A DNA stretch of 46,814 bases from a virus: positions 1 through 46,814 of IMG/VR virus record IMGVR_UViG_3300028786_000012. The stretch is one strand, 5' to 3'. The notes beneath the pieces were generated by a model. It worked only from the letters and a program-made list of their open reading frames with translations, had not been told where the DNA came from and ran no database searches. Each line of letters opens with the position of its first letter. The stretch's first letter is position 1. The translations under genes and the position numbers were made by a program. Positions 1-46,814 of this stretch are shown here, in pieces.

Positions 1-91
1 TAACCGCCATGATGAGGAAAGGGGAGGAAACTAGAGCAAATGCCGCCAGTACGATAACCAAAAATTCTACTACTGCTCTGAGATTGTCCAT
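1..91 (-). CDS. Small membrane protein, 3' end outside window (partial)
   Basis: Only the first 30 codons are inside the window. The start is an ATG at 91, seven bases after an AAGGGG ribosome binding site. The visible part begins MDNLRAVVEFLVIVLAAFAL and continues hydrophobic, which fits one N-terminal membrane segment from about residue 8 to 29. The leader carries the GCCC-AGTA-GGGC hairpin also found upstream of the genes starting at 1964 and 4453. The gene was too truncated to compare with any family; it may be a small inner-membrane protein of the early region. Confidence 0.6.
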   Translation of the reverse strand, partial: MDNLRAVVEFLVIVLAAFALVSSPFLIMAV

Positions 92-105
92 TTTGTATCC
101 CCTTT

Positions 106-117
106 GCCCTACTGGGC
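106..117 (-). promoter_or_regulatory. Leader hairpin next to RBS, copy 1
   Basis: GCCC-AGTA-GGGC, a four-base-pair stem with a four-base loop, ends just before the AAGGGG ribosome binding site of the gene starting at 91. The same arrangement recurs at 1979-1990 and 4467-4478 at nearly the same distance (14-15 nt) from the start codon. The hairpin and spacing are seen directly. A role in translation initiation or mRNA stability is inferred. Confidence 0.55.
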
Positions 118-141
118 TTGTCGTGTGGTGTGGTTTGCAGT

Positions 142-175
142 GTAGTGGCTCTACTCCCTCCTGTAAAGCCACTAC
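142..175. promoter_or_regulatory. Inverted repeat in leader of the gene at 91
   Basis: A nine-base inverted repeat, GTAGTGGCT (142-150) and AGCCACTAC (167-175), lies between the gene ending at 187 and the one starting at 91. It overlaps a CAGTA-N7-TACAG motif (complement 161-177) resembling motifs before three other leftward genes. There is no U-run after it on the minus strand, so it looks more like an operator or RNA structure than an intrinsic terminator. Confidence 0.45.
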
Positions 176-186
176 TGCTATCTATT

Positions 187-525
187 TTAGGATTGTTTCA
201 GCCATGCGCAGTCCTCATAAGGTAGGGAGGAGTCGGCGTGAAAGAATAGCGTTTCTTCCGGGACTACCAGAGTCGCCACTTGTGTTCCTTTGCGGACGTT
301 ACAACGGACAATCCCGGCGCTATGGCTTGTTGACGTGATGAGCCAACCCGCGTCATTCCACACGTCCGTGGTGGCGAACTTATCATAGAACTTGTCGTGC
401 TCACTTGCCCGGATTGGGAGGTTTGCTTCCGAATTCTTGTAACTCCGCCCAATATGGGGGGCGCTACCAGTCCAGATGGATAGGCCGTACTGTATCCCAT
501 TGTAGCTGGTAGCTTTCTTTTTCAT
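187..525 (-). CDS. Hypothetical protein, 112 aa
   Basis: The start is an ATG at 525, with AGGGGA upstream. The protein is soluble and begins MKKKATSYNGIQYG, with several Trp, Tyr and Cys residues and no membrane segment. I do not recognise the family. It is the first gene after the terminator/promoter overlap at 574-613 and is probably transcribed from the promoter there. Its leader contains two direct GCCCTAG repeats (527-533 and 543-549) in place of the GCCC/GGGC hairpin seen at neighbouring genes. Confidence 0.65.
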   Translation of the reverse strand: MKKKATSYNGIQYGLSIWTGSAPHIGRSYKNSEANLPIRASEHDKFYDKFATTDVWNDAGWLITSTSHSAGIVRCNVRKGTQVATLVVPEETLFFHADSSLPYEDCAWLKQS

Positions 526-549
526 TGCCCTAGTCCCCTTATGCCCTAG

Positions 550-566
550 CAGTATGCCCGGTACAG
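550..566 (-). promoter_or_regulatory. CAGTA-N7-TACTG-like motif upstream of the gene at 525
   Basis: On the minus strand this reads CTGTA-N7-TACTG. Related interrupted palindromes lie upstream of the genes starting at 1964 (2017-2033) and 4453 (4510-4527), with a weaker one at 161-177. Here it falls just downstream of the -10 box at 574-579, a position typical of a repressor operator at the transcription start. Confidence 0.45.
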
Positions 567-573
567 GAATGCG

Positions 574-602
574 ATTCTATAGATATAAGAAAGCCCCGTC
601 AA
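574..602 (-). promoter_or_regulatory. Sigma70-like promoter, leftward
   Basis: On the minus strand TTGACG (complement 597-602) is separated by 17 bp from TAGAAT (complement 574-579). It would drive the gene starting at 525. The -35 hexamer lies inside the terminator hairpin at 593-613, so the two signals share bases. Confidence 0.55.
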
Positions 603-613
603 CCGGACGGGGC
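593..613 (-). terminator. Intrinsic terminator hairpin
   Basis: An eight-base-pair perfect stem, GCCCCGTC (593-600) with GACGGGGC (606-613), and a five-base loop. On the minus strand it is followed by a short T-rich run (TTTCTT). It lies seven bases beyond the stop of the 47-aa gene at 620, so it ends the upstream leftward operon. Confidence 0.65.
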
Positions 614-619
614 TCTATT

Positions 620-763
620 CTATAACCTTTTCAGACGCTCTATGCAGCGCTCTATGATGTCGTAGCTAACTCCCCTTGGGATGTCCTCAAACCCGTAGAC
701 TATCAGCTCATAACCGCTTAGCCGTAGCCTGATAAGTGCCGGGAATTCGTTACTTATGGGCAT
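620..763 (-). CDS. Hypothetical small protein, 47 aa
   Basis: A 47-codon gene starting ATG at 763 and ending TAG at 620, overlapping the previous gene by 14 bases. The product starts MPISNEFPALIRLRLSGYEL and ends with a basic helix-like segment (IERCIERLKRL). The overlap, the operon position and the terminator immediately downstream support its being real. The family is not recognised. Confidence 0.55.
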   Translation of the reverse strand: MPISNEFPALIRLRLSGYELIVYGFEDIPRGVSYDIIERCIERLKRL

Positions 764-998
764 AGTTTGCCCCCATCAACTCTACATAGCGGCAATCCGC
801 TGTTACTACTCCCGGGCGTACCTTGTAACCTTTGCGCATTGTTAGGCACTCCTCCCAATCCTGAGCAGCTTCTACCACGTTGGCACTACTCCACGTCTCC
901 GGCTCATAATATTCTTGGGCACAACTGGCGCCAGTTGTAGGCGAGCCAGTAGAGAGACAAAGGGTAGTAACTAGAACAATCTCGGCAAATGCAGGCAT
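750..998 (-). CDS. Hypothetical protein with hydrophobic N-terminus, 82 aa
   Basis: ATG at 998 follows a CGGGAG ribosome binding site. Residues about 7-15 are hydrophobic, followed by a short small-residue region ending GASC, so it may be exported or be a lipoprotein, though the N-region lacks positive charge and the lipobox is poor. Four Cys residues occur in the rest. It lies between the gene ending at 1021 and the 47-aa gene it overlaps. The family is not recognised. Confidence 0.55.
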   Translation of the reverse strand: MPAFAEIVLVTTLCLSTGSPTTGASCAQEYYEPETWSSANVVEAAQDWEECLTMRKGYKVRPGVVTADCRYVELMGANYAHK

Positions 999-1020
999 AT
1001 CAGATACTCCCGAAAGTTTA

Positions 1021-1296
1021 CTATTTCCGTTTTAAGTTGGGCGGCCTAGCTCTAATCTTTTCAATGCTAGGCCCGTAGTCTGTAAACATACCGCTACCGA
1101 AAAGGGTATAAGTCTCCCCCTTTAGGGCATGATATATAGTTTCAATTTGCCCCCTCTCTACCCGACCTAGTGTCGTAGGATCTAGAGTGCCTAGCAGGGT
1201 TTTTAGAATCCCGGCCAGTTGAGGCGATAGAGCTTTTAAGTTGAGACTATCGCCGTCGATTAAGGGAGGGGGCGACGTTGGGTTACGTCGCCACAC
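1021..1296 (-). CDS. Hypothetical protein, 91 aa, GTG start
   Basis: A GTG at 1296 follows a strong GGAGG site with seven-base spacing, which decides the start. The product is Pro-rich at the N-terminus and basic at the C-terminus (NLKRK), with no membrane segment. It follows the 217-aa gene with a 14-base gap, so it belongs to the same operon. Family unknown. Confidence 0.65.
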   Translation of the reverse strand: MWRRNPTSPPPLIDGDSLNLKALSPQLAGILKTLLGTLDPTTLGRVERGQIETIYHALKGETYTLFGSGMFTDYGPSIEKIRARPPNLKRK

Positions 1297-1310
1297 TTTA
1301 GAGCCTCCTA

Positions 1311-1964
1311 TTAGATTGCCTGTATTACGTCATAACCCATATTGCGCAATCGATCCAATCCAGCGGTGATATACAAGTCCCGGAACTTGCCGCCGTTGAA
1401 GTTGGCAAAGTGGGCGCCCATACGCTTTGCTTTATCGTCCCAACGTTTCTGGAATCCATCCGGGAAAGTGTAGTAAACCCGTACAGCTTGCCCTTCTATT
1501 TCCTCCCGTTGTTCGTGACGTTTGCAGTCGCGACCATACGCCGCCAACAACTTTTCCGACTCGCTATCAGTCCCGCAATGGTCCGCCATTCTCACGCCGT
1601 CAACCCATAGGCCGCGCAATGCAGCGGCAAACTTGTCGTAACCATATCCCCCGGCACTACCTTGTTGCATCCCGAAAAGATCATAGGCGGCAAAACTTTC
1701 GTGGTCCTGATTCTGCCCCCAGTCGCGTTTAGTTTGGGATGCAGTAACAGCCTTGGCAAATTGCGCCTCTGTTAGAACGCCTGTATTTAGTGCCGACTCA
1801 AGACAACGGGTAGTCGCATTATCGCCAACGTTCCACACGTCAACGGATACCCGGCCACCATTGGAAAAGTGGGCGTTTACAGTGGCGATATGCTTTCCAC
1901 GTTTGAGGACGACAAAGGCCGAAACGGATTTACCGGCGGATGTTTCGCGAACTTGAGTAGCCAT
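1311..1964 (-). CDS. Conserved phage-type hypothetical protein, 217 aa
   Basis: ATG at 1964 follows an AAGGGAG site and a leader hairpin. The N-terminal part has short beta-strand-like runs (residues about 13-45, including HIATVNAHFSNGGRVSVDVW). The middle contains a Gly-rich segment (GGYGYDKFAAALRGL). Proteins with this combination recur in phage early regions without known function (recalled, not searched). No catalytic motif was recognised. Confidence 0.7.
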   Translation of the reverse strand: MATQVRETSAGKSVSAFVVLKRGKHIATVNAHFSNGGRVSVDVWNVGDNATTRCLESALNTGVLTEAQFAKAVTASQTKRDWGQNQDHESFAAYDLFGMQQGSAGGYGYDKFAAALRGLWVDGVRMADHCGTDSESEKLLAAYGRDCKRHEQREEIEGQAVRVYYTFPDGFQKRWDDKAKRMGAHFANFNGGKFRDLYITAGLDRLRNMGYDVIQAI

Positions 1965-1978
1965 TTTGTAACTCCCTT

Positions 1979-1990
1979 GCCCTACTGGGC
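1979..1990 (-). promoter_or_regulatory. Leader hairpin next to RBS, copy 2
   Basis: GCCC-AGTA-GGGC lies directly before the AAGGGAG site of the gene starting at 1964. It is identical in sequence to the copy at 106-117. Confidence 0.55.
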
Positions 1991-2016
1991 GTCTATTGGT
2001 ACGGGGTAGAGTAGAG

Positions 2017-2033
2017 CAGTATTCCGACTACTG
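2017..2033 (-). promoter_or_regulatory. CAGTA-N7-TACTG interrupted palindrome
   Basis: A perfect 5-bp inverted repeat with a seven-base spacer, 53 bp upstream of the gene starting at 1964. It lies between that gene and the gene ending at 2039, in a 74-bp gap that could hold a promoter. A candidate operator. Confidence 0.45.
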
Positions 2034-2038
2034 CAAAC

Positions 2039-2350
2039 CTATTTTTGCTTTTCTTTTACAGGCCGCTCACGGGTTACCTTAGAGACGGGAGTGGGATACT
2101 CCCCCTCAAAAAACAGTATCCCGCCACACTGGGCTAGGCCTTGCTGGCTCATACTTTCCGCCCCACGGTAGGAGGAGGCTATAGACGCCTGTAGAGCCTT
2201 GAGCGTGCCTCCCGGCTCGCCAGTAAATAGGACCGACTCGCCTACCTCTAGGCTCGCCATGATAGCCTTGCGGCCTCCCTCCCGTGGTCCCTTGAGGACT
2301 TTTCCCTTTTGTGTCGGTTGTCCCGGGAGGGATTTATTTTGCTCATTCAT
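2039..2350 (-). CDS. Hypothetical protein, 103 aa
   Basis: Starts at 2350 and overlaps the upstream gene's end by four bases. It has a charged N-terminus (lysine, glutamine and glycine rich), then a compact region with GESVLFTGEPGGTLKALQAS and a Gly-rich segment, and a basic C-terminus. The layout resembles small phage proteins of unknown function that have a helix followed by a short beta hairpin (recalled, unsearched). Possibly DNA-binding, but no motif proves it. Confidence 0.6.
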   Translation of the reverse strand: MNEQNKSLPGQPTQKGKVLKGPREGGRKAIMASLEVGESVLFTGEPGGTLKALQASIASSYRGAESMSQQGLAQCGGILFFEGEYPTPVSKVTRERPVKEKQK

Positions 2351-2706
2351 TGTTTCGACTCCACTTTCCAGACTAGCGAAAGGATCTTAACGTTGGGGTT
2401 TTTTGGTTGTACCCATGCCACAAAGGCCGCTTTTATCTCTACCCGTGACATCTCATCCGCTCCCGGCATATAAGTATTTTTATACTTCCCAGAGTCTACG
2501 CTAACAGTATAAGTCTCCCCGTCTAGCGTTTTATATTCCTTTTCAACTTGTACCCGCTCGAAAGTATCCCGGAATACCTCCTCTGGGCTATCGTCAAACG
2601 TTACGCTAACCGATAGCGTAGACTTTGCCTGACTATTAGCCCAAACCTGCATAGCGGCATGTAGGCCAGAATCGGTGTGGTAGTCCTTACGGTTTGGCTT
2701 ATTCAT
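2347..2706 (-). CDS. Hypothetical protein, 119 aa
   Basis: ATG at 2706 is preferred over upstream in-frame codons because GGAG lies nine bases before it and it overlaps the previous stop by only eight bases. The protein is mixed alpha/beta, with strand-like runs such as STLSVSVTFDD and a C-terminus ending in VWKVESKQ. No family recognised. Confidence 0.65.
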   Translation of the reverse strand: MNKPNRKDYHTDSGLHAAMQVWANSQAKSTLSVSVTFDDSPEEVFRDTFERVQVEKEYKTLDGETYTVSVDSGKYKNTYMPGADEMSRVEIKAAFVAWVQPKNPNVKILSLVWKVESKQ

Positions 2707-2989
2707 CAACTGGCTCTCCACTGGCCGATTCGATTTGCTGGCTACAGTGGTCGCAATAGAGGTCTGGATTCTCATAATTGATATCAACTCCCGAGGCTAC
2801 CCATCCGCTCCACAACTCACGTTGTCGCGTATCTTGGCTGATTTGCTTATATTCCGACTTGGCGCATGCTTTACAGAGACAACCGCCGTCCGCCATTACT
2901 AGATATTTCGGATAGCCTCCCGGCCATGCATAAGGCTGGCGGATAAACTCCCGGACTTGTACAAGTACCTCATTGCGTTTAGTCGCCAT
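2699..2989 (-). CDS. Conserved phage protein with two CxxC zinc-binding pairs, 96 aa
   Basis: Starts ATG at 2989. The pattern CxxC (in CLCKAC, about residues 37-42) and CxxC (in CDHC, about residues 79-82) with a conserved GVDINYENPDLYCDHC block matches a small zinc-ribbon-like protein that I recall from many phage early regions; its function is unknown. The zinc ligands are inferred from Cys spacing. It sits in the same overlapping operon as its neighbours. Confidence 0.7.
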   Translation of the reverse strand: MATKRNEVLVQVREFIRQPYAWPGGYPKYLVMADGGCLCKACAKSEYKQISQDTRQRELWSGWVASGVDINYENPDLYCDHCSQQIESASGEPVDE

Positions 2990-2991
2990 GA

Positions 2992-3234
2992 TTAGAGCCC
3001 CTTAAAATCGGTGATAGAGTAGCGGACGGTTTTATATTGCCACGTGAAAAGTTGGTTAGTCTCAGAATACAGACACTCTGTAGTCTGGGCCATTGCCTCA
3101 TATTGGCGAAACAACTTTTCTGTAATTTCCCGCAGTTGGTGGCCAGTCCGTCCCATCTCTACAGCGTGAAAAGTAACAGCGCCAGAAGTGAGGCATACGC
3201 GTCGGCAAAGTTCCCGACTAGTTAGGCGAGCCAT
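2992..3234 (-). CDS. Hypothetical protein, 80 aa
   Basis: ATG at 3234 overlaps the stop of the upstream gene in a TAATG arrangement, suggesting translational coupling. The protein is mostly helical in appearance, with an N-terminal basic segment (MARLTSRELCRRVCL) that could be a short DNA-binding helix. No family recognised. Confidence 0.6.
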   Translation of the reverse strand: MARLTSRELCRRVCLTSGAVTFHAVEMGRTGHQLREITEKLFRQYEAMAQTTECLYSETNQLFTWQYKTVRYSITDFKGL

Positions 3235-3626
3235 TAGCAGTCCTCCTCTGGCGACTCATTGTCGCGGCAATAATCCACGACATCAAATCCGAAATTTAAC
3301 TTTTCATCTTGCGACATCCGGTCGTAACAGAGAGCCCACAAGTCACCGTCCTGATGTAGTCGAAACTTGTCTCCCTCCTCTGTTACAAACTCGGCATTAT
3401 TGAGAATCCAATCCCAAGCTTCCCAATAGCATTCATTCTCAGGATCATAGGCCGCTTCCCATTGTTCCCGGTTAGCCTCGGTTAGCCCCCATTTGGCGCA
3501 GTGGACTAGATCCAATGCCCCCAGACTATCAGTCACAAAGTCCCGAGGGATGAATCGGCCACGGTTAGAGTCTAACAGCAGCATAACAGCGGCAAGTTTT
3601 GCAGTAGGTGCGGATATGATAAACAT
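3234..3626 (-). CDS. Conserved phage-type hypothetical protein, 130 aa
   Basis: Starts ATG at 3626 and lies two bases after the stop of the 274-aa gene. Residues about 65-110 form an acidic, Trp-rich region (WEAWDWILNNAEF, then GDKFRLHQDGDLWALC) seen in unannotated phage proteins (recalled). The N-terminus is hydrophobic without being a clear signal peptide. Function unknown. Confidence 0.65.
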   Translation of the reverse strand: MFIISAPTAKLAAVMLLLDSNRGRFIPRDFVTDSLGALDLVHCAKWGLTEANREQWEAAYDPENECYWEAWDWILNNAEFVTEEGDKFRLHQDGDLWALCYDRMSQDEKLNFGFDVVDYCRDNESPEEDC

Positions 3627-3628
3627 GA

Positions 3629-4453
3629 CTAGTTGGCCTCGGTTTGCAGGTAGTCGAAAGTTTCTTTAGAGACAAGTCCCCAGCTAGAGCCATAACCCGC
3701 CAACAACTCCCCAGCTAGCTCTAGAGCCGCCGTATGGTGATAGTCGTTTTGATCCTCTACGCCCCAGAGTGATCCTGAGACGCTTGTCTCCTCCCCGTTG
3801 TCGTCTAGTAGAGTGACAACTACGCCGACATATTGCCAATCCCCTACGCACCATCCCCGCAGATAATTGAAGTCAGACAATGCAGCCTTTGCCGCTTGTT
3901 GGCGTTTAGTCTGGCTTCCGTCATTGTAGGGTTTGGCGTCCCATCCATCACGGCGGGCAATCCGGCAAGCTTCCGCATAATCGTAGAAACGCTTAGAGCC
4001 GTGACGGCCGCCATTCAAGACAAACTCCCCGGGGAACTTATCCCGACTTACCCAATCAGATACAGGCCCGTGCCCATCGCATTCCTTCCACGGCTCCCCA
4101 CTATCAGTATCCTCCTCAAAGGAGACGCGGAAAGTGAAAGCTTTCCCGGCATATTCCGCTTTGATAGTCTCCCCGCAAAATTCTACGGTAGTCGCGGGGG
4201 GTTTGGCGTCCGCCACAAGCTTAGCGTAGGGGGACTGGTAGGATAGAACCTCTACCACTACACTAGTCCCGTCTAGGATTGCCACTAGGCGGTGGGGGGC
4301 GCCAGTCTTCCAAACGTCTACAGCAGCCTTTAGCGCTACCTTTGCCGCCGCTAGGCCACGGGGCTTAACGTCCAGCTCTAGCCATTGGGCGTCCGTGTCG
4401 AATGCCACGCCAGTGGTGCCAAATACTTGCTGTACTTCTATCCGGTATTTCAT
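3629..4453 (-). CDS. Conserved phage protein of unknown function, 274 aa
   Basis: ATG at 4453 is chosen because an AAAGGAG site lies seven bases upstream; a longer reading to 4531 would run through the leader signals. The middle contains ECDGHGPVSDW, then GSKRFYDYAEACRIARRDGW, and then a strand-rich part around GVVVTLLDDNGEE, a combination I recall from many unrelated phage genomes without known role. It is the first gene of the leftward operon that runs to the window edge. Confidence 0.75.
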   Translation of the reverse strand: MKYRIEVQQVFGTTGVAFDTDAQWLELDVKPRGLAAAKVALKAAVDVWKTGAPHRLVAILDGTSVVVEVLSYQSPYAKLVADAKPPATTVEFCGETIKAEYAGKAFTFRVSFEEDTDSGEPWKECDGHGPVSDWVSRDKFPGEFVLNGGRHGSKRFYDYAEACRIARRDGWDAKPYNDGSQTKRQQAAKAALSDFNYLRGWCVGDWQYVGVVVTLLDDNGEETSVSGSLWGVEDQNDYHHTAALELAGELLAGYGSSWGLVSKETFDYLQTEAN

Positions 4454-4466
4454 TTGCAGCTCCTTT

Positions 4467-4478
4467 GCCCTACGGGGC
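4467..4478 (-). promoter_or_regulatory. Leader hairpin next to RBS, copy 3
   Basis: GCCC-CGTA-GGGC on the minus strand, directly before the AAAGGAG site of the gene starting at 4453. The stem matches copies 1 and 2; the loop differs. Confidence 0.55.
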
Positions 4479-4492
4479 GTTTGTTGTCGGTT

Positions 4493-4527
4493 GACGTGGC
4501 AAACTATGGCAGTACTTCCCGATACTG
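4493..4527 (-). promoter_or_regulatory. Candidate leftward promoter and CAGTA...TACTG operator
   Basis: On the minus strand TTGCCA is followed after 17 bp by CATAGT, a weak sigma70-like match. It overlaps the interrupted palindrome CAGTA-N8-TACTG at 4510-4527. The half-site GATACTG (plus strand 4521-4527) is repeated exactly inside the plus-strand promoter at 4626-4632, so one regulator could control both directions. Confidence 0.4.
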
Positions 4528-4556
4528 GCAAGCCCGTTTGTGATTTTATTTTGTCC

Positions 4557-4589
4557 GGGCTTTCCCTTCTATATAGGCACGGAAAGCCC
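4557..4589. other. Hairpin, nine-base-pair stem
   Basis: GGGCTTTCC (4557-4565) pairs with GGAAAGCCC (4581-4589). It lies between the leftward and rightward promoters. The bases after it on either strand are A/T rich but without a clean U-run, so it could be a weak terminator or an operator. Confidence 0.4.
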
Positions 4590-4611
4590 AGAATTTATTT
4601 TGCTTTCCGGC

Positions 4612-4639
4612 TTGACTGTATCATTGATACTGCTAGAAT
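4612..4639 (+). promoter_or_regulatory. Sigma70-like promoter with operator in the spacer
   Basis: TTGACT (4612-4617), a 16-bp spacer and TAGAAT (4634-4639), preceded by TGC, give an extended -10 promoter. The spacer contains the perfect 13-bp palindrome GTATCATTGATAC (4618-4630), an ideal place for a repressor. It points toward parA, with a leader of more than 500 nt crossing the iterons. Confidence 0.6.
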
Positions 4640-4811
4640 TACCCGTAGCAGGCAACGCAGCCCCGGACTGGGCGAGCACTGGAGACAAACACGGAGAGTG
4701 CCTGCGATTTAGGTCGTTAGCTTCCTATCTATTAGCCTGCTCATAATAAGCTTAGCTTGCTATCGAATTCGTTAGTTAGCTACCTATCTTTCCCGGAACT
4801 CCGACAATTTG

Positions 4812-4966
4812 CTCAGGGGTCTGCCCTCCCCTGCGGATCTGGAAAGGGGTTGGGGGGTGTAGGTGCAATGGAGGCAGACCCCTGTAGGGGAATCCGGTGG
4901 GAGGGCTGCAGGGGAATCGCCTGACCCCTGTGATGGAAACACTCAGACCCCTGTAGCGGTAAGCAG
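4812..4966. repeat. Iteron cluster, about 23-bp period
   Basis: The core GACCCCTGTAGNGG occurs at 4877-4890, 4923-4936 (GACCCCTGTGATGG) and 4946-4959, with a degenerate member at about 4898-4920. The repeat frames start at 4875, 4898, 4921 and 4944, a constant 23 bp. An inverted partial copy (CAGGGGTC) lies at 4814-4821. Two-turn spacing is typical of plasmid iterons or partition centromeres. Its place upstream of parA favours a centromere or par operator, but a replication origin is possible. Confidence 0.6.
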
Positions 4967-5031
4967 CGCCCTTCCCGACTATAGCCTTGGGTGGTTGTGG
5001 AAGCAAGGAAGGGTGTATTGAACTCCTCAGT

Positions 5032-5053
5032 TCCCTAGTTAGGGAGTTCCCTA
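5032..5053. repeat. TCCCTA/TAGGGA operator-like repeats upstream of parA
   Basis: TCCCTA-GT-TAGGGA (5032-5045) is a 14-bp interrupted palindrome, followed by another TCCCTA at 5048-5053. The same word occurs repeatedly between parA and its partner gene (5978-6039). It may be a binding site of the small partition DNA-binding protein. Confidence 0.5.
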
Positions 5054-5175
5054 CTGAAGTATTTGCACAAGGAACTGGACAAGCACTCAATTCAGGACTT
5101 AACTATCTACTCAAGGGCTTGGGGACCACCCTAGCTACTGACTTCCTTACTCACTTGATTCCCGAGGCAATCACA

Positions 5176-5952
5176 ATGGCTATGAAAGTATTCGTTATCA
5201 CCTCTCAGAAGGGTGGCGTGGGCAAGACAACTATCTGTGGGCATATGGGTGTGCTGCTCTCCCGCCTCGGCTTCAGGGTGGTGCTGGTAGACACTGACCC
5301 ACACGCGGGCCTGACAGACTGGTGGAATGACCGTGAGGCAGAAGAGCCACAACTACTGTCAGTTGCCTTTGATGCACTGGCTAACTCTCTGGAGCTGCTG
5401 AAGAACTCTGGCGTGGACTTCGTGATCATTGACACCCCGCCGCAAGTTAGTGATGGCATTAAGGATCTGGTGATGCTCGCTGATCTGGTAGTCATTCCCT
5501 CTAAGGCATCTCGCCATGATCTGCGTGCAGTGCGTCGTACTGTTGATCTGGTGGAGGACACAGGGAAGAAGATGGTCTTCGTGCTGAATGAGGTACGTCC
5601 AAAGACGCGGATTGAGGGTGAGGCGATCTTGGCTATTGCCCAGCACGGTAAGCTCGCCCCGATCATCCACTACCGTCAGGACATCGTTACGAGCATGATC
5701 GATGGTCGCACCATTCAAGAGATTGCCCCTCGTTCCCCGGGGACTGCTGAGATTACCTCCCTAGTGGAATACTTGGTGAAGCAGGTAGGGACTCGGCTAC
5801 CGAACCACTCAGGTAAGGAGGCAGTGAAGCGGGGAGGTAAGCAAGCAATTACTGACCCAAGCACTCAAGTCACTGCGCACTCAGGGACTTACCTCCCCGC
5901 TCCACGAGGGAAGAAAGGAAGTACTAAAGGAACCGCTTCCTCCGTGAAGTAA
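5176..5952 (+). CDS. parA: ParA-family partition ATPase, 258 aa
   Basis: A Walker-type cytoskeletal ATPase that would separate plasmid copies by moving along nucleoid DNA together with a DNA-binding partner. The deviant Walker A motif KGGVGKTT is at residues 12-19, Walker A' DTDPH at 39-43 and Walker B VIIDTPP at 83-89. There is no N-terminal helix-turn-helix, so it resembles the short ParA (type Ib/ParF-like) class. ATG at 5176 is preferred over the longer frame from 4987 because GAGG lies eight bases before it and the Walker A then sits at the usual place. The last 50 residues are a low-complexity basic tail beyond the usual domain, and its DNA contains a perfect 14-bp inverted repeat (5828-5841 and 5888-5901). 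Confidence 0.92.
   Translation: MAMKVFVITSQKGGVGKTTICGHMGVLLSRLGFRVVLVDTDPHAGLTDWWNDREAEEPQLLSVAFDALANSLELLKNSGVDFVIIDTPPQVSDGIKDLVMLADLVVIPSKASRHDLRAVRRTVDLVEDTGKKMVFVLNEVRPKTRIEGEAILAIAQHGKLAPIIHYRQDIVTSMIDGRTIQEIAPRSPGTAEITSLVEYLVKQVGTRLPNHSGKEAVKRGGKQAITDPSTQVTAHSGTYLPAPRGKKGSTKGTASSVK
5828..5901. repeat. 14-bp perfect inverted repeat inside the 3' end of parA
   Basis: AGCGGGGAGGTAAG (5828-5841) and its exact complement (5888-5901) are separated by 46 bp and lie within codons for the low-complexity C-terminal tail. It could form a long-loop hairpin in the parA mRNA or be a protein-binding site. Confidence 0.55.
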
Positions 5953-5977
5953 GTACTGGCATACTGAATTACCCAAT

Positions 5978-6039
5978 TAGGGAACTCCCCAGTTCCCCAG
6001 TTAGGGATATCCCTGAATAGGGAAGTACCCAGCTAGGGG
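5978..6039. repeat. TAGGGA direct repeats between parA and its partner gene
   Basis: TAGGGA at 5978-5983, 6002-6007 and 6018-6023, plus TAGGGG at 6034-6039, gives start-to-start spacings of 24, 16 and 16 bp. Some are paired with an inverted TCCCC or TCCCT. Together with 5032-5053 these bracket parA and suggest a par operator or centromere. Confidence 0.5.
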
Positions 6040-6069
6040 AATCCCCAATTACTCAGTTAGGTGAACATC

Positions 6070-6357
6070 ATGGCAGCGATCAAACCAGCCAGCCTCCCTA
6101 CTAACATCTTGGCGAAGAAGGCTCCCATCACGCCATCAGCACTGCACGATGTGGAGCCACCCGCTAACGTACCTGTGGTGGCTACGCCGCCTGTAGCAGC
6201 TCCTGCTGAGCCAGAGGGCAGGTTGGTGCAGCTCAGTGTGAACGTCAGCCAAGAGACATTCGAGCGGTTCAGTATGGCCCGGGTGAAGACTAGGAAGAAG
6301 GGTCAGCCAATCATCAACGAGGCGATCCTAGATTGGCTGGAGAAGAACAAGTTCTGA
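6070..6357 (+). CDS. Small ribbon-helix-helix partition partner (ParG/ParB-like), 95 aa
   Basis: Probable centromere-binding adaptor for the ParA upstream. The N-terminal half (residues 1-50) is Pro/Ala-rich and probably disordered. Residues about 52-95 show a ribbon-helix-helix pattern, with a short strand (LVQLSVNVS), a helix (QETFERFSMARVKT) and a second helix (INEAILDWLEKN). The ATG at 6070 is preferred to the GTG at 6061 because an AGGTG site then has seven-base spacing. It ends before a terminator. The assignment rests on size, fold pattern and position beside parA. Confidence 0.75.
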   Translation: MAAIKPASLPTNILAKKAPITPSALHDVEPPANVPVVATPPVAAPAEPEGRLVQLSVNVSQETFERFSMARVKTRKKGQPIINEAILDWLEKNKF

Positions 6358-6379
6358 GGGGGGTAGTGGGAATGAAGAA

Positions 6380-6397
6380 GGGCGCCTTACGGCGCCC
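6380..6397 (+). terminator. Intrinsic terminator after the par operon
   Basis: GGGCGCC (6380-6386), loop TTAC, GGCGCCC (6391-6397), then TTTGTCTT. It lies between the convergent par operon and the RepL-like gene ending at 6419, so it may serve the plus strand mainly. Confidence 0.75.
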
Positions 6398-6418
6398 TTT
6401 GTCTTGCTGGAGATTAGA

Positions 6419-6988
6419 TCACAGCAGTTTGCCCTGTCCGCCACGCCCCGTCTGGATGGTTGGTAATTGCTCAAGAGTTTCATCCAGCTCTTCCTGATTA
6501 GGCGGAGGGAGGCCTTCGCCGTGGACTGAAATCTTATCCCCCGGCCCAAGGATTGGAATCTGGTTCAGTGGTCCTTCACCCATGTCCGGGTTATCTTCCT
6601 CAGAGACAAGTACCCGGGCATTGAACAATGCGTATCGTAGGTTGTCACGCTTATCTGCCCATGCAACTCGGGAGTTGACAACGTAGGCAAGTGTACTGCC
6701 CCGGCCAGAACCGATACTGATTGTCTGTATCCAGTTACCCTTGATCAAATCAGTAAGGGCTCGCTTGATCGTAGGCAGTGAGCATCGGTTCAGTTTTGCA
6801 AGGGTTGCCTGACTAGCGACTAGAGCCCCACGTTCATCCATGTTGGCGATCAAACTAATCATCAACGTTGCCGCCCGGGGATTCTCCCGGTTCAGATGTG
6901 CCAGCAATTCGAGTGCTTTCCGTTCAGCCTGCACCCACGTGCCCCGGAGGTCAGGGGTGTTGTACTTGGTAACGGCTTCGTTCATCAT
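6419..6988 (-). CDS. RepL-like winged-helix replication initiator, 189 aa
   Basis: ATG at 6988 follows an AGGAAGGG site; upstream in-frame codons lack one. Residues about 25-130 follow the pattern I know from RepL-type plasmid replication proteins: NPRAATLMISLIANMDERGA, then a helix-turn-helix (LAKLNRCSLPTIKRALTDLIKGNW) and a beta wing ending in VVNSRVAW. The acidic, Pro-rich C-terminus is probably disordered. It is convergent with the par operon and lies just downstream of the palindrome array, the arrangement of an initiator next to its origin. It could also be a copy-number regulator. No nuclease motif is visible. Confidence 0.75.
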   Translation of the reverse strand: MMNEAVTKYNTPDLRGTWVQAERKALELLAHLNRENPRAATLMISLIANMDERGALVASQATLAKLNRCSLPTIKRALTDLIKGNWIQTISIGSGRGSTLAYVVNSRVAWADKRDNLRYALFNARVLVSEEDNPDMGEGPLNQIPILGPGDKISVHGEGLPPPNQEELDETLEQLPTIQTGRGGQGKLL

Positions 6989-7052
6989 GGCTACCCTTCC
7001 TAGCGGACAAGATTGAGTGCTAGTGTGCATGCGTGATTACTAACCGTCAAGG

Positions 7053-7210
7053 GTGATCGTTAGCAGGCACAGATGAGCTAGGGATAGCTCACAGGATGAG
7101 CTACATAATCTGGCAAATTGGTGATTGCTAACGATCACAGATGAGCTATGGGTAGCTCACGTAAGTAGCTCAAGTAGGTGAGCTAGGGGTAGCTCATTCA
7201 GGGTGAGCTA
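7053..7210. repeat. Candidate origin: TGAGCTA palindrome array
   Basis: Three 18-bp palindromes TGAGCTA-N4-TAGCTCA lie at 7074-7091, 7142-7159 and 7179-7196. Extra half-sites are at 7097-7103, 7166-7172 (inverted) and 7204-7210. A perfect 13-bp inverted pair (GTGATCGTTAGCA at 7053-7065 and its complement at 7126-7138) encloses the first palindrome. The array fills the gap between the two RepL-like genes. Dense iterons beside initiator genes are typical of plasmid origins; autoregulatory operator use is also possible. Confidence 0.7.
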
Positions 7211-7259
7211 GCTGAGCCTCTGGAGGCCACGTATTTCAAGGGTGTCGATCTTCCGCCCT

Positions 7260-7937
7260 CTAAGGATCTACTGACACACCGCAGACCGCTGGCCTGAATG
7301 CCCGTTGCCGCTCATAGGTTGCAGCCCAATCTCCACGAGAGAATACCTCCGGATTTACCTCGAACTCGCTATGCCCAACACGTCTGATCACATTTTGGCG
7401 GACCAGCTTAGATAAGTTGTTGCGAAAGGTCTGATCCTTGATCCCCAACTTCGCCGCAATCTTCGCCCGTGCGGAGGTTGGCAGATAGACGAAGTTATCA
7501 GAATCCATCTTGTGCACCAGCTCTAGGAGCAGTGTGGTGTGAGAGCCTTCTAGATCAATAAGCTGCGGAGTGGCGTCTATATAGAGTTTCACGTACGGCG
7601 GTTCATCCGTAGGAAGCTCCACGCTGCTCACTACCCTGACCACCTCCCTGTGTTCTGGAGCCTCGTCGGTCCCACCAATAGATGAAACGTAAGTGTGCAC
7701 CTCTACTAGATCGGCTTCAGTAAATTCAAACCACTCTCCTTCCTTACGCCTATCTTTGAAGTGGGTGTGAACCATACCTTCCAACACTAGGGCATTAGGG
7801 GCATACCAAGTCCTAATGAGTATGATAGGTAATCCGGAGGTTTTCGACAGTGTTCGCCTACGTTGCTCTGGATGATTACTGATACCAACTTTGTGTAAAC
7901 CTATGGAGTTGCGCATTAGGTATAATTGCTGTGCCAT
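7260..7937 (-). CDS. GIY-YIG (T5orf172-type) and RepL-like winged-helix fusion, 225 aa
   Basis: ATG at 7937 is chosen because the domain starts at once (MAQQLYLMRN) and an AAGAGAAG site precedes it. Residues about 4-75 match the GIY-YIG superfamily variant T5orf172/MUG113: LYLMRN, then HKVGIS with a following Arg cluster, a helix with the HTHF segment, and EGEWFEF. Residues about 125-210 match the RepL-type winged helix: TTLLLELVHKMDSDNFVYLP, then IAAKLGIKDQTFRNNLSKLV, then a wing and NPEVFSRGDW. It may be a replication initiator with DNA-cleaving or binding ability, acting on the adjacent palindrome array. Confidence 0.75.
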   Translation of the reverse strand: MAQQLYLMRNSIGLHKVGISNHPEQRRRTLSKTSGLPIILIRTWYAPNALVLEGMVHTHFKDRRKEGEWFEFTEADLVEVHTYVSSIGGTDEAPEHREVVRVVSSVELPTDEPPYVKLYIDATPQLIDLEGSHTTLLLELVHKMDSDNFVYLPTSARAKIAAKLGIKDQTFRNNLSKLVRQNVIRRVGHSEFEVNPEVFSRGDWAATYERQRAFRPAVCGVSVDP

Positions 7938-7980
7938 AAAACTTCTCTTAATAAAATATAACTTCTCATTGCAGTGTAGC

Positions 7981-8048
7981 AGCCCTAACGCGCTTCGCTT
8001 GTTGGCTACGTCCCGACGAACCGTCAACCCCGGCGCTTCGCTAGGGCT
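7981..8048. other. Inverted repeat upstream of the GIY-YIG/RepL gene
   Basis: AGCCCTA (7981-7987) and TAGGGCT (8042-8048) flank a GC-rich loop that contains two GCGCTTCG words. On the minus strand it would lie in the leader of the gene starting at 7937. The structure could be a weak terminator or an RNA control element for replication-protein synthesis. Confidence 0.4.
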
Positions 8049-8233
8049 TGCCGCTCCGCCGTGCCGCAGCTCCTCCAACGATACCATCTGTCCGTCGCTA
8101 CCACACTTGCAGTCTTGATTGCAAGATCTGAAGCCTTGATAAACTTGGCGTACGCCTCCGCCATTCCGTGGGGATCAAAGCTGTGGCGGATGAGAATCAT
8201 GAACGTGCTTAACGATAGGAACTTAGTGCTCAT
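8024..8233 (-). CDS. Hypothetical protein, 69 aa (uncertain)
   Basis: ATG at 8233 has a GGGTGA ribosome binding site close upstream and follows the end of the Cys-rich gene by a few bases. The product is basic at its C-terminus (AERQALAKRRG) with a central helix (MAEAYAKFIKASDLAI). It overlaps the inverted repeat at 7981-8048. No family is recognised, and it may be the last gene of the long leftward operon. Confidence 0.4.
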   Translation of the reverse strand: MSTKFLSLSTFMILIRHSFDPHGMAEAYAKFIKASDLAIKTASVVATDRWYRWRSCGTAERQALAKRRG

Positions 8234-8236
8234 GTA

Positions 8237-8467
8237 TCACCCACGATTTGAGTTTGTAAGTTGACCAGCAGGACTGAAACGTCTCTTGCCGTAGATGGTA
8301 CGGGTGCAACCAACAGTAGGGCAGGGAGTTGAAACTGTCTCCCCGTCTCGCTGACAGTTGGTAACCTTCCAATCACTTCTTGGTCCTTCCACAGAGCACG
8401 TACAGTAGTTGCAAGTGCCTGCGTATGTCGCTGTGTCTGGGAGTATCCCCGGGCATGTAACCTTCAT
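8237..8467 (-). CDS. Cys-rich small protein, 76 aa
   Basis: ATG at 8467 overlaps the previous stop as ATGA, which fixes the start. Seven Cys residues are spaced C-x-x-C-x-C (CNYCTC) followed by single Cys and CPTVGC, suggesting one or two metal sites, probably zinc. It lacks a signal peptide. Function unknown; similar Cys-rich peptides are common among phage early genes. Confidence 0.6.
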   Translation of the reverse strand: MKVTCPGILPDTATYAGTCNYCTCSVEGPRSDWKVTNCQRDGETVSTPCPTVGCTRTIYGKRRFSPAGQLTNSNRG

Positions 8468-8850
8468 GGGCGAGCCACCAGAGAGTCTTGCCAATCACAG
8501 TCACCCGGTGTAAGGGAGGCTATGACGTTATCCAGTCGCTTGCATTCGATACCGCCAAGTCCAGCCCAAACTCTCTCATCTCGGATAACAGGTCTGCTGC
8601 TGTACCCGAAAATGTTCCCGTTACTATCTCTAGCGATGCACTGGATAGATGGGTGTAGTGCAGACCAATCTACTGTTGGCTTGCTCTTCGGTTTGATGCG
8701 GTACTCTCGGTCACCGAAGTTCCATGCAGGCGCCCCCGCTGGCGCCCAACGTCCATTGGTGACTACCTTTTCTCGAACTTCGATATTCTCGCCCGCTATG
8801 AACGCCTGCATAACACTGATGTAATGCTGAGTTACTTGTTCCTTACTCAC
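8464..8850 (-). CDS. Conserved phage-type hypothetical protein, 128 aa
   Basis: A GTG start at 8850 overlaps the upstream stop by eight bases. The N-terminal 55 residues (a helix YISVMQAFIAGENIE, then WAPAGAPAWNFGDREYRIKP) match a short domain I recall in many phage proteins of unknown role. The remainder (around ECKRLDNVIASLT) has no recognised family. It is part of the long leftward operon. Confidence 0.65.
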   Translation of the reverse strand: MSKEQVTQHYISVMQAFIAGENIEVREKVVTNGRWAPAGAPAWNFGDREYRIKPKSKPTVDWSALHPSIQCIARDSNGNIFGYSSRPVIRDERVWAGLGGIECKRLDNVIASLTPGDCDWQDSLVARP

Positions 8851-9211
8851 TTGCTTGCTTTCCTTTCAATGTATCAATACAGAAGTTCAACAGTTCCCAG
8901 CGGAGACGGCCATAGGCGCTATGCTTAGACCACATGGTACGGTTCGATTCTGCTAGGTCATACGCATCTGTCTTACTATTCCGCTTCTTGGATGGGTCCG
9001 GGATAGGGAATGCACCAGAACCTGAGAACTTCGGCCACTTATCGAACAACCTCTCAAGTGTTCTATCTAACTTCCAGAGTGCATGCATTTGGACCGTGAG
9101 GTCGGAGTAGTAAATGAGGTCCATGTTGTAGCAGATGCCACTAGATGGGTTCGGTGCCAGCTTGACCTTCTCTAATATCTTCAACAGTGCAGCTTCAATT
9201 TCCTTACTCAC
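8843..9211 (-). CDS. Paralogue 4 of the GICY...WPKF...ELL family, 122 aa
   Basis: GTG start at 9211 in a GTGA overlap with the upstream gene. It shares with the three genes at 9467-10478 the ordered motifs GICYNMD, KWPKFSG, FPIPDP and MWSKHSAYGRLRWELLNF, the last in place of MWNPEHPYGALRLELLDF. It is the most divergent member and is separated from the others by the small secreted-protein gene. No known function or catalytic motif. Confidence 0.7.
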   Translation of the reverse strand: MSKEIEAALLKILEKVKLAPNPSSGICYNMDLIYYSDLTVQMHALWKLDRTLERLFDKWPKFSGSGAFPIPDPSKKRNSKTDAYDLAESNRTMWSKHSAYGRLRWELLNFCIDTLKGKQASE

Positions 9212-9474
9212 TTACTAACTTCCTCTTGTTTTGGAATCTCGAACACTGAGCCATTGTAATTACACTCTAGGCCAGTTACAACAACTTTGTTGAACGCAAC
9301 TCGATAACCAACTGGTGCACTCTTACCGCCCAACTCTTTACACTTCTTTTCCCGGGCCATGTAGTCTTCGATAGTGATTGCCTCCTCCCGTGGAATAGGG
9401 GTCATGGCAAACACTGCTGCCTGAGCCTGAACACTAGCGGTTAGCAGGAGAGCAGCTACAATAACTTTACGCAC
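9208..9474 (-). CDS. Small exported protein, 88 aa
   Basis: GTG start at 9474, seven bases after an AAGGAG site and overlapping the previous stop by eight bases. The N-terminus MRKVIVAALLLTASVQAQAA is a clear signal peptide, with signal peptidase I cleavage likely after AQA. The mature part of about 68 residues has two Cys residues that could form a disulphide. It is presumably periplasmic. It is inserted between members of the paralogue array. Family unknown. Confidence 0.7.
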   Translation of the reverse strand: MRKVIVAALLLTASVQAQAAVFAMTPIPREEAITIEDYMAREKKCKELGGKSAPVGYRVAFNKVVVTGLECNYNGSVFEIPKQEEVSK

Positions 9475-9805
9475 TGACTTTCTCCTTGAAGTTTTCAGGG
9501 CTGAAGTAATCGATCATGAAGTCCAGCAACTCTAGGCGAAGGGCTCCGTACGGATGCTCCGGGTTCCACATATTCTCACGGTGGGTTTCGTCAAAGGCTT
9601 CTTCACCTCCCGGGATAGGGTAGTTCTCATCTCCAGAGAACTTAGGCCATGCTGCGAAGGCTTGCTCCCGCAGTACTTCTAGGGCTGGGAGTTCAAGACG
9701 AACAAAGGCAAAGTCCACGTTGTAGCAGATACCGCCGCCGTTGAACTTCGGGCCAGCAGTTTTGATCTGTACTAGTTGTGCATGAAGGCGATTGATAAAT
9801 GTCAA
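9467..9805 (-). CDS. Paralogue 3 of the GICY...WPKF...ELLDF family, 112 aa
   Basis: TTG start at 9805 overlaps the preceding TGA, and the ribosome binding site GGAGCA lies inside the last codons of paralogue 2. Motifs in order are GICYNVDF, AWPKFSG, YPIPGG and MWNPEHPYGALRLELLDF. It is similar in length and sequence to paralogues 1 and 2. No functional clue; the strong conservation of the last block suggests an interaction surface. Confidence 0.75.
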   Translation of the reverse strand: MTFINRLHAQLVQIKTAGPKFNGGGICYNVDFAFVRLELPALEVLREQAFAAWPKFSGDENYPIPGGEEAFDETHRENMWNPEHPYGALRLELLDFMIDYFSPENFKEKVSA

Positions 9806-10131
9806 AGTGTTGCTCCAAAGTGTTCAATCATAAAGTCCAGCAGTTCCAGTCGGAGAGCACCGTAAGGGTGCTCTGGGTTCCACATCACGGACTTACCTGC
9901 CAAGCTGTAGGCCTGCTCGGGGTCGTTACCTTGGGGGCACGGGACGGGCCATGCCTTTAATCCGGAGTACTTAGGCCACGCGCTGAATGCGTCATTGATC
10001 AATGAGTCATGCCCACGGACATTGGCACGGCCCATCCGTACATCCACGTGGAAGCAGATGCCGAGGCAGCTACGTGGAGGGTTGTTCTTTAAGTCAACTA
10101 GGGCGGCGTGGATGTGTTGTGTAAGTGTCAT
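9802..10131 (-). CDS. Paralogue 2 of the GICY...WPKF...ELLDF family, 109 aa
   Basis: ATG at 10131 overlaps the stop of paralogue 1 as ATGA. The ribosome binding site GGAGCA is formed by the Gly-Ala codons near the end of paralogue 1. Motifs: GICFHVDV, AWPKYSG, WPVPCP and MWNPEHPYGALRLELLDF. Function unknown. Confidence 0.75.
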   Translation of the reverse strand: MTLTQHIHAALVDLKNNPPRSCLGICFHVDVRMGRANVRGHDSLINDAFSAWPKYSGLKAWPVPCPQGNDPEQAYSLAGKSVMWNPEHPYGALRLELLDFMIEHFGATL

Positions 10132-10478
10132 AGTTTTGCTCCAAAGTACTCAATCAAGAAGTCCAGCAACTCTAACCTCAAGGCGCCATAAGGGTGTTCC
10201 GGATTCCACATGTTGGCGTCTGGGGTGAATATAAACGCCGCACTTGGACTCATATCCTCACCCTCACCAGTTCGTCCGGGGATGGGGTAGTTCGGGCGGG
10301 TTGTGTACTTCGGCCAAGCCTCGAAGCCGGGGAGGAGGGCGGTAACAACCTCGTAGCTATCTACATCACGTTCGAGGATAGTTGCTACAGCACAACAGAT
10401 ACCGTGGAACAGTTCTGGCGGGCCATCTTTCTTGATTTGAAGCAGGGCAGAGTGGACATCGTTCGCAAGTGTCACAGT
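10128..10478 (-). CDS. Paralogue 1 of the GICY...WPKF...ELLDF family, 116 aa
   Basis: GTG at 10478 is preferred to the longer frame reaching 10544 because the alignment with paralogues 2 and 3 begins there (VTLANDVHSALLQIKK against MTLTQHIHAALVDLKN), a GGTGA site precedes it, and the longer reading would start close to a terminator. Motifs: GICCAVAT, AWPKYTT, YPIPGR and MWNPEHPYGALRLELLDF. It has a longer insert before the last block than its relatives. Confidence 0.7.
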   Translation of the reverse strand, partial: TVTLANDVHSALLQIKKDGPPELFHGICCAVATILERDVDSYEVVTALLPGFEAWPKYTTRPNYPIPGRTGEGEDMSPSAAFIFTPDANMWNPEHPYGALRLELLDFLIEYFGAKL

Positions 10479-10527
10479 TTTCACCAAAAGTCGTACAGTT
10501 CGTTTGTGTGGCGCCAAGATAGCAAAA

Positions 10528-10555
10528 GGCTCCCGTACCGTCAAGTACGAGAGCC
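10528..10555 (-). terminator. Intrinsic terminator on the leftward strand
   Basis: On the minus strand an 11-base stem, GGCTCTCGTAC with GTACGGGAGCC (one G-U pair), encloses a six-base loop and is followed by TTTTGC. It ends 21 bases after the 76-aa gene and would separate the SPFH gene group from the paralogue array or only attenuate it. Confidence 0.7.
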
Positions 10556-10575
10556 AATTTCTTTTACACTAAGGG

Positions 10576-10806
10576 TTACAGCCAGCCGAGAGCAATCGCC
10601 TTCTTCAGCCCTAGGATGAGGTTTTCGGCATGCTCCCGATCCTTCACTCTTAGGCCGTCATCCACATCATCTGCACAATCGTAGATGAAGACGTAATCTC
10701 GCACGTCTCGCTCGATCAGTTCACAGATGCTGAAGGTGCCATCACTACCACTTACACGGATCGAATCGACTTGATCACTATCCTTACGGACATCAAACTC
10801 TGACAT
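10576..10806 (-). CDS. Hypothetical acidic protein, 76 aa
   Basis: ATG at 10806, nine bases after the SPFH gene's stop, with AAGGAAG upstream. The protein is acidic, with strand-like N-terminal residues and a C-terminal helix (REHAENLILGLKKAIALGWL). No family recognised. It is the last gene before the terminator at 10528-10555. Confidence 0.65.
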   Translation of the reverse strand: MSEFDVRKDSDQVDSIRVSGSDGTFSICELIERDVRDYVFIYDCADDVDDGLRVKDREHAENLILGLKKAIALGWL

Positions 10807-10815
10807 GTAACTTCC

Positions 10816-12117
10816 TTACTTCTTGATGCCCATGTCGAGCGAGAGAGTCTTCATGTTCTGAGCGTTCATAAGGCTCATGAAGTCTTCGACTTGATTGGCA
10901 CGGCTGCCCGAACCACCACCACCCATAGAAAACTGCGACACTGGTGCGTTAGCAATGGCTTGACCAATTGCGTCAGTCATCTTCTCGATAGTCGCCAACT
11001 TCTTATCCAAAGCACCGTCAGCCTCAAGGATCACACGCTTCTCGTAGGCAGAGGCATCTGCCAGAGTTTTGATTGCAAGGCCATCAATCTTTGCCTTTTC
11101 CAGCAATTCGGTTGCAGTCTTACGTGCAATAACGGCGGACTCTTGCTCTTTCGAGGCAGTGGTCAGGGCCAACAGTTTCTCAGTTTCAGCGTTGGTAGTT
11201 TTCTCTACTTGGTCACGCAGAGTTTCTTGACGCTTCTGTTCAACTTCACGCTGACCACGAGCTACTGCCAACAGTTTCGCTTCTTCTTCTTTCAAGCGAT
11301 CAGCACGAGCGATTGCCAAGTCTGCTTGAGCAGTCTGAACTTTCACCATCCGGCCACGGAATTGCTCGTTCGGAATGATGTTAGTGATTCGGGCTTCTAC
11401 AACTTGTGCACCAAGACTAACAAACTGCTGAGCTTTACGAATCTCTTGGCCTTTGTTGTCAACTTCCTTCTCAGTTACGAACTCAGTTCGCTTCTGTTCA
11501 CCATCACTACCGGCACCCGATACAAGTTTGTCACCCTCTTGGCGCTCTTGAATAACTGCCTTCTGAACTTCCTTACGCTTCACGGCGTATTGACCGTTGC
11601 GAAGTTGGTCATCGAAGTTGCTACCGAACTCAGAACGACCACCCGCGAAGAAATCATCTGCCGTCATCAGCGAGGCTGTAGTTTGCAGAGTTTCCTTAAC
11701 CGCTGGAACTACTGCAAGTTGCAGGAAGTTCTCTGGAGTACGATACTCCCGGGCGATTTGCAGGAATTGCTCACCAACTGGCATGCGAACACGTGTGGAA
11801 GCCTCTACAGCGCCATCTACGTTGCCGAGGAATACAACCTTGTAGTTGTCAACCCCTACGCCGTCATCGACCTCTGGACTACGCTCACCGTCCTTCACGA
11901 TAGAGAACTGGAGAGTCTGAGCTTGCTTCCAAGCAGTAGCCTTACCGAACCACTTGGTATCGTATCCCGGCTCAGTCAAGACTTTCTCAGTACCCATGAT
12001 GGTACGGACGTGAGTCTGATAGCCAGCTTCGTTGTTTACCATGACGCTATTGAACAGACCGATGCAGACCAAACTTGCTGCTGCGATACCGATACCAACC
12101 TTTTTCATGAACTGCAT
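10816..12117 (-). CDS. SPFH/band-7 (prohibitin-flotillin-like) membrane protein, 433 aa
   Basis: ATG at 12117 is chosen because an AGGAG site lies just before it; an earlier GTG frame has none. An N-terminal membrane anchor (residues about 5-20) is followed by an SPFH-type domain to about residue 240, then a long charged coiled coil (about 250-370, rich in Ala, Glu, Lys and Arg), and a Gly-rich C-terminus (MGGGGSGSRANQ). SPFH proteins form large ring or cage oligomers on membranes. In phages their role is not established; membrane remodelling, protease control or superinfection exclusion are possibilities. Confidence 0.8.
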   Translation of the reverse strand: MQFMKKVGIGIAAASLVCIGLFNSVMVNNEAGYQTHVRTIMGTEKVLTEPGYDTKWFGKATAWKQAQTLQFSIVKDGERSPEVDDGVGVDNYKVVFLGNVDGAVEASTRVRMPVGEQFLQIAREYRTPENFLQLAVVPAVKETLQTTASLMTADDFFAGGRSEFGSNFDDQLRNGQYAVKRKEVQKAVIQERQEGDKLVSGAGSDGEQKRTEFVTEKEVDNKGQEIRKAQQFVSLGAQVVEARITNIIPNEQFRGRMVKVQTAQADLAIARADRLKEEEAKLLAVARGQREVEQKRQETLRDQVEKTTNAETEKLLALTTASKEQESAVIARKTATELLEKAKIDGLAIKTLADASAYEKRVILEADGALDKKLATIEKMTDAIGQAIANAPVSQFSMGGGGSGSRANQVEDFMSLMNAQNMKTLSLDMGIKK

Positions 12118-12150
12118 TGTTGCTCCTAGATTATTGAATTGTCTTGCCAC

Positions 12151-12375
12151 TTACGTTTGTTCTTGCACTACCCTGTTGTGCATGCGAATGAACGCATTCA
12201 ACCGGATTTCACTTTCTGCTAGGGAGAGGAACCGTCCCGTTAGTTTCCACTGTTTCATCATTGGAACGTAGTAATACACTTCGAACCAACCGCCCCCAGC
12301 GTCTACTATGCGGGTCAGCATCTCCCCACTATTCATACTCTTTACAGAGCGTACTTCCTCTTTGATTACCTTCAT
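12151..12375 (-). CDS. Hypothetical protein, 74 aa
   Basis: ATG at 12375 overlaps the previous stop as ATGA. The protein has an N-terminal charged strand pattern and a central aromatic segment (GGWFEVYYYVPMMKQWKL), then a C-terminal helix. No family recognised. Immediately upstream of the SPFH gene, so co-transcribed with it. Confidence 0.65.
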   Translation of the reverse strand: MKVIKEEVRSVKSMNSGEMLTRIVDAGGGWFEVYYYVPMMKQWKLTGRFLSLAESEIRLNAFIRMHNRVVQEQT

Positions 12376-12476
12376 TCAGAAGGATCGTTCTTCTCACCTT
12401 GGAAGTGTTTACCAACTCCCAGAGCGATCAAGTACAGGACAAATACGCCCCCAACCACCATCAACACATTAGCCAT
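12372..12476 (-). CDS. Small membrane peptide, 34 aa
   Basis: ATG at 12476 within the end of the previous gene; TGA at 12372 overlaps the next start. Residues about 3-21 (NVLMVVGGVFVLYLIALGV) form one membrane segment, followed by a short polar tail. The overlaps on both sides support it as a real gene despite its size. Confidence 0.55.
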   Translation of the reverse strand: MANVLMVVGGVFVLYLIALGVGKHFQGEKNDPSE

Positions 12477-12624
12477 TCTTCTTCCTCAGCATGAAGGCCA
12501 TTCTCCAGCCAACTGCAATCCCGTAATCTAGGAAGTAGAACTTCTTAGCGAAGAGTTTCCAGTATCGCATGTAGAGTAAGCTGTCTGTCAAGAAGAAGAG
12601 TGGGATTAGATAGATCCAAGTCAC
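12469..12624 (-). CDS. Small membrane protein, 51 aa
   Basis: A GTG start at 12624 overlaps the upstream TGA (GTGA). The product has an N-terminal hydrophobic segment (YLIPLFFLTDSLLY) followed by a basic, aromatic part ending RKKNG. It may be peripheral or have one membrane helix. Overlaps at both ends fit translational coupling. Confidence 0.55.
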   Translation of the reverse strand: MTWIYLIPLFFLTDSLLYMRYWKLFAKKFYFLDYGIAVGWRMAFMLRKKNG

Positions 12625-13082
12625 TCTTCACACACCTCGACTACAACTTTACCTGAATCATCAAAGCGGTCCCAATCAACTTCACCAGTTGCAAGGAAGT
12701 GGCGGATAACTGCTGCACCACGAGCTGCCGAGTTGAATGAGTCGTCTTGACCATCGAAAGATACCCAAGGCATGAACATCGAACGAGCCGAGCAATCACT
12801 CATGCCGATAAAGTCCCGGGCCATATCGAATGCCCCGTTGTCACCCATCCACTCTAGTCCGCCAAGCTTATCACGGGCATTCATGCCCAGACGTTCAAAC
12901 TGACACACAGCACCTGCGATACAGCAGGAAGTACCGCACGTTGGGTCCACTTGAACCACAGTTTCCATGTCGAAGGCGTCTAGTTGTAAGCCACCACCCA
13001 ACTTCTTGTGTGGTGCACCATCTTCCAGCCACTCTGCAACAGTTACCAGAGCCTTACGACCTTCTTGTGTTAACTCACTCAC
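12621..13082 (-). CDS. Cys-rich paralogue B (CCIAGAVCQF family), 153 aa
   Basis: GTG at 13082 is preferred, with AGGGG eight bases upstream and an eight-base overlap with paralogue A; the longer ATG frame would overlap by more than 50 bases. It shares with the next gene an N-terminal helix, WL(E/A)xGAxH, and the block CGT(S/V)CCIAGAVCQF (about residues 50-63), followed by an acidic C-terminus with GE(V/I)DW. The Cys cluster suggests metal binding or a small zinc fold. Function unknown. Confidence 0.7.
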   Translation of the reverse strand: MSELTQEGRKALVTVAEWLEDGAPHKKLGGGLQLDAFDMETVVQVDPTCGTSCCIAGAVCQFERLGMNARDKLGGLEWMGDNGAFDMARDFIGMSDCSARSMFMPWVSFDGQDDSFNSAARGAAVIRHFLATGEVDWDRFDDSGKVVVEVCEE

Positions 13083-13545
13083 TAACTTCAACCCCTTCAA
13101 CTGTCTCGTATGCAGCGGACCAATCAATCTCGCCGGTTTCTAGATACACTTTCAAGCACTCTGCTGCTACTGCGGGAGAGATGCAGTCCCAGTCAATACT
13201 GGACGGCTCGAACAACTCCACAGCATCCGTGAAGCAGATACCTAGTAAGTTCTGGGCACGGGCACTAACACCCTCATGCTCTTCGCTCTCACCTTCGTAG
13301 AACGCAACCCAGCGGTACGCGCTCATATCACGGATATCGAACGGCTCGTTGAACTGGCATACAGCCCCGGCAATACAGCACACAGTGCCGCAATCATCTT
13401 TCCGAATTGTCTGGTGAATACTGAAGCGGGTGATTGGGGGCAACTTCTCACCATTTAACTCAACTTCAGTATGTTTCGCACCCCCAGCCAACCACTGTTG
13501 AACTTGTTCCAGTCGTTTACGACCATCTACAGAAATAAAACTCAC
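13075..13545 (-). CDS. Cys-rich paralogue A (CCIAGAVCQF family), 156 aa
   Basis: Starts at 13545, overlapping the previous stop by four bases. It has the same layout as paralogue B: WLAGGAKH, then CGTVCCIAGAVCQF, then a polar C-terminal half and TGEIDW. The pair probably arose by tandem duplication and then diverged. Related sequences occur among unannotated phage proteins, as far as I recall. Confidence 0.7.
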   Translation of the reverse strand: MSFISVDGRKRLEQVQQWLAGGAKHTEVELNGEKLPPITRFSIHQTIRKDDCGTVCCIAGAVCQFNEPFDIRDMSAYRWVAFYEGESEEHEGVSARAQNLLGICFTDAVELFEPSSIDWDCISPAVAAECLKVYLETGEIDWSAAYETVEGVEVSE

Positions 13546-14003
13546 GCACTAACTCCTACTTCACCGAACTGTTTAATGATTGCTTCTTTGAACTTGCTTG
13601 GGTGATGAGCTTCATCGCCCTCTACCGCCCACCTGTAGTAGCTGAAACTGATACCGACCCGAGCGGAGGTATCATGGTAACGCTGCCACTCTCGCATCTC
13701 TTCGATGGCGATATCGGTTGGTAGCACCCCGGGGAAACGTTCATATATTTGGAGGACGGTTTCGCCTTCCAAATCTGGTGAGTACTTCTCATCAGGGATG
13801 ACGCACCCAGCAGCACACATGGTTGCATTCTGTCCACGGTAGTAGCATGACTTTCCGTTGGGGCCACCAAGGGCTTGAGCATGCTGTTTGATCAAGTGTT
13901 GCTCAATCTTGTCGCGGGAACTTTGGAACTTTGTTGCTGAGGTATCCGCCACCAATATATTGATGACATCAGGACTCAACCCACCACTAACTTGATTACT
14001 CAC
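13542..14003 (-). CDS. Hypothetical protein with CxxGC motif, 153 aa
   Basis: GTG at 14003 with a GGAG site about ten bases before is preferred; the longer frame to 14063 starts with TTG and has no good site. The middle contains the block CAAGCVIPDEKYSPDLEG, weakly recalling the Cys block of the next two genes, so it may be a distant relative. It has an aromatic C-terminal part and no membrane segment. Confidence 0.6.
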   Translation of the reverse strand: MSNQVSGGLSPDVINILVADTSATKFQSSRDKIEQHLIKQHAQALGGPNGKSCYYRGQNATMCAAGCVIPDEKYSPDLEGETVLQIYERFPGVLPTDIAIEEMREWQRYHDTSARVGISFSYYRWAVEGDEAHHPSKFKEAIIKQFGEVGVSA

Positions 14004-14068
14004 TAGCTGTTTTCTCCGACACTTTATCTTTTCGATGATACTTAGTCTTATCCCGGAAAGCAACGCTT

Positions 14069-14539
14069 TTATGCTGCTTGTGAAGAAACTTTGCTACCGG
14101 ATTCTTTGGCAGGTTTTTCTTTTTCTTGCGGGACTTCTTTTTCGCCACTTGGTTCATCCTTCAGGGCGTCGTTAATCTTCTGTTCTAACAACTGCACTGC
14201 CTTGTTTCCAATCCGCTGACCAGTCTCACTGGTTACAGCCTGATAAGTAATGCCAGTGCCAACGATAATTGCCATGTTCTTTTGACTTGGCAAGAGAGTG
14301 TGGACAGTTGCCAGAGAGAATGGAATCATCCAGTAAAGAAGGAGCCAGTTGCGGCCCTTCTTCAAGTACTTCTTCTTCTCTCCCTCTGGTTGGCTCCCCT
14401 CAGCCCAATAGATTGCCCCAGCAAAGCATGCGACGATAGTGAGGACAGCACCTGCTGCACACCAACCGCCGTAATTACTGGCAGCTTCACGAATTTGGTC
14501 AACCATTACCAACAGATAAATCAGAAACCAAGAGCCCAC
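14069..14539 (-). CDS. Membrane protein, about three segments, 156 aa
   Basis: GTG at 14539 with a GGGG-containing site upstream is preferred; the frame reaching 14629 overlaps the preceding gene. Membrane segments lie at about residues 2-15 (GSWFLIYLLVMV), 28-48 (WCAAGAVLTIVACFAGAIYW) and 65-80 (WLLLYWMIPFSLATV). The C-terminal third is charged and Glu/Lys-rich and probably cytoplasmic. Could be an exclusion or holin-like protein, but nothing identifies it. Confidence 0.6.
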   Translation of the reverse strand: MGSWFLIYLLVMVDQIREAASNYGGWCAAGAVLTIVACFAGAIYWAEGSQPEGEKKKYLKKGRNWLLLYWMIPFSLATVHTLLPSQKNMAIIVGTGITYQAVTSETGQRIGNKAVQLLEQKINDALKDEPSGEKEVPQEKEKPAKESGSKVSSQAA

Positions 14540-14541
14540 GA

Positions 14542-14850
14542 TTATTGCCCCTTTGCCCGAAGATCTGCGATTGTAGTGTTCCAATGCTCGTGGGCTGCTG
14601 TAGCGTACTCTTGCGAGCTGATGCAACATTTGGTTGAGATGATCCCCTCGTCGCGCAACTTACTTGCCAGAAACACTTCGTGGTTCAGGCTTTCGTAGAT
14701 GGCGTCCTTGGTCGCTAGGAACGCTTCTCGGTCTATCACCTGCTCATCCCAGAGGTAGTTGACAACAGAGCACAACCAATATGAACCACCCACCCCGTTC
14801 AGGTAGCGTGGATCATTCTTTGCTAGTTCAATTACATCACTTGCTTTCAA
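14542..14850 (-). CDS. Hypothetical protein, 102 aa, TTG start
   Basis: A TTG at 14850 follows GGAG with seven- to eight-base spacing, inside the end of the upstream gene. The protein is soluble and helical, with a central segment (YLWDEQVIDREAFLATKDAI) and a Cys pair (KCCI). No family recognised. Confidence 0.6.
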   Translation of the reverse strand: MKASDVIELAKNDPRYLNGVGGSYWLCSVVNYLWDEQVIDREAFLATKDAIYESLNHEVFLASKLRDEGIISTKCCISSQEYATAAHEHWNTTIADLRAKGQ

Positions 14851-14992
14851 GTTGCTTCTCCAGTTCTTTTATATGGGCTTCGAGAGTAAGTATCTTGTAC
14901 CGCTTCTCTATGTTTCGTTTAACCGCTTCAGCGTGCTCTGGTGAGGTGTAGCGGTGTAAGTTGAGTGCTACCCACTCTAGTTCCCACTGCAC
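14837..14992 (-). CDS. Small coiled-coil protein, 51 aa, GTG start
   Basis: GTG at 14992 shares a base with the upstream stop (TAGTG), and TGA at 14837 overlaps the next gene by 14 bases. It starts MQWELEWVALNLHRYTSPEH; residues 23-50 form one continuous charged helix with heptad-like hydrophobics. A clear member of the overlapping operon. Family unknown. Confidence 0.55.
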   Translation of the reverse strand: MQWELEWVALNLHRYTSPEHAEAVKRNIEKRYKILTLEAHIKELEKQLESK

Positions 14993-15210
14993 TACTTCTT
15001 CTCTGTGATGTAGATCTTGCCAGTGGAGATGTGCCTCGAACCGTCACGAAAACACTTGCGGATCTTCTCCCAGCATTCAGCTCCTTCTCCCAGCGAACAC
15101 GCCTTGTTCCATGCATCCTTGAGGAAGCGGTGCTGGGTGTAGCCATCTCCGGGCTCGTAGTGCGGTGGGTAGGTGATCCAGCTCCGGGTGATCTGTGCCT
15201 TCTTCGCCAT
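14992..15210 (-). CDS. Hypothetical basic protein, 72 aa, first gene of leftward operon
   Basis: ATG at 15210 preceded by GGAG with about nine-base spacing. The protein is basic, with aromatic residues in WITYPPHYEPGDGY and two Cys in the centre. It lies just downstream of the strong promoter at 15244-15271. No family recognised. Confidence 0.65.
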   Translation of the reverse strand: MAKKAQITRSWITYPPHYEPGDGYTQHRFLKDAWNKACSLGEGAECWEKIRKCFRDGSRHISTGKIYITEKK

Positions 15211-15243
15211 GCTGCCTGCTCCGTGGTCGTTTCGATGGGGCGC

Positions 15244-15271
15244 ATTCTAGCGATCTGCCAGCCCCTGTCAA
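15244..15271 (-). promoter_or_regulatory. Strong sigma70-type promoter, leftward
   Basis: On the minus strand TTGACA (complement 15266-15271), a 16-bp spacer and TAGAAT (complement 15244-15249). It would drive the long operon from 15210 to about 8024. A plus-strand promoter starts 38 bp further right. Confidence 0.7.
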
Positions 15272-15282
15272 CCATTTCTTTT

Positions 15283-15296
15283 ACACTTTCTAGTGT
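15283..15296. promoter_or_regulatory. Operator-like palindrome between divergent promoters
   Basis: ACACT-TTCT-AGTGT, a perfect 5-bp inverted repeat, lies between the leftward -35 (15266-15271) and the rightward -35 (15309-15314). A repressor bound here could silence both operons. Confidence 0.5.
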
Positions 15297-15308
15297 CAGA
15301 CTTTCCGC

Positions 15309-15337
15309 TTGACAAATCTACCGTCCGTCCCTACCTT
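15309..15337 (+). promoter_or_regulatory. Sigma70-like promoter, rightward
   Basis: TTGACA (15309-15314), 17 bp, TACCTT (15332-15337). It leads into the plus-strand operon that starts at 15370. The -35 is perfect, the -10 weak. Confidence 0.5.
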
Positions 15338-15369
15338 ACGTCCAGCACCACACATCTGAGGGCGAGCGT

Positions 15370-15636
15370 ATGTCGTATACAGGCATGGATCGTATCAAGA
15401 AGGATCACTGGGATTGCGTCATGAAGGAAGAGGAGAAGCTGGTGCTACAGCAGCTTCTATATAGAGGTACAGCACCCATCGTACCCACCCTAGAGGATGC
15501 ATACCGCCTCTACATGAGCATTCCCACTAGCACCCTTTGTCTCGTCCTCGTGTGGGGAATGTACCGCCAAGAGGTGCGGGAAGAAATCTTGCTCTATATA
15601 GAGAGCAGTCATTTTAAGATAGCGGAGAGTAGTTGA
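15370..15636 (+). CDS. Hypothetical protein, 88 aa
   Basis: First gene of the plus-strand operon, ATG at 15370. The N-terminus is charged and helical (KEEEKLVLQQLL). A moderately hydrophobic stretch near residues 51-64 (IPTSTLCLVLVWGM) could be membrane-associated. The following gene starts at its stop codon. No family recognised. Confidence 0.6.
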   Translation: MSYTGMDRIKKDHWDCVMKEEEKLVLQQLLYRGTAPIVPTLEDAYRLYMSIPTSTLCLVLVWGMYRQEVREEILLYIESSHFKIAESS

Positions 15637-15914
15637 TGACACGTACATCCCCCACGGGGCGGACCTTTCTCGCAGATTGTGAGATTCAAGCCTTAGAATT
15701 CTGGCAGAAGGAAAACCTCTCGGCGGAGCGGGGTGACGGTATCATCGTTACAGACTTCTCTTCTCTAGAAGACCGCGTACTGGCTCACCATCTCAAGACG
15801 TTTATCTATCTTGAATCGACCTTCTGCGGACCACGCCCAGAGCGTCGGCCAGCGGCTAACACTAAGTACGGCCACCCATACGGTAAACATCCATTAGCTA
15901 AGGCTCTACAATGA
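15636..15914 (+). CDS. Hypothetical protein, 92 aa
   Basis: ATG at 15636 shares a base with the previous stop (TGATG), which is preferred over the TTG at 15633. The protein is soluble, with a basic C-terminal third rich in Pro, Arg, His and Lys (GPRPERRPAANTKYGHPYGK). Family unknown. Confidence 0.6.
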   Translation: MTRTSPTGRTFLADCEIQALEFWQKENLSAERGDGIIVTDFSSLEDRVLAHHLKTFIYLESTFCGPRPERRPAANTKYGHPYGKHPLAKALQ

Positions 15915-16066
15915 ACGCAAAGCTCGCAGTTCTCTTCTTTGGTATCTTCTGCTTCGTCCTCGCTATTGTGGCTCTGTTTAAGGGTAACTACTCTGGGGCA
16001 GCACTAATGTTCTCCGTCTGTGTTGTTGACTTCTTCGCCCTCTTCACCACTGTTGGGAAACGCTGA
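15911..16066 (+). CDS. Small two-segment membrane protein, 51 aa
   Basis: ATG at 15911 overlaps the previous stop (ATGA), and its TGA overlaps the next start (TGATG). Two membrane segments are evident at residues about 4-22 (KLAVLFFGIFCFVLAIVAL) and 29-46 (SGAALMFSVCVVDFFALF). Holin-like in size, but its neighbours and early-type position suggest a membrane accessory function. Confidence 0.6.
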   Translation: MNAKLAVLFFGIFCFVLAIVALFKGNYSGAALMFSVCVVDFFALFTTVGKR

Positions 16067-16467
16067 TGTACACTCTGATTACCACCCGGGCAGCAAAGTT
16101 CACCATCGATAATCTCTCGCTCTCTCATATGCGGAAGCAGATGTGGCTAGAAGGTTACGCCGTCTGCAACCCTAAGCATCTCGTTCAAGTGTGGGACAAC
16201 TCGTTGCAACTCACGTGGGAGCGTGGCCCGAAAGATTTCTACCCGTGCATTTGGACTCACACCCCAGTACCCTACGAGTTTGATGTCGTCAGCTTGAATC
16301 AGCAGTTCGAATCCCGGGCTGCGAGTGTCTTGAGTGATTATGAAGAACCAACCAACTTCGCCTCCGATCCATCCTACCCAGATGGCCGCTACTTGGACAC
16401 TACCGTTCGAGCAGCGTGGATGATGTACGTTGATCAGGCTGTTCAGAACTTTCTGGAGAAGCATTGA
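16066..16467 (+). CDS. Hypothetical protein, 133 aa
   Basis: ATG at 16066 is coupled to the previous stop. The protein is soluble, with many Trp and Tyr residues and an N-terminal strand-helix pattern (MYTLITTRAAKFTIDNL). No known motif. It sits in the middle of the plus-strand operon. Confidence 0.65.
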   Translation: MYTLITTRAAKFTIDNLSLSHMRKQMWLEGYAVCNPKHLVQVWDNSLQLTWERGPKDFYPCIWTHTPVPYEFDVVSLNQQFESRAASVLSDYEEPTNFASDPSYPDGRYLDTTVRAAWMMYVDQAVQNFLEKH

Positions 16468-16541
16468 TGAGTCGCCTGTTCCAAGCCTGCTACGGTAACC
16501 GTAAGCCAACTATCGAGACTTCCGCATGTCAACAGCAATAA
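16467..16541 (+). CDS. Possible 24-aa leader peptide
   Basis: ATG at 16467 overlaps the previous stop (TGATG) and the frame ends TAA at 16541, 16 bases inside the next gene. The short peptide MSRLFQACYGNRKPTIETSA... has no recognisable feature. It may be a coupling peptide that carries ribosomes to the next start, or chance. Confidence 0.3.
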   Translation: MSRLFQACYGNRKPTIETSACQQQ

Positions 16542-16744
16542 TCTGCAAGGGTGCTTGGGGTTGTAAGGCCGCAATAGCCTACGACAATAGTGATATAGTG
16601 CGAAGTTCTGGAACTACACCCAGTGGTGTAAATCAGTTCTCCGATAAGGTGAGATGTCCTAAGTGTGGGAACATGATTATAATTAAACAAGGTATGACAC
16701 CCGGGCCGAGAAGTATGCCATCAGCAGGAGGGTGTGGACGATGA
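16526..16744 (+). CDS. Small zinc-finger-like protein, 72 aa
   Basis: ATG at 16526. Cys pairs CKGAWGC (residues 7-13) and CPKC (residues 44-47) suggest a four-Cys metal site of zinc-ribbon type. The C-terminus is Gly/Pro-rich with another Cys. It overlaps the next gene as ATGA. Function unknown; small zinc-ribbon proteins of phages often bind nucleic acid. Confidence 0.6.
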   Translation: MSTAIICKGAWGCKAAIAYDNSDIVRSSGTTPSGVNQFSDKVRCPKCGNMIIIKQGMTPGPRSMPSAGGCGR

Positions 16745-16977
16745 CAGTCAAGCTAGAGATTCCAGACTACTACGCTGGGCAACTGCTCCGCCTTCTTGCT
16801 AACCTCTCGATAGGGACGCTGGACGATCAGAGCTTTGGGCACTACTTGGTTAAGCCACTGTGTGAGCAATTGGGAAAGAAGTTTGGTGATGTGAGGCCAC
16901 TACCCTTCCAAGTCCTCTACAATGATGCGGACGGAGAGGGCGGAGATAACACGATTCCAACCTTCCACTTAGCATGA
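16741..16977 (+). CDS. Hypothetical protein, 78 aa
   Basis: ATG at 16741 overlaps the previous stop as ATGA and is preferred to the GTG at 16732. The N-terminal half is helical (YYAGQLLRLLANLSIGTL); the C-terminus is acidic. No family recognised. Confidence 0.6.
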   Translation: MTVKLEIPDYYAGQLLRLLANLSIGTLDDQSFGHYLVKPLCEQLGKKFGDVRPLPFQVLYNDADGEGGDNTIPTFHLA

Positions 16978-17150
16978 GCACGAACGTTATCGTAGGCTTA
17001 CTGAGCCTGTGTATCTGCCTGACAGCTCTTCCTATCTCACTGCTGCCAGAGGACCGATTACCTCCGCCGTGGGTGATGACACTTCTCACCATCATTGCTG
17101 TGGTGTTTGCAGCCGTAGTGTTCAGGTTGTCTCCTCCAGTGTGGGACTAA
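16974..17150 (+). CDS. Small two-segment membrane protein, 58 aa
   Basis: ATG at 16974 overlaps the previous stop (ATGA). Two hydrophobic segments at residues about 6-24 (VGLLSLCICLTALPISLL) and 34-51 (VMTLLTIIAVVFAAVVF) are separated by a Pro-rich turn. It is the last gene of the plus-strand operon before the terminator at 17173-17189. Confidence 0.6.
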   Translation: MSTNVIVGLLSLCICLTALPISLLPEDRLPPPWVMTLLTIIAVVFAAVVFRLSPPVWD

Positions 17151-17172
17151 CTTTTCTCCAGACAAATAAAAA

Positions 17173-17189
17173 GGCGCCCTATGGGCGCC
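17173..17189. terminator. Bidirectional intrinsic terminator
   Basis: GGCGCCC (17173-17179), loop TAT, GGGCGCC (17183-17189), flanked by AAAAA on the left and CTTTTTG on the right, so it works on both strands. It separates the plus-strand operon from the leftward lysis module and slightly overlaps the last codons of the gene ending at 17179. Confidence 0.85.
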
Positions 17190-17478
17190 CTTTTTGTTGT
17201 TGCATACCGATGAGTTGTCTCAGATATCCGTTGGTGATTTCTTGTTTTTCCTCTAGACCCTTGATTCTCAAGTCCAGAAGTCCATTCCAGCGGGTTTCTG
17301 TTACCTGTAGCACTGTGTGCGTTACCGACTCTCGTTGAAGAACGTTCACTCTGTCCTCCAGCTTGTTGATTTCAGTATATTGCCATGAAACAAATGCGAG
17401 CACGCAAGGCAAGATCCATTTACTACTGAAATCCAACAGAGTCCTCCCCGTTACACTCATGTCTCCGTTGTCGGCCAT
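17179..17478 (-). CDS. Membrane protein with coiled coil at end of lysis module, 99 aa
   Basis: Starts ATG at 17478, directly after Rz1. One membrane segment near residues 18-33 (SKWILPCVLAFVSWQY) is followed by a coiled-coil stretch (NKLEDRVNVLQRESV and LRIKGLEEKQEITNG). The arrangement resembles small phage membrane proteins of lysis regions (holin-like or antiholin-like). Could also be a superinfection factor. No motif decides. Confidence 0.6.
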   Translation of the reverse strand: MADNGDMSVTGRTLLDFSSKWILPCVLAFVSWQYTEINKLEDRVNVLQRESVTHTVLQVTETRWNGLLDLRIKGLEEKQEITNGYLRQLIGMQQQKGRP

Positions 17479-17479
17479 T

Positions 17480-17812
17480 TTATTTACTCTCTTGTACTGA
17501 AGAGGCTGGGAACGTACCGTCTACCCAACCCCTGAACTCCCGGAGTTTATCGTTGCATCCTTTGCCGATAAGTAGGTTCCGGGCGTAGGCTTTATCTAGG
17601 CCGCGTGGATCTTCCCATTCTACCGCTTCGTATCGACATTCTGTCAGCAGGTACATGGGGACTCGGATGTCACTTAGAACATCTTGCGTTGGCGGGGTGT
17701 ACTTCGCAGAAGGTGTTGTCGAGCAACTTACGCCACTCAAGATCATCGCCATCCACAGTACCGCCAGACACCTGCCCAGAGGCTCCTTGAGCCGCTGTAG
17801 AGCGTTTCTCAT
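17480..17812 (-). CDS. Rz1-like outer-membrane spanin lipoprotein, 110 aa
   Basis: ATG at 17812 lies seven bases after AAGGG; the longer frame to 17869 has no good site. The gene starts inside Rz in another frame, the typical overlapping spanin arrangement. It has a hydrophobic signal with Cys at residue 30 (MAMILSGVSC), an imperfect lipobox, then a Pro-containing region. It would pair with Rz to disrupt the outer membrane at lysis. Confidence 0.7.
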   Translation of the reverse strand: MRNALQRLKEPLGRCLAVLWMAMILSGVSCSTTPSAKYTPPTQDVLSDIRVPMYLLTECRYEAVEWEDPRGLDKAYARNLLIGKGCNDKLREFRGWVDGTFPASSVQESK

Positions 17813-18164
17813 ACGTTTCCCTTGTGGTTGTACCCTTAGACGCTTCGAGGGCTGCAAAGGCCTTCTCAAGCTCTGTGGATTTGGTTGCCAGATTGTTCAG
17901 GGAATCAAAATACTGTTCCCCGGTCTTAGCGGATTGGTTGTAATTGGTTTGGAGGGTCTTGTAGTTCGCCTCCACTTGCTCGACTTGTGCTTGCAGACTG
18001 GTTTGTACAGTCTCCAAATGCGACACGTCCTTCTGGAGTGAGGTCATCTGCAACCCCTGCCAGAACATGAACGAGATGGCTCCCACAAGTAGGGCGATCT
18101 TCAACTTATTCCAAAGCCCGCTCAGTGAGAACGAGCCGAGCAGGTTAAGCAGTAGGGTCTTCAC
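17670..18164 (-). CDS. Rz-like inner-membrane spanin, 164 aa
   Basis: GTG start at 18164, overlapping the holin gene by 20 bases. It has an N-terminal membrane segment (residues about 19-40) and a long periplasmic coiled coil (about 41-120). Gene position after the holin, topology and the overlapping Rz1 frame support the assignment. It fuses inner and outer membranes at the last step of lysis. Confidence 0.78.
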   Translation of the reverse strand: MKTLLLNLLGSFSLSGLWNKLKIALLVGAISFMFWQGLQMTSLQKDVSHLETVQTSLQAQVEQVEANYKTLQTNYNQSAKTGEQYFDSLNNLATKSTELEKAFAALEASKGTTTRETYEKRSTAAQGASGQVSGGTVDGDDLEWRKLLDNTFCEVHPANARCSK

Positions 18165-18405
18165 TAGTTGATTCCTCTTCCTTCTGAATTCTCAGGCACT
18201 CTTGACTCACATAGCGCCCGACTCCGATAGCAATACTGATGCCTGCCGAGACGAAAGGGTAGGTTCCCGGTGGCAATACAAGAGGTGCCAGAATCTCCAT
18301 CTGTGGTTGAAGAATCTCTAGCAGGGTGATGATGAACAAGAGAGCACTAAGCACGACTGTGCTGCTCCTGTGCAAGCGTTTACTGTTTGGTACGAGAATA
18401 GCCAT
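18145..18405 (-). CDS. Holin-like membrane protein, 86 aa
   Basis: ATG at 18405 follows a perfect AAGGAGA site, so it is preferred over the longer frame from 18426. Two membrane segments lie at about residues 16-33 (VVLSALLFIITLLEIL) and 44-64 (PFVSAGISIAIGVGRYV); the C-terminus is charged. Placement between endolysin and spanin genes supports a holin that releases the endolysin. The class cannot be fixed by sequence reading. Confidence 0.7.
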   Translation of the reverse strand: MAILVPNSKRLHRSSTVVLSALLFIITLLEILQPQMEILAPLVLPPGTYPFVSAGISIAIGVGRYVSQECLRIQKEEESTSEDPTA

Positions 18406-18415
18406 TGGGCTCTCC

Positions 18416-18859
18416 TTACTTGACATCCTTATAGAAAAGGTGCCGTCCTAGTTGTACCGTCTTCTTGGCTACAGCAGCCCAAGCTGGCGGAGTCTTCATT
18501 GATGTGCTGAAGTAGTGAGTGGCTTTCCCTGTTGGATCTTGAATCATGCCATCTACAACTGCCTCAGCAGCCTTCTTCGCCATATCGAACTGGGCAGCAG
18601 GGATAACCTTTTGTCCGCTCAAGTATGGGTAGTTGGGATCACTCTTATTCCAGCAAGAAAATTGCCAAGCCTTCTGGCAGACTCCGGCATAACCTTCTCC
18701 CCACCAATCAGCTTTACCGTCATTGTTCAAGTCCATTTCAACACGATTCCGGATTGTCCAACCAACAGCTACCATGCCGCTGAATCCTTCTCCACGTGCT
18801 TCACCCCAAAGTGTGCGGGCGAGTACGTCTACATCTTTTTCACTTACCATATATTTCAT
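18416..18859 (-). CDS. Endolysin, SleB/hydrolase_2-type cell wall hydrolase, 147 aa
   Basis: The N-terminal region DVLARTLWGEARGEGFSGM followed by AVGWTIRNRV matches the hydrolase_2/SleB family, where the Glu of GEARGE is the likely catalytic acid. No signal peptide, so holin-dependent. The length is usual for a single-domain endolysin. The start could be Met1 (18859) or Met4 (18850), since neither has a strong ribosome binding site. Confidence 0.85.
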   Translation of the reverse strand: MKYMVSEKDVDVLARTLWGEARGEGFSGMVAVGWTIRNRVEMDLNNDGKADWWGEGYAGVCQKAWQFSCWNKSDPNYPYLSGQKVIPAAQFDMAKKAAEAVVDGMIQDPTGKATHYFSTSMKTPPAWAAVAKKTVQLGRHLFYKDVK

Positions 18860-18869
18860 CCAAAAGAAT

Positions 18870-18887
18870 GAGGGGCCGTAGCCCCTC
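18870..18887 (-). terminator. Hairpin after the tailspike gene
   Basis: GAGGGGC (18870-18876), CGTA, GCCCCTC (18881-18887). On the minus strand it is followed by ATTCTTTT. It lies between the tailspike stop and the endolysin start, so it may reduce late readthrough or protect mRNA ends. Near-identical hairpins occur at 24823-24838 and 33834-33849. Confidence 0.65.
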
Positions 18888-18892
18888 TTGAA

Positions 18893-21800
18893 TTACGAAC
18901 TCAGCACTTGTAGCACTGCGTCCGATAGTCTGCGGTTGTATACTTGAAGAAGTCTAACGTTCCCGTTAAGTCCACTTCCGCCTGTACGGAATGCACCGAT
19001 ATACAGTTTATCCATACCAGTTGGTGCTGCCCCAGTTGTATCAGTAAGGGCAGTAGCTCCATTAAAGCTAATACTGAAGTCATCTTGCTTAGATACCGCC
19101 GCTGCCCTCAGAACAACATCAGCCCCAACAGTGGCTGATGTGATTGTGGCAACACCGGCAGTAGCAGCAATAACTTGCAGTCGAGCATTTGCTGCTGACT
19201 GGGCGTAGAGCACACCAAACCTGTTATCGTTGTTTGTAGAGTTTGAGAACTCATAGACACGGGGGTTTGAATCGGCTCTAGGGATAAGTGTGCGAGACTC
19301 AGAGAAGACTGTGAACTCGCTAGCGTTAAACCATGTAGGGTCTGTAGTCACTACAGGTAGTTCGATTCCCCGGACAGTCACTACACTAGTAGCAGAGTCT
19401 CCTGTACGAGCACCGTTGGCAGTGGAGAACACATCAGCAAGACGGTTAGTAGCTACCGAAGTTGAAACATCCGCTGAACGAGTCACTGAGGCAGATGCCG
19501 GTGTAGGGATGTAAGAGGTTAGACCATCCCCAGCCTCCAGTTGGGCACCCCAGATATAAATCCCAGACACGCCGTCTCCAGCATAGGATCTAACAGTCAA
19601 CGATAGTGCTGTTTGGAAGTTCAATGAGTCCAGCGTAGTCCCGTTCCCGCTATTGAACTGAATCCAGCAACGATACCAACCATTCCCATAGTAGGTAGAT
19701 CCTGCGTTCATAATACCCGCTGTCGGGGTTCCTACTGTTCCGTCGAGTAGGTTGAAGAGACACCCACCGTAAGTACTTGTAGTAGTCTTGAACCGAGTTT
19801 CTAGGTAGATGCAAGGGCGCTCTTTTGCCTTGGCAAATACAGATAGGGTATACACTGTATCAGCAGTTTCCCCTGTTGCTCGCGTAACAGCGTGGTAAGT
19901 ACCACCAGTACCTTCAACTAGCGTGTCAGCAGTTAGTGTCCCGTCTGGGGCCACCGCTGTATCAGCAATTACTGTGGCAGCACTCGGAGTCCAGTATGCG
20001 TTAGAGAATTCAGCACTACGTTGAAGTGTGTTAGTGGCTGCTGGTTCTAGCAACAGTCCCAGCGGTCTAAGCGATCCTGTTGAATCATACCCATAGGCGC
20101 TACTTCTTGCGACGTTAACTGCTGCTGTTTGCATCAGTCCACCCGAGTCTAGATATGTAGCTGTACTTGCACGAGACGTGAATGTATCTACTGAAGGGAT
20201 GTAACTTGAAACAGTCCCTTGTTCAATCTGGGCACCCCAGATGTGGCGAACCCCGTTGGTCACACGGGTGTTAGAAGCGTCCCCAGTTGCGCCGTAGTGT
20301 GTTAGTAGCGCTGTTGTGCCGGGGAGTGTGCAAGTTAGGGCTACACGGTACGTGCCGTTCCCAACGGGTGTCATCACTACACTACCATTTGTTGCAGTAC
20401 CAACGAGTGCAGTCGTACCTACCGTGCCAGTTGCCAGATTCACCCACGCTCGGAAGTGATTCGCCAGCAGGGTTGTATCCGCTAGGTAAAGAGCTACGCA
20501 ATCATGATTCCCACGCTTCAGGTACATAGAACCAGTTACCACGCCACCAACGTATGTTGCTTCTGTGCGGTAAACGTTAGCCGTGTTTAATGAACCCTGC
20601 ACCACTGTAGTCATCAGACTTCCATCTGGCGCCCGTTCCGCACCCAACCTACAATATGAGTCCGCTGTAACCCAACCGTTTGCCGAACTAACTCGTGACG
20701 CATAGGAGAGGATGTTGGATGCAGCAGTTTCACGGAGCAGTCCAATCGGACGCAATACACCAGTACTGTCATAGTCGTAAGCATTGTTCCGACCAACCCC
20801 AGTTCCAACATACTGGATTGTCCCCGTACTATCAATGTAACTAGCAATACTTGCACGAGAAGTGAACGTGTAAGTTGTTGGGGAGTAGTTAGTTGCGACG
20901 ATACCTGTCTCGTACTGTCCACCCCAAGCCAAGATTGACTTAACAGTGGCTGAACCGTTGTAGATGTAGATGTTCTGTGCAGCAGCTACTGTTGGCAATG
21001 CAGTGATTTCACAACGATACCACCCGTTACCGGCAGGGCAAATGTATCCAATCCCACTAGCAACCGTTCCAGTGGCAAGGTTAAAAGTCGTGCTTGTGAC
21101 GACTGCCGCATAAGCAGCACCACTCAGCGTCATGGTAATCAATCCATCTGAACCCGGTGTATTCTTAAAGTACATCGAGAATGTGTACTGAGTAATCGAG
21201 GATACAACGCTTGTGCGGTATGGTCCGGAAACAAGATCAGCAATGAAGTTGATCTGGTCAGCAGATAATGTTCCATCTGGGGCAACTGCAACGTTAGGGG
21301 TGATAGTTACTCCACCACTAGTTGTCATCAGACTGATCTGATCAGAGGTGGCGAAGATGTTGGTACACCCCGGCTCGATCATGAACCCAATTGGCTGTAG
21401 CACACCGTTAGCGTCATAGTCATATGCAGCGCTTCTTGCTACCCCACTTTGTGCAAACTGCATTACACCTTTAGAGTCGAAGTAAGAAGCAATACTTGCA
21501 CGTGCAGTAAAGTTTGCTGTTGTTGGGATATATGAAGTACGATTCAGCCCAGTTTCAATCTGGAATCCCCAGACGTAAATTCCGGACATACCATCACCTG
21601 CATAGCTGGTGTTTGTCCCTGTGTTAACTAAATAGGCATACATTCGCGGGGTGATCGTTTGACCTACTGCGACGGTTACAACTGCCGAGATTCGCCACCA
21701 GCCATTCCCTACGGACTGAACCTTTACATCCGAGAAACCTGCATCAGTTAGAAGTACTGCACCATTCGTTAGGTCAACTACTACACCGACAGCACTTGCA

Positions 21801-22315
21801 GAGATTAGTGCGTTTAAGCGAACACGGGTTCGTTCACCAGCCTTGAAATACCCGCTGACTACATATGTTGTTCCAGCGGTCTGTGTTCCGCCACTGGATG
21901 TTCTGTTAATGTTGTGAGTGCCAGTGGGGACTGTCTCGACTAGCTTAGATGCAGTCAGTGTCCCATCTGGAGCGACTGCAACATTCTGACGGAGGAAGGC
22001 AGCGGCGTATGACCAGTTCTGGACGTTCATCTTGTCAGACCAAGCCAGCACGTTAGTCGCTGTGTCTTCGATCAACAGTCCCTTGGCGACTTTCGTAACA
22101 GGATCGTAGTCGAAGCGAGGTGTGTTTGCAGCAGAATACTTCAATAGCCCATCGCTACCGTAGTACGTGGCCTGACCGGGGCGGGTGAAGGTGAACAGTT
22201 GATCGAAAGTCTTACTTGTCCCGTTAACCGCGTACTTCTGGTTAACAAAGTCTAGACTCAAGTTTGCTTGTTGGATTGCACTCGGAAGAGTGGTCACAAG
22301 TCCCATTGCACTCAT
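18893..22315 (-). CDS. Large modular tailspike or tail fibre with four tandem repeats, 1140 aa
   Basis: ATG at 22315 preceded by AAGGA. The protein consists of four tandem modules of about 215-230 residues, beginning near residues 41, 268, 485 and 711. Each opens with an (F)T(S)RASxATYxDSxG-like stretch, then a (Y/F)DYD segment, a G(L/F)(L/M)xExxxTN block, VAPDGTL and a beta-rich carbohydrate-binding-like part ending near a GxQxE segment. The C-terminal 190 residues look like a LamG/concanavalin-type domain. It probably binds surface polysaccharide or receptor. No hydrolase motif was recognised. Confidence 0.8.
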   Translation of the reverse strand: MSAMGLVTTLPSAIQQANLSLDFVNQKYAVNGTSKTFDQLFTFTRPGQATYYGSDGLLKYSAANTPRFDYDPVTKVAKGLLIEDTATNVLAWSDKMNVQNWSYAAAFLRQNVAVAPDGTLTASKLVETVPTGTHNINRTSSGGTQTAGTTYVVSGYFKAGERTRVRLNALISASAVGVVVDLTNGAVLLTDAGFSDVKVQSVGNGWWRISAVVTVAVGQTITPRMYAYLVNTGTNTSYAGDGMSGIYVWGFQIETGLNRTSYIPTTANFTARASIASYFDSKGVMQFAQSGVARSAAYDYDANGVLQPIGFMIEPGCTNIFATSDQISLMTTSGGVTITPNVAVAPDGTLSADQINFIADLVSGPYRTSVVSSITQYTFSMYFKNTPGSDGLITMTLSGAAYAAVVTSTTFNLATGTVASGIGYICPAGNGWYRCEITALPTVAAAQNIYIYNGSATVKSILAWGGQYETGIVATNYSPTTYTFTSRASIASYIDSTGTIQYVGTGVGRNNAYDYDSTGVLRPIGLLRETAASNILSYASRVSSANGWVTADSYCRLGAERAPDGSLMTTVVQGSLNTANVYRTEATYVGGVVTGSMYLKRGNHDCVALYLADTTLLANHFRAWVNLATGTVGTTALVGTATNGSVVMTPVGNGTYRVALTCTLPGTTALLTHYGATGDASNTRVTNGVRHIWGAQIEQGTVSSYIPSVDTFTSRASTATYLDSGGLMQTAAVNVARSSAYGYDSTGSLRPLGLLLEPAATNTLQRSAEFSNAYWTPSAATVIADTAVAPDGTLTADTLVEGTGGTYHAVTRATGETADTVYTLSVFAKAKERPCIYLETRFKTTTSTYGGCLFNLLDGTVGTPTAGIMNAGSTYYGNGWYRCWIQFNSGNGTTLDSLNFQTALSLTVRSYAGDGVSGIYIWGAQLEAGDGLTSYIPTPASASVTRSADVSTSVATNRLADVFSTANGARTGDSATSVVTVRGIELPVVTTDPTWFNASEFTVFSESRTLIPRADSNPRVYEFSNSTNNDNRFGVLYAQSAANARLQVIAATAGVATITSATVGADVVLRAAAVSKQDDFSISFNGATALTDTTGAAPTGMDKLYIGAFRTGGSGLNGNVRLLQVYNRRLSDAVLQVLSS

Positions 22316-22350
22316 AGTGTTTCCTTATGGGTAATTAGTGATCTTGGCAA

Positions 22351-22929
22351 TCAAGTACCGATCCCGGCTGCAATCCACTGGGCAGTGTTAGTGCTCTGAA
22401 CTTGCAGGGAATCTCCTGACGCCAAGACGATTGGAGCTAGCAGACGCTTAGCCCCGGCGATGTCTACAGTCTCAGCGAGAACAATAGAGGCATCTGATGC
22501 GGTTTTATGAAGTCGAATACCCACAGTCCCGCCAGAAGGCATGCTTGCGAAGATGGCACGAACAGATGCAGGGCCAGCCAGAAGAGTTGTCCATGCACTT
22601 CCAACTGGAGAAGTGACAACGGCAGAACTGTAGGCTGGACCAGTGACAACTGTTGTGACCCAATCAACGGCAAACTCTGATAGGCATTGAAGCTTATCGG
22701 TTGCTTTGAGAGAGATGCCACCTACCGCTGGACGGTGTGGGGAGTTAAACGAGAGGGTGTTGCCCGGGAGAATCAGGGAAGGAGTAGTCCCACCCTTGAG
22801 GATTCGCAAAGCAACTAGGGTACTTTGCGAAGTTGCATTCATAACGAGGGACGCTATTGTACACTCTCCTACCACAATGTCAACCCAATTCCCTCCGGAA
22901 GTGTTATTGATATACGTTGCCTTAGCCAT
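22351..22929 (-). CDS. Virion-associated hypothetical protein, 192 aa
   Basis: ATG at 22929 overlaps the upstream stop as TAATG and is preferred over the longer frame. The product is beta-rich with many Ser, Thr and Val residues, lacks membrane segments and resembles small fibre-tip or adhesin proteins. Position between the fibre genes and the tailspike suggests a tail accessory protein. Confidence 0.6.
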   Translation of the reverse strand: MAKATYINNTSGGNWVDIVVGECTIASLVMNATSQSTLVALRILKGGTTPSLILPGNTLSFNSPHRPAVGGISLKATDKLQCLSEFAVDWVTTVVTGPAYSSAVVTSPVGSAWTTLLAGPASVRAIFASMPSGGTVGIRLHKTASDASIVLAETVDIAGAKRLLAPIVLASGDSLQVQSTNTAQWIAAGIGT

Positions 22930-23294
22930 TATCGTTCCTTGTAGTAGAATCTGCCGAAGAGTCTTACGCCTGTATACATGAGTCCAGCTCGCCACTTAGC
23001 TACACCAGAGGCTCTGAGAGCCCTGTAGAAGACTTGATCAGACTCTTTCCGGGCTACCCCAGAGGCGTCGTACAGGTAATCGTGTACAACCGCTGCTGGG
23101 AAGCCGTAGTTGTCGAATAGGGCAAGGATTAGCGGGAGACGTGGGAGGGTAAGACCGTTTGTGGTGAATCGGGCTGGGATTTCAATCGGACCTTCGACTT
23201 CATCAACGAAGATGTAAGGCTGGAGAAGTTTCCAGCTCTTAGCGTTATTGAGATATTGGACGTTTAGCGGAAGTGGGAAACCAGTACTACTCAT
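22929..23294 (-). CDS. DUF1353-like phage protein, 121 aa
   Basis: Starts ATG at 23294, overlapping the previous gene by eight bases. The pattern FTTNGLTLPRLP with AAVVHDYLYDASG and the Arg/Lys-rich C-terminus matches the DUF1353 family, commonly encoded near tail fibre or lysis genes. The His-Asp pair in VHDYLY is conserved in the family. Role unknown. Confidence 0.75.
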   Translation of the reverse strand: MSSTGFPLPLNVQYLNNAKSWKLLQPYIFVDEVEGPIEIPARFTTNGLTLPRLPLILALFDNYGFPAAVVHDYLYDASGVARKESDQVFYRALRASGVAKWRAGLMYTGVRLFGRFYYKER

Positions 23295-23685
23295 TCGACG
23301 GCCATCCTTGGGTCAGCATACTTTCTGTGAAGGTTTCATCTGCGATGGCGAGTAACAACTGATGCTCTCTATCGAAGCAAGCCTGCACATGTGCCCTTAC
23401 TGCGGTAGCAACCCCGATGATTTGCATGGCGGAAAGTTGGATGAATGTTCCACCGCTAGCCTTCCAGTTCACGGAATACGTTGGGTCAATTACTGCTGCA
23501 AGGCATGCCCCGGCAATAAGCCCTTGGCTGTCTCGGCCCGTATCAACAGAGATACCTTGCACAGAGATGCCCTTGATTTCGTTATCGTAACGGATCGACG
23601 CTACTCTCTTCTGGAGGGCGACCAGTGCCTCTGCGGCTTTGGCTTCAACTGTTACAAGTTTGCCCCAATCAATCATACTAGTCAT
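23287..23685 (-). CDS. DUF4376-type tail-fibre-associated protein, 132 aa
   Basis: ATG at 23685 overlaps the previous stop. The C-terminal region (VDTGRDSQGLIAGACLAAVI, then VNWKASGG and IIGVATAVRAHVQACFDRE) matches DUF4376, usually found at the end of tail fibre or fibre-assembly proteins. Probably a small virion or assembly factor. Confidence 0.75.
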   Translation of the reverse strand: MTSMIDWGKLVTVEAKAAEALVALQKRVASIRYDNEIKGISVQGISVDTGRDSQGLIAGACLAAVIDPTYSVNWKASGGTFIQLSAMQIIGVATAVRAHVQACFDREHQLLLAIADETFTESMLTQGWPSNE

Positions 23686-23972
23686 ACTGGTAACTCCACT
23701 GGTCCGTTCTGCGTGACGGTTAGGGGTGCTGGGAAGCGGGCTGCATATGAAGCATTTTGTGCGTGCGGGAGGAGGATGGTCAATTCAATGTCCCCATCTT
23801 TTCGAGTGACATCACCAACAAACCACTGATTATCGATGGAACCCCACGGCAGTGTTCCACCTTCAGGTAGTTGGTTAAAATCGAAGACCTCGTTGTTGAG
23901 GACAATTACATCACCTGATACGACAACAGATAGTGTATCGTCTCGGCGTTGGGGGCTAAGTTTAATCTTCAT
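23682..23972 (-). CDS. Conserved phage hypothetical protein, 96 aa
   Basis: ATG at 23972 in a TAATG overlap, preferred over the longer frame. The protein is beta-rich (MKIKLSPQRRDDTLSVVVSG, then EVFDFNQLPEGGTLP) and resembles small hypothetical proteins found beside DUF4376 genes in phage tail regions. Function unknown. Confidence 0.65.
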   Translation of the reverse strand: MKIKLSPQRRDDTLSVVVSGDVIVLNNEVFDFNQLPEGGTLPWGSIDNQWFVGDVTRKDGDIELTILLPHAQNASYAARFPAPLTVTQNGPVELPV

Positions 23973-24805
23973 TAGAACCATCTCCCGATAGCGACACAAC
24001 CCCAACCAGTTATGCTGATACTGTAAGTTGTAAAGTTTGCGTAGTTGGCAGTCTGGAAGCCGTACACGAGTTGCGAAGTGTAGTTTCGCGGGTCTTGTCC
24101 GTTACTGATCTGCGAAAACGCGTTAGTGTAAGTCGGGGCGGTGATAAAGGCGATAGGGAAAGTCCAAGCAAAGCCAGCTACTCCCGTTGCGGTAGGCACT
24201 AAGCCCGATCCGATTGTGCAAATTTGCGTACCGTCTGCAAAGCGGATGTAACTTCCATTGGCGTTACTGCCATACTGATAGATCGCCCCTGTTGGTACGC
24301 CACCAGCTTGCGAGACAGTGCCAAGGATGTCACCAAGTGCTGCTGTCTTCAGCCCTAGTGTTGTTCTCATTGCAGAGATGGTTGTGTCATCGAGCAGTGT
24401 TCTAGCGGTAGCTGTAACTGTCATCGTGGACATTGCTGTACCACTTGTGAAGTACGGCACCTTATCAACCGCCCCAGCAACCCCAGCAAGGGCGAGAACG
24501 CTAGCGCTACCTCCCACAGTATTGAAGGTGAGGATTAGTGATTTAACCTGATCCGCAAGATCCTTGACGTAACCCTGAACAGGGACGATACCGTATGTCT
24601 TGCTACCACCTGTTGTACCACCGTATACAGGCGAGACTGTTAGTTGTGTATCACTTGCAATGTTTGTTACTTCGTGGACAGAGGTGCTACCAGTAATAGT
24701 AACCCCATCTCCTACGCGGACGTTAGTTAAGAAGGCAGTTCCTGCCCCTGTGATAGTGCCACTGGCGTTCGTCGCAGTGACTGTCCCGGTTGTATACCAA
24801 GCCAT
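23972..24805 (-). CDS. Tail fibre protein, 277 aa
   Basis: ATG at 24805 follows AAGGAA. The N-terminal 70 residues (WYTTGTVTATNASGTITGAG, then GDGVTITGSTSVHEVTNI) are the anchor-like segment I recall from phage tail fibre proteins. The middle has a coiled segment (GYVKDLADQVKSLIL) and the C-terminal part has aromatic residues suited to receptor binding. Likely trimeric. Confidence 0.7.
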   Translation of the reverse strand: MAWYTTGTVTATNASGTITGAGTAFLTNVRVGDGVTITGSTSVHEVTNIASDTQLTVSPVYGGTTGGSKTYGIVPVQGYVKDLADQVKSLILTFNTVGGSASVLALAGVAGAVDKVPYFTSGTAMSTMTVTATARTLLDDTTISAMRTTLGLKTAALGDILGTVSQAGGVPTGAIYQYGSNANGSYIRFADGTQICTIGSGLVPTATGVAGFAWTFPIAFITAPTYTNAFSQISNGQDPRNYTSQLVYGFQTANYANFTTYSISITGWGCVAIGRWF

Positions 24806-24822
24806 GTAAATTCCTTAAAGAA

Positions 24823-24838
24823 AGGGGCCGTAGCCCCT
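24823..24838 (-). other. Intercistronic hairpin
   Basis: AGGGGC (24823-24828), CGTA, GCCCCT (24833-24838). On the minus strand it precedes a T-rich stretch (TTTCTTT). It resembles those at 18870 and 33834 and may be a weak terminator or mRNA processing site. Confidence 0.55.
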
Positions 24839-24845
24839 ATTGATA

Positions 24846-25022
24846 TCATTCCACGTTTTTGTGGTGCTTCTCTTTGACGGCGAGTACCTGCGAGTACATA
24901 GGTTCAATTTTGACCATTTCTCCTCTGTGCATTGCATGCCAGAGGGCGTCAAGTTGATCTTTGACATCAGGGTAATCGGCAGCTCTAAGAGCCCTATAGT
25001 CAGCTTCGTGTTTGATTTTCAT
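24846..25022 (-). CDS. Small tail-associated protein with YPDVKDQLDALWHAM motif, 58 aa
   Basis: ATG at 25022 overlaps the end of the upstream gene; TGA at 24846. The sequence ADYPDVKDQLDALWHAMHRG is a segment found in many phage tail fibre assembly proteins and short tail-associated proteins. It probably helps fold or attach the fibre. Confidence 0.65.
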   Translation of the reverse strand: MKIKHEADYRALRAADYPDVKDQLDALWHAMHRGEMVKIEPMYSQVLAVKEKHHKNVE

Positions 25023-25386
25023 ATGTTAGTTCCGTATCTAACCACGGGAATAGGGAGATGTTGATTTTGTAAGTCCCAACGTGGCTAAACTCCAACTCAA
25101 TGTCAGAACCATCTGCGATATAATCAACACCTTCGATAGTAACAGAGGCGCCCGAAGGCACCCCTTTGATTGAAGAACCAACTAGAGCAGCACGAAGTGG
25201 TTGCTTGTTTGCTAGTTCTCCGTTTAGAACGTACTGAGTAAGTTCGTCTCCGAGGGCCGGGAGTGGTGCCAAGGCATACTGCACTGCATTATCCAGAGCT
25301 TCTGCCTCACTCATATACCCTCTTGCGTGGATTTCACCCTTTCCGTCATAGAAGCACCACGGGCCGGATGTTTGTGTTTCGGTCAT
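25000..25386 (-). CDS. Tail-fibre-region protein, 128 aa
   Basis: ATG at 25386 overlaps the J stop as ATGA and is preferred over the frame reaching 25431. The C-terminal half (GVPSGASVTIEGVDYIADGS, then the strand-rich end with LFPWLDTELTYEN) is beta-rich, similar to proteins encoded just after J-type genes. Its role is probably fibre assembly. No catalytic motif. Confidence 0.6.
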   Translation of the reverse strand: MTETQTSGPWCFYDGKGEIHARGYMSEAEALDNAVQYALAPLPALGDELTQYVLNGELANKQPLRAALVGSSIKGVPSGASVTIEGVDYIADGSDIELEFSHVGTYKINISLFPWLDTELTYENQTRS

Positions 25387-28300
25387 TTCATGATCCCTTG
25401 AACCATTAGATTTTGATAAGACAGCACGCAACCGGCCTCGCCATTGATTTGGAATACGGCAGTGTGTGTACCGGCTGCAAGATAGAGTCCAGCACCTAGT
25501 GTGATTGAACTATCCGACCAGTTAGCGGAGGATTGTGCAACCAATGTGCTGTCAACAATAAGTTGATAGGTGTAAACCTTCGTACCATAAGAGCCAAAGC
25601 CGGAACAGTAAGTAACGAACACCATGCCGCCTACTGGGAGGGTGAAGCTCAGGCTTAGTGGGGTTTGCCACGTACCATTACAGTTGTAGGTAGGTGCATA
25701 GCCTGCCCACCTTGGAACAATTACAGACTCATTACCAATCTTCAGGGTAGATACACTCAGATCCTGAATCTTGGCGGTAGAGATAGTAGCGTCCATGATA
25801 TGGGCGGTGCCAATCTGGGCTGCTGGAATCTTCGCAGATGTGATTGTCCCGTCTGCGATCATAGCCGTTCCAATGGTAGCCGTTCCAATCATCGCGTTAT
25901 TGATGATTACTTGCCCACCCTGAACTACGAACGGTGCGGTATACACACCACTGGCACTGTTCATGATTGCAAAACGATCTGCTAGGAAGATGACTTGGCT
26001 TTGCATGCCAGCCGGGGTGTTTTCAATCCCGATACCCATCCCTGCACCGTAGTACACACCACCAGAAGTAATCCCTAGCTTGACACTATATGCAGCAGCT
26101 AGTTGGCCGTTAGTAGTTGCAATGGCGTTCGCGTTGGTTACAACGTTGGCGTTCGTGGTCCCTAAGTTAGCTTGCAGGGTTGTAATCTGCGTAGCATTAG
26201 CTGAGTCTCCACTTGCCCTTGCAGTCGCTTCCGTCTGGATTGCAGCAGCGTTGTCGCCACTCTTGGTAATGAGCGTCTGGATATAAGAGGCACTTACATC
26301 ATCTGCTGTTGCCCGTGCAGTTGCTTCCGTCTGGATTGCCGCAATGTTATCATTAACCGTGGCCGTGATAGTCTCAATCATCGACGCCATTGCTCCGTCT
26401 TCGTTAGCACGGGCAATACTCTCTGTCTGGATTGCAGCAGTGTTCCGCCACATATTCAGAGCGTCAGCTAGATCACCCGTTCCATCGTTCTGTCTTGCTG
26501 TGGCAGTAAGCGCCCTAACTTCCCTAGTAGTCGCATCAACCTTTCCATCAACGTTAGTAACGGTTGTGGTTAAGTTAGTGATGGCGGTACTGTTTGCAGT
26601 GATGTTTGACTCAGCAATATCTAGATCAGAGGATAGCGCTGTGAGCGATTGTCCCTGTACTGTGATTGTGTTCCCTTGCTGAGTTGTAGTCGTCTGCAAG
26701 TTCTGGATAGCAGTGCCTTGCCCAGTTACCGACCCTTGAACGCCCGTGAGGCTCGATGTGAGCGACGTAATCGACTGCCCTTGAGCAGTGATGATGTCTC
26801 CCTGTTGCGAGACTGTAGCGGTCAGTGAGGTCGTTGCAGTGGCAGCTCCATTGGCAATCTGGAGTGCATCCGCAATCTGTCCGTCTGTATCACCTTCAGC
26901 GTACAACTCATCAACTTCTTTAAAGTCAACTGCCGCAGAGATGTTTGTGATTGACTGACCCTGTGTGGTAATTGTGTTACCTTGTTGGGTCACAGTGTTG
27001 CTGAGTGCGGACGTGGTTGTAACTAGTCCGGACGTGGTTGCTGCTGAGTTACCCGCAATGAATGGTGAGGCTAGTTGGCTCGTGCCTGTACCAGCTACTT
27101 TCTCAACCATCACACTGTCAACGGTGATTTCAGTAGCAGTAATACCGCTCATGTTGTAGTAGAACAGAACCGCCTGAGTTGCAGCGGTTGCCTGAGTTAC
27201 AGCAACGGCGTAGCGGGTGCGTGTTGGTGTCAGAGTGATGGTTGGCGAGTAGGCACTTGTTGTTGACGAGTACAGACGAGCACGTAGTGACGCAGTTGTA
27301 GGAGACGACGCCCAGAACGATACCAAGTAAGTACCGGCCTCCATTGGCATGTTCCAGCCAGCGGCGTTGTTGGTTGGGCACAGCATCAGATACGTGCCCG
27401 TACTTACGCCTGTTGTCGTAAACTTGTAACCAAACCCACTCGCTGCTTCCGCGACTGCAACACCGATTGGATCTAACGATCCGCTGGACTTGTTGGTGAC
27501 AGGTAGCGTAGTCGATGTTAACCAACTATACGTGTCTACTAGCAAGTTCGTCCCGGCAGCACCGATACTTCCAACGTTATTCTGGAGAGTAGTAATGGAA
27601 CTGCTCTGAGAGGTAATAGTACCCTCGGCCGTAGTTACACGGGCTGTCAGAGCAGTTGTAGCAGCAGCGTTAGCAGCCGATTGATCATTACTTGGTCCGG
27701 CAGAGAAGACTGAAGGGGTAGTCTGTGCGCCAGTAACAGGTTCAACCATGATTCTATCGAGCCATACTGTTCGGTTAGCAACACCAGAACGGTTAGGCTG
27801 AAGGGCAAGCATCATCTGATTGCCGGTGAAGGATGCACTTGAAACATCTACTACATAAGAGTAGCGTGCCCAGCCGGTAGTCAAAGCTTGTTGCGTTGCT
27901 GAAGCGCTGTTTAATGCGGTGACGTTATCCGCCAAGAAAGTCTTCAAGTACATTGCAATAACATGCCCATCCACACTCGCTTTCGCGTAGTAGGAGATGA
28001 TGTACTTCTGAGGCTTCATTGACATATTCGCATCAGGGCCGTTAATGCCTCTAGCGAAGAAAGCCGTTAGTCCAGTAGAGGCTGATGTGAAATCAACCTT
28101 CAGGGCGTAACCACGTAGAGTAGCTGCGTCTGCAACCGATGTTGTTGTAAAGCTCGATCCACCGAGGACAGGGAGTGCCGCATTGTAAACAGCGTATTCA
28201 GCCGGAAGCAGGTTAACTCCACTAGCACCTAGTTGCCCTACAGAAGCCGTCACGTCTGTGATAGCCTGACCCTGCGAGGTAATCGAGTTGCCCTGCTGCG

Positions 28301-31300
28301 TCACAGTGGTTTGCAGGTTACTGATAGTGGTAGCTTGACCGGCGAGAGCAGTTTCAGATGCTCCTACACGACTATCCAATCCACTCAGTTGTTGGGCTTG
28401 GGAAGTGATTGTCCCGCCCTGCGAAGTGATGCTTGCAGTGTTAACTTGAACTTGGGCAGACATCGCACCAAACTCTTTCACCACTTGGCCCACATCTTTC
28501 CAGTAGTTCAAGTTAGGTGGTGTCGAGTCAACTGGCACATCTGTTAGTGCTTGGTACAGGCGCTGACTAGAGCGAACGATATCTCCAGACTTATAAGTCT
28601 TGGTCTTGTCGTACACAAGGGCATCGACAATACCGTTAAGCTGTTCTTTCAGGCCATTTACGGTCCCACTGATATCCGATACAGAATCGTTCAGGTCGTT
28701 AACATCGCTCTGAACTTGTTGCTCCAAACCAGTAACTTCTGCTTCCAGCCAACTCACATCTAGTTTGGTTTGATCGATATCGATCTTGGTTGTGTCCAAC
28801 TCTGAGAGGAGGTCGTGACCAAGTTGCGTACGTTCGATCTCTCCAACAATCGAAGCAAGGATCTTGTCAGTACCATACTCGGAGATACCATAAGTCCACG
28901 GAGTCCATGCACCCTGATTACCAGTACGGTCGATCAGACGGCCACGGTAGAAGCGGACAACACCGCCAAGCATGTTAGTCTTGACGTAGGTTACAGCAGG
29001 GTAGGCAACATACGACAACTCAGCAGTGTTAGTGCCGTTGATGTCAATCGCCTCTTGCAATTGGATGTAGGCACCATCTTCCGATCCCGGCGTGAATGCC
29101 CAGTTAATACGGATACCAAAGATTTCTGGTGCAGTGGTGAAGGCGGTTAGGGTCGGCGGAGCACCAACTTTACCATCCAGTTGTGTGTTCGTAGATTCAA
29201 CCCAAACAGACTTAGTACCTATGGCGTTGATCGCTCGTACACGGGCTTGGTAAGCACCCTTGTAGATTCCCTTCACATCGAAGCCAGCCGAAGCTGTAAG
29301 ACCTACTGTGTTCCAATCACCACCGTCTTTCCGCCATTGTGCCTCATAGTTCATGGCACCCGCTACCGGGGTCCACTTCACAGACATAGTAGTTACAGCC
29401 ATTGTCTGTTCTACGAAGGTGAAGGCTGTCAGGGTCAGGTTAGTTGGAGCTGCTTGTCCACCCGCTGGGATGGAAGTGATTGGACGCGACTCTAGGCGAG
29501 CCCCGTTATCCACTGCTGCAAACTTACTGTCTTCGTACTGTACGCCTGTTACTTCGTACTGCCCTTCGTCATCACCCCAAGCTACTTTCGTAACACGGTA
29601 CAGTTGAGATTTCAGGGTTGTCTTCTCGACATACCAACCCAACTCTGAAGTTGGAATCGCTGAGTAGTTCGTTGTGACTGTGACTACCTTACCATTGACG
29701 CTCAGGACTGTGCGGCCTTCACTCGCTACACCGTCAGGCTTGTTGACATACAGGATGTCGCCAGCGACGGCATTGGATACGCGATCTAGTGTTACAGTGT
29801 TTAGTGTTGCGGTGCTGATGCGTCCTGCAAGGTTAACCCCTGCGAGTACTTGGTCAGCAACACCGATTACTTCACCCGGCTTAGGCAGGTAACCCTCAAG
29901 GCCAAGTTTGAATGTGACCAGTCTATTCAGACTGTTGGTCAGCATTGTGTACTTACCTTTACGTTGAGCCTGTCCACGACTGGTGCAACCGATAGCAGAA
30001 AGTTCTGCTTGTGCCCACGTCTTATAACGCTGCACGAGGTTGAGGTCGTTAACTGCCTCTACGGCTGTTTCAAAGTGGTTCTCTGGGTTATCGTAAGATA
30101 CCAGAGACGAAGTGTAGATTGTCTTCTCAGAAGTCGAGCCGTAGGAAAACTTACCGTCAATTACGTTACTGCGATTGTAGTTACGAACAGTGTTGACTGC
30201 AACAGGCATGTCTGCCGATGCAACCATCTGCGTACCACTCCAGTAAAGCATGCCGTTGAAGATGCCTACGATGTCTCTGAGAACTTGCCAAGCCTCTTTA
30301 CGAGACTGGATATAGATGTTGCAAGTGTAACGTGGTTCAGTACCACCAGCTCCGTTAGAAACCATCACGTCACAGTACTGGGCAACTTGGTACAAGGTCC
30401 ACTTATCAACCATTGTTGCCTTGATGCGAGAACCGAGGCCGAAGCGTTCGTTTGTTACGAGGTCATAGAAGACCCACGCTGGGTTATCTGTCCATGCCCA
30501 CTTGAAAGCACCGTTCCAAACACCCGTGTAGATTCGTGTGACCGGGTTGTAGTTCGAAGGTACTTGAATCAAGCGACCTTTGGTCTTCAGGGAAATCCTC
30601 GGGATAGAGGTTCCACCGAACAACTCTGCGTCGAACTCTACATACAGCAGGGCTGTGTTAGGGTAACGAAGGCGGGCGTCGATCACTTCACCAACGGACT
30701 TCACCGTCATAATGTCTTGGAACTTTACATTGTTCTGGTTTGGTGTGATCCGACGAACACGCAATGTCCAAGATGTTCCCGGCTTCGGTAGGTTCAGACG
30801 GTGAGTACGGTTGTACTCTACAGTTGTCTTACCTTTGTTTGTATCCCACTGCCCTTGTTCAACGTATGCCCCACCGTTAGTGGAGATATCAATTGCGTAG
30901 GCAATGTTGTAGCCAACGATGTCTCCGTTATCCTTTTGCTGGAACAGGGAAGGCCATGCAAGGGTTACGCGGATCGCATCAAGTTGCGAGTTGGTGATGA
31001 GCCGGGTGTAGGCTACAGCGTTAGTTAGGTCGAAGCCAATTGGGTACTCGTTCGAGATGTCTGGCATCCCGGCGATGTGTGCTTGATCGATGGTCCCGGG
31101 GCGGTATTCCCACTTAACCCCACCGAAGTTTTCCAACCCGGTCCCACTTTCTAGAGGAGTTCCGTTAAGGTAAATGTCTTGTGCGGTTGGGACGCCTGCA
31201 AACTCACCTTCACCGATGGCAACAAGTACCTTGGCGAAAGACTTTGAGAGTAAGTTGTTTCTTGTCTCAGCGGGTTGGTGGGCTTTCTGGCTTCCACCCT

Positions 31301-31328
31301 TATGGCCTTGCAGAACTACTTGTTCCAT
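25383..31328 (-). CDS. Tail tip/host specificity protein (lambda J-like), 1981 aa
   Basis: ATG at 31328 preceded by GAGGAA. The N-terminal part (KAHQPAETRNNLLSKSF, then AQDIYLNGTPLES) matches the lambda J tail-hub domain, followed by fibronectin type III-like modules at about residues 630-820. A coiled-coil region follows, with repeated TTVTQQGN(S/T)IT(S/T)QG-type segments from about 980 to 1700, interrupted by two carbohydrate-binding-like modules (each starting near NLL). The C-terminal region shows IGTA repeats (NAMIGTATIGTAMIADGTI) typical of central fibre helices. Recognises the host receptor. The length exceeds lambda J (about 1130 aa). Confidence 0.9.
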   Translation of the reverse strand: MEQVVLQGHKGGSQKAHQPAETRNNLLSKSFAKVLVAIGEGEFAGVPTAQDIYLNGTPLESGTGLENFGGVKWEYRPGTIDQAHIAGMPDISNEYPIGFDLTNAVAYTRLITNSQLDAIRVTLAWPSLFQQKDNGDIVGYNIAYAIDISTNGGAYVEQGQWDTNKGKTTVEYNRTHRLNLPKPGTSWTLRVRRITPNQNNVKFQDIMTVKSVGEVIDARLRYPNTALLYVEFDAELFGGTSIPRISLKTKGRLIQVPSNYNPVTRIYTGVWNGAFKWAWTDNPAWVFYDLVTNERFGLGSRIKATMVDKWTLYQVAQYCDVMVSNGAGGTEPRYTCNIYIQSRKEAWQVLRDIVGIFNGMLYWSGTQMVASADMPVAVNTVRNYNRSNVIDGKFSYGSTSEKTIYTSSLVSYDNPENHFETAVEAVNDLNLVQRYKTWAQAELSAIGCTSRGQAQRKGKYTMLTNSLNRLVTFKLGLEGYLPKPGEVIGVADQVLAGVNLAGRISTATLNTVTLDRVSNAVAGDILYVNKPDGVASEGRTVLSVNGKVVTVTTNYSAIPTSELGWYVEKTTLKSQLYRVTKVAWGDDEGQYEVTGVQYEDSKFAAVDNGARLESRPITSIPAGGQAAPTNLTLTAFTFVEQTMAVTTMSVKWTPVAGAMNYEAQWRKDGGDWNTVGLTASAGFDVKGIYKGAYQARVRAINAIGTKSVWVESTNTQLDGKVGAPPTLTAFTTAPEIFGIRINWAFTPGSEDGAYIQLQEAIDINGTNTAELSYVAYPAVTYVKTNMLGGVVRFYRGRLIDRTGNQGAWTPWTYGISEYGTDKILASIVGEIERTQLGHDLLSELDTTKIDIDQTKLDVSWLEAEVTGLEQQVQSDVNDLNDSVSDISGTVNGLKEQLNGIVDALVYDKTKTYKSGDIVRSSQRLYQALTDVPVDSTPPNLNYWKDVGQVVKEFGAMSAQVQVNTASITSQGGTITSQAQQLSGLDSRVGASETALAGQATTISNLQTTVTQQGNSITSQGQAITDVTASVGQLGASGVNLLPAEYAVYNAALPVLGGSSFTTTSVADAATLRGYALKVDFTSASTGLTAFFARGINGPDANMSMKPQKYIISYYAKASVDGHVIAMYLKTFLADNVTALNSASATQQALTTGWARYSYVVDVSSASFTGNQMMLALQPNRSGVANRTVWLDRIMVEPVTGAQTTPSVFSAGPSNDQSAANAAATTALTARVTTAEGTITSQSSSITTLQNNVGSIGAAGTNLLVDTYSWLTSTTLPVTNKSSGSLDPIGVAVAEAASGFGYKFTTTGVSTGTYLMLCPTNNAAGWNMPMEAGTYLVSFWASSPTTASLRARLYSSTTSAYSPTITLTPTRTRYAVAVTQATAATQAVLFYYNMSGITATEITVDSVMVEKVAGTGTSQLASPFIAGNSAATTSGLVTTTSALSNTVTQQGNTITTQGQSITNISAAVDFKEVDELYAEGDTDGQIADALQIANGAATATTSLTATVSQQGDIITAQGQSITSLTSSLTGVQGSVTGQGTAIQNLQTTTTQQGNTITVQGQSLTALSSDLDIAESNITANSTAITNLTTTVTNVDGKVDATTREVRALTATARQNDGTGDLADALNMWRNTAAIQTESIARANEDGAMASMIETITATVNDNIAAIQTEATARATADDVSASYIQTLITKSGDNAAAIQTEATARASGDSANATQITTLQANLGTTNANVVTNANAIATTNGQLAAAYSVKLGITSGGVYYGAGMGIGIENTPAGMQSQVIFLADRFAIMNSASGVYTAPFVVQGGQVIINNAMIGTATIGTAMIADGTITSAKIPAAQIGTAHIMDATISTAKIQDLSVSTLKIGNESVIVPRWAGYAPTYNCNGTWQTPLSLSFTLPVGGMVFVTYCSGFGSYGTKVYTYQLIVDSTLVAQSSANWSDSSITLGAGLYLAAGTHTAVFQINGEAGCVLSYQNLMVQGIMK

Positions 31329-31337
31329 TTGATTCCT

Positions 31338-31922
31338 CTACTGCCGATCCTCTGCATAGATTCCGGCTGAAATAACTGCACCGCCAATCTCCCTGTACCC
31401 GTATAGGATTCCAACAGGAGTGCCTTGCGCAGTTGTGTTAACTGGTCCGCCAAATGCGTAGGCGGCTGTGTTCTCGTCATCATTCTTGGTCTTGAGCCCC
31501 CTCGCTGTTGGTGACAGCATCTGAATAACCCCACCAACAACCATCGCAATACCTGCGTTAATTAGGAAGGGAGATACGGGGTTAGCGGGAAACATGACGT
31601 TACCGACTACGCCAGCAGCAATAAGGATGGCTCCGACGATTACTTGGATAGTACCACTCTTCCGACCGCCATAGACTGGAGCGATACGAATCTCCTCCTT
31701 GGCGCCTAGTGATAGTTCTTCTTCCCCAATGTTCTGCTTACCGTTGAATACTGCGAAGGCCATGCCCCGATGTTCGGCTGTTTCAAGGTAGTGCTTAAAT
31801 CCCGGCACCATGATGCTGAGGGCATGTACGGCCTCTGCGGGACTCTTTACGAATAGATCAAACTCTCGGCCAAACTTACGCAAGTGGCCGTATAGCTTAA
31901 CTTTGACTAGTCTTTCTGACAT
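31338..31922 (-). CDS. Tail assembly protein I-like (lambda I), 194 aa
   Basis: ATG at 31922 overlaps the K-like gene's end by 26 bases, as in lambda. It has a ubiquitin-like N-terminal part (VKVKLYGHLRKFG, then GAKEEIRIAPVYGGRKSG) and a hydrophobic C-terminal half with Gly-rich segments (GTIQVIVGAILIAAGVVG). Needed for tail tip assembly. Confidence 0.8.
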   Translation of the reverse strand: MSERLVKVKLYGHLRKFGREFDLFVKSPAEAVHALSIMVPGFKHYLETAEHRGMAFAVFNGKQNIGEEELSLGAKEEIRIAPVYGGRKSGTIQVIVGAILIAAGVVGNVMFPANPVSPFLINAGIAMVVGGVIQMLSPTARGLKTKNDDENTAAYAFGGPVNTTAQGTPVGILYGYREIGGAVISAGIYAEDRQ

Positions 31923-32724
31923 AATCTTTGTGCCTCAACACGAATGATGTTCTTTGCAGCCACTGGCCTCCGTAGATTTCAACTGCGGACTTGCGTGAAT
32001 ACATGTGATGCAAGATGAATGGCCCTTGTCCAAAGATGTCCAGAGGTTCGCTAGGAAGTTCTGGATAATTCCCCAAGTAGATGGCTGCGTGGTTGGGGTG
32101 ATAACTCCGCCCAATCTGCATCACCACCATATCTCCAACTTGAATCTCATCGAGTGGAACCTTATAGAAGCCACTAGCGAGGAAGTTCAGTTCATAGAGC
32201 GACGGGCCATCTTTAACTTCCCACCAATTGTCTTCCCGGGTGAACTCTGGGAATACCAGATCACTGGTGCGGTAGTAGTAGTCTGCACAGCACTGCCAAC
32301 AGTCGTGGAGGCCGTGAACAAATTCTCTACCTGTCAGTGGAGTTTCACCTTGAGCTACAACCTGCCTAAAATCGCCGTCAGGCCACGCTACAATGATCCA
32401 AGGCGTCGGTATGGCTTCAGGGTCTAGAAGCCTCTCCATCGCGTAGTAGCGCTCCATGAAGGCAAGATCGTAAGTACTGGGTTGGGAGGTTGCGTCAGGG
32501 TGTGAGTGAACAATGGCTTCCAGCTCCCCTAAGTCCATAGCATCAGTCATGTCTTCTGGGCAGAGCTGGAATTCTTCAGTAGGGTCACTGGAGAGGTTCT
32601 TACAAGGGAAGTACTGGGGACTGCCTTGGATACTCACTACGACACCACAGCATTCCCGTGGGTATTCTTTTGCTGCGTGACGGCGGATATCTTCCCGCAC
32701 ATTCTCATTGTCAAAAACTTCCAT
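31897..32724 (-). CDS. Tail tip peptidase K-like: JAB/MPN plus NlpC/P60, 275 aa
   Basis: ATG at 32724 follows AAGGA; the frame extends to 32805 but would overlap L. The N-terminal half holds a JAMM metalloprotease motif (HSHPDATSQPSTYD), followed by an NlpC/P60 fold with Cys in LHDCWQCC and a catalytic-type His in PNHAAIYLG. In lambda-like tails this protein acts at the tail tip and on peptidoglycan. It lies between L and I. Confidence 0.85.
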   Translation of the reverse strand: MEVFDNENVREDIRRHAAKEYPRECCGVVVSIQGSPQYFPCKNLSSDPTEEFQLCPEDMTDAMDLGELEAIVHSHPDATSQPSTYDLAFMERYYAMERLLDPEAIPTPWIIVAWPDGDFRQVVAQGETPLTGREFVHGLHDCWQCCADYYYRTSDLVFPEFTREDNWWEVKDGPSLYELNFLASGFYKVPLDEIQVGDMVVMQIGRSYHPNHAAIYLGNYPELPSEPLDIFGQGPFILHHMYSRKSAVEIYGGQWLQRTSFVLRHKDYVRKTSQS

Positions 32725-32732
32725 TTGAATCC

Positions 32733-33464
32733 TTAGTTCATTAGTGCAGACGCTGGGAAGCCACCAAACGACAAGGGGTTTGTTGCACCTTGGCGTGGCT
32801 TGCATCCTGTGCTCAATAGTCCAGAGCAGCGATCTTTGTTTGGGTCTGTTACTACGTTCCCATCCCCATCGAAGTAGTTGGTCCCTGTGTATCCACAGTC
32901 CGCTCCACGGTATTGACCTTGAAGCATCCAGTAGCAGATAGAGTGAATCTGCCGAGCTGGGATAAGTTTCCCAGAAGTGTCAGCAGGGTTCGATAGGTTC
33001 CACGTGATTGCGGTATTGTCTTCACTACTCTTGTGATCGATATACCAAACCTGCACGAACTCTTGAGTTGAGTCAGCCCCGGGTTGTCCATCTAAGTAGT
33101 GCTGGAAGGTGATGTGGATCGTGACCTTAGCTTGTGCAAGGTCGTTCAATGCAAGACATAGTGCACTGATCGAGGCGTCTACGTTAGCTACAGCGAGTGA
33201 TGGGGAAGCGGGCGCTCCAGCTCCATCCATTGCGATACCTTCGATTCCGTAGGGCCAGCATGTATATGATTTACCCTGCCAGACAATTGTCTTGGGGGTT
33301 AGTTCTGTACCAGCAGCAGAGGCTGCCAGTAGTTCTGCTTGAGTGTACTCGACGTTATAGTTATGGAACGCCAGTACGGGTCCACCAAAGTCTGTACAGT
33401 CAACCTCAATTAGCCGGACACGTTGCCCGGGTTGCAGAGTCTGAACGTCTAAGTTAATTGGCAT
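32733..33464 (-). CDS. Minor tail protein L-like (lambda L), 243 aa
   Basis: ATG at 33464. The C-terminal part carries four Cys residues (ICYW, CGY, RCSG and GCKP) at positions matching the Fe-S cluster domain of lambda L. N-terminal beta-rich region. Part of the tail tip. Confidence 0.8.
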   Translation of the reverse strand: MPINLDVQTLQPGQRVRLIEVDCTDFGGPVLAFHNYNVEYTQAELLAASAAGTELTPKTIVWQGKSYTCWPYGIEGIAMDGAGAPASPSLAVANVDASISALCLALNDLAQAKVTIHITFQHYLDGQPGADSTQEFVQVWYIDHKSSEDNTAITWNLSNPADTSGKLIPARQIHSICYWMLQGQYRGADCGYTGTNYFDGDGNVVTDPNKDRCSGLLSTGCKPRQGATNPLSFGGFPASALMN

Positions 33465-33476
33465 CAGCCCTCCTTA

Positions 33477-33815
33477 TTAAGCTGCGTATGATTTAGTGAA
33501 TGTGCCTGAGAAGGCGAATGTGTTCCCGCCAAGTTCATTGGGCTTAGGGTTCTTACACTTCCACAGGCCGATCTTTCCGAGTGGGTTCGTCCAGTAGAAC
33601 GACTTATACCCACCGAGTGCGTCCATGAAATCCATGATCAGGTTGCAATCAACATCTGTGCCTGTCCATGTGATATCCCATGCTTCTGTTTTATTGTTAA
33701 CTCCTTCCCCGGCCTCTTGGATATACCCGTCACCCATCTGGGCTGAACGAACTGTGTATCCAATTGTCGGAGAGGCTTGGATATTCACTACCCATGTAAA
33801 TGTTGGCGTTGCCAT
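33477..33815 (-). CDS. Minor tail protein M-like (lambda M), 112 aa
   Basis: ATG at 33815. It matches lambda M and related minor tail proteins: an N-terminal strand (FTWVVNIQASPTIGYTVRSA), a central GDGYIQEAGEG block, FMDALGGYKSFYW, and ending FAFSGTFTKSY. Short, beta-sandwich protein of the tail tip. It follows the hairpin at 33834. Confidence 0.85.
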   Translation of the reverse strand: MATPTFTWVVNIQASPTIGYTVRSAQMGDGYIQEAGEGVNNKTEAWDITWTGTDVDCNLIMDFMDALGGYKSFYWTNPLGKIGLWKCKNPKPNELGGNTFAFSGTFTKSYAA

Positions 33816-33833
33816 ATGTACCTCTAAAAGAAG

Positions 33834-33849
33834 AGGGGCCGAAGCCCCT
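33834..33849 (-). other. Intercistronic hairpin after tape measure gene
   Basis: AGGGGC (33834-33839), CGAA, GCCCCT (33844-33849); on the minus strand the loop is TTCG, an unusually stable tetraloop, followed by CTTCTTTT. Likely attenuating terminator. Confidence 0.6.
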
Positions 33850-33854
33850 TTCTA

Positions 33855-36800
33855 TCAACCTTGCTGTGATTTCCAGATGTCTCCACCCGGTTGCAGATCC
33901 TTGCTCATCAGTTGCTTGTAACGTTGATCAACGAATTGACCGATGTCTTTACCGAATGAGTTGTAACCCGGATCGCTTGCAGTGCTACTGTTGTTACCCT
34001 TACCGTCGATATTGACTTGAACTAGAACTCCGCCGCCTGTACCAGCACTGGCTTGTTGTAGTCCACCAAGATCAACTTGAGCACGAACACCCAGAGAGCC
34101 GTCCGCTGCACGAGTCAGTGGCATGATTGCTTCCGGGCCTTTCTCGCCCATCTGCCCGAGATTGAAGTCAGTAGGCTTACTTACAACCGAGTTGGTGAAT
34201 GCACCACCCTTGGCGAAGAACTGCTTACCGCCATCCCAAGCACCACCTTTAGCCTGCTTGAGAGTCCAGCCAGCTAAGTTATCGTAGCCCTGAGCATTTG
34301 AACCACTCGGGGCGGCTGCACCGCCGAACATACCGAACATCGCTGACAGGGCACTTGACGCAGCAGCCTTAACCGCCATACGTGCCATATCCGACAAGAT
34401 TGATTTAGTCAGATCTGCGAATGAAAGCTTCCCAGTTGTAACGAAACCAACAATTGCGTCTTCCATACTACTGAAGGCACTAGTGAAAGCCTCATTAGTC
34501 AGGTTGGCGTAGTTCTGACCATCCTCAATATACTGCTTGAATGCACCAGAGATACCAGCTCCCCAATCACGTTGGGCAGTACGCATGTCCTCGTAGTTCT
34601 GGACAATCTGGTCTTTCATCTTGGTATGGGCAGTTGCCGCTGCTGTCAACTTCTGAGCGACTTCACCAGCTAGTTCTGGATTCTCTGCACGTTGGTTGTT
34701 AAGGGAGCGAACTTCGTCCGCGTAGCGATCATCTTCAGAGTTCATCTGGTCAGATACGCCACGTTGGCCGCTACTCATCGCCAGTCCAGCACGATCCCGT
34801 TGCCCTGCTGTACGCAAGTTGTTGACCATCTGTTCCAAAGATTCGTTGTAAGCTTTAACGTTCTGAGTTTGGCGCTTCAGACGTTTCTCTTCTTCAGCCG
34901 CAGACTTGTTCAGATCTTTCTGAGCAGTAGCTTCAGCAACAACCATCTTGGAACGGGCATCTGCAATCTTCCGATCCAATGAGATAGTCTGATTGGCAGA
35001 GATGTTCTTACTACCCTTCAGAGCTTCCAGAGCGGCGATTTGATCTTGGTATGCAATCTGAGTCTTCGCAGACTCTTCACTCAGTAACTGTTGACGCTTA
35101 GTGAATCCAGATTCAGCAGATAAGGTGCCAGCCTCTTGTTGAGCTTTAACGGCTTCAGTCAGTGTTGCATACTGAGCCTTAATCTCACTAACCTTGTTCT
35201 GAAGGTCGTTTACATCTGTGTCATCGATAGTTGCAGATTTTGGTCCGCCCTTATCCTTGAATGTCTCTCTAGCCTGAGCCTTAGCTTTCTCAACATCGGC
35301 GTCAGTGATTGTGTATCCAGCTTTACGGGCTGACGCAACCTCTCTATCAATAGTTTTCAGGGCCGTCGCAAGTTTGTCAGCCTTATCGGCAGTCTCTACA
35401 AGCGACTTCTGGAAATCTTCGAAGTCCTTAGTACCCTGCTTAACAGCCTCGCCACGGAACATTGCTTCCCGTGCGGCCTTCTGGTCATCAACTTCTTGTT
35501 GAAGTCGATCTTTCCATGCGTCGTTAGTTGACTTCCCACCCGGCTCTTGTGCAGCGAATCCACCCCCGAAGAGGTTTAGACCAGCGGCACGCTTGTTGAC
35601 ATTCTTGATAATCTGATCAAGATCATCTTCCAGTGTCTTCGGACGGCCAATGTCGAGCATGGCATCCCAAGCTTCTTTAGCGGCACCCGTAATACCGTTC
35701 CAAGCTTTCTCGACGGACCCTTGCTTACTGATGATTTCATCGGCACGGGTAGTCAAAGTATCTGCGTACTCGTTCTGTAGGAGCGTAGCGGCCTCAGCCT
35801 CTCTCCCCTGTTTAACCAGAGCAGTTGCTTGTTGGTAGATAGATGCGGTCAGGAAGTTGGTTTGTTCGTTGAGCTTCTTCGCAGCATCAAGTGGATCACC
35901 ACCCAGTGCAGCAAATTGCTTCACAGTTTCAGCCGCAGCCGTACCAGAAGCTTTCTCCCACTTCACAGCAGCAGTTGTCAGTCCAACAAAACTGTCAGCG
36001 GTAACTTGACCAGAGGCAGCGAGTTGAGCGAGAACTTCAGCAGCCTTCGAAGAGGTTCCTGCAATCCCATCAACTTCCTTCGCCATATCAGCCATAGCTG
36101 CTACAGTCGTGCCAGCGGCGTTACCAGTAGAGACTAGAGACAGGCGATAAGCATCACCCTCTTTAGCTCCTAGGTTGTATGCAACAGCGAGAGCAGCGAG
36201 AGCACCGGCAAACACAGTGACAGGGTTAATAAGCCCCATGATAGCGCCTGCGACACCCTTGATGCCCGGTCCAATACCACCAAACATATCCTTGATCTGT
36301 CCACCTTGTTGCAGCAGAACAGTCAGGGGAGCTTGTCCACCTTGCAGGGATACGATGATGTCAGTGAATTGGGCAGGGAGCCCTTGCTGAGCCTGACGAA
36401 CTTGCTTGGCAGTGATGCCAGTCTTATTCAAGGCTGAGTTGTACTTCTCAGTACTTTGGCGGGCACGGTCGATAATGCCCTGATATCTAGTGTACTGCTC
36501 GGTCGTCAGGTTAGGCTTGTTCGCTTGAAGCGCCTTCTCCTGTGCGTCGAGTCTTTGGAGTGATCTGGTTACTGGGTCAATCGAGCCCAACAGGTTGTTT
36601 AGAGCCTTAGCCTCTGAGCCGATGGAAGATACAGCTTTGGCAGCAGACTTTTGAGACTGACTTGCTAGCTTTTCTTCTTCAGCGAAGCGCCTAAGTGTAC
36701 TCTGATATCTGATTTTGTCAATACGCTGAGTCTCATCAGACGCATCTTTTTGTGCTTTAGCTTCAGTTTTAGCTGCTGCAACACGTTGAGCCGTTACTTG

Positions 36801-37247
36801 GCTCTGAGATGATTGCGATGACTTAACCGCTGAAAGCTGTTTAGCCTCGTCAGCAGCACGCCGATCTGCCATCTTCAACCAAGAGTCGAGACGCTTTTGT
36901 TCAGAGGCAGCTTCAGCAGCAGCAACTTTTTGTTGTCTTGCAGCAGTGGTGGCACTATCTCTCTGATCTTTCTGTACGATAGCCTGACGGCGACTCGCAT
37001 TTGCAGCTTCTTCTTTGTCCCGGCGAGCGGACATTGCAAACCATTGGTCGTAGCGAGTTTCCTCGGCACGTTGGGCTTTAGCTTCAGCAGCAGCGGTTTT
37101 GTTTGCTGAGTCCTGTTTAACCTTACGGCTGGCAGACTCAGCCTGTGCCGAGCCGGAAGTTGCTTGGGTGAACTCTTTTAGTTTTTGTGTTGCAGACTCG
37201 ACTTGCGAGGAGTCTACCTTGATTTGCAACTCGGCAATATACGCCAT
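33855..37247 (-). CDS. Tail tape measure protein, 1130 aa
   Basis: ATG at 37247 follows GGAG. The first 300 residues form charged coiled coil; a conserved QQGLPAQFTDIIVSLQGGQ block near residue 290 starts the TMP_2-like domain. A hydrophobic segment (VTVFAGALAALAVAYNLG) is near 345-365, and the C-terminal part has GQMGEKGPEAIMPLTRAADG, typical of lambda-like tape measures. Sets tail length; about 170 nm would be expected from about 0.15 nm per residue. Confidence 0.92.
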   Translation of the reverse strand: MAYIAELQIKVDSSQVESATQKLKEFTQATSGSAQAESASRKVKQDSANKTAAAEAKAQRAEETRYDQWFAMSARRDKEEAANASRRQAIVQKDQRDSATTAARQQKVAAAEAASEQKRLDSWLKMADRRAADEAKQLSAVKSSQSSQSQVTAQRVAAAKTEAKAQKDASDETQRIDKIRYQSTLRRFAEEEKLASQSQKSAAKAVSSIGSEAKALNNLLGSIDPVTRSLQRLDAQEKALQANKPNLTTEQYTRYQGIIDRARQSTEKYNSALNKTGITAKQVRQAQQGLPAQFTDIIVSLQGGQAPLTVLLQQGGQIKDMFGGIGPGIKGVAGAIMGLINPVTVFAGALAALAVAYNLGAKEGDAYRLSLVSTGNAAGTTVAAMADMAKEVDGIAGTSSKAAEVLAQLAASGQVTADSFVGLTTAAVKWEKASGTAAAETVKQFAALGGDPLDAAKKLNEQTNFLTASIYQQATALVKQGREAEAATLLQNEYADTLTTRADEIISKQGSVEKAWNGITGAAKEAWDAMLDIGRPKTLEDDLDQIIKNVNKRAAGLNLFGGGFAAQEPGGKSTNDAWKDRLQQEVDDQKAAREAMFRGEAVKQGTKDFEDFQKSLVETADKADKLATALKTIDREVASARKAGYTITDADVEKAKAQARETFKDKGGPKSATIDDTDVNDLQNKVSEIKAQYATLTEAVKAQQEAGTLSAESGFTKRQQLLSEESAKTQIAYQDQIAALEALKGSKNISANQTISLDRKIADARSKMVVAEATAQKDLNKSAAEEEKRLKRQTQNVKAYNESLEQMVNNLRTAGQRDRAGLAMSSGQRGVSDQMNSEDDRYADEVRSLNNQRAENPELAGEVAQKLTAAATAHTKMKDQIVQNYEDMRTAQRDWGAGISGAFKQYIEDGQNYANLTNEAFTSAFSSMEDAIVGFVTTGKLSFADLTKSILSDMARMAVKAAASSALSAMFGMFGGAAAPSGSNAQGYDNLAGWTLKQAKGGAWDGGKQFFAKGGAFTNSVVSKPTDFNLGQMGEKGPEAIMPLTRAADGSLGVRAQVDLGGLQQASAGTGGGVLVQVNIDGKGNNSSTASDPGYNSFGKDIGQFVDQRYKQLMSKDLQPGGDIWKSQQG

Positions 37248-37261
37248 CGCGTCTCCAGTCC

Positions 37262-37582
37262 TTACTTATCTCTCGCCTCAGACATCTTCTTCAATACCTC
37301 CGCTTCCATCACGCGGATATCAGTGAATGCTAGGGGCATTTGTTCATCTGGAATCTCCGAATACTTAGCCACGATTGGCAAAGTCTGGTAGTCCAGTCCG
37401 ATAGCACCGCCCATACCGACTCTCCATTGGGTAGACATGGCTTCAAAGAGAACGAATGCAGGCCAGATGTCCGGCCATACTTCAATCTCCTCCTCTTCCA
37501 AATCCCCAAAAGAAAAGCCCCAAGCCGCCATTTTGTTAGCGTCTGGGGCTTGATCGTAAAGTGCACGAGCGGCGCTTCTTAG
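37262..37582 (-). CDS. Second tail assembly chaperone part (DUF1799-like), made by -1 frameshift
   Basis: The frame continues from the slippery site at 37582-37588 (product 124 + 106 residues, 230 in total). The sequence LRSAARALYDQAPDANKMAA precedes EEEEIEVWPDIWPAFVLFEA and STQWRVGMGGAIGLDYQTLP, the conserved DUF1799 signature. An internal ATG at 37531 exists but lacks a good site. Together with the upstream gene this is the equivalent of lambda GT. Confidence 0.85.
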   Translation of the reverse strand, partial: LRSAARALYDQAPDANKMAAWGFSFGDLEEEEIEVWPDIWPAFVLFEAMSTQWRVGMGGAIGLDYQTLPIVAKYSEIPDEQMPLAFTDIRVMEAEVLKKMSEARDK

Positions 37583-37953
37583 TTTTTTGTGCGGTTCTCT
37601 GCATACGCTGTACGGTATGCTTCAACAATGGCTTGAGCTGCTTGAGTGCAAGTATCACAGAGGGCGTAAACACTCTCCGCATTGTACTCGTCATCAAAGC
37701 CCCAACTCATTACGATGTCTTGAATCTGTTGAACTTGTACTTCGATATCGGCTTCTGCCAAAGAAGAGAATGTAAACTCTTCGTCGCCTAGAAGACGCTG
37801 TGCGTTCTCAGACCACTTGTCGTACATAGCAGCTAGCTCTTTACGCCCAAGGATACGGTAAGTGAACTTCACTTCGATTGGATCTGCACCAACACGCGGA
37901 ATGCTTACGTCAGTGCTGAATGTTGGATTCTGGGCAATCTTGAATTTTGCCAT
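37579..37953 (-). CDS. Tail assembly chaperone (lambda G-like), 124 aa
   Basis: ATG at 37953. The protein has a short N-terminal beta segment (KFKIAQNPTFSTDVSIPRV) and then helices (LGRKELAAMYDKWSENAQRL), typical of phage tail assembly chaperones. It lies between the tail tube and tape measure genes. It ends in TKN-stop at the slippery site. It binds the tape measure during tail assembly. Confidence 0.8.
   Translation of the reverse strand: MAKFKIAQNPTFSTDVSIPRVGADPIEVKFTYRILGRKELAAMYDKWSENAQRLLGDEEFTFSSLAEADIEVQVQQIQDIVMSWGFDDEYNAESVYALCDTCTQAAQAIVEAYRTAYAENRTKN
37582..37588 (-). other. Programmed -1 frameshift slippery site A-AAA-AAC
   Basis: On the minus strand the heptamer AAAAAAC occupies 37588-37582 with codon phase A-AAA-AAC, four codon positions before the stop. 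A -1 slip joins the first chaperone frame to the DUF1799-like frame. This matches the X-XXY-YYZ rule and the known G/GT arrangement. Confidence 0.85.
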
Positions 37954-37975
37954 AGTGTCTCTCCTTGATTAGAAT

Positions 37976-37993
37976 GCCGCCCCGAAGGGCGGC
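37976..37993 (-). terminator. Hairpin after the tail tube gene
   Basis: GCCGCCC (37976-37982), CGAA, GGGCGGC (37987-37993), a seven-base-pair stem with a TTCG loop on the minus strand. It lies between the tail tube gene and the chaperone. No long U-run, so it may act as a partial terminator or stabiliser of the abundant tube mRNA. Confidence 0.55.
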
Positions 37994-38000
37994 TGTATCA

Positions 38001-38642
38001 TTAGATACGTGTTGGACGAGATTGCAGAGACAGCGAGATTGAACGCGTCATCAGTTCGTCACGGTTAACAGTTGGAGTTGAAGTGATGCTAACGATGGCG
38101 TTGTAGGCCATTACAGCGCCTGTAACCATGTTCAGCTTCAATGGGCGTGGTTGTAGGTCAAGGTCAGCCGCTTCAACTACTGGAACGTAGGCCAGCGCCG
38201 GGTCATCGGCTACAGTCAGAGTCATGCTGATAGCTGACTTACTGGTTGGCATCTGCTTCTCATCCGCGTCTTCCAAGAAGGCGAAGTTAAGGAATTGCTG
38301 CTCACCACCAGAGAACGCTACTTCAGTAATCTGAGAGATAGGTGTCCAAGTAGTGATCTTACGGAAACTACCTGCGCCTTGTCCGGCTGGGTAGAGAGTA
38401 ACCGAAGTAGTATCCACACCGTTTAGTGTGAAGTCGTTCGCAGTACCAATAGTGATCTTGAATACACGGTTGTTCAGTTTACCCCAACCTGATGTCAGGA
38501 CAACGTAGTCACCAGTGATCAAGCCGTGAGCTGTACAAGTAACCAGTGCTGGGCTTGCGTTAGTGATAGCGGTAGTTGTTTTCGAAGTAGCAATCGCTGA
38601 TGCGATGTCAAATGTACTTCCGTTAGGCAAAGCGTATGCCAT
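38001..38642 (-). CDS. Major tail tube protein (paralogue 2), 213 aa
   Basis: ATG at 38642. It begins AYALPNGSTFDIASA and has a core with beta strands (LITGDYVVLTSGWGKLNNRV) and a C-terminal (R)DELMTRSISLSLQS block. The second copy at 40295-40933 shares these ends. Its place just upstream of the tail chaperones makes it the likely main tube protein. Confidence 0.82.
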   Translation of the reverse strand: MAYALPNGSTFDIASAIATSKTTTAITNASPALVTCTAHGLITGDYVVLTSGWGKLNNRVFKITIGTANDFTLNGVDTTSVTLYPAGQGAGSFRKITTWTPISQITEVAFSGGEQQFLNFAFLEDADEKQMPTSKSAISMTLTVADDPALAYVPVVEAADLDLQPRPLKLNMVTGAVMAYNAIVSITSTPTVNRDELMTRSISLSLQSRPTRI

Positions 38643-38654
38643 AGGTAAATCCTC

Positions 38655-39065
38655 TTAGTTTGTGTCGGAGCGATAGTTAAAGAAAGTTGGGGTGTAGAAA
38701 TAGCTGCCTTGAGGGATACCCGTCATAGGGCTAACTGGAGTCATGACAACAGCAATGTTGCTGCCGTAGGCCACTCGCTGATACAGAGGGAACAATGTTT
38801 GCAACTCATCAATGATGGCTGTTACGTGCCCAGTACCTTCTCCTGCGGGAACTACAATCGTTACTTGATACACCCCAATGTAACTTTTGTGATCCCCGGC
38901 CAACGTGTTAGAACCAGTCTTGGCAGGAAAAAGTTGTGTCTTCAGATAAGATCCAGTGGCTGGTGGAGTAAAGATCCCATTCTCCAGTTCCACCGGCATC
39001 CCTCTCGAAGTTGCATATCCACGAACAATGTCGTTGAATGCTTTACGGATCTTGCTGTCACTCAT
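38655..39065 (-). CDS. Tail terminator protein (DUF4128-like), 136 aa
   Basis: ATG at 39065, overlapping the previous gene by eight bases. The pattern (RKAFNDIVRGYATSRGMPVE, then YIGVYQVTIVVPAGEGTG and ELQTLFP) matches DUF4128/lambda U-type tail terminators. It would cap the tail tube and join it to the head. Confidence 0.78.
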   Translation of the reverse strand: MSDSKIRKAFNDIVRGYATSRGMPVELENGIFTPPATGSYLKTQLFPAKTGSNTLAGDHKSYIGVYQVTIVVPAGEGTGHVTAIIDELQTLFPLYQRVAYGSNIAVVMTPVSPMTGIPQGSYFYTPTFFNYRSDTN

Positions 39066-39486
39066 TGTTAGTCACCCTATACTTGGCAGCGGCTTTATCC
39101 ACCATAGAGATGAACTGAACTTCTGTGAGCCTCACTGGAGCGTAGGCAGGAGTTGCCTTCCACCCAATCGTCTCGACGTTGTAGCCGTACTCTAGGTTGT
39201 TTGCGAGGATCGCCAGTTCACCGGGAACAAGCGTTGCAACTCTGGCCTTGATACGGGCAATAGTTTCATTACCTTCCGGATCTGTTTCGATAAGACTGTG
39301 TGAGGACGGCGTGCCGACTGTCAGTTGCCAGTTACCCCTAAAGAGCCCTGTGAGGACTGGGGAGAGCGTGATAACAGTTGAGCCTAAGTCCACTACTACT
39401 TCTCGGAGAACGTTCGTTGAGGCGCGGGTGAAGGCCTCTTGGAAGCCCTCTAGTTGCTTAGTGAAGCGAAGTAGATCGGCATCCAT
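39058..39486 (-). CDS. HK97 gp10-like tail completion/neck protein, 142 aa
   Basis: ATG at 39486 overlaps the previous stop as TAATG and is preferred over the frame to 39519. The segment SPVLTGLFRGNWQLTVGTP followed by an (A/I)NN-type end (LAILANNLEYGY) is typical of HK97 gp10/lambda Z-like proteins. It helps complete and attach tails. Confidence 0.75.
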   Translation of the reverse strand: MDADLLRFTKQLEGFQEAFTRASTNVLREVVVDLGSTVITLSPVLTGLFRGNWQLTVGTPSSHSLIETDPEGNETIARIKARVATLVPGELAILANNLEYGYNVETIGWKATPAYAPVRLTEVQFISMVDKAAAKYRVTNNE

Positions 39487-39875
39487 TAAGCCGTCCTGAG
39501 TTGGAGTTCCCAACCACATTCAATGCCTGCGTTATCCCACATCTTCACGTTGAGGATTGAGTACGTCTTTCCACCCACTGCGATCTTGTCGAGCGTCAAT
39601 GGGGTAGGGCAGTCGCTGCCATCAATCTTCTCTGGGCACAGGTAGAACTTCACATCGCTCATTCGAACCAGCTCACCATCTGTGTGAAACAACTTGTAGG
39701 TTGCTCGTAGTCCGGAGATGTCATGGTTAACGGATGTGTCGATATAGAGGTCTTGTTCTTCGTCGTATACACGCTCTGTACGAATCAGTACTCCCTGCAT
39801 TCCCTTACCGCCAGTTGCCCGGGGCTTAAGGTTGCGGATAGTCATCTCTCGCATGCGATCAAACATATCCATCAT
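39486..39875 (-). CDS. Head-tail connector/neck protein, 129 aa
   Basis: ATG at 39875 overlaps the preceding TGA by one base (TGATG) and is preferred over the frame reaching 39920. It is beta-rich with DKIAVGGKTYSILNVKMWDN near the end. Position between the gp6-like adaptor and gp10-like protein suggests a head-closure (stopper) protein; family assignment is by context. Confidence 0.6.
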   Translation of the reverse strand: MMDMFDRMREMTIRNLKPRATGGKGMQGVLIRTERVYDEEQDLYIDTSVNHDISGLRATYKLFHTDGELVRMSDVKFYLCPEKIDGSDCPTPLTLDKIAVGGKTYSILNVKMWDNAGIECGWELQLRTA

Positions 39876-40285
39876 CAGTACCCACAAGAGGTAGATGACT
39901 GGCAGGCTTGGCCTTCGCAAGAGAGGTCAGTCGCATTCATGAGCTTGGTATTCTTGGCATCTATGCCAGCAACCCAAGGCATCAAGTTTGCAGGGATACG
40001 GGCCACAGGATCGTTGATCAAGTAGTCCATCGCCTTCAAGTAGTTGGGAGCGAAAGTGTTCTCAATGGTTAGGTCACCGATTACTTCGCGTGTGTTGATC
40101 GAGCCGATAATCATCGTGGCACTGATTGCCATAATGCGTGTGGCCTTATCTACATCTCCACTGACAGTGTTGAGCACCATCGTGTATTCGTCATCCGTAA
40201 ACATCGGGTAGATCGGGTTTGTTGTGACATCACCAATACGGAGCTTGATGAATGCAATCTTTTCTTCAGTAGTTTGCGTAGCCAT
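39875..40285 (-). CDS. Head-tail adaptor (gp6/DUF4054-like), 136 aa
   Basis: ATG at 40285 follows AAGGA. A helical N-terminus (EEKIAFIKLRIGDV, then FTDDEYTMVLNTVSGD) is typical of phage adaptor proteins binding the portal. The end is Cys-rich (CEGQACQSSTSCGY). Confidence 0.65.
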   Translation of the reverse strand: MATQTTEEKIAFIKLRIGDVTTNPIYPMFTDDEYTMVLNTVSGDVDKATRIMAISATMIIGSINTREVIGDLTIENTFAPNYLKAMDYLINDPVARIPANLMPWVAGIDAKNTKLMNATDLSCEGQACQSSTSCGY

Positions 40286-40294
40286 CGGGCATCC

Positions 40295-40933
40295 TTAGTA
40301 TCTGGTGTTGTCGCCTTGCAGTGCCAGACTGATTGTTCTAGTCATCAGTTGGTCACGTTGCATCTTTGGTGTTTTGGTGATCGATGCCAGACTTGCATAT
40401 ACAATGGTGTCTTGGTTGATCAACGTCAGGCGTTGCACCTGAATTTCCTCTGTCTCCGAGGCAAGTTCGATTGTGGAGAAAAGAGGAAGAGATTTGTCAT
40501 CAGCGACTTCAATAGAGAAAGTTGCAGCACTTTTAACAGTGGGGCGACTAACTTCTTTACCGGAACGGGAAGGGCTGTATGTAGTGTATTGCTGCTCTCC
40601 ACCACCGAGGCTGAGAGAGAGGATCTGAGGCACTTGGACCCACGTGGTAACTCCACGGACTGTGCCGTAGATTGTTCCAGCGTTTCGCTTAGTGTCAGTT
40701 GTATCTGCACCACCTAGTGTGAAGGTAGCTCCGGATACTGCGGTAACTTTGAATGCCCGACCATCTAGATCCCACCAGCCAGACTTAATCATCACGATTT
40801 GGTTGACTGTCAATGTGTGACCCGTGGCTGTGAACACTGCGTTTGCTGCACGTGTAACCGCCGTAATGGTAAAGAACGGCGTATACGCACTCGCAAATTC
40901 GAATGTACTTCCATTAGGGAGTTGATACGCCAT
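40295..40933 (-). CDS. Tail tube-like protein (paralogue 1), 212 aa
   Basis: ATG at 40933 follows AAGGAA. It shares with the gene at 38001-38642 the ends (AYQLPNGSTFEFASAYTP against AYALPNGSTFDIASA; RDQLMTRTISLALQG against RDELMTRSISLSLQS) and length within one residue. It is placed between the capsid genes and the adaptors rather than next to the chaperones. It may be a second tube, minor tail or head-decoration protein derived by duplication. Confidence 0.75.
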   Translation of the reverse strand: MAYQLPNGSTFEFASAYTPFFTITAVTRAANAVFTATGHTLTVNQIVMIKSGWWDLDGRAFKVTAVSGATFTLGGADTTDTKRNAGTIYGTVRGVTTWVQVPQILSLSLGGGEQQYTTYSPSRSGKEVSRPTVKSAATFSIEVADDKSLPLFSTIELASETEEIQVQRLTLINQDTIVYASLASITKTPKMQRDQLMTRTISLALQGDNTRY

Positions 40934-40942
40934 ACTTATTCC

Positions 40943-41149
40943 TTACGTCAAATCTTTCAATGCGGCGATGATTGCGTTGATAGCAACCTTGTTGGCGTTA
41001 GCCAGTGCCACAGCAGTTGGAAGATCTGTTGCATTCGCTGTAGCGATTGGGGTCAGAGCAGCAACTGTTACTGGGTCAGGCATAAGCTTGGCCAGCTCTT
41101 GAGCTACATAGATCCAACCGTTCTTCGGGTGAATGTTACTTACGTTCAT
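40943..41149 (-). CDS. Small head-region protein, 68 aa
   Basis: ATG at 41149. Helix-rich, with a basic start and an Ala-rich tail (DLPTAVALANANKVAINAII). It resembles the short trimerising helices at the ends of some head or fibre proteins. Position right after the capsid gene suggests a head protein. No family match. Confidence 0.55.
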   Translation of the reverse strand: MNVSNIHPKNGWIYVAQELAKLMPDPVTVAALTPIATANATDLPTAVALANANKVAINAIIAALKDLT

Positions 41150-41173
41150 TGTCTTCTCCTAGAAGGAAGAAAA

Positions 41174-41190
41174 GGGGAGACAAGCTCCCC
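41174..41190 (-). terminator. Terminator after the major capsid gene
   Basis: GGGGAG (41174-41179), loop ACAAG, CTCCCC (41185-41190). On the minus strand it is followed by TTTTCTTCC. It sits eight bases after the capsid stop, a usual place for an attenuating terminator that keeps capsid mRNA abundant. Confidence 0.7.
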
Positions 41191-41197
41191 AGTTCAA

Positions 41198-42280
41198 TTA
41201 GGCCAGAGTCAGAGTCTGAACCGCTTGCGGAGCCAACAGGCCGTGCATGAAGTTCTGTTCCGACATGATTTGGATCTTCTCGTCAGAAGCTTTCTCGAAC
41301 CAGTAGCTGCCTTGCGACTTTTTGTTAACAGCCGAGAAGCGGTTAGCTGGAGCGAAGTAAGTTTTCGCAACGTTAGTCAGACCAACTGGGATCAGGATCG
41401 CTTCGTCATCAACAACGAATGGAACGAACGAGTTACCAACATCGTAACCAGCTACACCAACGTCAACGTAAGTGATACCGAAGCAGTTGAAGCTTGGGAA
41501 ACGTGCGTCGAAGCCAGCGAAACGAGGGTCATCAGCGTTAACGCCCAACAGGGTTGCCAGCGACTGGGAAGTAGGCAGAGCCTTCAGCATCTCAGTGATG
41601 TACGGGTTGGTGATAACTTTGGTGAAGAACTCGCTACCGCACAGGGCAACTACGCCACGCAGAGTACCTTGAGTACCACGAAGGTCTTTACGGTACTGAG
41701 CCAGAACTTCACGGCTCTGGATACGTGGGTCAACAGTGTTACCGAAGTCCATTGCAGTAGACTTACGAGTGATACCGAACTCGTTGTAGAAGTTCACGGT
41801 GTCGCCGTACGAAGTACGCAGTGTTTTGTTTGGAGCGTAAACCGAACCGTCTTTCAACAGTTGGAAACGAGCAGCGGTCTTAGTCAGCTCGTGAGCGTCC
41901 TTCAGAATGAACATCTTCTCTGCACGAATGTCAGCTACTTGAGCCAGATTCATGATTTCAGCAGAGTCATTGATCGCTACAACACCATCGATGTCGTGTG
42001 GGTAGATCGCGTCTTCCGCCTTGATGTGCGGAATGCTAACTTGCAGGAACTGACGTTCCGATTCGTTAGCCATTGTCTGACCACGACCATCCCAGTTGCT
42101 GTCAGTCAGGATTTGTTGGTTGCGAGAGTGCTTAACAATCTCAACAGTCTTCTGAGTGCTGTAGTACTCACCGAAAAGCCCCAGAGCCTCGGTAATGTCC
42201 ATAGTGTATGGAACTTCAGTCAGAATATCGGTACGGTCAACAACACGTCCGAGGTCTTTGCGGTTTAGAGTAATAGCCAT
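41198..42280 (-). CDS. Major capsid protein (lambda E-like), 360 aa
   Basis: ATG at 42280. The N-terminal region (LNRKDLGRVVDRTDILTEVP) and the middle (GDTVNFYNEFGITRKSTAMD) with a C-terminal segment (FCGITYVDV-like, then FAPANRFSAVNKKSQG) match the phage major capsid E family. Size agrees with lambda E (341 aa). Forms the icosahedral shell. Confidence 0.88.
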   Translation of the reverse strand: MAITLNRKDLGRVVDRTDILTEVPYTMDITEALGLFGEYYSTQKTVEIVKHSRNQQILTDSNWDGRGQTMANESERQFLQVSIPHIKAEDAIYPHDIDGVVAINDSAEIMNLAQVADIRAEKMFILKDAHELTKTAARFQLLKDGSVYAPNKTLRTSYGDTVNFYNEFGITRKSTAMDFGNTVDPRIQSREVLAQYRKDLRGTQGTLRGVVALCGSEFFTKVITNPYITEMLKALPTSQSLATLLGVNADDPRFAGFDARFPSFNCFGITYVDVGVAGYDVGNSFVPFVVDDEAILIPVGLTNVAKTYFAPANRFSAVNKKSQGSYWFEKASDEKIQIMSEQNFMHGLLAPQAVQTLTLA

Positions 42281-42326
42281 AATGCTTACTTGATCCTATG
42301 AATTAGTGGAGTAGTGAAACTGTTGT

Positions 42327-42779
42327 TTAAACAACAACAGTGTCTAGAACTACGATGCCCTGCTTCTCAAGAGCTTGTGCCAGAGCAGCAAACTGAGTCG
42401 CGTTCAGAGCGGAGTGAATAGCTTTTGGCAGGTAGTCTTTGATTTTCATCGGACCACTTGTGTAAGCGATGGCGTTGAACTTGCCAGCAGCAATAGCGGC
42501 AGGTACGAACGAAGTCTTGTAGCCGTAGTGGTTGCCCAGTACAACAGCGTATTCGTTAGTCAGAGCAACATCACCAGAAGCAGCAACTACTGCGAAAGGT
42601 GCAGTTTCATCAGTTGACTTAGCACGGAACACAATGGTCCCAAGCTTGACTGGTGCACTAGCGGCTGGCGGAGTAATGTTCAGGTCACGACGGTTGAAAC
42701 CATCGATAACGTCAAACCCTTCCCAAACAACGAGGTCAGAGAGGCGTACATCGCGTGGAGCAATATTTTCGAAAGGCAT
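42327..42779 (-). CDS. Head decoration protein (lambda D-like), 150 aa
   Basis: ATG at 42779 with GGAAA upstream. It is beta-rich, with a central segment (PVKLGTIVFRAKSTDETAPF) and a C-terminal helix-strand pattern. The order protease, decoration, capsid equals lambda C, D, E, which supports the assignment. Confidence 0.75.
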   Translation of the reverse strand: MPFENIAPRDVRLSDLVVWEGFDVIDGFNRRDLNITPPAASAPVKLGTIVFRAKSTDETAPFAVVAASGDVALTNEYAVVLGNHYGYKTSFVPAAIAAGKFNAIAYTSGPMKIKDYLPKAIHSALNATQFAALAQALEKQGIVVLDTVVV

Positions 42780-42809
42780 TGGATTTCCTTGATTGGAGTG
42801 GGGGGGTGA

Positions 42810-44180
42810 TTACTTACGTGTCATACGGGCGATAGCGGCACGAGTTGCTGCGGCTGCCGGATCGGTATCAGCGTCGGTTTGTACAGAAGCGTCGGCATCT
42901 GCGTCTTGACCAAGTTCAGTCATGAGTTCTGACTGTTCTACGGTTGCTTTGGCTGATGCGAAAGTACCAACTACTGCGTGGAATGCTGTGTCATCGAGGC
43001 CAGACAAGTTAGCCATTAGGCCTTCAACTTGATCTTGAGCAACTACGGCAGACAGGGCACTTGTACGAGCAGAGAGTTTGGCTTCAGCTTGTGCGGTCTT
43101 GAGTTCAGCAAGTTCACCCTGAAGTGAAGCTACTGTTTCAGCTAGTGTGTCATTACTTGCCAGAACTTCAGTGAGCTTGGCACCAGTGTCGGCAAGGTTG
43201 CCAGCAAGCAGGGTACGGCTTTCTTCAGAGGCGGTAAGTTGGGTAGCCAGCTCATCGGCGTGGGCTTGGAGTTCAGCGAGTTTCACAGGATCTTCTCCAG
43301 TAGAGAGTTTGAATAGTTTTGGAAGAGGCATATTTGCTCCGTTCTCTTTCAGTTCTGCGAGGTACTCAGAGAACTCATCGAGGGTCATTTGTTTGTCGGC
43401 AAGTCCAAGGCTGATTGCCTCAGTTGCCCCAAAGGTTTTCGCTTGGGTTGCAATAACAGACTCACGAGAGATGCCACGGTAATCTGAGATGTGCGTTACG
43501 AACTCTTCATAGAGAACGTTGATCTTTCCGCGAATCTCATCGAGGAAGCTTGCGGAGAACTTACCTTCTGCGTCGAATGGAACTTTTGATTCCCCAGCAA
43601 AGATGTAAGTGTCTTCAACTCCCATACGCTTCATGGCTTCATTAGTGTTGCGGAGCTTTACAACTACCCCAATACTGCCGACGCTTGACTGCGGGTTCAT
43701 GATGATTTCGTGAGAGACTGCACTGAATGCATACGAGGCAGATGCGGACATGCCATCAACATAAGTGATCAGTCGCACACCATTTTGGTCTGCAAGTTCT
43801 CGAATGTGTCGGGCAGTTTCAAATGCTTGGTAAGCCTCTCCTCCCGGAGAGTCCTGATCGAGTACAATGTACTTGGCACCGGCAGCAATCATCTGACCAA
43901 CTTCGTCACGGATAGCTTGGTAGCTTGGTCCGGAAGGTCCGCATAGGCCGTAGTGCTGCACGTAAGTTAGTGGACCGTTGATATCAACAATCCCAATCTT
44001 AGTGTCAGGGTTATAGTGGAGTTCACGCTTCTCTGTCGGAAGGGATTCCAGAACAGCCATCTGCGGCGAGCCACTGTTCCGGGACTCAATGTAAGGGATT
44101 ACCTGATTCAGATAGTCGCCCGTCACGAGGTGCGGCTTATTGTAAAGAGACTCAGCGAGCCTCAATAGTTTATGCGCCAT
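42810..44180 (-). CDS. S49 (SppA-like) head maturation protease with scaffold-like C-terminus, 456 aa
   Basis: ATG at 44180 overlaps the portal's TAA (TAATG). Residues about 60-290 match the S49 peptidase fold: the nucleophile region YVDGMSASASYAFSA and a downstream Lys in SSVGSIGVVVKLRNT are the likely catalytic Ser and Lys. The C-terminal 165 residues form a long Ala/Leu/Glu-rich coiled coil, resembling the scaffold part of lambda C/Nu3. No separate scaffold gene is present, so this region may serve as scaffold. Confidence 0.85.
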   Translation of the reverse strand: MAHKLLRLAESLYNKPHLVTGDYLNQVIPYIESRNSGSPQMAVLESLPTEKRELHYNPDTKIGIVDINGPLTYVQHYGLCGPSGPSYQAIRDEVGQMIAAGAKYIVLDQDSPGGEAYQAFETARHIRELADQNGVRLITYVDGMSASASYAFSAVSHEIIMNPQSSVGSIGVVVKLRNTNEAMKRMGVEDTYIFAGESKVPFDAEGKFSASFLDEIRGKINVLYEEFVTHISDYRGISRESVIATQAKTFGATEAISLGLADKQMTLDEFSEYLAELKENGANMPLPKLFKLSTGEDPVKLAELQAHADELATQLTASEESRTLLAGNLADTGAKLTEVLASNDTLAETVASLQGELAELKTAQAEAKLSARTSALSAVVAQDQVEGLMANLSGLDDTAFHAVVGTFASAKATVEQSELMTELGQDADADASVQTDADTDPAAAATRAAIARMTRK

Positions 44181-45679
44181 TAGGCGTGCTCCTTGTTGCT
44201 CGTGCTTGAATTACCGCTCTTACCAGACGACTTACCAGTTCCGTTACTCATGCCTTCTTGCATGCCTTCTCCAGCCTTCGTATCAGGCTCGCCCATCAAC
44301 TTCTGAAGTTCTTCAGTCGTGGCGTTCTCATCTACTTGGTATGGAATCTCAGCAAGTTTCAGCACCCAGTTAACAACCTTCGGATGGATCGGCAACATGC
44401 CAACGGCTTTCACACGTTGAATGAACTTACCAAGTTCCTCTAGGTTCACAGCTTCTGGCAGCCTGTACTCGAAGTACGGCATTACTTCAGTGTCCCAACG
44501 ATTCAGTTCGAAGATTTGTCGAACGAGGTCATGGTTGAGTTGGTTACGAATCTCATCGAGGCGAGCTGCCACGGCAAGATCGATCACTGAGAGTTTCGAT
44601 TCAGAGAGCGAGAAACTACCGCCACCGCCACCAGACCCAAGGGCCAGTACGTCAGCGAAGAGTCCCACTAGAATCTCTTGGTTATAGCGAGCAATGATTT
44701 TGTCAATGTCGTAGCGAGATGTTCCGCCGATACTTTTGATATCAAACTCGAACATCTTCTTCCCCTGTTCGTCCGTAACATACGGCAGGATGATTCCGCT
44801 CTCTCTGGCGTGGTGCGCGTTGACCAGAGCTTTCTGGAAGATCTTCAGTGCTTCTTGTTTGTCCTCGGAAGCTTCTGAATCAAGATACTCTGGTGGGAGA
44901 TACAAGATTTTGAATGCGTTCGCATCTTGAGCAGCACCAAGGGCTTCAGCCTCTTGATACGCTGTCTTCATCTTCCATGCTTGCCATACGCTTGCCAGAG
45001 GAGATGTCCCGGTTGGGCTATCCTTCTGAGGGTTGTGGCGGAAGTGGAGAAACTTCTTACGAGGGATGAACTTCTGGGTCAGCTCACGAGGGCTGTCCAT
45101 GTATCCCCAGCCTTCTGACGGGCTTGGGTTTGTACCCATGCTCCAGACGTTCTGGTAGAAGCCTGCAAGGTCTTTACCACTACCACTCCAACGCCATCTA
45201 TCGATAGAGTCTTGGGAGCGTAGGGCGAGCTTACGAGGGGCAATCAACAGATCGTTGAACTTGCTTCCTTTATCTTTCTCACGGTAGCGGTAGACTTTCT
45301 CAACTGTAGAGAAACCGTAACGACCGAACGAGGATGCTTGCTTGATGAAGTCTGTCCACGTGTGTTCCATGTCGTTCATGCATTGTCGCAAGAAGATGGC
45401 ATGGTCTTTCAACTTGTCATCGTAGCCCTCGGGGATCTTTACTTCCCACTGGGCAGTTGCAACTTTGTTGTCTACATAGTCGAGAGCAGCAGCAATGGAG
45501 GCGTCTTTCGACATCTCCTTGTATGTGTTTGCAGCTTCGGGCCAGCGTAGTTCTTCTTGACACTCTTCGAAAATGTTTCCGCCGAGTACAATCAAACCAG
45601 AACGGCCAATTTCCCCCATAGTGAGCGTAGGAGAATCGTTACTCCCAGTTTCAAGGGAGGTTACTTCACCATCTTCCAT
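44180..45679 (-). CDS. Portal protein, 499 aa
   Basis: ATG at 45679 follows AGGGAG. The size and content (WEVKIPEGYDDKLKDHAIFL, then KFIPRKKFLHFRHNP and the SGGGGGSFSLSESKLSVID region) match DUF935/gp29-like or SPP1-type portal proteins. Placed between terminase and protease. The C-terminus is Gly/Ser-rich. It forms the ring through which DNA enters. Confidence 0.85.
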   Translation of the reverse strand: MEDGEVTSLETGSNDSPTLTMGEIGRSGLIVLGGNIFEECQEELRWPEAANTYKEMSKDASIAAALDYVDNKVATAQWEVKIPEGYDDKLKDHAIFLRQCMNDMEHTWTDFIKQASSFGRYGFSTVEKVYRYREKDKGSKFNDLLIAPRKLALRSQDSIDRWRWSGSGKDLAGFYQNVWSMGTNPSPSEGWGYMDSPRELTQKFIPRKKFLHFRHNPQKDSPTGTSPLASVWQAWKMKTAYQEAEALGAAQDANAFKILYLPPEYLDSEASEDKQEALKIFQKALVNAHHARESGIILPYVTDEQGKKMFEFDIKSIGGTSRYDIDKIIARYNQEILVGLFADVLALGSGGGGGSFSLSESKLSVIDLAVAARLDEIRNQLNHDLVRQIFELNRWDTEVMPYFEYRLPEAVNLEELGKFIQRVKAVGMLPIHPKVVNWVLKLAEIPYQVDENATTEELQKLMGEPDTKAGEGMQEGMSNGTGKSSGKSGNSSTSNKEHA

Positions 45680-45688
45680 ATCGGCTCC

Positions 45689-46814
45689 CTAGCGAGTAAA
45701 TGGGTTTTGGAATGAGGTATTGAATTTCTTCAATCCAGCGGTAATGTTTGGCATAGTGAGCTTCTGAGCCAGTGCCATAAATGCGTCGGCTGTGGCGTCC
45801 ACCATATCGTCGTGACCACTCTCACCTTTACGCTTCTCACCATCGAACGCTTCACACTCTTTGAAGTAGAAGTTGTTCTCATAGCTGATGTTGTTCTCTT
45901 CATCGACACAGCAATCATTGCGGATTGAAATACCGGCGTTGAGCAACATAGAGGCGAAGGGTCTAGCTCGATCAATCTTTTTGCCTGTAGTTTTGAACCT
46001 ACGGACGTACAGACCTTTCTCGCTGAGAGTTCGTGCAGTAAGCAATGAGGCGCCTGCTGCTGCGGGGTTAGGATCGACAGGGATGATCACATCAACTCTC
46101 GGGCCATCGTCAGCACAACACTGAACAACCCAGTCCACCCATTGTCCGAAACGAATACGGCAGCGACGAACTTCGTGAATGAAGTAAGTACCGTCTTTCA
46201 ACTTCGACATCTTCACGCAAGCGGTGTAGTCGGGACTTGGAGATGCATCAGACTTTAACGTACCAGCGAAGTCGAACGCACGTACAGTCTTAACAATCTC
46301 TGTCCAAGGCGGCTCTTGCTCAGCGGGAACAAACCATTCACGCTTCATAATCCCGCCTGCACTTGGCCGAGCCTTCCAGTTACCGTACAGAAGACGTTGT
46401 ACGTCAACTGCGTTGTTGGCTTTAAGTCGGCTCACATACCCGGGGTCGTTTTCAAGTAACACGGGGTTGTCATAGCAAGTAGCGGAGATGAAGGTGAAGG
46501 ACAGGATACCGCTCTCAGGGCCAGTGCCATGAATCAGTTCTAGTTCTTCTCGTGTATCCGCCCAAACATAGTCGTTGCCTTCCATTACATAGTAACGAAC
46601 AAGGCCATCTTTCTCTGGATCTGGCAGCCCGTCTTCCAACAGGTAGTACTCAATCCAATCAAAAATTACGCTATCTGGGTCTGGGTTACACGTCATAATC
46701 ATCTGGATTGGGTTCTCAGAACGAGAACTACGCAGACGACCACGGAGGTATTCAATTTGCCCTTGGCTAAAGTGGCAAGCTTCGTCAAACAGGATGAACG
46801 TAAGTTCTTTACCC
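45689..46814 (-). CDS. Large terminase subunit, 5' end outside window (partial)
   Basis: At least 374 residues are visible. The frame is open from the right edge and includes FILFDEACHF (Walker B) and MTCNPDPDS, then a C-terminal RNase H-like nuclease domain with acidic residues in FDFAGTLKSD, PVDPNP and GHDDMVDATADAF. It powers packaging and cuts DNA concatemers. The start at 46702 suggested by an internal ATG is not the true start, because conserved motifs lie upstream. Confidence 0.9.
   Translation of the reverse strand, partial: GKELTFILFDEACHFSQGQIEYLRGRLRSSRSENPIQMIMTCNPDPDSVIFDWIEYYLLEDGLPDPEKDGLVRYYVMEGNDYVWADTREELELIHGTGPESGILSFTFISATCYDNPVLLENDPGYVSRLKANNAVDVQRLLYGNWKARPSAGGIMKREWFVPAEQEPPWTEIVKTVRAFDFAGTLKSDASPSPDYTACVKMSKLKDGTYFIHEVRRCRIRFGQWVDWVVQCCADDGPRVDVIIPVDPNPAAAGASLLTARTLSEKGLYVRRFKTTGKKIDRARPFASMLLNAGISIRNDCCVDEENNISYENNFYFKECEAFDGEKRKGESGHDDMVDATADAFMALAQKLTMPNITAGLKKFNTSFQNPFTR

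Follow-up and report, generated by a model that had tools for sequence, protein, structure and literature searches.

A phage-encoded GIY-YIG nuclease domain joined to a RepL winged helix: a candidate origin-directed nuclease

The window analyzed here, a whole stretch of 46,814 nt of viral DNA, encodes a protein in which a T5orf172/MUG113-type GIY-YIG domain, as found in homing-type nucleases of related phages, is joined to the winged helix of a RepL plasmid initiator. We consider it slightly more likely than not, at roughly 55%, that this fusion is an origin-directed nuclease of the type of ICP1 Odn, built with RepL in reversed domain order and directed against rival RepL replicons. Its RepL half would recognize the tandem palindromic iterons of 20-23 bp that stand ahead of repL genes in rival plasmids, phage-plasmids, or satellites. 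The GIY-YIG half would then cut at the bound iterons and stop the replication of the rival, which would benefit the phage. The phage itself would be spared, since its own plasmid-like replicon relies on another Rep with other iterons.

Fusion gene and its domains

The first-pass annotation had placed a GIY-YIG domain fused to a RepL-like winged helix at 7260-7937. These coordinates are correct, and the coding strand is the minus strand. There, translation gives a single ORF of 225 aa starting with an ATG at 7937, and the plus-strand reading of the same interval is full of stops. The fusion itself was confirmed as well, as both domains score above the Pfam cut-offs and the two halves were recovered separately by homology. 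The features of the gene are as follows.

7260-7937 (stop included), minus strand: GIY-YIG::RepL fusion gene, 225 aa (ORF, Pfam)
7942-7949, minus strand: putative ribosome-binding site AAGAGAAG (sequence)
7680-7928, minus strand: GIY-YIG (MUG113/T5orf172) nuclease domain, residues 4-86 (Pfam, alignments, AlphaFold, Foldseek)
7860-7862 and 7779-7781, minus strand: codons of Arg26 and Glu53, respectively, within the GIY-YIG domain
7578-7667, minus strand: linker, residues 91-120, of which 96-117 are predicted to be disordered
7290-7607, minus strand: RepL (PF05732) winged-helix domain, residues 111-216 (Pfam, homology, AlphaFold)

All three Pfam matches exceed curated cut-offs: MUG113 with 47.1 bits (cut-off 22.3, residues 15-81), T5orf172 with 33.5 bits (cut-off 20, residues 13-80), and RepL PF05732 with 24.6 bits (cut-off 20.3, residues 111-204). 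The N-terminal half shares 40-45% identity with GIY-YIG proteins encoded by Vibrio and Pseudomonas phages, the value being 41-45% over the first 70-83 residues. Among these relatives, the T5orf172/MUG113 proteins of vB_PpS_SYP, phiPto-bp6g, and Vibrio phages keep the same residues, but they are short separate proteins or carry other partner regions, without RepL. The unfused copy of the domain in vB_PpS_SYP, the nearest whole-phage relative as judged from the portal protein, shows 42-44% identity. A gene similar to this copy may have been the source of the nuclease half.

As for the C-terminal half, a tblastn search of 72,556 plasmid records found RepL proteins with 37-40% identity. The best match (E 3e-21) was the RepL of the Arsenophonus plasmid pArsFIN14, 39% identical over residues 112-215 of the fusion. 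Identity to stand-alone RepLs in general ranges from 36 to 44%. The RepLs of Klebsiella pC51827_2k, Arsenophonus pArsFIN14, and Aeromonas 9716_6_41 share with the fusion the conserved motifs EPPYVKLY, N-P-x-x-F, and G-x-W. They are, however, stand-alone proteins with an upstream iteron array and a C-terminal tail, and the fusion has none of these three. The tail (..YxxxGxR..) is kept by the stand-alone RepLs aligned. The second half of the linker resembles the N-terminal strand of RepL (..VELPTDEPPYVKLYI), and the candidate recognition helix of the RepL domain is IKDQTFRNNLSKLVRQ.

The nuclease half of the gene has a GC content of 45.8% and the RepL half one of 53.3%, a gap that is compatible with separate origins of the halves and is weak when taken alone. 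Alternatively, recombination could have joined plasmid cassette sequence by accident, in frame, to the gene of a phage nuclease, giving a fusion without selected function, or the contig could be mis-assembled at this point. In favor of this, there is a single contig, with plasmid-like sequence (GC about 53-55%) on one side and phage-like sequence on the other, and the RepL tail is absent. We nevertheless regard this explanation as highly improbable: the ORF runs for 225 codons without stops, conserved residues are kept in both halves, the linker is of the typical flexible kind, the ribosome-binding site is plausible, and phage genes are found on the far side of the cassette too (phrog_11104, 3629-4456). 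The fusion is known from this contig only.

Active site and predicted structure

In alignments with the phage relatives of the GIY-YIG half, Arg26, Glu53, Gly18, and G67-E68-W69-F70 are invariant, and Tyr6 is conserved in every relative beginning there. In the second motif, the fusion has His15 at a variable position, which is occupied by tyrosine in several relatives. It had been recommended to check whether the catalytic arginine and glutamate of the GIY-YIG family are present; both are retained, as Arg26 and Glu53. Glu53 aligns with E180 of ICP1 Odn and Arg26 with the arginine of the Odn EKR motif, and outside the motifs sequence similarity to Odn is marginal (BLAST E 0.1). The E180A substitution abolishes cutting by Odn (PMC8263062).

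A structure prediction, also suggested at that stage, yielded two confident domains joined by a disordered linker. The AlphaFold model, computed from 31 aligned window and locus sequences, has a mean pLDDT of 83 and a pTM of 0.49. Its confident domains span residues 1-90 and, as a winged helix, about 121-210, with blocks mostly at pLDDT 87-97; between them, residues 96-117 form the disordered linker. Foldseek places the first half among viral GIY-YIG/T5orf172 proteins. These include ICP1 ORF88, whose number, position, and domain content identify it as the Odn gene; the match runs through the nuclease domain (E 4e-5, rmsd 2.1 over 106 columns). Against the PDB, Foldseek returned winged-helix regulators of the CodY/CRP type, a single match having E < 0.001. 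The sequence search of the PDB retrieved no relative of the whole fusion, with chance-level or generic helix-turn-helix matches only. PADLOC gave only weak hits on the window.

In regulators of DNA viruses, T5orf172 domains often carry a DNA-binding annotation. The fusion could accordingly be a DNA-binding regulator with an inactive or structural GIY-YIG domain, which represses a promoter or competes with Rep. The winged helices of CodY and CRP, which have the same fold, and the histidine at position 15 in place of the second tyrosine are in line with such a role. We judge it very unlikely all the same, because Arg26, Glu53, and Tyr6 are kept, and because Odn also departs from the GIY-YIG consensus and yet is active (PMC8263062).

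Occurrence of the fusion

The first-pass annotation had supposed that the fusion may be unusual, and it was found nowhere else in the RepL loci, T5orf172 loci, phages, plasmids, and Pseudomonadales genomes searched. A RepL profile search gave 23 loci in IMG/VR and 35 in GTDB genomes. Profile scans of every ORF in these approximately 58 loci and in the other loci collected detected RepL and GIY-YIG in one ORF in the window only. A scan with the GIY-YIG half led to T5orf172 loci without a RepL partner (0 of 10). The whole protein had no close relatives in IMG/VR, and searches of 50,697 phage records and 72,556 plasmid records gave no match over 80% of its length. In 391 Pseudomonadales genomes, no match covered both halves. 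These searches used patterns or one query each, so that distant fusions could be missed. Two long RepL-like ORFs (L074 and L075) contain no Pfam domain. In the literature on T5orf172 with RepL, no such fusion is described at the level of titles and abstracts.

Adjacent candidate origin and its replication protein

Next to the fusion gene lies a plasmid-like replication and partition cassette with the following features.

7053-7210: palindromic iteron cluster, candidate origin of the neighboring Rep, with sites at 7074-7091, 7142-7159, and 7179-7196
6419-6985, minus strand: Pseudomonas-plasmid-type replication protein (HTH_36; Pfam, homology), the ORF reaching an ATG at 7030
5182-5952, plus strand: ParA-type partition ATPase of the plasmid cassette (Pfam, homology)
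6061-6357, plus strand: small protein, possible ParG-like (ribbon-helix-helix) partition partner (ParG E 0.065, below the cut-off)

The cluster contains three 18-nt palindromes (TGAGCTANNNNTAGCTCA) starting at 7074, 7142, and 7179. In the direction of transcription, the cluster follows the fusion gene and stands immediately ahead of the HTH_36 gene. The product of the latter is 55-57% identical to proteins of the Pseudomonas plasmids pJUPA4018, pSDM007, p2_Teo1, and pSN0726-36. One of these homologues is annotated as "replication protein", one as "RepL", and the others as helix-turn-helix or hypothetical proteins. In pJUPA4018, pSDM007, and p2_Teo1, the rep homologue is preceded by TGAGCTACCCCTAGCTCA, which is identical to the minus strand of the window's 7179 site. 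Beyond the iterons, the Pseudomonas plasmids carry a resolvase, where annotated, or other genes, with no nuclease and no GIY-YIG/RepL gene, whereas the window has the fusion there. Homologues in L037/L038 and L039/L040 are also preceded by palindromes, of related or other sequence, and have no fusion beside them. Because identical iterons precede its plasmid homologues without any fusion, we assign the origin at 7053-7210 to the HTH_36 Rep and not to the fusion. The candidate origin noted at first sight is a real palindrome cluster that goes with the neighboring rep gene. The palindromes at 7074-7196 were also considered as binding sites of the fusion and rejected, the HTH_36 Rep being the better candidate to bind them.

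The Pseudomonas plasmids L087-L091 share the HTH_36 replication protein; they are IncP-typed by MOB-suite, several of them in rep_cluster_398. Their HTH_36 gene is preceded by palindromic iterons of the sequence TGAGCTACCCCTAGCTCA in L089-L091 and TGACCTACCCCTAGGTCA in L087.

RepL origins and their iteron arrays

Upstream of RepL genes, a tandem array with a period of 20-23 bp was found in 41 of 49 distinct upstream regions, scoring above all shuffles; this count is descriptive, carries no P value, and includes related sequences. The arrays lie 142-388 nt ahead of the RepL domain, mostly 150-230 nt. Many of the repeats contain inverted half-sites, and the arrays are often palindromic. The array-preceded RepL (PF05732) genes come from several phyla (upstream regions within L002-L075). 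The eight regions lacking an array are those of L042, L053, L064, L072, L051, L032, L026, and L027, and two of them (L053 and L064) comprise less than 200 nt of upstream sequence. The array threshold was self-chosen and the shuffles were few (60 per region and 5 for the window).

No such array precedes the RepL domain of the fusion within 800 nt (22/44 matches, shuffles up to 24), and none is present anywhere in the window (best 27/44, shuffles 24-27), in agreement with Tandem Repeats Finder. Given that the array test was also negative for 8 of the 49 RepL loci, the missing array is not conclusive. For P1 repL, an origin within the gene has been postulated (PMC9948254). A similar location within the fusion gene was rejected, since no repeat or palindrome with arms of at least 6 nt is found inside it.

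The recognition helix offers only a hint at a target. The relatives L014/L016, L020/L021, and L005 share QTF(R/K)N and have GTAC-type half-sites, but L043 and L007 are equally or more similar in the helix and yet differ, and a target read from the helix was not retained. The window has no close match to four such motifs, and the loose pattern GTACY..RGTAC occurs three times against 0.67 expected.

The absence of an own array bears on the earlier proposal of an initiator that may nick or bind its own origin. In this reading, the fusion would bind an origin of the phage that encodes it, and a nick by the GIY-YIG domain would start (rolling-circle) replication. The RepL family is usually filed as rolling-circle, and staphylococcal RepL plasmids are classed as such replicons, though RepL is a small helix-turn-helix protein (PMC5703833). 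Moreover, the iteron-like palindromes sit only 64-186 nt beyond the stop codon of the fusion. These palindromes go with the HTH_36 Rep, however, and the fusion has neither an upstream RepL-type array nor the RepL tail. Its RepL half shows marginal similarity to the HTH_36 Rep (E 0.06). Of the families with a rolling-circle catalytic tyrosine, HUH, or Rep_trans motif, Pfam detects none in the fusion protein, and no GIY-YIG enzyme is known to form the covalent tyrosyl-DNA link of rolling-circle initiators. We thus regard the proposal as unsupported and quite unlikely. An attack on foreign origins fits better than self-initiation because the fusion's own array is absent, the nuclease site is kept, and another Rep runs the replicon.

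Genomic context

The Rep with its origin, ParA, and the possible partition partner suggest that the element is a phage-plasmid with a Pseudomonas-type replicon. The cassette as a whole (4987-7937) has a somewhat higher GC content and lies between phage genes. Upstream of parA, at 4814-4961, there are repeats of CAGACCCCTGTAGGGG, a candidate centromere or par operator. A run of small paralogous ORFs is located at 8843-10544 on the minus strand, and three of these ORFs end with a NPEHPYGALRLELLDF-like sequence. The run is followed at 10816-12150, also on the minus strand, by an SPFH/Band 7 protein of the phage family phrog_11908. The portal protein of the window is 48% identical to that of Pseudomonas phage vB_PpS_SYP. 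The contig is probably a fragment, as the terminase is truncated at its end, end repeats are absent, and the genomes of the portal relatives measure 87-107 kb. Therefore, a RepL-type origin could lie outside the window.

The position of the fusion gene would also suit a homing endonuclease, that is, a selfish free-standing T5orf172 gene whose RepL winged helix is merely the DNA-binding part. It would cut related phages or plasmids lacking the gene at a homing site, perhaps by the origin where the gene sits. T5orf172 genes, common in phages as homing nucleases, lie close to essential genes and at recombination boundaries (PMC10448857). The fusion is indeed found at the junction of the plasmid-like replicon/partition cassette and phage genes, with a GC shift inside the gene, and relatives of its nuclease domain exist as short separate phage genes. 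On the other hand, its binding half is a recognizable initiator domain (E 3e-21 to plasmid RepL) and not one of the usual zinc-finger domains, and we consider homing unlikely.

Comparison with Odn

ICP1 Odn is a T5orf172 nuclease that cuts the origin of the PLE satellite, and the iterons are required for cutting (PMC8263062). The remaining half of Odn shares 42% identity with PLE1 RepA_N (PMC8263062), a closeness comparable to that between the RepL half of the fusion and stand-alone RepLs. Like the fusion, Odn (Gp88/ORF88) is phage-encoded, of nearly the same length (226 vs 225 aa), and contains a T5orf172/GIY-YIG domain with kept arginine and glutamate. In both, most of the non-binding part of the initiator is absent, Odn keeping the RepA binding domain only. 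The binding domains differ: that of Odn is of the RepA_N type (Pfam DUF6945 in our analysis) and N-terminal, whereas that of the fusion is a RepL winged helix and C-terminal. Moreover, the target and the cutting have been demonstrated for Odn, whereas for the fusion both are inferred, as are iteron binding and the benefit to the phage.

Barth et al. (2023) argued that odn-like genes arise repeatedly in phages, always with RepA_N (PMC10448857). Such T5orf172 and RepA_N proteins were described in ICP1 (Gp5) and in the coliphages Inny, Muut, and Mt1B1_P17 (PMC10448857). Like the fusion, they are predicted phage nucleases with a borrowed initiator domain, which would direct them to the origins of satellites. 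They have RepA_N and matching satellites, whereas the fusion has RepL, and no matching element was found for it. The nearest RepLs, from IMG/VR phage contigs and a Myxococcota MAG, are 44% identical, and no cognate target with a RepL above 45% identity was found that would point to a particular satellite or plasmid as the victim.

The fusion is hence a phage-encoded T5orf172 nuclease joined to the binding domain of an initiator, as in Odn, without the RepA_N domain at the N-terminus. The reversed domain order, the different initiator family, and the histidine in place of the second GIY-YIG tyrosine speak against assigning it to the Odn type, as do its occurrence in one contig only, the marginal sequence similarity to Odn, and the failure to find a closely matching target RepL. 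The most likely activity, cutting of the origins of rivals, is so far known only from nucleases with an unrelated binding domain.

Conclusions

Origin-directed nucleases may be a general modular weapon, for which a phage-plasmid captured a RepL binding domain to destroy rival RepL replicons, small plasmids included. We hold this broader reading tentatively, at just under even odds. It would extend the principle beyond RepA_N satellites to the competition between plasmid-like elements. If true, initiator families that are unrelated have more than once served phages in making origin-directed nucleases, and the search for anti-parasite nucleases should go past RepA_N. Small resistance plasmids commonly carry RepL replicons, whose iterons form a defined set of candidate targets. 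Furthermore, the rule of a palindromic array of 20-23 bp helps to define the origins of RepL replicons, a type described as little studied.
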